A stretch of 35,779 nucleotides of DNA from Acidobacteriota bacterium (lineage in GTDB: Bacteria; Acidobacteriota; Vicinamibacteria; Vicinamibacterales; CAVVIG01), in NCBI GenBank assembly GCA_003222535.1, contig QHWJ01000330.1, positions 1 to 35,779 of the forward strand, read 5' to 3'. Each line of letters starts with the position of its first letter. Position 1 is the stretch's first letter. Shown here piece by piece: positions 1 to 35,779 of the stretch. The notes beneath the pieces are model-generated. The model was not told the DNA's origin. It did not search any database and saw only the letters and a list, made by a program, of their open reading frames with translations. Both the position numbers and the translations under genes were made by a program.

Positions 1-1
1 A

Positions 2-394
2 ATTCCCCTCAAGATTGCCCGTCCAGCGCTCAGATTGACGATGATTGAATCGAGAGAGCGCAAAGCCGCATTTCTGCGTGAGGCGATCCGAACGGTCGGG
101 CTCGCGGAGACAACTGTCCTCAACGAGCGATTCGAAGAGGTGGCAGGGACATCTGGGAACACTGGAACGGCCGACCTGGTGACTGTTCGGGCTGTCAAGG
201 CCGATCCAGAGCTTTTCATGACGGCCGGGCTGCTGCTCAATGCCGGTGGTCGACTTCTGCTCTTCCGGCCCGCGCATGATGCCAGCGCAGATCCTCCTGG
301 TTTCGCGCGAGTCAGCACGGTGTTGTTGACAGATGCGCCGCCGGCGTATCTGAGCAGTTATCGACGAATGTTCCACGTGGAACAAACCCGTTGA
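2..394 (+). CDS. rsmG: 16S rRNA (guanine527-N7)-methyltransferase RsmG, C-terminal part
   Basis: This is the last 130 codons of a gene cut by the left edge; the frame is open from base 2, so the TTG at 35 is not the real start. The peptide begins [21 protein letters not shown] and continues KAAFLREA, which matches the SAM-dependent RsmG/GidB methyltransferase core (motif around the conserved ESRxKKxxFL). RsmG methylates G527 of 16S rRNA in the 530 loop. The C-terminal residues MFHVEQ are encoded by a palindromic parS sequence. The rsmG-parA-parB order is the classic near-origin chromosomal arrangement in many bacteria. The family call is firm, and only the catalytic N-terminal half is missing from view. 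Confidence 0.9.
369..384. promoter_or_regulatory. parS: parS centromere site inside rsmG 3' end
   Basis: TGTTCCACGTGGAACA is a perfect 16-bp palindrome and differs from the widely conserved bacterial parS core TGTTTCACGTGAAACA only at the symmetric pair around CACGTG. It sits within the last codons of rsmG and about 95 bp before parA. ParB loads here and spreads as a CTP-dependent clamp. The identification rests on sequence match plus the adjacent parAB genes. Confidence 0.9.
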
Positions 395-419
395 CGTCGA
401 TCGGAGCGTTTCGTATTCT
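391..419 (+). promoter_or_regulatory. Likely sigma70 promoter of parA
   Basis: TTGACG at 391-396 and TATTCT at 414-419 are separated by exactly 17 bp. The match to TTGACA/TATAAT is good (5/6 and 4/6). The predicted transcript would start about 50 nt before parA. The -35 box begins within the rsmG stop codon region and just 7 bp from parS, so ParB spreading could repress this promoter; that is inference. Confidence 0.55.
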
Positions 420-479
420 CAAGCAGCTGTAGCAGACGTCAACGGGTCCGTTAGTGGATTGTTGGCTAATCGCCCAATA

Positions 480-1268
480 ATGGCCAGGATCGTCGCCGTC
501 GCCAACCAAAAAGGAGGCGTCGGCAAGACCACCACGACCATCAACCTCGCCGCCTCCCTCGCCCTCGCGGAACGACGAGTGCTCCTCGTTGACGCCGACC
601 CGCAAGGGAACCTCACGAGCGGCGTCGGCCTGAAAGGAAGAGCCTCGCCGGCCGGCACGGTTTACAACGCGCTGACGTCGGTCGAACAGACGACTGATGC
701 ACGGCCATACGTCATTCCCACCGCCGTTGCTCTCATGCAGCTGATTCCAGCCGACCGCAACCTGACCGGCGCTGAAATCGAAATGGTCACGCTGCGCGCG
801 CGCGAAGAACGGTTGCGCACGTTCATCTCATCGGTGCGCAACGACTTCGACTACATCTTCATCGACTGTCCACCGTCCCTGGGTCTGCTGACGCTGAATG
901 CGCTCGTCGCTGCCGACGCCGTGCTGATCCCGCTGCACTGCGAGTACTTCGCGCTCGAAGGGCTCGCCGATCTCGTCGGCACCATGCGGCGCGTCCGCGC
1001 CGCGCTCAACCCGGCTCTCGACATCGAAGGCGTTCTTCTGACGATGTGTGATGAGCGGACGAATCTCGGCCAGCAGGTCGCCGCCGACGTGCGGCAGTTC
1101 TTCAAGGAAAAAGTATTCCGCACCGTTATCCCGCGCAACGTGCGGCTCGGCGAAGCGCCGAGCCATGGGATGCCGGTGATGCTCTACGACGTGAAGTCCC
1201 GCGGCGCCGAAGCCTACCTCGCCCTCGCGCGCGAAGTATTGGAACGCTCGGCCGCAACAGCTGCATAG
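480..1268 (+). CDS. parA: Chromosome partitioning ATPase ParA (Soj)
   Basis: A 262-residue P-loop ATPase of the ParA/MinD class. The deviant Walker A KGGVGKTT lies at residues 11-18 with its signature lysine, and the Walker B segment reads FIDCPPSLG. The length is typical of chromosomal ParA/Soj. ParA binds DNA non-specifically as an ATP dimer and is released by ParB, driving origin segregation. The ATG at 480 is preferred because it gives the family-standard start [13 protein letters not shown]; an in-frame TTG at 459 would add seven unneeded residues. parB follows after a 187-bp gap that holds a palindromic element. Confidence 0.95.
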
Positions 1269-1301
1269 AGTCTCAAACGATGAACGCGAAGCCCGCTAAG
1301 T

Positions 1302-1432
1302 GGTCCGTCGCGTAATTACGGCGACGCACCGAGGGCGCCGAGGCGCCCGGGGTCCCCAACGCGGCAGCCGCGTTGGGGTGCAGGCGCGGGATGCATCGGC
1401 GGCCGAATGCAGCCGTAATTACGCGGCGGGCC
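1302..1432. repeat. MITE-like palindromic element between parA and parB
   Basis: Imperfect terminal inverted repeats of 24 bp occur at 1302-1325 and 1409-1432; the shared core is CGCGTAATTACGGC. Between them lie two tight hairpins: GGGCGC/GCGCCC at 1333-1348 and a perfect 11-bp stem CCCCAACGCGG/CCGCGTTGGGG with a 3-nt loop at 1354-1378. There is no coding content. The arrangement fits a small non-autonomous mobile element or REP/BIME-like sequence. The parB frame is open through it, but this stretch is not likely to be translated. Confidence 0.7.
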
Positions 1433-1455
1433 ACCAAGCCCGCAAAGAATGTTTT

Positions 1456-2322
1456 ATGGAAAAACGCCCTGCGCTCGGAAAAGGCCTCAGCGCGCTCATT
1501 CCGGATGCGCCAGAGCCCATACACGCGCCGCCGGTTGATGCCGACGTCGACCGGCTCACACCGAATGAGTTTCAGCCCAGAGTACAAGTCGACGACGCGC
1601 GCCTGCAGGAATTGGCGCGGTCGATCAAAACGAACGGTGTCATCCAGCCGATCGTCGTCCGGAGGATCGGCAATCGCTTTGAGATCATCGCGGGTGAGCG
1701 ACGCTGGCGCGCCGCGAAGCTCGCCGGCCTCCTTCGTGTCCCCGTCGTCGTGCGCGACGTCGCGCCCGGGCAGGAGAAATCACTTCTCGAGATGGCGCTG
1801 ATCGAGAACATTCAGCGCGAGGACCTCAATCCGATCGACGAGGCATTGGCGTATCGGCGCCTCGCCGATGAATTTCACCTGAGACAGGAAGACATCGCCT
1901 CGGCCGTCGGGAAGGATCGCGCGTCGGTCGCGAACTACGTGCGGCTGCTCAAGCTCCCTGATGAGGTGCGCACGGAGATCGCTTCCGGCCGCCTCTCGAT
2001 GGGACATGCGCGTGCGCTGCTGTCGCTGCCAGACGAGGCCGACCAGCGGCGCACGGCGCGGGAGGTCATCGCGCGCAGTCTCTCGGTCCGCGAGACCGAA
2101 TCGCTCGTCAAGAAGATCGTCGAGGGCGGCGCGGCCGTGCGGGCTGCGCCGGCACCCAAACCGGTCGATGTGCACACCCGCGCGGCCGAGGATCGGCTGA
2201 AGCTCCTCCTGGGAACGCGCGTCCGCATCGTCCGTAACGGAGCGCGCGGCCGCATTGAGATCGATTTCGTGTCAGAGGATGAGCTGATCCGGATCTACGA
2301 GCAGCTCACAGACAGGGGCTGA
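1456..2322 (+). CDS. parB: Chromosome partitioning protein ParB (Spo0J)
   Basis: A 288-residue ParB. The N-terminal ALGKGLSALIP peptide is the ParA-stimulating region. The CTP-binding domain carries GERRWRAAKLAG and ENIQREDLNPIDEA (the GERR and ENxQR motifs), followed by the HTH parS-binding domain (DIASAVGKDRASVANYVRLLKLP) and a C-terminal dimerisation domain. The ATG at 1456 is chosen because MEKRPALGKGLSAL is the family start. The frame is open upstream to 1300, but that part runs through a palindromic repeat. Its cognate site lies at 369-384, and it works with parA just upstream. Confidence 0.95.
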   Translation: MEKRPALGKGLSALIPDAPEPIHAPPVDADVDRLTPNEFQPRVQVDDARLQELARSIKTNGVIQPIVVRRIGNRFEIIAGERRWRAAKLAGLLRVPVVVRDVAPGQEKSLLEMALIENIQREDLNPIDEALAYRRLADEFHLRQEDIASAVGKDRASVANYVRLLKLPDEVRTEIASGRLSMGHARALLSLPDEADQRRTAREVIARSLSVRETESLVKKIVEGGAAVRAAPAPKPVDVHTRAAEDRLKLLLGTRVRIVRNGARGRIEIDFVSEDELIRIYEQLTDRG

Positions 2323-2400
2323 GGGAAAGGGGACTGGGGACTGTGGATCGGGGACTAGAGGGACTGGGGACTCCAGGGACTAAGGCATTTTTCAGGTTCA
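2323..2400 (+). repeat. GGGGACT low-complexity array
   Basis: Several imperfect copies of GGGGACT/GGGACTGG follow the parB stop codon; the same word recurs at 2699-2713 just before selD. No coding potential is evident. The rest of the 401-bp parB-selD gap holds the inverted-repeat element at 2461-2640 and the probable selD promoter. Confidence 0.6.
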
Positions 2401-2460
2401 TGTAGTGCAGATCACGGCCCGTCTGTCCGGATCGTGCGGAGATGACGGAGGTAACGGTTT

Positions 2461-2640
2461 TCACACGGAGAAACGGAGTAACGGAGACGCTCGGAGGAGA
2501 GCGGTTCGACGGGCCGGCTTGCGTAGCAGGCCGGCGCGTCGCTTCGCGACGCCCGTCGAACCGCGATCGCCGCACGCAGCTCGCTTCGGGTTTGCCGCGG
2601 TCTTCTCCGTTCGTCTCCGTTGCTCCGTTCCTCTGTGTTG
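2461..2640. repeat. Dispersed GGAG/CTCC inverted-repeat element, copy A
   Basis: The left arm at 2462-2489 (CACACGGAGAAACGGAG...) is mirrored by the right arm at 2612-2637 (...CTCCGTTCCTCTGTG). Nested inside is a perfect 13-bp pair, GCGGTTCGACGGG at 2501-2513 and CCCGTCGAACCGC at 2552-2564. The arm core is almost the same as that of the element at 31421-31555, so this is a dispersed family and not a chance palindrome. No open frame with protein-like composition was recognised. Confidence 0.75.
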
Positions 2641-2652
2641 GACTGTCCCCTG

Positions 2653-2681
2653 TCTGCCGCGGATCGAGGAGTTGCTACACT
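2653..2681 (+). promoter_or_regulatory. Possible selD promoter, extended -10
   Basis: TTGCTACACT gives an extended -10 (TGn before TACACT at 2676-2681), with only a weak -35 match (TCTGCC at 2653-2658). It lies 43 bp before the selD start. The same TGCTACACT word occurs before mfd at 13473-13481, which supports it being functional. Confidence 0.4.
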
Positions 2682-2723
2682 GAGGTGAAAACAGCGGTAG
2701 GGACTGGGGACTGGAGGAGAAGC

Positions 2724-3770
2724 GTGGCCAAGCGCTTGACGCAAATGGTCTCCTGCGCCGGTTGAGCGAGCAAACTCGCCGCTGGCGAGCTCGCTCAGGT
2801 GCTGAGTGACATCCCCGCGCAAACCGACGACCGTGTCCTTGTCGACTTCAGGACCGCGGACGATGCGGGTGTCTTCAGGTGGGAGAGCGGACCGGCGCTG
2901 GTGCAGACCGTCGACTTTTTCACGCCGATTGTCGACGACCCTTACGTGTACGGCCAGATTGCCGCGGCGAACGCGGTCAGCGACATATACGCGATGGGTG
3001 GGCGACCGCTGACCGCGCTCGCCATCGGGGCGTTTCCAGCAGAGGGCCTCGATCATGGCACGATCCGCGCGATTTTCCGCGGCGGGTTCGACAAACTGCG
3101 CGAGGCGGGCGTGTCGCTGCTCGGCGGTCATACGGTCCGGGATCAGGAAATCAAGTTCGGATATGCCGTGACCGGCGCGATCGATCCGGCGCGCGTGCTG
3201 TCGAACGCCGGCGCGAAGCCGGGCGACGTCCTCTTCCTCACCAAACCGCTCGGCACCGGCATCATCGGCACGGCGATCAAATTCGATCGCGCGGAGCCCG
3301 CGCTGGCGGAGCAGGCGGTACGTTCCATGAGAACGTTGAACCGCGCAGCGGCGGAAGCGCTGCAGGCGCTGCCAGCCGGCGCCGTCCATGCGTGTACCGA
3401 TATCACCGGCTTTGGCCTTATCGGGCACGCGAGCGAGATGGCGCGGGCAAGCGGTGTCACGGTGTCCATCGACGCGGGACGTGTTCCGCTCTTCGACGGC
3501 GTGCTGGCCATTGCAGGCCGCAACCGGTCCGGGGGGATGGGATCCAACCAGGAGCATTTCGCGAGCGGGGTCAGGGTCGCTCCGGACGTCGACGCCGACC
3601 GGGAGCTGCTGCTGTACGATCCACAGACATCCGGCGGACTGTTAGTTGCGGCCAGCGCCGGCGCGGGGGCCGAGGTCGAGGCGGCGCTCCTCGGGGCGCA
3701 GGTGGCCGTGGCGAAAATCGGCATGGTCGAGTCAGCGACGCCGGGCCATCACATCGTGGTGCGCGCGTGA
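2724..3770 (+). CDS. selD: Selenide, water dikinase SelD, selenocysteine-containing
   Basis: SelD makes selenophosphate from selenide and ATP for selenocysteine and selenouridine synthesis. The frame starts at GTG 2724 behind GGAGGA (2713-2718), reads VAKRLTQMVSCAG, meets TGA at 2763-2765, then continues ASKLAAGELAQVLSDIP to the stop at 3770. Reading UGA as Sec gives 348 residues, the usual SelD length, with Sec14 at the catalytic Cys/Sec position and Lys17 at the conserved lysine three residues on. Downstream are the AIRS-type ATP-binding features: D-rich VDFFTPIVDD, AANAVSDIYAMGG, GGHT, TDITGFGLIGHA and PQTSGGLL. Calling the gene from GTG 2799 would drop the active site. A SECIS-like hairpin follows the UGA. 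No selA, selB or selC lies in the window. Confidence 0.93.
2763..2797 (+). promoter_or_regulatory. Bacterial SECIS hairpin of selD
   Basis: Starting at the UGA itself, TGAGCGAGC (2763-2771) pairs perfectly with GCTCGCTCA (2789-2797). After a 4-nt AAAC bulge an upper stem TCGCC/GGCGA closes a GCT loop (2781-2783) that starts with G. The loop begins 15 nt after the UGA, about the known lower limit for bacterial SECIS elements, which SelB recognises. The hairpin lies within the coding sequence, as is usual in bacteria. Confidence 0.8.
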
Positions 3771-3777
3771 GTTCAGC

Positions 3778-3806
3778 TTGTGCCCCTTGTCCATGAATGG
3801 TATAAA
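3778..3806 (+). promoter_or_regulatory. Likely promoter of the F1 ATP synthase operon
   Basis: TTGTGC (3778-3783), a 17-bp spacer and TATAAA (3801-3806) lie between the selD stop and the atpH start. This is a reasonable sigma70-type promoter and fits the absence of atpB/E/F genes upstream, which means atpH must be first in its transcript or read from selD. Confidence 0.5.
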
Positions 3807-3856
3807 TCTGGGCTGCTTGTGAAACTCTTCGCAAGCTCCGGCGTTGGACATCGCCC

Positions 3857-4321
3857 GTGACGAACAAGACCGCCGCCATCCGCTACGCGCGCGCCCTCCT
3901 CGACGTCGCCCTCAAGGCGAAGGTGCTCCTCAATCCCGCCGTGCCCGTGCCGCGCAAGCGTGCAGCCGTCGGCGAGCTGCTCGCGCGGGCGAGGCTTTCG
4001 CCGATCCTGTCGAAGCTCCTTGCGCTCCTGGCCGACCGCGACCGCCTCGTCCTGCTGCCGGACCTGCTCGCCGCCTACCGCGACCGCCTGCTCGATTATC
4101 GGCGCGTTGTCCGTGCCGAAGTGACGACGGCGGGCACAATCGACGCGCGGCGCGTGCAGGCGATCCAGAGCAGCCTGGCGAAGGTCACCGGACGAACCGT
4201 CACGATGGCGGCGAAAGTCGACCCGTCGATCATCGGGGGCGTTGTCGCCCGCATCGGCAGCACGGTGTACGACGGCAGCGTCACGCGGCAATTGGAGCGC
4301 ATGAAGGAAAGGCTGACGTAG
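3857..4321 (+). CDS. atpH: ATP synthase F1 delta subunit, internally shortened
   Basis: 154 residues starting MTNKTAAIRYARALLDVALK; delta links the F1 head to the peripheral stalk. The C-terminal part is standard: VDPSIIGGVVARIGSTVYDGSVTRQLERMKE. Family members are about 175-185 residues. Here ALK (residue 20) runs straight into a segment KVLLNPAVPVPRKRA normally found about 25-30 residues later, so part of the N-terminal helical domain is missing near base 3917. The frame is kept. The GTG start fits the family N-terminus; atpA follows 9 nt after the stop. Whether the gap is real or an assembly fault is open, since atpA and wzt show similar losses. Confidence 0.88.
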   Translation: MTNKTAAIRYARALLDVALKAKVLLNPAVPVPRKRAAVGELLARARLSPILSKLLALLADRDRLVLLPDLLAAYRDRLLDYRRVVRAEVTTAGTIDARRVQAIQSSLAKVTGRTVTMAAKVDPSIIGGVVARIGSTVYDGSVTRQLERMKERLT

Positions 4322-4330
4322 AGGCACTGA

Positions 4331-5761
<1,431 letters not shown>

Positions 5762-5764
5762 ATG

Positions 5765-5800
5765 CAACCACGAAAACACGAAGACACGAAGACACGAAAA
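5765..5800 (+). repeat. ACACGAAG octamer array between atpA and atpG
   Basis: CCACGAAAACACGAAGACACGAAG and on to 5800: about four copies of an 8-bp ACACGAAG word fill the 71-bp atpA-atpG gap. It resembles the other purine-rich arrays of the window. Confidence 0.7.
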
Positions 5801-5832
5801 GGATCCAAAAGTCCCGGCAGGCGACAGAACTC

Positions 5833-8249
<2,417 letters not shown>

Positions 8250-8254
8250 ACGGC

Positions 8255-8677
8255 ATGACGCTTCCGCAGCATCTGCAGCTTCACATCGTGTCGGCGGATC
8301 GATCGCTCGTCAACGAGACGGTCGACGAGGTGGAGGTCCCCGGCGCGGAGGGCTATTTCGGCGTGCTGCCGGGGCACACCGCCCTGCTCGCGGTGCTGCA
8401 GGTCGGCGAGCTCTGGTATCGGCAGGGGCAGGAGAAGCACTACGTGTCGGTTGCTTTCGGGTTTGCCGAGGTGCAACCCGATCGCGTGACGATCCTGGCG
8501 CAGATTGCGGAGAAGGCCGACGAGATCGACCCTGCGCGCGCCGGGGCGGCGAAGAAGCGGGCTGAGGAACGGCTCGCGAAGTCGACGGTAGACATGGATG
8601 CCGAGCGGGCGCGGATCGCGCTCCTGAAGTCCCTCATCCGCCTTCAGGTCGCGACACGCGCTAGAATCCGTTCGTAA
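8255..8677 (+). CDS. atpC: ATP synthase F1 epsilon subunit
   Basis: 140 residues. The N-terminal beta-sandwich reads LHIVSADRSLVNETVDEVEV then PGAEGYFGVLPGHTALLAVL, the family hallmark, followed by a C-terminal two-helix region rich in AKKRAEERL. Epsilon couples gamma to the c-ring and inhibits hydrolysis. It closes the F1 cluster. The exporter permease frame opens at the very next base, so the two may be transcriptionally linked. Confidence 0.95.
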   Translation: MTLPQHLQLHIVSADRSLVNETVDEVEVPGAEGYFGVLPGHTALLAVLQVGELWYRQGQEKHYVSVAFGFAEVQPDRVTILAQIAEKADEIDPARAGAAKKRAEERLAKSTVDMDAERARIALLKSLIRLQVATRARIRS

Positions 8678-9472
8678 TTGCTTCCGAACCTCGCCAACCT
8701 CTTTCGATACCGCGGGCTGATCCAGGCCCTGGTCGCACGTGAGTTGAAAGCGCGCTACCGGGGCTCGGCGCTCGGCTTCCTCTGGTCCTTCATCAACCCG
8801 CTGCTGCTCCTGCTGATCTACACGTTCGTCTTCGCGGTGGTGCTGCCGGCGACCCACTCGAATGATATCGAGCCGTTCGCGTTGTTCATGTTCTGCGGCA
8901 TCCTGCCGTGGACCTGGTTTTCATCGTCGCTCTCGGAGTCGGCGGGCGCGCTGATCTCGGGCGGGAACCTGATCAAGAGAGTGCTGTTCCCGGCGGAGAT
9001 TCTGCCGCTCGTCAGCGTGCTGGCGAACATGGTCCACTTCGTCCTGGGCCTGCCGATCCTGGTCGGGTTTCTCGTGTACTACCAGCGGTGGCCCGACGCG
9101 TGGGATCTCGTGTGGTTTCCGGTCACGATGGTCGTTCAGCTGATCTTCACCTTCGGCCTCGCCCTGATCCTCTCGGCGCTTACGGTGCACTTCCGGGACA
9201 TCCGCGACATCCTGTCCAACGTCCTGACGCTGTGGTTCTTCTCCACGCCGATCCTGTACTGGATCAAGGAGGCGCCCGGGTTCAGCAAGCGCGTCCTCGA
9301 TCTCAATCCGATGACCCACGTGGTGGTGTCCTATCAGGAGATCCTGTTCTTCCGCGGCCCGATCGGCCACTGGCGATGGCTGCTCGCGACCGGCGGCATG
9401 TCGGTGCTGCTGTTTCTCGCCGGCTTCTGGCTCTTCGATCGGCTGCGCGACTCGTTTGCCGAGGCGGTCTGA
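8678..9472 (+). CDS. ABC-2 type polysaccharide export permease (Wzm/TagG-like)
   Basis: 264 residues with six hydrophobic segments. The N-terminal LVARELKARYRGSALGFLWS motif followed by FINPLLLLLIYTFVF, and the ending STPILYW...LNPMTHVVVSYQEILF, are typical of Wzm/RfbA/TagG permeases that export O-antigen or teichoic-acid-type glycans through the inner membrane. The TTG start abuts the atpC stop. The partner ATPase lies 2 kb downstream, separated by a repeat array and an IS element. The family assignment is firm; the exported glycan is unknown. Confidence 0.9.
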   Translation: MLPNLANLFRYRGLIQALVARELKARYRGSALGFLWSFINPLLLLLIYTFVFAVVLPATHSNDIEPFALFMFCGILPWTWFSSSLSESAGALISGGNLIKRVLFPAEILPLVSVLANMVHFVLGLPILVGFLVYYQRWPDAWDLVWFPVTMVVQLIFTFGLALILSALTVHFRDIRDILSNVLTLWFFSTPILYWIKEAPGFSKRVLDLNPMTHVVVSYQEILFFRGPIGHWRWLLATGGMSVLLFLAGFWLFDRLRDSFAEAV

Positions 9473-9476
9473 TGAT

Positions 9477-9890
9477 GATGAGGAGGACACAGAGAGACGG
9501 GAGATCACGGAGGGAATTGGCCACTGAGACACAGAGACACAGAGTTTTCTCTGGCTCAGTCAAAGAAGATCTCCGTGTCTCAGTGTCTCTATGGCTGATC
9601 TTGTCTGTATCCTCTACGCTCTTAATGACGACACAGAGGAATCAGAGGTCACAGAGAGGGTTGGCCACGGAGACACAGAGACACCGAGTTTTTGTTGGCT
9701 CGGCAAAAGAAGATCTCTGTGTCTCAGTGTCTCTATGGCTGATCTTGTCTGTATCCTCTACGCTCGTAATGACGACACAGAGGAATCAGAGGTCACAGAG
9801 AGGGTTGGCCACGGAGACACAGAGACACCGAGTTTTTGTCGGCTCGGCAAAAGAAGATCTCTGTGTCTCAGTGTCTCTATGGCTGATCTT
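9477..9890 (+). repeat. 144-bp tandem repeat array (CACAGAG family), left part
   Basis: Copies begin with GATCTTGTCTGTATCCTCTA at 9597 and 9741 and the next at 9885, an exact 144-bp period; a diverged first copy fills 9477-9596. Each unit is an imperfect inverted repeat: CACGGAGACACAGAGACACC on one arm, and CTCTGTGTCTCAGTGTCTCT on the other. As 144 is divisible by 3, open frames run through on both strands, but they only spell a repeated 48-residue low-complexity peptide and are not taken as genes. The array resumes after the IS at 11316. Confidence 0.85.
9883..9890. repeat. Target site duplication, left copy
   Basis: CTGATCTT here and at 11316-11323 flank the insertion sequence directly. 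Eight bases is the usual duplication length for IS256-family elements. The exact boundary could shift by one or two bases. Confidence 0.75.
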
Positions 9891-11315
9891 CGGTGATGTC
9901 CTAAACTTCCTGTAAAAGCAAAGAGGCGTTGGTATCCTCCTGGTAACCAACCAGAAGCGGCTCCGTTAGAGCGGGGCCGGAGGAGATCAACGCCATGAAG
10001 AGAGTACCACCGAGTATCCGGTTGAAGGAAGAGATCAACGGGCTGTTGCAGGGCACGGCGTCGACCCCGGCGACGCCGGAGGAACCCCCGATGGTGGGCT
10101 TCGTTGGTCGGCTTGCGCGCTACATGCTGCAGGTGGCTATCGAAGCTGAGGCGACGTCGTTTCTGGGCCGAGAGCACTATCGCCGGGGTGAGCGCCAGCG
10201 CGTCGGGTGGCGCAATGGCTATGAACCGAAACAGGTGCAGAGCGAGGCGGGGCCGCTGGAATTGGCGGTGCCGCAACTGCGCGGGACTGAGGAGCCGTTT
10301 CGACCATCGATGGCCGACCGTCTGCAGACCCGGACGGCGGATCTCGAGAGCTTGGTGCGCGGCATGTATGTTCGCGGGCTGTCCACCCAGGACGTGAGCG
10401 CCCTCTACGCCGACACCTTCGGCGGGGGTCGCATGAGTAAGAGCACGGTCAGTCGGGTGACGCAGCAGCTGAATCAGGATTTCGACACGTGGCGCCGCCG
10501 CGATCTGAGTGGGCTGCGCGTGGTGTATCTGTTTCTCGACGGGCAGTACCATGCGGCGCGCCAGGGGACAGACGAGAAAGAAGGGGTGCTCTCGGCGTAT
10601 GCCCTGTTGGAAGACGGTCGGCCGGTCTTGCTCCACCTCGATATCGGGCCGCGGGAGTCGTACGATGCGTGGCTCAGTTTTCTGCAGGACCTGGTGGGGC
10701 GCGGGCTGTCCGAGCCGTTGCTGATCGTGATGGACGGCGCGCCTGGTCTGGTGAAGGCGGTCAAGCGCGTCTGGCCGCACGCCTATCGTCAGCGCTGCCT
10801 CGCCCACAAGATGCGGAATGTCGTCACGAAGCTGCCGCGGCTGATGCAGTCCAAGATGAAGGGGCTGGTCCAGCAGGTGTTCGGCGCGCCGACGTATGCC
10901 ACCGCGCTGAAGCGCGGGCGCGACCTCATCGCGAAGTTCAAAGACCGTTATCCCGCGGCCATGGAATGCTTGGAGCGGGACCTCGAGGAGTGCATCACCT
11001 ATTTGCGGTTTCCCGAAGCGCATCACACACGCATTCGAACGACCAATCGACTCGAGCGCCTCAACGGGGAAAGCCGTCGGCGCACGAAGGTCATCCCGCG
11101 ATTTCCGACCGAACGTTCGTGTCTGTCGTTGCTCTACGCGAGCTTGATTACTGCGTCCAAGCACTGGCGCGGGATTCCGATGACCGTCGCTGACGTGAAA
11201 CAGTTGCAGCAGCTCCGAGCAGCGATCGCAGTGCCGACCAAGGAGGGTGCAGTTGCGTAATGCTCCGAGGAGGACACCAACGCCTCGCGCTTTTACAGGC
11301 AAATTAGGACTTGAC
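9891..11315 (+). mobile_element. Complete IS256-family insertion sequence, about 1425 bp
   Basis: The terminal inverted repeats are about 28 bp: left GGTGATGTCCTAAACTTCCT... (from 9892), right end at 11289-11316, whose complement reads GGTCAAGTCCTAATTTGCCT. They share the CCTGTAAAAGC inner part. A second matching block (GAGGCGTTGG) lies just inside both ends. One intact transposase fills the interior. The element sits within the 144-bp array, between copies 3 and 4, and is flanked by an 8-bp duplication, which shows insertion by transposition after the array was formed. Confidence 0.9.
9995..11260 (+). CDS. IS256-family transposase
   Basis: 421 residues, full length. It shows the DDE catalytic features of the family: first Asp in VVYLFLDGQYH, second Asp in LLIVMDGAPGL, then the RCLAHKMRNV C/H motif and the catalytic Glu in TTNRLERLNGESRRRTKV. 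An N-terminal DNA-binding region includes RQRVGWRNGYEPK. The ATG at 9995 follows AGGAGA (9981-9986). There are no frameshifts, so the element is potentially active. Confidence 0.95.
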   Translation: MKRVPPSIRLKEEINGLLQGTASTPATPEEPPMVGFVGRLARYMLQVAIEAEATSFLGREHYRRGERQRVGWRNGYEPKQVQSEAGPLELAVPQLRGTEEPFRPSMADRLQTRTADLESLVRGMYVRGLSTQDVSALYADTFGGGRMSKSTVSRVTQQLNQDFDTWRRRDLSGLRVVYLFLDGQYHAARQGTDEKEGVLSAYALLEDGRPVLLHLDIGPRESYDAWLSFLQDLVGRGLSEPLLIVMDGAPGLVKAVKRVWPHAYRQRCLAHKMRNVVTKLPRLMQSKMKGLVQQVFGAPTYATALKRGRDLIAKFKDRYPAAMECLERDLEECITYLRFPEAHHTRIRTTNRLERLNGESRRRTKVIPRFPTERSCLSLLYASLITASKHWRGIPMTVADVKQLQQLRAAIAVPTKEGAVA

Positions 11316-11460
11316 CTGATCTTGTCTGTATCCTCTACGCTCGTAATGACGACAGAGAGGAATCAGAGGTCACAGAGAGGGTTGGCCACGGAGACACAGA
11401 GACACCGAGTTTTTGTTGGCTCGGCAAAAGAAGATCTCTGTGTCCTCCGTCCTCTCCGTG
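11316..11460 (+). repeat. 144-bp tandem repeat array, right part after the IS
   Basis: From CTGATCTTGTCTGTATCC onward this is nearly identical to the copies at 9597 and 9741 for about 120 bp, then diverges (GTGTCCTCCGTCCTCTCCGT) just before the start of the ATPase gene. It includes the right copy of the 8-bp target duplication at 11316-11323. Confidence 0.85.
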
Positions 11461-11471
11461 TCTCGGTCCCG

Positions 11472-12765
11472 ATGAACGCGATTGAGCTCGTCGACGTCTC
11501 GAAGGTCTACCGGCGCTATGGAGGCCGGCATTTCTCGACGCTCAAAAGCGCGCTGCTGCAGCGAAGCATCCTGCGCGATCTTCAACCGAGCGAAACGTTC
11601 CCCGCGCTCAGCGGCGTGACGTTCACCGTGCCGAAGGGATCGACCTGCGGAGTGATGCATCGTCCGGGTCGAGGGCCGCGTCTCGGCGCTGATCGAGCTG
11701 GGCGCGGGCTTTCATCCCGAGATCTCGGGCCGCGAAAACGTCTTCATCAACGGCATCATGCTCGGGTTGACCAGGCGGGAGATTCAGGAGCGCTTCGACG
11801 ACATCGTCGATTTCGCCGAACTGCGGGAGTTCATCGACGCGCCCGTGAAGACGTACTCGTCGGGCATGTACATGCGGCTCGGTTTTGCCGTGGCGATTCA
11901 CGTGGACCCGGATGTGCTGCTGGTCGACGAAGTGCTCGCGGTCGGGGACGAGGGTTTTACGCACAAGTGCCTCGACAGGTTCGCCGACTTCCGGCGCCGT
12001 GGCAGGACGATTCTGCTCGTGACGCACTCGCTGAACCTGGTCGAGCGCTTCTGCGACGAGGCGCTGTGGCTCGACGGCGGCCAGGCGATGACTCGCGGCG
12101 ATCCCAAGCGCGTTGTCGGTGCGTACCTGACAAAGGTCGAGGAAGGCGAGGCAGCGCTGCTGGCGTCGGCGACGGCGAAGGCGGTCGAGGAGGCGAGCAG
12201 GCTGGAGGGACGGGACGGGAAGGAAGGGCGGGATGGGCAGGAAAGGCGGGACGGGCAGAGGGCGCCGACCGAGCACCCGATCGACCCGACCTCGAACATG
12301 TTCGAGGCGACCGAAGGGCGATGGGGGTCAAGGGATGTGGAGATCACCGATGTCGCGTTTCTTGACCGTGAGGGACAGGCGTCCTTCGTTTTCCATTCCG
12401 GCGACCCTCTGTCCATTCGTGTGAAGGTCCGCGCGGCGCACCCGACGGACGATTTCGTGTTCGGCATCGGCCTCTTCAACGCCGAGGGCATCTGTATCTA
12501 CGGCACCAATACGTATCTCGAAGAAATGAATCCCGGGCGGCTGGACGGCGAGGCGGAGGCGACCTTTGCGATCGACGGCCTCGATCTGGTCGAGGGCACC
12601 TACAAGGTAGACGCGGCCGTGCACAAACGCGACGGATTCCCGTACGACTATCACCGGCTGTTGTATACGTTCCGCGTGAAGTCGCGCACGCACGATGTCG
12701 GGATCTATCGGCCGCGCCACCGATGGAGCTTTTCGCCGAACGTCACGTTCAAATCCGAGCGCTGA
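11472..12765 (+). pseudogene. Polysaccharide ABC exporter ATPase (Wzt-like), P-loop deleted and frame-shifted
   Basis: Frame 1 (from ATG 11472) encodes the Wzt N-terminus MNAIELVDVSKVYRRYGG to VPKGSTCGVM, then a different frame from about 11660 continues IVRVEGRVSALIELGAGFHP to 12765. The join lacks about 65-75 bp that would encode the Walker A GxNGAGKST segment. The signature motif YSSGMYMRLGFA, Walker B VLLVDEVLAVGD, the H-loop VTHS and the C-terminal Wzt beta-sandwich glycan-binding domain remain. A run of GRDGKEGRDGQ-type repeats lies between the two domains. As sequenced, the product cannot bind ATP. It may be a pseudogene or a sequence error; the neighbouring permease is intact. Confidence 0.85.
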
Positions 12766-12778
12766 CGGAACACAGCAC

Positions 12779-12866
12779 CAAGGACACAAAGGAAACGAAC
12801 GACACAAAGGACACAAAGGAAACGAAGGACACAAAGGGCAGAAAGGGCAGAAAGGGCAGAAAGGGT
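12779..12866 (+). repeat. GACACAAAGG / GCAGAAAGG array
   Basis: About ten purine-rich copies of GACACAAAGGAAACGA, then GGGCAGAAA x3, fill the gap between wzt and the rfaE2-like gene. A frame is open through it in phase with the downstream gene (from ATG 12723), but the peptide [15 protein letters not shown] is a translation of the repeat and probably not made. Confidence 0.75.
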
Positions 12867-12869
12867 TCA

Positions 12870-13334
12870 TTGACGATCGAGCAAGCCCTGGCGCTCGTCG
12901 CGCGGCTGCGCACCGCCGGCGAGCAGATCGTGTTCACCAACGGCGTCTTCGATCTGCTGCACATCGGCCACCTCCGATACCTGCAGCACGCCCGGGCGCT
13001 GGGCGACGCGTTGATCGTCGGCGTCAACTCAGACAGATCCGTCCGCGCCAACAAGGGGCCGGCGCGGCCGATCACGCCGGAGGCCGAGCGTGCGGAAGTG
13101 CTCGAGGCGCTCGAGTGCGTCGACGGTGTCGTGGTCTTCGATGAGGAGACCCCTCACGATCTCATCGCCGCATTGCAGCCCGACGTGCTCGTCAAGGGCG
13201 ACGACTGGGCCGAAACCGCGATCGTCGGCCGCGAGATCGTCGAAGGACGCGGCGGCACGGTTGTTCGCGTTCCCATCGAGCCCGGCCGTTCGACGAGCGC
13301 GATCATCCGGAAAATCCGCCGGACGCTCTGCTGA
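12870..13334 (+). CDS. D-glycero-beta-D-manno-heptose 1-phosphate adenylyltransferase (RfaE2/HldE C-domain)
   Basis: 154 residues forming a nucleotidyltransferase Rossmann fold. [20 protein letters not shown] carries the HxGH active site, and [14 protein letters not shown] and DVLVKGDDW are typical of RfaE2/HldE, which makes ADP-heptose for LPS core. Length fits the stand-alone RfaE2 form. The TTG at 12870 is taken as the start because it gives the family N-terminus ([13 protein letters not shown]) right after an AAAGGG purine tract; the upstream extension is a translated repeat. Neighbours export a surface glycan. A related glycerol-3-phosphate cytidylyltransferase is possible but less likely. 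Confidence 0.85.
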
Positions 13335-13338
13335 CGTC

Positions 13339-13406
13339 TCGCGCTCGACGCGCGGCACCGCTGAAGCGGGCGCCCTACGACATCGCGCTCGACGCGCGGC
13401 ACCGCT
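13339..13406 (+). repeat. Direct repeat of 23 bp between rfaE2 and mfd
   Basis: CGCGCTCGACGCGCGGCACC followed by GCT occurs at 13341-13363 and again at 13384-13406, each followed by a related CGGGCGCCCT/CGGCGCCCT block. The function is unknown. The 175-bp gap otherwise carries only the mfd promoter region. Confidence 0.6.
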
Positions 13407-13472
13407 AAAGGTAAAGCGGCGCCCTGCGACGTCTGACGGACGCAGGAGCGGCCTTCAGGCGAGCGAACTCTG

Positions 13473-13507
13473 CTGCTACACTGAAGGTTTTGGGGCAGCG
13501 AAACCTT
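13473..13507 (+). promoter_or_regulatory. mfd promoter -10 and adjacent inverted repeat
   Basis: TGCTACACT at 13473-13481 is an extended -10, also seen before selD. It is followed by AAGGTTT (13484-13490) and AAACCTT (13501-13507), a 7-bp inverted repeat ending 2 bp before the mfd GTG. The hairpin would cover the ribosome-binding region or serve as an operator; this is inference. Confidence 0.4.
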
Positions 13508-13509
13508 CC

Positions 13510-16500
13510 GTGGCTACCTCGACATCACTCAACCTTCGTGCCGTCCTGAAGACCGCCGTGGCGCGCAGCGGCATGGATGTACCTGCGCGCGCCATATCGG
13601 GGCTCACCGAGTCGGCGAAGGCGCTGTTCGTTGCGGCGACTGCTCAGGCCCGGCCGAACGGCGTCGTACTCCACATCGTGCCCGGCGACGGCGATCTCGA
13701 GCGGACCTGCGCGGATGTCGCCTTCTTCCTGGCCGCGCTCGACGGCCTCACTCCGGCTGCGGCAGAACGTGCAATCCTGCCGTTTCCATCTCATGAAGTC
13801 GACCCGTATCGCGGCCTGGCCCCACATATCGGCGTCACGTCGCAACGGGCGCGGGCGCTGTATTCAATTGCGCGCGGCACGGCACGCGTGGTGATCGCGT
13901 CGGCGGCGGCGCTGTTGCCGCGCGTGACGGCTCCCGAGCGGATGCTCGCCGCGTCGCTCGAGCTGAAGCCCGGTCAGGACATCGCGCCGACCGATCTCGC
14001 CGAATTGCTCGTTGACGCCGGCTTCAGCCGCGAAGATCCGGCCGACGAGCACGGCGAGTTCGCAATCCGCGGCGGCATCGTCGACATCTTTCCGGCCGGC
14101 GAGACGCATCCGGTCCGGCTCGAATTCATCGGTGACACGATCGAGACGCTCCGCACCTACGACCCGTCCACTCAGCGCTCGATCGCGCCGATCGACCAGG
14201 TCACGGTCGTACCGTTGCGCGACGTCCTGCAGGACGACCGGCGGGCGACGGCATTCGACTACCTGTCGCGCGCGAAGGACTCTCGCGTCACCGTGTCGGA
14301 ACAAGACGAAGTCGCCGTGAACGGATCGAAGCTGATCGAGCAGATTCAACACAGCTACGAAGAAGCGCTGAATCGCGGCGAGCCGGCCGAATCGCCTTCG
14401 AGCCTCTTCGCGGCATGGGACCTGTTCGAAGCCCGCCTGGCTCACGCGACGCACCTCTCCCAGCTCGGATTGGACGATGACGCCCCGGACTCCGCTGAAT
14501 CCCTCATCCCTCATCCCGACTCCCTTCCGCACCGTCCCGTGCGCAGTCAGCCCGCGGTCGAACTGAAGGGACGCGTCGTGGACTGGGTTGCCGAGATCCG
14601 GCGCCTCCGCGACGCCGGCGAAACCATGCTGTTTGTGGCGGCGACGCCGGGCCGCGCCGAACGCACCATCGAGCTCCTCAAGGAATACGACGTGTTCGCT
14701 GTCCCGGTCGAGCGCGCGGACGACGCCCGGTACGCCGCCGTGCTCGTCGCCGTGGGTGCGCTCTCCCGCGGCTTTCGTCTGCCCGACGCCGGCCTCCAGA
14801 TCTATGCGGAAGCCGACGTGTTCGAAGAAGAGCGCCGCGCGCCGGAGCGGCGGCGGTCGGCGACGAAAGCGTTTCTGTCGGATCTTCGCGATCTCAAGGT
14901 CGGTGATTTCGTCGTCCACATCGACCATGGGATCGGGATGTTCGTCGGCCTGAAGCAGATCGGGATCGGCGACAGCGTGCAGGAGTTCCTCGAGATCCGC
15001 TACGCGGGCGAGGACAAGCTGTTCGTGCCGGTCGAGCGGCTGGATCTCGTCCAGAAATATACCGGCGCGAACCGTCCGCCCATCGATCGCCTCGGCGGCA
15101 CGTCATGGGAGCGCGCAAAGAGCAAGGTCAAGAAAGCGATGCGCGACATGGCGGAGGAGCTGCTCAAGCTCTACGCCGCGCGCCAGGCCGTGCCGGGCCA
15201 CGCCTTCAGCCCCGATTCGCACTGGCAGCAGGAGTTCGAGGACGCGTTCGAGTACGAGCTGACGCTCGATCAGAAGTCCGCAATCGCCGACATCAAGCGC
15301 GACATGGAATCATCCACGCCGATGGATCGGCTGCTGTGCGGCGATGTCGGCTACGGCAAGACCGAGGTGGCGATGCGCGCCGCCTTCAAGGCCGTCATGG
15401 ACGGTAAGCAGGTGGCCTTCCTCGCGCCGACGACGGTGCTGGCGTTCCAGCATCAGAAAACGCTGAAGGAACGCTTCGCCGGCTTCCCCGTCCGCATCGA
15501 GATGGTGAGCCGGTTCCGCACGAAGGCCGAGCAGAAGGAGGTGATCACCGACCTCGCCGCCGGCAAGGTCGACCTGATCGTCGGGACACACCGGCTGCTG
15601 TCGAGCGACGTGCAATTCCGCGACGTCGGGCTGCTCGTCGTCGACGAGGAGCAGCGCTTCGGCGTGGCGCACAAGGAAAAGATCAAGCAGCTCAAGAAGA
15701 AGGTGGACGTCCTCACGATGAGCGCGACGCCGATTCCACGCACGCTGAACATGTCGCTCGTCGGCATTCGCGACATGTCGATCATCGAGACGCCGCCGAA
15801 GGATCGGCTGTCGATTCAGACCAACGTGGTGAAGTTCGATCCGCAAGTCATCGGGCGGGCGATCCGGAACGAGATGGCGCGCGGCGGCCAGGTGTATGTC
15901 GTCCACAACCGAGTGGAGTCGATCTTCTCGATCGGCGACCTCGTGCAGCGGCTCGTGCCTGAAGCGCGCGTCGTGGTCGGTCACGGGCAGATGGACGAGG
16001 AATCGCTCGAGCGGGCGATGCTCGACTTCGTGGCCCGCAAGTTCGACGTCCTGCTCGCGACGACGATCGTGGAGAACGGGCTGGACATTCCCAATGCCAA
16101 CACGATCATCATCAATCGGGCCGACCGGTACGGCCTCTCGCAGCTCTACCAGCTGCGCGGCCGCGTCGGACGATCGGATCGCCCCGCCTACGCCTATCTG
16201 TTGCTCCCGCCCGAGGACAACCTGTCGCCGATCGCGAAGAAGCGGCTCGCGGCGATCAAGGAGTTCAGCGACCTGGGCAGCGGGTTCCGCGTCGCCGCGC
16301 TGGATCTCGAGATCCGAGGCGCCGGCAATCTGCTGGGCGGCGAGCAGAGCGGCCAGATCGACACCGTCGGCTTCGAGATGTACATGAAGCTGCTCGAGCA
16401 GACGGTGCGCGAGCTCAAGGGCGAGGATCTCGAGGACGATGTGCGGGCGACGGTGAACCTGCGCGTCGATCTGCGGATCGACAGCACCTACGTGCCCGAC

Positions 16501-17112
16501 ATGAATCAGCGCCTGATGCTCTACCGCAGGGTCGCCGCGGCGCGGCATGAAGACGAGATCGATCGCGTGCTCGAAGAAGCGGCGGATCGTTACGGGCCGC
16601 TGCCGATCTCGGTGCGCAACCTGGCCGATTACGGGCGCATCCGCGTCATGGCCGACCGTCTGCGCATCGACAGCATCGACCGCGAAGCCCGCGTCGTCGT
16701 CTTAAAGTTCAGACCGCAGGCGAACGTCGATCCCGTGCGGCTGGTGTCGCTGATGCGGCAGCGCCCCGACCTCACGCTCGTCCCGCCTGCGGCTCTACGT
16801 CTGTCGCTCGACAGGGCTGAGGCCACTGGGCAAAACGCTCGAGCCGACCCGGCCGTCAGCCCGACGCCATCAGCCCTGAGCCCCAAGCCATCAGCCCTGA
16901 GCTCTAAGCCATCACCCCTGAGCCCTAAAAAGGGCGGCCGTCATGGCAGTGCCGCCCCAAGCTGGTGGACCTCGAGGGCACAGACCGGCGAAGTGAAGCC
17001 CGGCTTCACCAAAGAAGACATCCTGCGTCCAGCCAAGGAGGATCCGCGGGCGGCGGGCGGCGTCTTCGAGCGGGTCGGCGGTCTATTGAGCGACCTCCTC
17101 GATCAGGGATAA
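13510..17112 (+). CDS. mfd: Transcription-repair coupling factor Mfd
   Basis: 1200 residues. Mfd displaces stalled RNA polymerase and recruits UvrA. Seen in order: UvrB-homology region (EFAIRGGIVDIFPAGETHPV), RNAP-interacting domain (GDFVVHIDHGIGMFVGL), SF2 translocase with Walker A LLCGDVGYGKTEVA, DEEQRFGV box, TMSATPIPRTL, TTIVENGLDIPNANT and QLRGRVGRS, and a C-terminal TRCF domain. The GTG at 13510 fits the N-terminus. Near the C-terminus a 21-bp repeat read in frame adds PSALSPK-type heptads, and around residue 330 a short LIPHPDSLPHRP stretch comes from TCCCTCATCCC repeats. The frame is intact throughout. Confidence 0.96.
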   Translation: MATSTSLNLRAVLKTAVARSGMDVPARAISGLTESAKALFVAATAQARPNGVVLHIVPGDGDLERTCADVAFFLAALDGLTPAAAERAILPFPSHEVDPYRGLAPHIGVTSQRARALYSIARGTARVVIASAAALLPRVTAPERMLAASLELKPGQDIAPTDLAELLVDAGFSREDPADEHGEFAIRGGIVDIFPAGETHPVRLEFIGDTIETLRTYDPSTQRSIAPIDQVTVVPLRDVLQDDRRATAFDYLSRAKDSRVTVSEQDEVAVNGSKLIEQIQHSYEEALNRGEPAESPSSLFAAWDLFEARLAHATHLSQLGLDDDAPDSAESLIPHPDSLPHRPVRSQPAVELKGRVVDWVAEIRRLRDAGETMLFVAATPGRAERTIELLKEYDVFAVPVERADDARYAAVLVAVGALSRGFRLPDAGLQIYAEADVFEEERRAPERRRSATKAFLSDLRDLKVGDFVVHIDHGIGMFVGLKQIGIGDSVQEFLEIRYAGEDKLFVPVERLDLVQKYTGANRPPIDRLGGTSWERAKSKVKKAMRDMAEELLKLYAARQAVPGHAFSPDSHWQQEFEDAFEYELTLDQKSAIADIKRDMESSTPMDRLLCGDVGYGKTEVAMRAAFKAVMDGKQVAFLAPTTVLAFQHQKTLKERFAGFPVRIEMVSRFRTKAEQKEVITDLAAGKVDLIVGTHRLLSSDVQFRDVGLLVVDEEQRFGVAHKEKIKQLKKKVDVLTMSATPIPRTLNMSLVGIRDMSIIETPPKDRLSIQTNVVKFDPQVIGRAIRNEMARGGQVYVVHNRVESIFSIGDLVQRLVPEARVVVGHGQMDEESLERAMLDFVARKFDVLLATTIVENGLDIPNANTIIINRADRYGLSQLYQLRGRVGRSDRPAYAYLLLPPEDNLSPIAKKRLAAIKEFSDLGSGFRVAALDLEIRGAGNLLGGEQSGQIDTVGFEMYMKLLEQTVRELKGEDLEDDVRATVNLRVDLRIDSTYVPDMNQRLMLYRRVAAARHEDEIDRVLEEAADRYGPLPISVRNLADYGRIRVMADRLRIDSIDREARVVVLKFRPQANVDPVRLVSLMRQRPDLTLVPPAALRLSLDRAEATGQNARADPAVSPTPSALSPKPSALSSKPSPLSPKKGGRHGSAAPSWWTSRAQTGEVKPGFTKEDILRPAKEDPRAAGGVFERVGGLLSDLLDQG
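16867..16929 (+). repeat. 21-bp tandem repeat within mfd
   Basis: Three copies of CCATCAGCCCTGAGCCCCAA(G), at 16867, 16888 and 16909, encode the heptapeptides PSALSPK, PSALSSK and PSPLSPK. The period keeps the frame. The repeat lies between the TRCF domain and a conserved-looking C-terminal tail, so it is a tolerated linker insertion. Confidence 0.8.
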
Positions 17113-17133
17113 AATGTTGTCTTCCAGGTATTT

Positions 17134-18189
17134 ATGAAACTCAAAACACTGCTCCCGGCGGTCCTGTTTCTCGCGGCCGTTGCGACCGTCCGTGGTGAAA
17201 TCATCGAACAGATCCTGGTGAAGGTGAACGGCGAGATCTTCACCAAGAGCGATCTCGAACAACGCCAGGTCGCCGTGCTGCGCCAGAAGGGGCAGCAAAT
17301 CGATCTGAAGAGCGACCCGAACAACGTGCAGCTCCGCAAGGCGCTCGACGACATCACCCCGCAGATCATGGTGGACGCGGTCGACGAGATGGTCGTCGTC
17401 CAGCGCGGGAAGGAGCTCGGCTACACGCTGAGCGAGGAGCAATTCAAGAAGGTGCTCGGCGACATCAAACGAGAAAACAAGATGGAGTCGGAAGAGCAGT
17501 TCCAGGCGGCGCTCAAGGCCGAAAACATGACGCTGGCGGAACTGAGGCGGAACCTCGAGCGGCAGATGATCCAGCAGCGCGTGCAGCAGAACGAGGTGCT
17601 GGCGAAGATTGGCGTGACCGACGATGAGGCCCGCAAGTACTACGAGTCGCATCTCGGCGAGTTCACGACGCCGCCCTCGGTGACGCTGCGCGAGATTCTG
17701 ATCGCCGTGCCCGCCGACAGCAAGGGACTGAACGTCGCGGCGGACGAAGCGGCGAAGGCGAAAGCCGACGAGATCCGCAGGCGCGTGACGACGACCGGGG
17801 GAGAGAGCTTCGAAAAGGTGGCCGCAGAGGTGTCCGACTCCCCGTCGAAGGCCAACGCGGGGCTGATCGGACCCCTCAGCGTCAACGACATCTCGCCCGA
17901 TCTGCGGAAGTCGATCGAGTCGATGAAGCCCGGCGACGTCAGCGAGCTCGTTCGCACCACGCGCGGCTACCAGTTGCTCAAGCTCGAAACGATGACGCCG
18001 ACGCAAACGCTGCCGCTCGAGCAGGCGCGCGAGCAGATCAGCGAGCGGGTGTTCACCGACAAGCGCAGAGCCGAGTTCCGGAAGTACGTTCAGAAGCTGC
18101 GCACCCAGGCCATCATCGAATGGAAGAACCCGGATGTCCGGAAGGCGTTCGAAGAGGGCATCAAGCAGCAGGCCGCGCCGTCGCTGTGA
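17134..18189 (+). CDS. SurA-like periplasmic peptidyl-prolyl isomerase/chaperone
   Basis: 351 residues with a signal peptide (MKLKTLLPAVLFLAAVATVR GE). The SurA N-terminal chaperone domain is visible as IEQILVKVNGEIFTKSDLEQ and the glutamine-rich helices. One parvulin domain follows (SVTLREILIAVP, SFEKVAAEVSDSPSKANAGL then IGPLSVNDISPDLRKSIESM). It probably helps fold outer-membrane proteins. E. coli SurA has two parvulin repeats; this has one, as is common elsewhere. The stop overlaps the start of the NusG-like gene by one base, implying translational coupling. Confidence 0.88.
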   Translation: MKLKTLLPAVLFLAAVATVRGEIIEQILVKVNGEIFTKSDLEQRQVAVLRQKGQQIDLKSDPNNVQLRKALDDITPQIMVDAVDEMVVVQRGKELGYTLSEEQFKKVLGDIKRENKMESEEQFQAALKAENMTLAELRRNLERQMIQQRVQQNEVLAKIGVTDDEARKYYESHLGEFTTPPSVTLREILIAVPADSKGLNVAADEAAKAKADEIRRRVTTTGGESFEKVAAEVSDSPSKANAGLIGPLSVNDISPDLRKSIESMKPGDVSELVRTTRGYQLLKLETMTPTQTLPLEQAREQISERVFTDKRRAEFRKYVQKLRTQAIIEWKNPDVRKAFEEGIKQQAAPSL

Positions 18190-18692
18190 TGGAACGCGAC
18201 GACGCTCAGTGGTTTGCCATCTGGACCCGGTCGCGTCACGAGCAGGTCGTGCGCGAGCAGCTCGAACAGAAGCGGGTCGACGCCTTTCTCCCGACCATCA
18301 CGCGCTGGAGCCGCTGGAAGGACCGGAAGAAGAAGGTCGATTTCCCGCTGTTTCCCGGGTACTGCTTCGCACACTTCAATCCCTCCGACGCGCTGCCGAT
18401 CCTGAAGTGCACGGGGGTCGTGAACATCGTTTCGTTCGACGGAAAACCGGCGCCCATTCCCGATGACGAGCTCGAGAGCATCCGGTTGCTGGTGGGCAGC
18501 GATCTGCAGTACGACCCGTGTCCGATGATTCACGAGGGCATGATGGTCGAGGTCGTGCACGGCCCGCTGCGCGGCGTTCACGGCCGTCTCGTCCGGAAGG
18601 ATGCGCCGAAGGCCCGGCTGGTGCTGTCCGTCGATCTCATCGGCCAGGCCGTCAGCGTCGAAGTCGACGCGGCGGACGTGAAGCCGTACTGA
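18189..18692 (+). CDS. NusG-like antitermination factor (RfaH/UpxY/LoaP type)
   Basis: 167 residues. The NGN domain opens WFAIWTRSRHEQVVREQLEQ, with VDAFLPTITRW and FPLFPGYCFAHF. The KOW domain is GMMVEVVHGPLRGVHGRLVR. Genuine NusG is normally next to rplK/secE; this copy lies between surA and dusB and has the R-H-E-x-x-V signature of specialised paralogues, which often control long surface polysaccharide operons. The ATG at 18189 overlaps the surA stop (TGATG). The target operon cannot be told from the window, although wzm/wzt are about 9 kb upstream. Confidence 0.87.
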   Translation: MERDDAQWFAIWTRSRHEQVVREQLEQKRVDAFLPTITRWSRWKDRKKKVDFPLFPGYCFAHFNPSDALPILKCTGVVNIVSFDGKPAPIPDDELESIRLLVGSDLQYDPCPMIHEGMMVEVVHGPLRGVHGRLVRKDAPKARLVLSVDLIGQAVSVEVDAADVKPY

Positions 18693-18719
18693 ACGGACCT
18701 CCCGGTTGATCGTCGACAT

Positions 18720-19760
18720 ATGAAAATTGGCTCCGTCGATCTCCCGTCGCCGTTTGCAATCGCCCCGATGGCCGGCATGACCGACACGGCGTTTCGCCGT
18801 CTCGTCAAGCGACATGGCGGCTGCGGACTCGTGGTCACCGAGATGGTGAGCGCCGAAGGGCTCGTGCGCGGGATCGACCGGACGCTGGAGTACGCGGAGT
18901 ACACCGAAGAAGAGCGGCCGATCGCCATCCAGATCTTCGGCGGAGATCCGGAGAAGATGGCGGCGGCGGCGCAAATCGTCGAAGGCATGGGCGCCGATAT
19001 CGTCGACGTGAACATGGGCTGCCCGGTGCCGAAGATCGCCAAACACAACGCAGGATGCAGCCTGATGCGCGAGCCGGAGCATGCCGCCACGGTGATCCGG
19101 GCGATGTCGAAGGCGGTCAGGATTCCGGTGACGGTGAAGATGCGCGCCGGCTGGAACGACGAGGACCGGAATGCCCCGCAACTGGCGAAGATGGTGCAGG
19201 ACGCGGGCGCCGCGGCCATTGCGGTCCACGGGCGGACGGCCGCACAGAGTTATAGCGGGTCGGCGGACTGGGACCTTGTGTCGCGCATCGCCGGCGACCT
19301 CACGATTCCGGTCTTCGGCAGCGGCGACTGCGTGGAGCCCGAGCAGATCGTCCTGCGGATGCGGTCCGGTGTGGAAGGCGTGCTCGTCGGCCGCGGTGTG
19401 TTGCGCAACCCGTGGATCCTGGCGCAGGCGGCCGACCTGGCGGCCGGACTGACACCGCGCGAGGTGACGCTCGAGGACCGGGGACGTTTCCTTCTCGATT
19501 ACATCGACAAGCTGCTCACCGAGCGCGTCCGTGAACCGGAAGGCTTCAGACACGGGGTTGACGTCCAGATTTCGCGTCCCGGGTCTTCACAGCACCGCTG
19601 GGTCATCAACAAGATCCGGGCGCTGGGCTCCTGGTACACGAAGGGCCTCGAAAACGGCTCTCATCTGCGGACGGCCATCAACGGCGCCGACTCGTTGGAA
19701 TCGTTGCGCGAGCTCATCACGACCTTCTTCTTTGCGACGGTCCTCCTGCCTTCCGCCTAG
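18720..19760 (+). CDS. dusB: tRNA-dihydrouridine synthase (DusB-like)
   Basis: 346 residues, a TIM-barrel FMN enzyme that reduces uridines in the tRNA D-loop. The N-terminus reads LPSPFAIAPMAGMTDTAFRR. The catalytic cysteine is in DVNMGCPVPKIAKHNAGCSL, with VTVKMRAGW, AVHGRTAAQSYSG and VLVGRGVLRNPWI for FMN binding, and a C-terminal helical tRNA-binding domain. The motif set and length fit DusB. It starts 28 bp after the NusG-like gene, in the same direction, and probably in the same operon as surA. Confidence 0.93.
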   Translation: MKIGSVDLPSPFAIAPMAGMTDTAFRRLVKRHGGCGLVVTEMVSAEGLVRGIDRTLEYAEYTEEERPIAIQIFGGDPEKMAAAAQIVEGMGADIVDVNMGCPVPKIAKHNAGCSLMREPEHAATVIRAMSKAVRIPVTVKMRAGWNDEDRNAPQLAKMVQDAGAAAIAVHGRTAAQSYSGSADWDLVSRIAGDLTIPVFGSGDCVEPEQIVLRMRSGVEGVLVGRGVLRNPWILAQAADLAAGLTPREVTLEDRGRFLLDYIDKLLTERVREPEGFRHGVDVQISRPGSSQHRWVINKIRALGSWYTKGLENGSHLRTAINGADSLESLRELITTFFFATVLLPSA

Positions 19761-19928
19761 AGTAGCTCGTCTGTATTTTCCTGAAAGGCGCGAAGCTGCG
19801 GCGCCGTCCCAGTTCGTCCGATATACGTACCAGCGACTGCTCCGAGATCCCCGCCTTGCACCCAGGCCAATCCCTTTCCATATCCTGGACTGTAAGTGAC
19901 GAGGCGAAGCTCTGTCACACGCGCCACG

Positions 19929-20594
19929 ATGTTGGCCAAACAACCAATGAGCTTTCTGAACTCTACAGTGTGTGCCGTTGTTCTGGCGTGCACGCCAATA
20001 TTGACCGGATGCCAACGCCAGAGCGAAGCGGCCAGGCGCATTCAGCCGGTTTACGACCAGAAGACCGGCAAGCTCCAGCTGCTCAAGTACGACTCCAACG
20101 GCAACGGCACAATCGACACGTGGAGCTACATGGACGGCGCGCGTGTCGTCAGGATCGACATCGACTCCAACGAGGACGGCAAGATTGACCGTTGGGAGTA
20201 CTACGGATCGAACCAGCAGCTCGAGAAGGTCGGCTTCTCGCGGTCTGGCGACGGGAGGGAAGACGCGTGGTCCTTTCCCGGCCCCGGTGGCTCGACCGAA
20301 CGCATCGAGATCTCGACGCGCCGCGACGGGAGAGTGACGCGCACGGAACACTACCAGGGCGGCGGCCTCGCCAGCGCGGAAGAGGACGTTGATGGAGACG
20401 GCAAGATCGACAAATGGGAAACCTATGACGGGGATCATCTCGCCTCCGTCGCGTTCGACACCCTCCACCGCGGCACGCCCGACCGGCGCCTGAAATACGG
20501 TATTGACGGCACGGCGCGGCTCGAAGTCGATCCCGCGGGCGACGGGCACTTCAAAGCCGCCGCCGATTCCCGCGCGGCGCGCCAATCACGATGA
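19929..20594 (+). CDS. Lipoprotein with EF-hand-like calcium loops
   Basis: 221 residues, no family recognised. The N-terminus has a hydrophobic segment ending ACTPILTGC, a lipobox, so Cys is the likely lipid anchor. Three or more D-rich loops follow: DSNGNGTIDTW, DSNEDGKIDRW and DVDGDGKIDKW, which match the DxDxDG-x-I-D pattern of calcium-binding dockerin/EF-hand loops, with WxY/F strands between. The ATG at 19929 gives a lysine before the hydrophobic segment; GTG 19896 and ATG 19947 are alternatives. It overlaps the region of the next gene and probably forms an operon with the beta-barrel protein, suggesting an envelope role. Confidence 0.7.
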   Translation: MLAKQPMSFLNSTVCAVVLACTPILTGCQRQSEAARRIQPVYDQKTGKLQLLKYDSNGNGTIDTWSYMDGARVVRIDIDSNEDGKIDRWEYYGSNQQLEKVGFSRSGDGREDAWSFPGPGGSTERIEISTRRDGRVTRTEHYQGGGLASAEEDVDGDGKIDKWETYDGDHLASVAFDTLHRGTPDRRLKYGIDGTARLEVDPAGDGHFKAAADSRAARQSR

Positions 20595-20638
20595 CATCGA
20601 TTCTCTACGGTCGCTCGTGGCGGCCAGGTAAACACGTC

Positions 20639-21862
20639 ATGCGTCCCTCGTGCTGCCTTCTCCTGATCGTGATCGGGCTGGTGTATCCCGCGCCGGTGCG
20701 GGCCCAGGCGCCAGCCGACGGCGGCCCCGATCCGGCGGCAGTCCGCGTGCGGCTCGGACCGCTCGCGATGATCCCCACGATGGGCCTGTCGAATCTGGGA
20801 GTCGACAAGAACGTCTTCAACGATCCGCCCGGCAAGCAGCCGAGAGAGGACTTCACCGCCACGCTGACGCCGAAGACCGACTTGTGGCTTCACGTGGGCG
20901 GCACCTGGGTCACCGCCGCCATCAACGAGCAAATCACCTGGTATCAGAAGTACGCGAGCGAGCGTTCCGCGAGCAACGCCTATTCGGTCGGCTGGAAATT
21001 GCCCCTGACCTGGCTGATCGTCAACACGAATGTCGCGTACGCGAAGGTCCGCGATCGCCCGGGATTTGAAGTCGACGCACGCGTGTCGCGCAAGGATCTG
21101 GCCTACGGTGGCTCCGTCGAGGGGCGGATCATGTCGAAAACGTTCTTCGGCGTGCGCGGCGAACGACGAAAAGTCGATTTCGATCAGGCGGCCCTCTTTC
21201 TCGACGTCAACCTGCACGACGAGCTGAACCACGTCACCACGAGCAGCGGGCTGTTGCTTCGGCACCAGATCACGTCGTTGACGTCGATCTCCGTCAACGC
21301 GACGCGCTCCGAGGACAGATTCGAGTTCTCGCCGCTGCGCGACTCGGTCTCGACGATGCTCGGGACGACGGTCACCTTCGATCCCTTCGCCCTCATCCAC
21401 GGCTCCGCGACGTTCGGCTTTCGGGACTTCGAGCCGCGATCGTCCCGGCTCCCGAGCTTCAAAGGCTCGACGATGGCGATCGATCTGTCGTTCAGCATCT
21501 ATGAGACGACGCGGTTCGGGGTCCACGCTGTGCGCGACATTGAATACTCGTACGACGTCAATCAGCCGTACTATGTGCTGACGGGCTTCGACGCCTCGAT
21601 CGCGCAGCAGATCTTCGGACCGTTCGACACCGTCCTCCGTGTCGGAGAGCAACGGCTCGCGTACCGCGACCGCATCGGCGCCACGATCAACGCATCCAAT
21701 CGCACCGACGCAGTGCACTCCAAGGGCCTTGGCGTCGGCTATCACCTGGGCAAGGAACTGCGCCTCGGGTTCAACCTGGATACCATCCATCGAACGTCGG
21801 TCGTCGTCTCGAGACCGTACGAAGGCTTGAAATTCGGCACCGCGCTCACCTACGGGTTCTGA
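20639..21862 (+). CDS. Outer-membrane beta-barrel protein, function unknown
   Basis: 407 residues. The signal peptide reads MRPSCCLLLIVIGLVYPAPV then RAQ. The mature part is rich in alternating aromatic/hydrophobic strands (TDLWLHVGGTWVTAAINEQI, RFEFSPLRDSVSTMLGTTV, LRLGFNLDTIHRTS) and ends in a terminal phenylalanine (LTYGF), the classic BAM-recognition residue. I expect a barrel of perhaps 16 strands. The ATG at 20639 is chosen for the clean signal peptide; an ATG at 20591 overlapping the upstream stop is the alternative. Translational coupling with the lipoprotein is possible. Related barrels accompany exopolysaccharide loci, but no specific function can be claimed. Confidence 0.75.
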   Translation: MRPSCCLLLIVIGLVYPAPVRAQAPADGGPDPAAVRVRLGPLAMIPTMGLSNLGVDKNVFNDPPGKQPREDFTATLTPKTDLWLHVGGTWVTAAINEQITWYQKYASERSASNAYSVGWKLPLTWLIVNTNVAYAKVRDRPGFEVDARVSRKDLAYGGSVEGRIMSKTFFGVRGERRKVDFDQAALFLDVNLHDELNHVTTSSGLLLRHQITSLTSISVNATRSEDRFEFSPLRDSVSTMLGTTVTFDPFALIHGSATFGFRDFEPRSSRLPSFKGSTMAIDLSFSIYETTRFGVHAVRDIEYSYDVNQPYYVLTGFDASIAQQIFGPFDTVLRVGEQRLAYRDRIGATINASNRTDAVHSKGLGVGYHLGKELRLGFNLDTIHRTSVVVSRPYEGLKFGTALTYGF

Positions 21863-21947
21863 CCCCTTTCTTTCCGCTGGCGTGGCCGTCAATCGGCCTC
21901 CCGGCGGTGGCGATCAATGGGGTACACTACTCTCACAAGGGCTTGAC

Positions 21948-22721
21948 GTGTCTCTACGCATAGGCTTCGACCTCGACGGCGTTTTTGCGGACATGGAGGC
22001 GGAGTTGCTCCGCCAGGCGGTAGCCGTCTTCGGCGAGCCGATGAAGCGTCGCCTCGAGGAGCGTGCGTCGCCAGACTCCGCCCCGGTCGAGGCCGACTCG
22101 GGAGAAACGGCGCTCGACAGCGCGTCGACGCCTCAGGCGGTCGCCGAAGCCTCAGCCGACAACGTCCCGCCGCTGATGAAGACGAACATGAGCTCGAGGC
22201 AGCAGCGGCGGTTGTGGCGCCACGTGGAGTCGATCGAGAACTTCTGGCAGACGCTGGAGGAGATCGAGGCAGGCGTCATCGAACGGCTCGCCAGGCTGGT
22301 CCACGAGCGCCGGTGGGAGATCATCTTCCTAACCAAGCGGCCCGAGAGTGCCGGCGCCACGGCGCAGCTGCAGAGTCAGCGCTGGCTCGAGTCCAAGGGC
22401 TTCCCGCTCCCGAGCGTGTTCGTCGTACAGGGATCGCGCGGCCGGATCGCCGCCGCGCTGGGGCTCGACATCGTCGTCGACGACCGTCCCGAGAATTGCC
22501 TCGACGTCATCGTCGATTCAAAAGCCCGTGCGATTCTCGTCTGGCGTGAGGACGAGAGGCAGTTGCCGGCGGCGGCGCGTCGAATGGGGATCGGCGTCGT
22601 GAAGTCGGTGGGCGAATGTCTCGACATCATCAGTCAGATCGATGCCGCCGGTCGCGACGATCCGGGCGTGATGGCTCGTGTCATGCGGCTGCTCGGACTC
22701 AAGGAACCCGCCAACGCCTGA
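21948..22721 (+). CDS. HAD-superfamily phosphatase (5'(3')-deoxyribonucleotidase-like)
   Basis: 257 residues. HAD motif I FDLDGVFADME (nucleophile Asp and general acid Asp), motif II/III FLTKRP, and motif IV DIVVDDRPENCLDV fit the NT5C-like branch that includes deoxyribonucleotidases. An insert of about 50 residues rich in A, S and E (residues about 40-90) forms a cap or linker. The GTG at 21948, preceded by AAGGG, gives the family start SLRIGFDLDG; GTG 21882 upstream adds unlikely sequence. A TACACT at 21923-21928 may be its -10. The substrate is unknown. Confidence 0.75.
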   Translation: MSLRIGFDLDGVFADMEAELLRQAVAVFGEPMKRRLEERASPDSAPVEADSGETALDSASTPQAVAEASADNVPPLMKTNMSSRQQRRLWRHVESIENFWQTLEEIEAGVIERLARLVHERRWEIIFLTKRPESAGATAQLQSQRWLESKGFPLPSVFVVQGSRGRIAAALGLDIVVDDRPENCLDVIVDSKARAILVWREDERQLPAAARRMGIGVVKSVGECLDIISQIDAAGRDDPGVMARVMRLLGLKEPANA

Positions 22722-22872
22722 GCTCCTCAGCGCCACCCACCTCGAAGTCGTACACCAAGTCTGATTACAGCAACTGATGGAACCGGGCCACGAGTGCCCG
22801 TGCGCAGGATGCCAGAGGTATGCCTCGAGACCGGCAATATCGTATATGGGAGCCCACGTCGTGAAACCAGCG
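22722..22872. other. Convergent intergenic region
   Basis: This stretch lies between the 3' ends of the HAD gene and the minus-strand repeat-protein gene. A short CTGAG/CTCAG stem overlaps the HAD stop codon, without a T-run. I see no other feature. Confidence 0.3.
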
Positions 22873-23688
22873 TCAGCTGCGGTCCGGTGGTTCGTCGTCT
22901 CTGCGCTTTCGCGGACCATCCTTTTCGGTACGCCCGCGCGAGGTCGGGCCGCCAGGACGCAATGGCTTCCGATGTTCGTCGGACGGCGGATCGCGCCACG
23001 GCTTTGACGGTCCGCCCGGCTTCGCTCCCCATGGACGCGCAGGGCCGCGGGGCTTGCCGCCCGCGGGCGTGGAGGGGTGACGCGGCTTCCCGCTCCACGG
23101 TTGGGACGGGTCGCGAGGCTTGCCGCTCCACGGTTTGGAGGCGTTGCCGGACTTCCCGCTCCACGGTTTGTTTGGGTCGCGAGGTTTATCACTCCACGGT
23201 CGCGCCGGATCGCGCGGCTTATTGGTCCACGGCCGCGCAGCGCCACGGGGTCTGGCGCTCCATGGCCGGCCGCCGCCGCCGCTGGGCGTTTTCCCGCCTG
23301 GGGGGCCCGCAGGCTTGTCGCGCCACGGTCGCGGTTCGCGGGGCAGCCCGGGCGTGTCGCGATCGCGCCGCGCGCGGGACGCGTCCTCGGACCAGGCGCG
23401 CTCGGGTCTGTTCTTCTTCTTGAATCGATCGCGCGGATCTTTGTGGGTGCCGCCGGGCCGCCAGTCGGGCCCGCGCTGGTCGCCGGCGAACTTCGGCTTT
23501 CGCCCCGCCGCCCTCTGCGCCTCCGGTGAGTCCCACAGCCGCCCCTGAGCGAACCACCTCACGACGACGTTCGGGTTCGTGCGTTTCAGTTGCGTGAAGG
23601 TCGGCAGCAACTCCTCCCTGTCGCGCGCGCGAAACGCAGTCGGCCTGTCATCGATGAGGATGGTCCAGTAAGCAAATCGGGGCGGCAT
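22873..23688 (-). CDS. Basic protein with nine 11-residue PW repeats
   Basis: 271 residues, no named family recognised. Residues 1-60 are a compact domain (FAYWTILIDDRPTAFRARDR, then LLPTFTQLKRTNPNVVVRWF and GRLWDSPEA) that looks conserved and folded. Residues 70-271 are disordered and strongly basic. Residues 141-239 are nine consecutive 11-mers of pattern [R/K]PW[S/T]xKPRxP[A/S], for example RPWSDKPRDPN and KPWSGKPRDPS. The charge suggests nucleic-acid or polyanion binding, which is inference. It starts 21 nt after the sigma54-type regulator on the same strand and is likely cotranscribed. Plus-strand frames across it only reflect the repeat. Confidence 0.8.
   Translation of the reverse strand: MPPRFAYWTILIDDRPTAFRARDREELLPTFTQLKRTNPNVVVRWFAQGRLWDSPEAQRAAGRKPKFAGDQRGPDWRPGGTHKDPRDRFKKKNRPERAWSEDASRARRDRDTPGLPREPRPWRDKPAGPPGGKTPSGGGGRPWSARPRGAARPWTNKPRDPARPWSDKPRDPNKPWSGKSGNASKPWSGKPRDPSQPWSGKPRHPSTPAGGKPRGPARPWGAKPGGPSKPWRDPPSDEHRKPLRPGGPTSRGRTEKDGPRKRRDDEPPDRS
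22972..23268 (-). repeat. 33-bp tandem repeat encoding the PW 11-mers
   Basis: Nine in-frame units of 33 bp code for residues 141-239. Units 2, 3, 5 and 6 are the most alike, and the edge units are degenerate, which fits growth by slippage or unequal exchange in the middle. Confidence 0.85.
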
Positions 23689-23709
23689 CTCGCTATTCTC
23701 GCAGGGATT

Positions 23710-25167
<1,458 letters not shown>

Positions 25168-25215
25168 TTAGCGCGACGCCAATATCTTGACACCATAACG
25201 GACGGAGTGTCTATC

Positions 25216-26190
25216 GTGTTCTCGATCAAGAATGACGCAGTGGATCGGCTCGCCCGCGCTGTAGCCGTGGCCTCCCGTTCATTTTCACGAAATCCAACCC
25301 TGCGCCAGGAGCTCATCCATCGATATCCGCTCGCTCGATTCAACGAATCCGCCGACGTGCTTGCCGGCGACGCGTTGGTCCGGTTTCTCCGGGGGCACAC
25401 GAAAGCGATCACGGGCCACGAGGTGCTGAACGACCCCGTGTTTCGCGCGGTGCCGGAACTTCGTCTCGTCAGCAAGTACGGCGTGGGCCTCGACACGATC
25501 GACCTCGAATCCGCCCGCACACATGGCGTGGCGGTGCGATGGACTCCCGGCGTGAACCGCCAGGCCGTTGCCGAGCTGGCCGTCGCCTTCATGATCGCGC
25601 TGTGTCGCCGGATTGTTCCGGCCGCGCTCATGGTCCGCGACGGCACCTGGCGTCAGACGGGCGGGCGACAGCTCTCGACGGCTACCGTCGGCATCCTCGG
25701 CTGCGGCGCTGTGGGGCAGACGGTCGCGCGGCTGTGCGCGGCATTCGGATCGACCGTGCTGGCTCACGACGTCCGCGTGTACGACGAGTTCTATCGAAGC
25801 TCGGGCGTGAAACCGGTGTCGCTCGACGTGCTTCTCCGCGAATCCGACATCGTGACCGTCCACCTTCCGCTTGATGCGTCCACGCGGGGGCTGATCGGCG
25901 CGGGCGCGATTTCCCTCATGAAACCGTCGGCGTTCCTCATCAACACCTCTCGAGGCGGCATCGTCGACGAACTCGCATTGAGGATCGCCCTTGTGGAGCA
26001 CAAGTTGGCTGGGGCAGCGGCCGACGTCTTCGCGGTCGAGCCGCCGGCCGACTCGGAGCTTCTGCGGCAGCCCAACTTCATCGGCACGCCGCATATCGGC
26101 GGCAGCACGGAGGAAGCCGTTCTGGCAATGGGGCGGGCGGCGATCGGCGGCCTGGACGAATCGCCGGAATCCGTCAACTTAACGGCATGA
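25216..26190 (+). CDS. D-isomer-specific 2-hydroxyacid dehydrogenase (SerA-like)
   Basis: 324 residues. The NAD-binding Rossmann motif is GILGCGAVGQTVARL; the catalytic Arg is in INTSRGGIVDE, with Glu in VFAVEPP and His in TPHIGGSTEEA. The substrate loop LVSKYGVGLDTIDLESARTH is typical of 3-phosphoglycerate dehydrogenase-like enzymes. It has no C-terminal ACT domain, so it matches the short SerA or phosphonate/glyoxylate reductase-like forms; the substrate is uncertain. GTG 25216 has GGAG 8 nt upstream; the frame is open far upstream, but only as antisense to the regulator gene. Confidence 0.88.
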   Translation: MFSIKNDAVDRLARAVAVASRSFSRNPTLRQELIHRYPLARFNESADVLAGDALVRFLRGHTKAITGHEVLNDPVFRAVPELRLVSKYGVGLDTIDLESARTHGVAVRWTPGVNRQAVAELAVAFMIALCRRIVPAALMVRDGTWRQTGGRQLSTATVGILGCGAVGQTVARLCAAFGSTVLAHDVRVYDEFYRSSGVKPVSLDVLLRESDIVTVHLPLDASTRGLIGAGAISLMKPSAFLINTSRGGIVDELALRIALVEHKLAGAAADVFAVEPPADSELLRQPNFIGTPHIGGSTEEAVLAMGRAAIGGLDESPESVNLTA

Positions 26191-26203
26191 CGGTGCCAAA
26201 ATG

Positions 26204-26231
26204 TTGACACTTGGAAATACTCAATTGTAAT
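26204..26231 (+). promoter_or_regulatory. Promoter of the small HTH gene
   Basis: TTGACA (26204-26209), a 16-bp spacer and TGTAAT (26226-26231) form one of the best sigma70 matches in the window. The region around it is AT-rich against its surroundings. It points toward the HTH gene at 26302. Confidence 0.6.
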
Positions 26232-26301
26232 CGACCACTACGGAATCCCTAATCCTCGCCCGAAGATCCACCGATACAAATCCACGGAGGCAAACAGCCA
26301 A

Positions 26302-26520
26302 GTGGAACGAAAACTCATTTCGATCATGAAGGCATGTGAGCTCGTCGGCGTCAGCCGTCGCACAATCTACAACTGGCTCTCCAGTGGGAAGATCGAATAC
26401 GTGCGAACGGCGGGCGGTTCCGTCCGCATTTACGTCGATACTCTCTGGCGCGATGCCAACAACGGCGACCGCCCGGCCGTGGAGACGATGTGGCAGGCGG
26501 AAGGCCGGAATCAGGCGTGA
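26302..26520 (+). CDS. Excisionase/MerR-type helix-turn-helix protein
   Basis: 72 residues. ISIMKACELVGVSRRTIYNW followed by LSSGKIEYVRTAGGSVRIY is the HTH_17 (excisionase-family) winged helix with the wing RTAGGSVRI. Such stand-alone domains act as recombination directionality factors or small transcription regulators. No integrase is nearby, so a regulatory role is more likely. GTG start at 26302, with GGAGG at 26284-26288 somewhat far upstream. A strong promoter lies upstream, and the DHp-like gene follows 42 bp downstream. Confidence 0.8.
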   Translation: MERKLISIMKACELVGVSRRTIYNWLSSGKIEYVRTAGGSVRIYVDTLWRDANNGDRPAVETMWQAEGRNQA

Positions 26521-26562
26521 TCTCGCGTCCGCAGAGCAGAGGAATTGATGTCGAGGAGATAA

Positions 26563-26772
26563 ATGGACGAAGAGCCCGAATTGCGCCTCCTCTTCCATCG
26601 CCTCAACAATCAGCTCGGGATCATCCTTTCGCACTCGGAACTCCTTGAAGCCAAGGCGACGGACGACATCAATCGGGCCCGCGCAGCGCAGATCGTGTCG
26701 AGCACCCTCGAGGCGATGGGCACCGCGAAAGAGATCCGGCGTCTCGCCGTCACTTCAGCCGAGCCGCAATAG
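26563..26772 (+). CDS. Tiny protein resembling a histidine-kinase dimerisation (DHp) helix pair
   Basis: 69 residues. LRLLFHRLNNQLGIILSHSE with His12 followed by LNNxLG resembles the H-box of histidine kinases (HELNNPLA), and the rest can form a second helix (NRARAAQIVSSTLEAMGTA). No ATPase domain follows. It may be a stand-alone phosphotransfer or dimerisation module, or an unrelated small helical protein. GAGGAG lies 5 nt before the ATG. It is probably cotranscribed with the HTH gene. Confidence 0.65.
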   Translation: MDEEPELRLLFHRLNNQLGIILSHSELLEAKATDDINRARAAQIVSSTLEAMGTAKEIRRLAVTSAEPQ

Positions 26773-27046
26773 CGCCCCAAAGTGTAATTCGGCAGTCAAA
26801 CTATTGACGAAAGCGTCGGCTGAGTCGCCATTCGTTTTGGCCATCCATACGGTTTCAAGCCTCCACCTCATCAGACCGTCCCGAAACGGCTCACACCCGT
26901 AAACATCTCACAACCAGTCATTTACGGCTTTCATTTCGCCGATAGTGATGAGGTCTGGAACACGATTGCTGCTGTTGGTACCGCCGTTGCGATAACGTGC
27001 AATGCCTTGAAGACGGGAACGGCTTCCGGGCCCAACAGGAGAGGTC
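26773..27046 (+). other. Leader region of the sigma factor gene
   Basis: A 274-bp stretch of lower GC content. I found no protein-like frame. TTGACG at 26812-26817 has no good partner -10. GCCGATAG at 26938-26945 is close to a sigma28 -10, but lacks a -35. GGAGAGG directly precedes the sigma gene ATG. Confidence 0.3.
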
Positions 27047-27970
27047 ATGCACGCCCAGCCGCTCGCCGCCAGCCAGAATCGCCGCGTCGTCAATGGCCTG
27101 CCGTTTGTCGAGGCGCTTGCCCGACGCATGGCCGCGTCGATGCCGAACTCGATCGACATCGGGGATCTCGTGCAGGATGGGGTGATCGGCCTCATCGATG
27201 CCGCCCATCGCTTCGACGAAGATCGCGGCATCAAGTTCGAGACGTTCGCCGAACGGCGCGTTCGCGGTGCGATGATCGACGCGCTGCGCAAGGACGCCTG
27301 GCCCCGCGGCGTCCGCCGCCAGCGCCGGGAGCTGGACGCGGCCCGCGAGGAGCTGCGCCGGGAGCTGGGTCACGAGCCGTCGATGGCCGATCTCGCCGCA
27401 CGGGTGGGTTCCGACGAGAAGCGTTTGAGCCGCACCATCGTCCGCATCAACACGATCGAAGCGACGTCGCCGCTCGCGACGGGCGAGCACATGGACGAGA
27501 GCTCGCTGCCGACCGTGCTCGTGCCGTCCGAGCCGGATTCGCCGCATATCGCGTACGAGAAAACAGAAACACGGAACCGCGTGCGGACCGCGATTCAGTC
27601 ACTTCCGTGGCGCGAACGCAAGGTGATTGGCCTCTACTACTACGGCGAAGCGACCATGAAGCAGATTGGCGCCGAGATCGGCGTCAACGAATCGCGCGTG
27701 TCGCAGTTGCATGCGCGTGCGATTCGCCGGCTTCGCGACGCCCTCGGGGACATGAACCCGCAGGGAGTGGCGGAGATGCGGCGTCAACTGATCGCGTTCG
27801 CGGCGAAGAAGCCGGTGAAGGCGAAAGCGCAGCTCCCCGGGGAGTCGGCCGGGAAGATCGCGTCGCCTCAGGCGGTGGTACTGCCATACAAGCCGGCGAG
27901 CAAGCGGCCCGCGGCCAGGACGACGCTCAAGGTGACTCGCGCGCGCCACGCGATCGCTGCGGCCAGATAA
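27047..27970 (+). CDS. FliA/WhiG-type RNA polymerase sigma factor
   Basis: 307 residues. Region 2 reads IDIGDLVQDGVIGLIDAAHR then FDEDRGIKFETFAERRVRGA, the core-binding and -10 region. Region 3 is REELRRELGHEPSMADLAAR. Region 4 is RERKVIGLYYYGEATMKQIG then AEIGVNESRVSQLHARAIRR, recognising the -35. This is the sigma28 group 3 type. Typical FliA is about 240 residues; this has an extra basic, alanine-rich tail of about 70 residues (KPVKAKAQ, KPASKRPAARTT). No flagellar or chemotaxis gene is near. The RBS GGAGAGG is good. Confidence 0.92.
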   Translation: MHAQPLAASQNRRVVNGLPFVEALARRMAASMPNSIDIGDLVQDGVIGLIDAAHRFDEDRGIKFETFAERRVRGAMIDALRKDAWPRGVRRQRRELDAAREELRRELGHEPSMADLAARVGSDEKRLSRTIVRINTIEATSPLATGEHMDESSLPTVLVPSEPDSPHIAYEKTETRNRVRTAIQSLPWRERKVIGLYYYGEATMKQIGAEIGVNESRVSQLHARAIRRLRDALGDMNPQGVAEMRRQLIAFAAKKPVKAKAQLPGESAGKIASPQAVVLPYKPASKRPAARTTLKVTRARHAIAAAR

Positions 27971-28005
27971 CAGGCGCATCGCGCGCGGAAGCCACCAGTG
28001 CTGCG

Positions 28006-29532
28006 TTACGCCAGCCCGTCCCGGACGGCTCGCAGCAGGTCGCCAAGCCTGAAGGGCTTTTCGAGCCAGCGACAGCCGCTCTCCTCGAGAAAAGTTTCCG
28101 CATCGGTGCCGGCCACATCGCCAGTGACGAAAATCACGTGCCTCGAGAGGCCGGGTGCGGCGGCCGCGAGCATTCGATAGAACGCTTTCCCATCCATTCG
28201 CGGCATCTTCAGGTCGCAGATCACGAGATCGAAGGCTCGCGCTCCCACTCTGTTCAGCCCTTCCTCGCCGTCGGACGCATGTTCGACGAGGTAGCCCGCA
28301 TCCTGCAGGGCGTCGACCACCGCGTTCGCGAGCTTCGCTTCGTCTTCCACGACGAGAATTGAGGCGCCTGCGACGGCGTCCACCGGCGCCTGCAGTCGCC
28401 CGTGGGCCTCGGGCGCCGGCTGCAGCTTCGTGCCGGTCACCGGCAACTCGACATAAAACGACGCGCCCGCATTCGGCCGGGACTCGAGACGGATACGCCC
28501 GCCGTGCTCCTGGACGATCGCGTACGCGACCGTGAGTCCGAGTCCCGTGCCTTTGCCGACCTCCTTCGTCGTGAAGAACGGGTCGAAGATCTTGGGCTGC
28601 AGGTTGTTGGGAATGCCGGGGCCGTCGTCGTTGATCTCGAGCACGACCGACTCCTGATCGGGGTCGTGCCACGTGCGCACGACCAGAACGCCTCGTCCGT
28701 GGGCCGACAGCATCGCCTGCTCGGCGTTGATGACGAGGTTGAGCAGGACCTGCTGCACCTGATGGCCGTCCGCAAACACGTTGGGGAGGCCCGCGGCCAG
28801 GGCATCGAGCACGGTGATGTTCGTGACGTGCTGTTCGTACGCGCGGAGCGCCAGCGTTTCACGCACTACCCGATTGACGTCGACCATCGCACGCGTCGTC
28901 TGCCGCTTGCGGGCGAACGTCAGCAGATTGCGGACGATGCGGGCGGCGCGCTCGGCTTCGGAGAGGATCGTCTCGAGGCCGCGGCGAACCGGCTCTTCGA
29001 GGGTAGTGCGCTGCGAAAGCCGTTCGGCCCAGCTCAAGATCGTCGCAAGCGGGTTGTTCAGCTCGTGCGCGACCCCGGAGACCGTCTGGCCGAGCGCCGC
29101 CATCTTTTCGGCCTGCAGCAACTGATGATAGATGTCGCGGGTCTCGTCATCGAGCTTCTTCCGCTCGCTGACGTCGCGGACGAGCGCCTCGATGCGGAGG
29201 CCGCTGTCGTCGGTCGGCCGATCGGCGCGCGCCGTCAGCTCGACCCACATGGGGTTCCCGTCGGCGCGGCGGAGCCGCATGAGGTAATCACTGACCGACC
29301 CGTCGGTGGTGAGGCGTTCGAGCAGCGCGACGCGCGCCTGAGGGTCGACGAAGCGCTCCTGAGCGAAGGGGCGCACATCGAGCTCCGGTGATTCGCTCGC
29401 GTAGCCGAAAATCAGCTTCAGGTGGGGGTTGGCGGCGATCGTGGACGTGGCGTCGGGACCGATCGTCCCGATGTACACGCCCTCGTGCACCGCCTCGAAC
29501 AGCCGCGCGAACGCGGCGGCGCGCCTTTCCAT
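28006..29532 (-). CDS. Hybrid sensor histidine kinase (PAS-HisKA-HATPase-REC)
   Basis: 508 residues from this start. The PAS domain (LFEAVHEGVYIGTIGPDATS to VRDVSERKKLDDE) has no membrane segment, so a cytoplasmic sensor is expected. The HisKA H-box is GVAHELNNPLATILSW. The HATPase has N (NLVINAEQAM), G1 (INDDGPGIPNN), F (DPFFTTKEVG) and G2 (GTGLGLTVAYAI). The C-terminal receiver has VVEDEA, DLVICDLKMPRMDG and the LEKPF lysine. ATG 29532 is preferred because the upstream PCYCGC gene, read through its UGA, ends at 29559; ATG 29613 in the same frame would overlap it by 55 bp. Neither start has a clear Shine-Dalgarno sequence. Confidence 0.92.
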   Translation of the reverse strand: MERRAAAFARLFEAVHEGVYIGTIGPDATSTIAANPHLKLIFGYASESPELDVRPFAQERFVDPQARVALLERLTTDGSVSDYLMRLRRADGNPMWVELTARADRPTDDSGLRIEALVRDVSERKKLDDETRDIYHQLLQAEKMAALGQTVSGVAHELNNPLATILSWAERLSQRTTLEEPVRRGLETILSEAERAARIVRNLLTFARKRQTTRAMVDVNRVVRETLALRAYEQHVTNITVLDALAAGLPNVFADGHQVQQVLLNLVINAEQAMLSAHGRGVLVVRTWHDPDQESVVLEINDDGPGIPNNLQPKIFDPFFTTKEVGKGTGLGLTVAYAIVQEHGGRIRLESRPNAGASFYVELPVTGTKLQPAPEAHGRLQAPVDAVAGASILVVEDEAKLANAVVDALQDAGYLVEHASDGEEGLNRVGARAFDLVICDLKMPRMDGKAFYRMLAAAAPGLSRHVIFVTGDVAGTDAETFLEESGCRWLEKPFRLGDLLRAVRDGLA

Positions 29533-29558
29533 GCCCGGATGAAGAGGCGGACCGGCGT

Positions 29559-30173
29559 CTATTTCGCCGGCGGCCGGGGCGTCGGCGTATGTGTCGGGAA
29601 GCCGCTGCTCCATTTCTTTTCGTTCGCGGCCCTGATGTCGCGCACGGAAGCGCCGGAAGCATGCATTTGCATCGCGTCACGCGCGACGTCAATACACACG
29701 GCTCATGTCATGCCATGCGGTTCCCACTGGGTCACGTCGCCGTTCGCGTCGCGAGCCGTGACGAAGCAATCTTCGTTACCACGATGGCCGCTCCGCTCGC
29801 ACCCGCAGTAGCACGGCACGTAGCTGAGCACCTCGGGATGTTCCGCGGCGAACGTGTACGCCGCGCGTACGATCTCCATGGGTCGCGCCGGCGGCGACGG
29901 ATCGAAGGGCAGCGGCGGAAGATTCGCCTGCGGGTGCGGGCCGAGCACGGCGGCGGCGGGCGGGTCGACGATCGTCTGCGACAGCGTGGGCGCCGACGGA
30001 GCAGCCTGGTTCTGCTGCGCCGTTCTCGCGTAGACGAAGACGCCGACGATGACGAGCGCGGCGATGGCAACACCGAGCAATGGTGTGAAGGAGCGGCCCG
30101 GCTCGGACGGCGGTGTCGTCGGAGAGCCAGGGCGCGACTGGGCTTTGGCGGAAGATTTTCTACCCATGTGCAT
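29559..30173 (-). CDS. PCYCGC-family membrane-anchored protein, probable selenoprotein
   Basis: Read to the first UGA it is 156 residues and ends abruptly at WEPHGMT. Reading that UGA (29703-29705) as Sec157 extends the frame by AVCIDVARDAMQMHASGASV then RDIRAANEKKW and a proline-rich tail to TAG at 29559, 203 residues in all. Visible parts are a basic N-terminus, one membrane segment (about 31-48), a proline-rich linker, PCYCGC at 120-125, Cys136, then HGMT-U-AVC, giving a UxxC motif. As I recall the PCYCGC family, homologues carry Cys at this point; this should be checked. The domain would face the periplasm. Thiol/selenol redox or metal handling is plausible, but the function is unknown. 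Confidence 0.85.
29668..29705 (-). promoter_or_regulatory. Bacterial SECIS hairpin of the PCYCGC selenoprotein gene
   Basis: On the minus strand, six bases after the UGA (29703-29705), UGUAUUG (29690-29696) pairs over 7 bp with CGAUGCA (29668-29674, two G-U pairs). After a single bulged A, CGUC pairs with GACG and closes a GCGCGU loop (29679-29684) that starts with G. The loop starts 18 nt after the UGA, inside the 16-37 nt window known for bacterial SECIS. The hairpin lies in coding sequence. Confidence 0.75.
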
Positions 30174-30219
30174 TTCATTTTACCGTGTCCACGCTTTGGG
30201 CTAAAGTGCGAACAATCCC

Positions 30220-31407
30220 ATGAATCTGATGGCCAGGCAGGACCGAGTACTGCTCGGCGGCCTGGCCGTCGCTCTGTTCGTCGTGTTTGCGAGGCCGATT
30301 CGCTACCTTCTCGATCTGGCGCGCGCCGTCGAAGAGAGCTCCGGGCTCGCCCTCGTGCCGGCGCTCATCATTCTGACCGCCGTGTTCCTGTTTCATCAGC
30401 AGGGCAAGCGGCACGAAGCGAAGGCGCGGGCGGCGGCGGCTCGGGCCGACGCCATTCAGTCGGAAGCGCGCGCGCTCGAAATGGAGCGGCTCGTCACCTT
30501 TGGGCAGGGCCTCGGCCGCGCGCTGGAGATGGAAACCATCCGCGACGTCGTCCTGCACGACCTGCCCAGGCTGGCGGGCACCGACCAGGCATGGGTGCTC
30601 CTGTGGGAGGACGGACATTGGAAGCCGCTCGTGGGCACGGCGAGCGAGAGCCGCGAGGTCGAACGCGCACGCGAGCACCTCGCCGATCGCGCGCTGCTCG
30701 GCGGATCCTGGACGTCGGACGCGATTGCCACAGAAGGTCACCTGTGTCTGCCGCTGATGGCAGGCGGCCATCCGGTGGGCGTGCTCGGCATTCCCGATTC
30801 CGCGGGACCCTTCGGCCGCCAGCGCGTCCTGGCGATGGCGGCGGCGCTCCTGTCGATTTCTCTGCGTAACGCCCAGCTCTTCCACAATCTGCGCGAGTAC
30901 AGCTTGCGCGACGGTCTGACCGGCTGCTTCAACCGGACGCACGCGCTCGAGGGCGTCGACACGGAGCTGCGGCGCGCGCGCCGCTCGCACCTGCCCGTGT
31001 CGCTCATCATGTTCGACATCGATCATTTCAAGGACATCAACGATCGCTACGGGCATTTGTGCGGCGACGCGGTGCTGGCGGCCGTCGGCGCGCGGATGCG
31101 CGAGGGTCTGCGTGGCAGCGACCTGAAGTGCCGCTACGGCGGCGAAGAGTTCCTCGTCCTCCTGCCCGAGACGCCTCTCGAAGGTGCCAAGCGCGTCGCC
31201 GAGACGCTGCGTCGCGAGCTCGCGGACGTGCCAATCAACTGGAAGGGCGAGACGGTGGCCGTCACGGCCAGCTTCGGCGTCTCGGTCGCGCTGCCGACCG
31301 AGATCGATGGCCAGGCGCTCATCGGCCGGGCCGACGCGGCGCTGTACCGCGCGAAGGAACAGGGACGCAACTGCGTTCGCCTGACGATCGAGCCGGCCGT
31401 CGCGTAG
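30220..31407 (+). CDS. Membrane-bound GAF-GGDEF diguanylate cyclase
   Basis: 395 residues. Two hydrophobic segments lie at about 10-25 and 43-58, then a coiled coil (about 61-95), a GAF-like domain (about 95-222) and a GGDEF domain (about 225-390). The active site is intact: GGEEF at 307-311, with FDIDHFKDINDRYGH for metal and GTP binding. RGSD at 298-301 is the RxxD inhibitory site, five residues before GGEEF, so product feedback by c-di-GMP is expected. It is divergent from the PCYCGC gene, with 46 bp between. Confidence 0.93.
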   Translation: MNLMARQDRVLLGGLAVALFVVFARPIRYLLDLARAVEESSGLALVPALIILTAVFLFHQQGKRHEAKARAAAARADAIQSEARALEMERLVTFGQGLGRALEMETIRDVVLHDLPRLAGTDQAWVLLWEDGHWKPLVGTASESREVERAREHLADRALLGGSWTSDAIATEGHLCLPLMAGGHPVGVLGIPDSAGPFGRQRVLAMAAALLSISLRNAQLFHNLREYSLRDGLTGCFNRTHALEGVDTELRRARRSHLPVSLIMFDIDHFKDINDRYGHLCGDAVLAAVGARMREGLRGSDLKCRYGGEEFLVLLPETPLEGAKRVAETLRRELADVPINWKGETVAVTASFGVSVALPTEIDGQALIGRADAALYRAKEQGRNCVRLTIEPAVA

Positions 31408-31420
31408 GCCCGCGCCGGTA

Positions 31421-31555
31421 ACGGAGAATACGGAGAGAACGGTATAACACAGAGAAACGGAGGAACGGAGACGCGCAGAGAAAACCAAACTCTTTCTCCG
31501 TTATGTCTCCGTTGCTCTGCTTCTCTGTGTTATACCGTTTCCTCCGTACACTCCG
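31421..31555. repeat. Dispersed GGAG/CTCC inverted-repeat element, copy C
   Basis: Arms of about 55-60 bp mirror each other: CGGTATAACACAGAGAAACG on the left and, complemented, CGGTATAACACAGAGAAGCA on the right, around a short AAACCAAACTC centre. The core CACAGAG-AACGGAG (31448 on; mirrored at 31505-31529) is nearly the same as in copy A at 2461-2640. It follows directly after the diguanylate cyclase stop. Confidence 0.85.
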
Positions 31556-31688
31556 ATTTGGTCTTGGGCTTGCTGTCGACGCGCGCCACGCCTTTGAGCA
31601 GCCCCATCCGGCTGCGCAGCCGCACGACGTTCGCTTCGATCACCACGACGTCGCAGGGGCGGATGCGGCGTGAGATTATACTTCTCAC
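31530..31688 (-). CDS. Possible 52-residue small protein
   Basis: A GTG-started frame reading RPCDVVVIEANVVRLRSRMG then LLKGVARVDSKPKTKS. The composition looks protein-like, and it ends inside the inverted-repeat element at 31530. There is no Shine-Dalgarno sequence and no family that I recognise. TATAAT on this strand (31676-31681) overlaps its start. Equally, it may be a remnant of a longer gene or non-coding. Otherwise the 305-bp gap before the phosphatase holds only repeats. Confidence 0.25.
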   Translation of the reverse strand: MRSIISRRIRPCDVVVIEANVVRLRSRMGLLKGVARVDSKPKTKSECTEETV

Positions 31689-31711
31689 TTCAGACTTCAG
31701 ACTTCAGACTT
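31684..31711 (+). repeat. ACTTCAG heptamer array
   Basis: CTCACTTCAGACTTCAGACT and on: about four 7-bp copies directly before the GTG of the PP2C phosphatase gene, occupying the place of a Shine-Dalgarno sequence. Confidence 0.7.
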
Positions 31712-31712
31712 T

Positions 31713-33488
31713 GTGAGCAATCCCCCCGAGACTCCCCCCGCGTCGCCGGGCATTCGAGAGCTCGTGGTCACGCTCTTCGAGCTCGGTCGCGAGATCACGT
31801 CCGTGCTCGATCTCGACGAGCTGCTCCACAAGATCCCGCTCCTCATCGCGCGGATCACGAAATTCCAGGCGTTTGCGGTCTACCTCCTCGATCCGCGGCG
31901 CGAAGGGCTGTCGATCGCGTACTCCGTCGGCTATCCCGATGGTGTCGCGCGCACGCTGCGCGTCAAGGTCGGCCAGGGCCTGGTGGGCGCCGCCGTGGCT
32001 GAAGGCAAACCGATACTGGTGAACGACGTCCAGGCCGACCCGCGATACCTGGAGGCCGTACCCGGGTCGAAGGCGGAGCTGGTCGTGCCGCTGCGGCGGA
32101 AGGGCCGCGTCATCGGCGCGCTCAACCTGCTGAGCGACGCCGCCGGCCAGTTCACGGAAACCGACGAGGCGCTGCTGCGCCAGTTCGGCGCGCATGTCGC
32201 GGTCGCCATCGAGAACGCGCGGCTCTTCGAGCACGAACGGGAGTACACCAGCACGCTGCAAACGCTGTCCGAGATGGCGCGCGAGTTCGGTGCGATCCTG
32301 AATCTCGACGAGCTTCTCACACGGATCGCCCACCTCACGCGGCGCGTGATCGACTACCGCACGTTCGGCATCCTGCTGCTCGACGAGGAGACCGGCGAGC
32401 TCGAGATGAAAGTGGCTGTGCGGTACGGCGACAAGGTGAACCTGCCGCGCGTGAGGCTCGGCAACGGGATCGTCGGCTACGCGGCGCTGCACAGGGAGCC
32501 GGTCAACGTGCCGGATGTGGCGGCCGACCCGCGCTACATCAAGGTCGTGGACGATGCGCGATCCGAGCTGGTCATCCCGCTGCTGTTGAAGGATCGGTGC
32601 CTCGGCGTCTTCGATCTCGAGAGTCCGGAGCTCGACGCGTTCACGACGAGCCATGTCGAGATCCTCACGCTGCTCGCGAGCCAGGCGGCGGTCGCCATCG
32701 AGAACGCCCGCCTCTACGAGACCATCCGCGCCAACGAAGACCGGCTCGAGAAGGAGATTCGATTCGCCCAGCGCGTGCAGGCCGCCCTGCTGCCGATGGA
32801 GCTGCCGAGGCGGCTGAAGAGCGTCGACGTGGCCGCCCGCCTCACGCCGGCGCGAGGGCTCGGAGGCGACTTCTACGATTTTCTTGCGCCCGAGCCGAAC
32901 AGCCTCGTCGTGGCAGTCGGGGACGTGTCGGGCAAGGGCGTGCCGGCGGCGTTGTACAGCGCGTTCGCCGGGGAGTTGATCCGCTCGCGCACGTTCCGCC
33001 GCCGGTACGCGCCGGAGCAATTCAGCCCGGCGGGCGTCCTCGCGTCGACGAACACGATCCTTCACGAGCGCCAGCTCGAGGAGTACTTCTGCACGCTCTG
33101 CTACGCGTTGTTCGACCTCAAGCGACGCATCGTCACGCTCGCCAACTCAGGACTGCCGTATCCGATACGGTGCACCGGCGACACGGTGAGCCAGATCGAG
33201 CTGCCCGGCGTGCCGCTCGGATCGTTTGCCGGATCCACGTACGACGAGCTGTCGTTCGACCTTGCCGCCGGCGACCTGCTCGTCTTCTGCTCGGACGGCG
33301 TCTTCGAGGCGAACGACGCGCTCGGCCGTGAGTTCGGCGCCGCGCGGCTCCTGCAGGTGGTGAGCGAGGTGCGGTCGAAGGCGGCCGGAGTGATCGTCGA
33401 CGCGATCTTTGCCGCCGTTCAGGAATTCCGCGGCGACACGCCGCCGAACGACGACATGACCGCCGTCGCGCTCCGGATGACTGCATGA
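31713..33488 (+). CDS. GAF-GAF-PP2C (SpoIIE/RsbU-type) serine phosphatase
   Basis: 591 residues. Two tandem GAF domains (about 15-175 and 180-345) share repeated elements: LFELGREITSVLDLDELL and LSEMAREFGAILNLDELL, GQGLVGAAVAEGKPI and GNGIVGYAALHREPV, each ending in VAIENARL. After a helical linker (RFAQRVQAALLPMELPRRLK) the PP2C_SIG phosphatase domain has metal-binding aspartates in GGDFYDFL, VGDVSGKGVPAA, VFCSDGVFEAND and PNDDMTAVAL. Such proteins dephosphorylate anti-anti-sigma factors in partner-switching cascades; no such partner is seen here. The GTG at 31713 sits directly after heptamer repeats without a Shine-Dalgarno sequence. Confidence 0.93.
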   Translation: MSNPPETPPASPGIRELVVTLFELGREITSVLDLDELLHKIPLLIARITKFQAFAVYLLDPRREGLSIAYSVGYPDGVARTLRVKVGQGLVGAAVAEGKPILVNDVQADPRYLEAVPGSKAELVVPLRRKGRVIGALNLLSDAAGQFTETDEALLRQFGAHVAVAIENARLFEHEREYTSTLQTLSEMAREFGAILNLDELLTRIAHLTRRVIDYRTFGILLLDEETGELEMKVAVRYGDKVNLPRVRLGNGIVGYAALHREPVNVPDVAADPRYIKVVDDARSELVIPLLLKDRCLGVFDLESPELDAFTTSHVEILTLLASQAAVAIENARLYETIRANEDRLEKEIRFAQRVQAALLPMELPRRLKSVDVAARLTPARGLGGDFYDFLAPEPNSLVVAVGDVSGKGVPAALYSAFAGELIRSRTFRRRYAPEQFSPAGVLASTNTILHERQLEEYFCTLCYALFDLKRRIVTLANSGLPYPIRCTGDTVSQIELPGVPLGSFAGSTYDELSFDLAAGDLLVFCSDGVFEANDALGREFGAARLLQVVSEVRSKAAGVIVDAIFAAVQEFRGDTPPNDDMTAVALRMTA

Positions 33489-33503
33489 GACCGGTGTCCG
33501 TCG

Positions 33504-33866
33504 TTATCGCTTCACGTAGAGATCGCGCTCGCGCAGGTGCAGCCCGAGCGGACGGCCACCGAGCATCGCGACCTCTTCCACCCGCCCTTTGACGCGCACG
33601 CGCTCGCCCGTGGCCGGCATCCGGCGGCCCTCGGACAACACCGTCACCTCACCCGTCCCGTCGTCGACTTTGTAAAACCGGAAGGGAAGCAGCGGCAGCC
33701 CCCACGCGCTGGTGACGACGCCGTTGACCGTCACGGTCTGGTCCTGATAACGGCCGGGGTGCTGCCGGAGATCCGAGATGTTCGGATTGCGCAGCGACAT
33801 CGCGCACGCGAACGTGCCCGCCGCGAGGGCGGCGACGAGCGCGAAGCGGGAAAAGGCTGTCAGCAT
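33504..33866 (-). CDS. Exported OB-fold protein
   Basis: 120 residues. The N-terminal hydrophobic segment MLTAFSRFALVAALAAGTFA ends in Cys but lacks a good lipobox, so it may be secreted or lipid-anchored. The rest, ISDLRQHPGRYQDQTVTVNG then VVTSAWGLPLLPFRFYKVDD, GTGEVTVLS and GERVRVKGRVEEV, is a small OB-fold like those of the tRNA-anti/BOF group. ATG 33866 has AGGAG 7 nt upstream and is preferred over the long upstream extension to 34013. It is convergent with the phosphatase gene, with 15 bp between stops. The ligand is unknown. Confidence 0.78.
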   Translation of the reverse strand: MLTAFSRFALVAALAAGTFACAMSLRNPNISDLRQHPGRYQDQTVTVNGVVTSAWGLPLLPFRFYKVDDGTGEVTVLSEGRRMPATGERVRVKGRVEEVAMLGGRPLGLHLRERDLYVKR

Positions 33867-34013
33867 GAATTCCGCTCCTGGCTCAATGGGTCCCGCGTTC
33901 GGGCCGCGCCGAATCGTGAAACGAACGGCGGGATGCGGCGATGCCAGCGCCTGCCTGATGTTACGCACCCCGTTGATTCGACGCGACCCGCGGTTCGCTA
34001 CATCAATTCGCAT

Positions 34014-34223
34014 GCCCGGCGGGTCGCAGCCGAAATCACGAGAAAACCAGCGACTAACAGGTCGTCCGTCCTGATTGGGAGACGTTCCGTTGACCTCGGC
34101 GCAGAACGGTTCGCCGGATCGAGCCCGCAGACACAGCGCGACCCGGCCGTTTCGGGCGGAATGTATATTGACCGGCCCGTGCAGTTGATCTGGAGGGTTC
34201 GCTGGTAGGGTTTCGTTGGACGG
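34014..34223. other. Intergenic region between the OB-fold gene and glnA
   Basis: Both flanking genes are on the minus strand. I see no clear gene, terminator or repeat; ATGTATATTGA near 34161 is a short AT-rich patch. Confidence 0.3.
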
Positions 34224-35588
34224 TCAGTACATTCCGAGATACCGATCGATCTCCCATGGCGAGACGTGCTTGATGTAGTCGAGCCACTCTTCCCGCTTGG
34301 CGGCCACGAAATGTCCGAACAGGTGGTCGCCGAGCGTTTCCCTCACCAGGTCGTCCTGCTCCAGCTCGTCGAGCGCTTCGCTCAGATTGCCCGGCAGCTC
34401 GTCGATTCGCAGGTGCCGCCGCTCGCGGTGGCTCATCTTGTAGATGTTCTTGTTGATGGGAGGGCCGGGGTCGATCTTGTGCTCGATGCCATCGAGCCCT
34501 GATCGCAGCATCACCGCGAGCGCGAGGTACGGATTGCACGAAGGATCCGGCATCCGCAGCTCGATGCGCGTGCCGGTGCCGCGCGAGGCAGGGACCCGCA
34601 CGAGCGGGCTGCGGTTCTTTTCCGACCACGCGATGTTGGTGGGCGCTTCGTAGCCCGGCACCAGGCGCTTGTACGAGTTCACCAGCGGGTTCGTGATCGC
34701 GCAGAACCCTTTGGCGTGACGCAGGATTCCGCCGATGTAGTTGAGGCACGTCTCGCTCAGCTGCCACTCCGCTTTCGCGTCGTGGAAGACGTTGGTGCCG
34801 CCGGAGAACAGCGACATGTGGGTGTGCATGCCCGATCCGTTGATGCCGTAGATCGGCTTGGGCATGAAGGTGGCGTGCAGGCCGTTCCGGATCGCAATGT
34901 TCTTCACGACGAAGCGGAACGTGCTGATGCTGTCCGCCGTCGTCAGCACGTCGTCATAGCGGAAGTCGATTTCGTGCTGGCCGGGCGCCACCTCGTGATG
35001 CGCGGCCTCCACGTGGAACCCCATCGCTTCGAGCGCGAGGACGATCTCGCGGCGGACGTCCTCGCCCTGATCGACCGGGCTCAGGTCGAAGTAGCTCGCG
35101 CCGTCGTGCGTCTCGGTCGTCGGGACGCCGTCTTTCGTCTGGAAGAGGAAGAACTCCGCCTCCGGCCCCGCGTTCATCGCGTAGCCTCTGGCGGCCGCCA
35201 TCGCGATCACCTTCTTCAGGCAGGCACGCGAGTCGCCGATGAACGGCTGGCCGTCGGGCGTGAAAATGTCGCAGATTATCCGCGCGACGTTCTCGCCCGT
35301 CGTCCCCGGCCACGGGAAGAGGCGGAAGGTCGAGAGGTCGGGCCGCAGATACATGTCCGACTCTTCGATGCGGACGAAGCCTTCGATCGACGATCCGTCG
35401 AACATGATCTTGCCGTCGAGCGCTTCTTCGAACTGCCGGTCGGGAATCTCGACGTTCTTGACGGTGCCGAGGATGTCGGTGAACTGCAGCCGCAGGAACT
35501 TCACCTTCTCGCGCTCGGCGCGCTCGAGGATCTGCGCCTTGGTTTCGCCGGAATTCGCGTTCGGCGGAGCGCCGGGGGACTTGGCCAT
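34224..35588 (-). CDS. glnA: Glutamine synthetase type I
   Basis: 454 residues; it ligates ammonia to glutamate using ATP. The beta-grasp N-domain has IMFDGSSIEGFVRIEESDMY. The catalytic domain has NAGPEAEFFLF, EVAPGQHEIDFRY, GINGSGMHTHMSLF, PLVNSYKRLVPGYEAPTNIA and RIELRMPDPSCNPYLALA. The length and the NIYKMSHRERRHLRIDELPG region, with no adenylylation-site NLY insert, fit the GSI-alpha type of B. subtilis, which is controlled by feedback and not by adenylylation. ATG 35588 is used; TTG 35606 would add six residues. Confidence 0.96.
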   Translation of the reverse strand: MAKSPGAPPNANSGETKAQILERAEREKVKFLRLQFTDILGTVKNVEIPDRQFEEALDGKIMFDGSSIEGFVRIEESDMYLRPDLSTFRLFPWPGTTGENVARIICDIFTPDGQPFIGDSRACLKKVIAMAAARGYAMNAGPEAEFFLFQTKDGVPTTETHDGASYFDLSPVDQGEDVRREIVLALEAMGFHVEAAHHEVAPGQHEIDFRYDDVLTTADSISTFRFVVKNIAIRNGLHATFMPKPIYGINGSGMHTHMSLFSGGTNVFHDAKAEWQLSETCLNYIGGILRHAKGFCAITNPLVNSYKRLVPGYEAPTNIAWSEKNRSPLVRVPASRGTGTRIELRMPDPSCNPYLALAVMLRSGLDGIEHKIDPGPPINKNIYKMSHRERRHLRIDELPGNLSEALDELEQDDLVRETLGDHLFGHFVAAKREEWLDYIKHVSPWEIDRYLGMY

Positions 35589-35654
35589 GGCCCGAATTCT
35601 AGCCAACTTTCCGCGAGGGGCTCTCGTCTGATTGGATGTTCAAGGGGGAAGGCC

Positions 35655-35779
35655 ATGAGACTGCTGAAATGCGTGGGAGTCCTGCTGACGCTCTTCGGTG
35701 CCGTCGCCCTGGCACTCGTGCTGGCGCCGTCCGTTTTCGGACGCTTCGACTCGACTGCGCTCGCACAGGGCAGGCCCTT
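35655..35779 (+). CDS. Start of an exported protein, truncated by the window edge
   Basis: ATG 35655 follows a purine-rich AAGGGGGAAGG Shine-Dalgarno sequence. The 41 visible residues, MRLLKCVGVLLTLFGAVALA then LVLAPSVFGRFDSTALAQGR, are a signal peptide with likely cleavage after ALAQ. The mature domain lies outside the window, so no family can be named. It is divergent from glnA. Confidence 0.65.
   Translation, partial: MRLLKCVGVLLTLFGAVALALVLAPSVFGRFDSTALAQGRP

Follow-up and report, generated by a model that had tools for sequence, protein, structure and literature searches.

An acidobacterial PCYCGC-family (PF13798) gene with an in-frame UGA, a probable selenoprotein with a UxxC motif

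The window, by which we mean the whole stretch of 35,779 nucleotides that was analysed, belongs to a draft genome of 8.06 Mb in 450 contigs. On its minus strand lies a gene that begins with an ATG at 30173, meets a TGA at 29705-29703 directly after the residues HGMT (codon 157) and stays open in the same frame to a TAG at 29561-29559 (codon 205), just as the first-pass annotation of this DNA had described. That annotation's assignment of the product to the PCYCGC family also holds: the PF13798 match covers residues 100-201, runs across the UGA and scores 96.3 bits (E 2.1e-27) against a Pfam gathering score of 25 bits, and the PCYCGC motif itself is present at residues 120-125. When the whole genome was searched in six frames, PF13798 turned up as a single copy, with one TGA inside. 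Default annotation would truncate the PF13798 gene before its UxxC motif, and the reading given here corrects the gene. The features discussed below are collected in Table 1.

Table 1. Positions in the window of the predicted selenoprotein gene, its parts and related features.
Feature	Position	Strand	Basis and remarks
PCYCGC (PF13798) gene, predicted selenoprotein	29559..30173	minus	204 aa + TAG stop, UGA codon 157 as probable Sec
In-frame UGA (predicted Sec157), UxxC motif U157-A-V-C160	29703..29705	minus	column Cys or UGA, 77/77 sequences
PCYCGC motif, residues 120-125 (Cys121, Cys123, Cys125)	29799..29816	minus	sequence; invariant in 40 aligned
Predicted N-terminal hydrophobic helix, residues 33-53	30015..30077	minus	AF2
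SECIS-like hairpin	29659..29699	minus	fold z -2.68; covariation; codon-level conservation
Histidine kinase, downstream	28006..29613	minus	HisKA-HATPase-REC; PAS below Pfam cut-off; start may be in-frame ATG 29532
GGDEF diguanylate cyclase, divergent, upstream	30220..31407	plus	Pfam; synteny partly conserved
selD (presumed), selenophosphate synthetase	2724..3770	plus	in-frame UGA 2763-2765 (SCAG-U-ASK), AIRS domains (Pfam); start codon approximate

Elsewhere in the window, a tandem array at 9517-9890 (144-bp units, 2.6 copies, 95% matches) is crossed by spurious ORFs and lies just upstream of ORF 9995-11260, which we take to be transposase-like. A short 9/27-bp tandem repeat at 12776-12864 is CACAAAGGA-like, and the ORFs that run through it carry a TKDTKE-like low-complexity stretch. 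No tRNA gene was found in the window, and an Rfam scan of it returned no match at gathering scores.

The identity of codon 157 was judged from relatives of the protein. At the column of the UGA, all 77 sequences (the window's and 76 relatives, which are not all independent, several loci being one genome retrieved twice) have either Cys (45 sequences; 41 TGC and 4 TGT) or TGA (32); the pattern by which they were read required Cys or U as the first and as the last residue of the CxxC and could not show another residue, and no locus among the 77 failed it. The first-pass proposal to look for Cys at residue 157 is answered by this column. None of the 77 ends at HGMT with TAA, TAG or another stop. 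In a larger set, 117 of 135 sequences were parsed, with 84 distinct sequences (40 UGA, 44 Cys). By eye, the 18 unparsed ones include UGA in L158 and L121 and Cys in L066, L080, L120, L128 and L130; still outside the counts are L122, L123, L126 and L162-L165, whose motif was unreadable, together with L124, L125, L127 and L131. In L126 and L162-L165, which match PF13798 weakly, there is a TGA whose position could not be placed. L120 has Cys at the Sec column and has lost the second Cys of the CxxC (TCPVGPD).

Across the acidobacterial order, PF13798 was found in 90 of 162 genomes, and the in-frame stops listed were all TGA. Such a TGA occurs in 37 of the 90 PF13798-bearing genomes, and in the 36 that were read (G121 left out) it always stands at the Sec column. 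An alignment of 40 members shows Cys121, Cys123, Cys125, His130, Cys136, residue 157 and Cys160 to be invariant and His153 nearly so, and beyond the UGA the C-terminal tail is kept whether the form has Sec or Cys, including the invariant Cys160 and a T-x-T near the end. The in-frame UGA is aligned to the Cys of homologues within a conserved flank, as expected of a bacterial selenoprotein.

Downstream of the UGA lies a hairpin with a 9-bp lower stem (29699-29691/29667-29659), a 7-bp upper stem (29688-29682/29676-29670) and a 5-nt loop, CGUGA (29681-29677), which begins 21 nt after the UGA. Its folding energy is -20.6 kcal/mol, and 1 of 200 shuffles was as stable. The bacterial SECIS model summarised in the Fig. 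2A legend of a 2026 review has an apical loop of 3-9 nt and an upper stem of 4-16 bp (PMC13188914), and the same source places a G in the first two loop positions, a distance of 16-37 nt from the UGA and a minimum free energy of <= -7.5 kcal/mol; the window hairpin lies within this model in loop, upper stem, distance and energy. The first-pass annotation was thus right that a SECIS-like hairpin follows the UGA, and wrong about its geometry (loop of 6 nt with G as first base, 18 nt from the UGA). That 6-nt-loop register was rejected, since among 36 sequences its core has no compensatory changes and some distant members disrupt it.

Stability as proof of a SECIS was also rejected, since UGA and Cys sequences are equally stable: the mean energy of the best hairpin is -13.6 kcal/mol in 25 distinct UGA sequences and -14.0 kcal/mol in 38 distinct Cys sequences. 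Because stability fails to separate the two groups, the case for a SECIS rests on conservation and covariation. The core is a stem UCGCG/CGCGA closed by the loop CGUGA, and this 15-nt stretch, GTCGCGCGTGACGCG, is shared without a mismatch by 31 of the 32 distinct acidobacterial UGA forms and by none of 37 Cys forms. These counts omit the unparsed loci and all rows from outside the Acidobacteria (adding L158 and L121 gives 31 exact cores in 34), and they take as acidobacterial, by their sequence neighbours, three of loci L010-L049 that bear other titles (L015 Cyanobacteria, L018 Acidimicrobiia and L047 Deltaproteobacteria). At the codon level, codons 6-10 after the UGA (VARDA) read GTC GCG CGT GAC GCG in 31 of the 32, with CGG for CGT in the remaining one, and the exact core is absent from all six Cys forms whose codons also spell VARDA. 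At most neighbouring codons the synonymous positions vary, in the UGA and the Cys group alike. Judged by the codon usage of ten genes of the window, in which CGT makes up 7% of Arg codons, such a core would be expected in about 0.8% (0.008) of cases per sequence, a chance figure that treats codons as independent and ignores relatedness. A genome-wide search for the identical core at this distance from a TGA gave a single match, the present gene.

Compensatory changes that keep the loop are seen in Bacillales (UAGCC-CGUGA-GGCUA) and at locus L158 (UCACC-CGUGA-GGUGA), and L121, a more distant UGA form, has part of the hairpin only, with the loop CUGGA. In the comparison of 36 sequences, pairing holds in 97.7% of cells, and half of the six pairs (three) are changed on both sides. 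For four of five measures, none or one of 500 shuffles scored as high (both-side changes 1/500, covariation score 0/500); the fifth, further pair types, was ordinary (170/500). RNAalifold recovers the same five-pair stem.

These results bear on the simplest alternative, that the UGA is a true stop everywhere, the last 48 codons an unrelated overlap or decaying tail and the hairpin there by chance. UGA is indeed an ordinary stop in this genome, ending 4 of the 14 window genes checked, and the stability of the hairpin is by itself not special. Yet a tail kept in Sec and Cys forms across the 40 aligned members, a column that holds just Cys or UGA, and a hairpin conserved codon by codon with covarying pairs are hard to reconcile with termination, and we consider this alternative extremely improbable.

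Selenocysteine insertion further depends on its machinery, for which the first-pass annotation had proposed searching. The genome has a tRNA-Sec gene (selC; 58.5 bits, anticodon TCA) and selA (531.5 bits). It also has the gene that we take to be selD, a name that comes from family knowledge and from the first-pass annotation; as the latter had claimed, selD is there, within the window and with an in-frame UGA of its own. Sec-containing SelD is a known kind, and because of this UGA default annotation would place the start too far in, at an internal codon. The sequence that follows the selD UGA has a fold z of -1.46. The residues around that UGA match the UxxK motif listed for SelD in the 2026 review (PMC13188914).

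The third gene of that search, selB, is present at C90:12378-14331 but divided between two frames; compared with relatives, a stretch of about 120 nt is absent from its middle. The frameshift in this draft may be real decay or an assembly fault. The genome of Bacillus piscicola, a named isolate, carries the UGA form together with a full-length selB. In the genomes behind related UGA loci, selB scores over the cut-off in six of seven, and across the PF13798 genomes of the acidobacterial order it does so in 30 of 37 that carry UGA versus 29 of 53 with Cys only (one-sided Fisher p 0.008, kinship ignored; the underlying selB list holds 113 genomes against 114 tallied, the odd one lying outside the rows listed). 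Seven of the 37 UGA genomes, the window's included, lack selB over the cut-off. It is conceivable, then, that Sec decoding is being lost in this organism, with selB a pseudogene and the UGA ending a 156-residue protein while relatives keep the Sec form, and the two frames and missing stretch of selB are what such a loss would leave. We think this unlikely: the genome retains tRNA-Sec, selA, the UGA of selD, the UGA at codon 157 and an undamaged SECIS core, the matched parts of selB on either side of the gap hold no stop, and a collapsed stretch is plausible in a draft of 450 contigs.

Taken by comparison, the locus is very probably a real selenoprotein gene and a well-supported member of a known predicted family. 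The first-pass proposal of a selenoprotein with UxxC is supported by the Cys/UGA column, by the conservation and covariation of the SECIS and, with selB frameshifted in this draft, by the Sec machinery. A tree built from 83 distinct protein sequences, 39 with Sec and 44 with Cys, implies at least nine changes between Sec and Cys; many of its forks are open because the alignment has just 121 columns, and the well-supported branches alone force three. Sec forms occur also in Bacillales and Chloroflexi. In one genome of the Bacillus piscicola family (G524; loci L133, L135 and L136) PF13798 is present three times, twice with UGA and once with Cys. The close Cys counterparts allow Sec and Cys to be compared within the same protein.

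The AlphaFold model contains a confident domain of 119 residues (mean pLDDT 95.7), in which residue 157 stands just before helix 158-172 and the UxxC lies at the helix start. The hydrophobic helix at residues 33-53 is, judging from the sequence, likely a membrane anchor with the C-terminal domain outside. Foldseek searches with the whole model and with the 119-residue domain gave no match at E <= 0.001 (all E > 1), and a profile search of PDB sequences gave no match up to E 10. Among the weak structural matches a designed protein ranks first (Z 5.6), followed by two CcmH structures, 2hl7 (Z 4.4; 75 residues, 3.4 A) and 2kw0 (Z 4.1; 74 residues, 3.6 A), and a Z below 8 may reflect just a common helix arrangement. 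Because no solved or characterised relative was found, we infer the role from the motif, which makes a periplasmic selenol/thiol redox function most likely.

The CcmH ranks raise the question of whether we are dealing with a diverged thiol-disulfide protein of the CcmH kind (cytochrome c maturation type) that would use Sec on thiol substrates. In line with this, hhalign against acidobacterial CcmH-like proteins aligned residues 157-190 with E 8.6e-4 and a probability of 23.5%, versus 0.024 and 0.031 for reversed controls, but the pair was picked because of the structural hint and the aligned part excludes the PCYCGC motif. A C-x-CGC motif in two CcmH-like proteins points the same way. CcmH is, however, absent from the 18 families matched in a Pfam scan of the 40 members up to E 10, the Foldseek values are all above 1, and low Z-scores headed by a designed protein can arise from shared helix arrangement. 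We hold this identity to be doubtful, and treat the CcmH-like fold as a weak lead rather than a relation. The two motifs are ICPCGC and ICQCGC, in the acidobacterial CcmH-like proteins L193 and L185 (1501 onwards), and are reminiscent of PCYCGC.

Gene order offers a second view of function. A match to the window's histidine kinase lies downstream in the same direction at all 40 loci L010-L049 (intervening genes are possible), followed by a sigma-factor match in 36 of them, the contigs of the other four ending first; from this order, the PF13798 gene and the kinase are probably cotranscribed. At the six distant loci L050-L055 no match to the kinase was found, and the ten neighbour proteins scanned at L051-L055 show no common theme (transporter, peptidase, acetyltransferase, hydrolase, multihaem cytochrome, HisRS and others, two of them without a family). 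With six conserved Cys/Sec residues, a conserved His and this constant neighbour, the protein could serve the kinase mainly by binding or sensing metal and not be a redox enzyme. We regard this as rather unlikely: the kinase has a weak PAS match ahead of its core and no known extracytoplasmic sensor domain in Pfam, the association is missing from the distant loci, and the shared order may reflect common descent and not function. A more elaborate scheme, in which a CcmH-like extracytoplasmic selenol/thiol redox protein, switched many times between Sec and Cys in one acidobacterial order, signals redox or selenium to the co-encoded histidine kinase and selenium-dependent UGA readthrough (full-length versus truncated product) serves as the switch, seems to us quite improbable.

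The locus very probably encodes a membrane-anchored, extracytoplasmic PF13798 protein in which UGA157 is decoded as Sec by means of the SECIS, likely a selenol/thiol redox protein. SelA, SelB, SelD and tRNA-Sec would read codon 157 as selenocysteine, and the hairpin just 3' of it would direct the insertion. The product would bring together the three Cys of PCYCGC, the invariant Cys136, His130 and Sec157-x-x-Cys160 before a helix. In such a protein the UxxC would form the reactive pair, and the PCYCGC cluster may supply resolving or relay thiols or a metal site. Between lineages, Sec and Cys replace each other at codon 157.

The first-pass annotation knew of no described selenoprotein of this family and took the gene for a new redox or metal-binding selenoprotein class. 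The CYCXC/OS_HP4 family, whose original description is reportedly that of Zhang and Gladyshev in 2007, is named for a marine symbiont consortium. Table 1 of the 2026 review lists a "CYCXC family protein (hypothetical protein OS_HP4)" with PF13798 and UxxC as a high-confidence predicted selenoprotein (PMC13188914), and OS_HP4 is also listed with UxxC in PMC9312934. Both first-pass claims fail on this listing, and NCBIfam has the family as NF041379, "CYCXC family (seleno)protein" (OS_HP4 equivalog). Each of the 40 members in the alignment hits NF041379 at E <= 0.001; the window protein scores 66.9 bits, below the curated cut-off of 90, and is therefore placed as a PF13798 relative rather than an NF041379 equivalog. 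It has the features of the CYCXC/OS_HP4 row, namely PF13798, one Sec (predicted), U157-A-V-C160 and homologues with Cys (PMC13188914). Our search of a limited literature library found no description of an acidobacterial Sec form of PF13798. The Sec form is common in one acidobacterial order and is not confined to the marine symbiont consortium. What is added to the known family is its wide occurrence within one order, recurrent swaps between Sec and Cys, a SECIS supported by covariation and a conserved histidine-kinase neighbour, and the kinase together with the redox motif gives testable handles on the family's function.

Among known systems, the periplasmic domain of CcmH (PF03918; 2hl7, 2kw0) possibly shares a helix arrangement with the window protein over most of the CcmH chain and has a weak profile match to its residues 157-190, but there is no significant sequence match, and the window protein has an extra insert, PCYCGC and UxxC. 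The PCYCGC lipoproteins of Bacillales, such as AOT13_14730 of Parageobacillus thermoglucosidasius, share PF13798 and conserved Cys beyond the motif (PMC13068155). AOT13_14730 is a Cys-containing lipoprotein without assigned function that adjoins a gene for an Fe3+ substrate-binding protein, and the passages on it in that source do not mention Sec (PMC13068155). The window form probably has Sec and lies beside a kinase. Closest is CYCXC/OS_HP4, compared here through the NF041379 profile and the table row: it has the same Pfam domain and the same UxxC with Sec in the first position, and the window form differs in being acidobacterial and in adjoining a histidine kinase gene.
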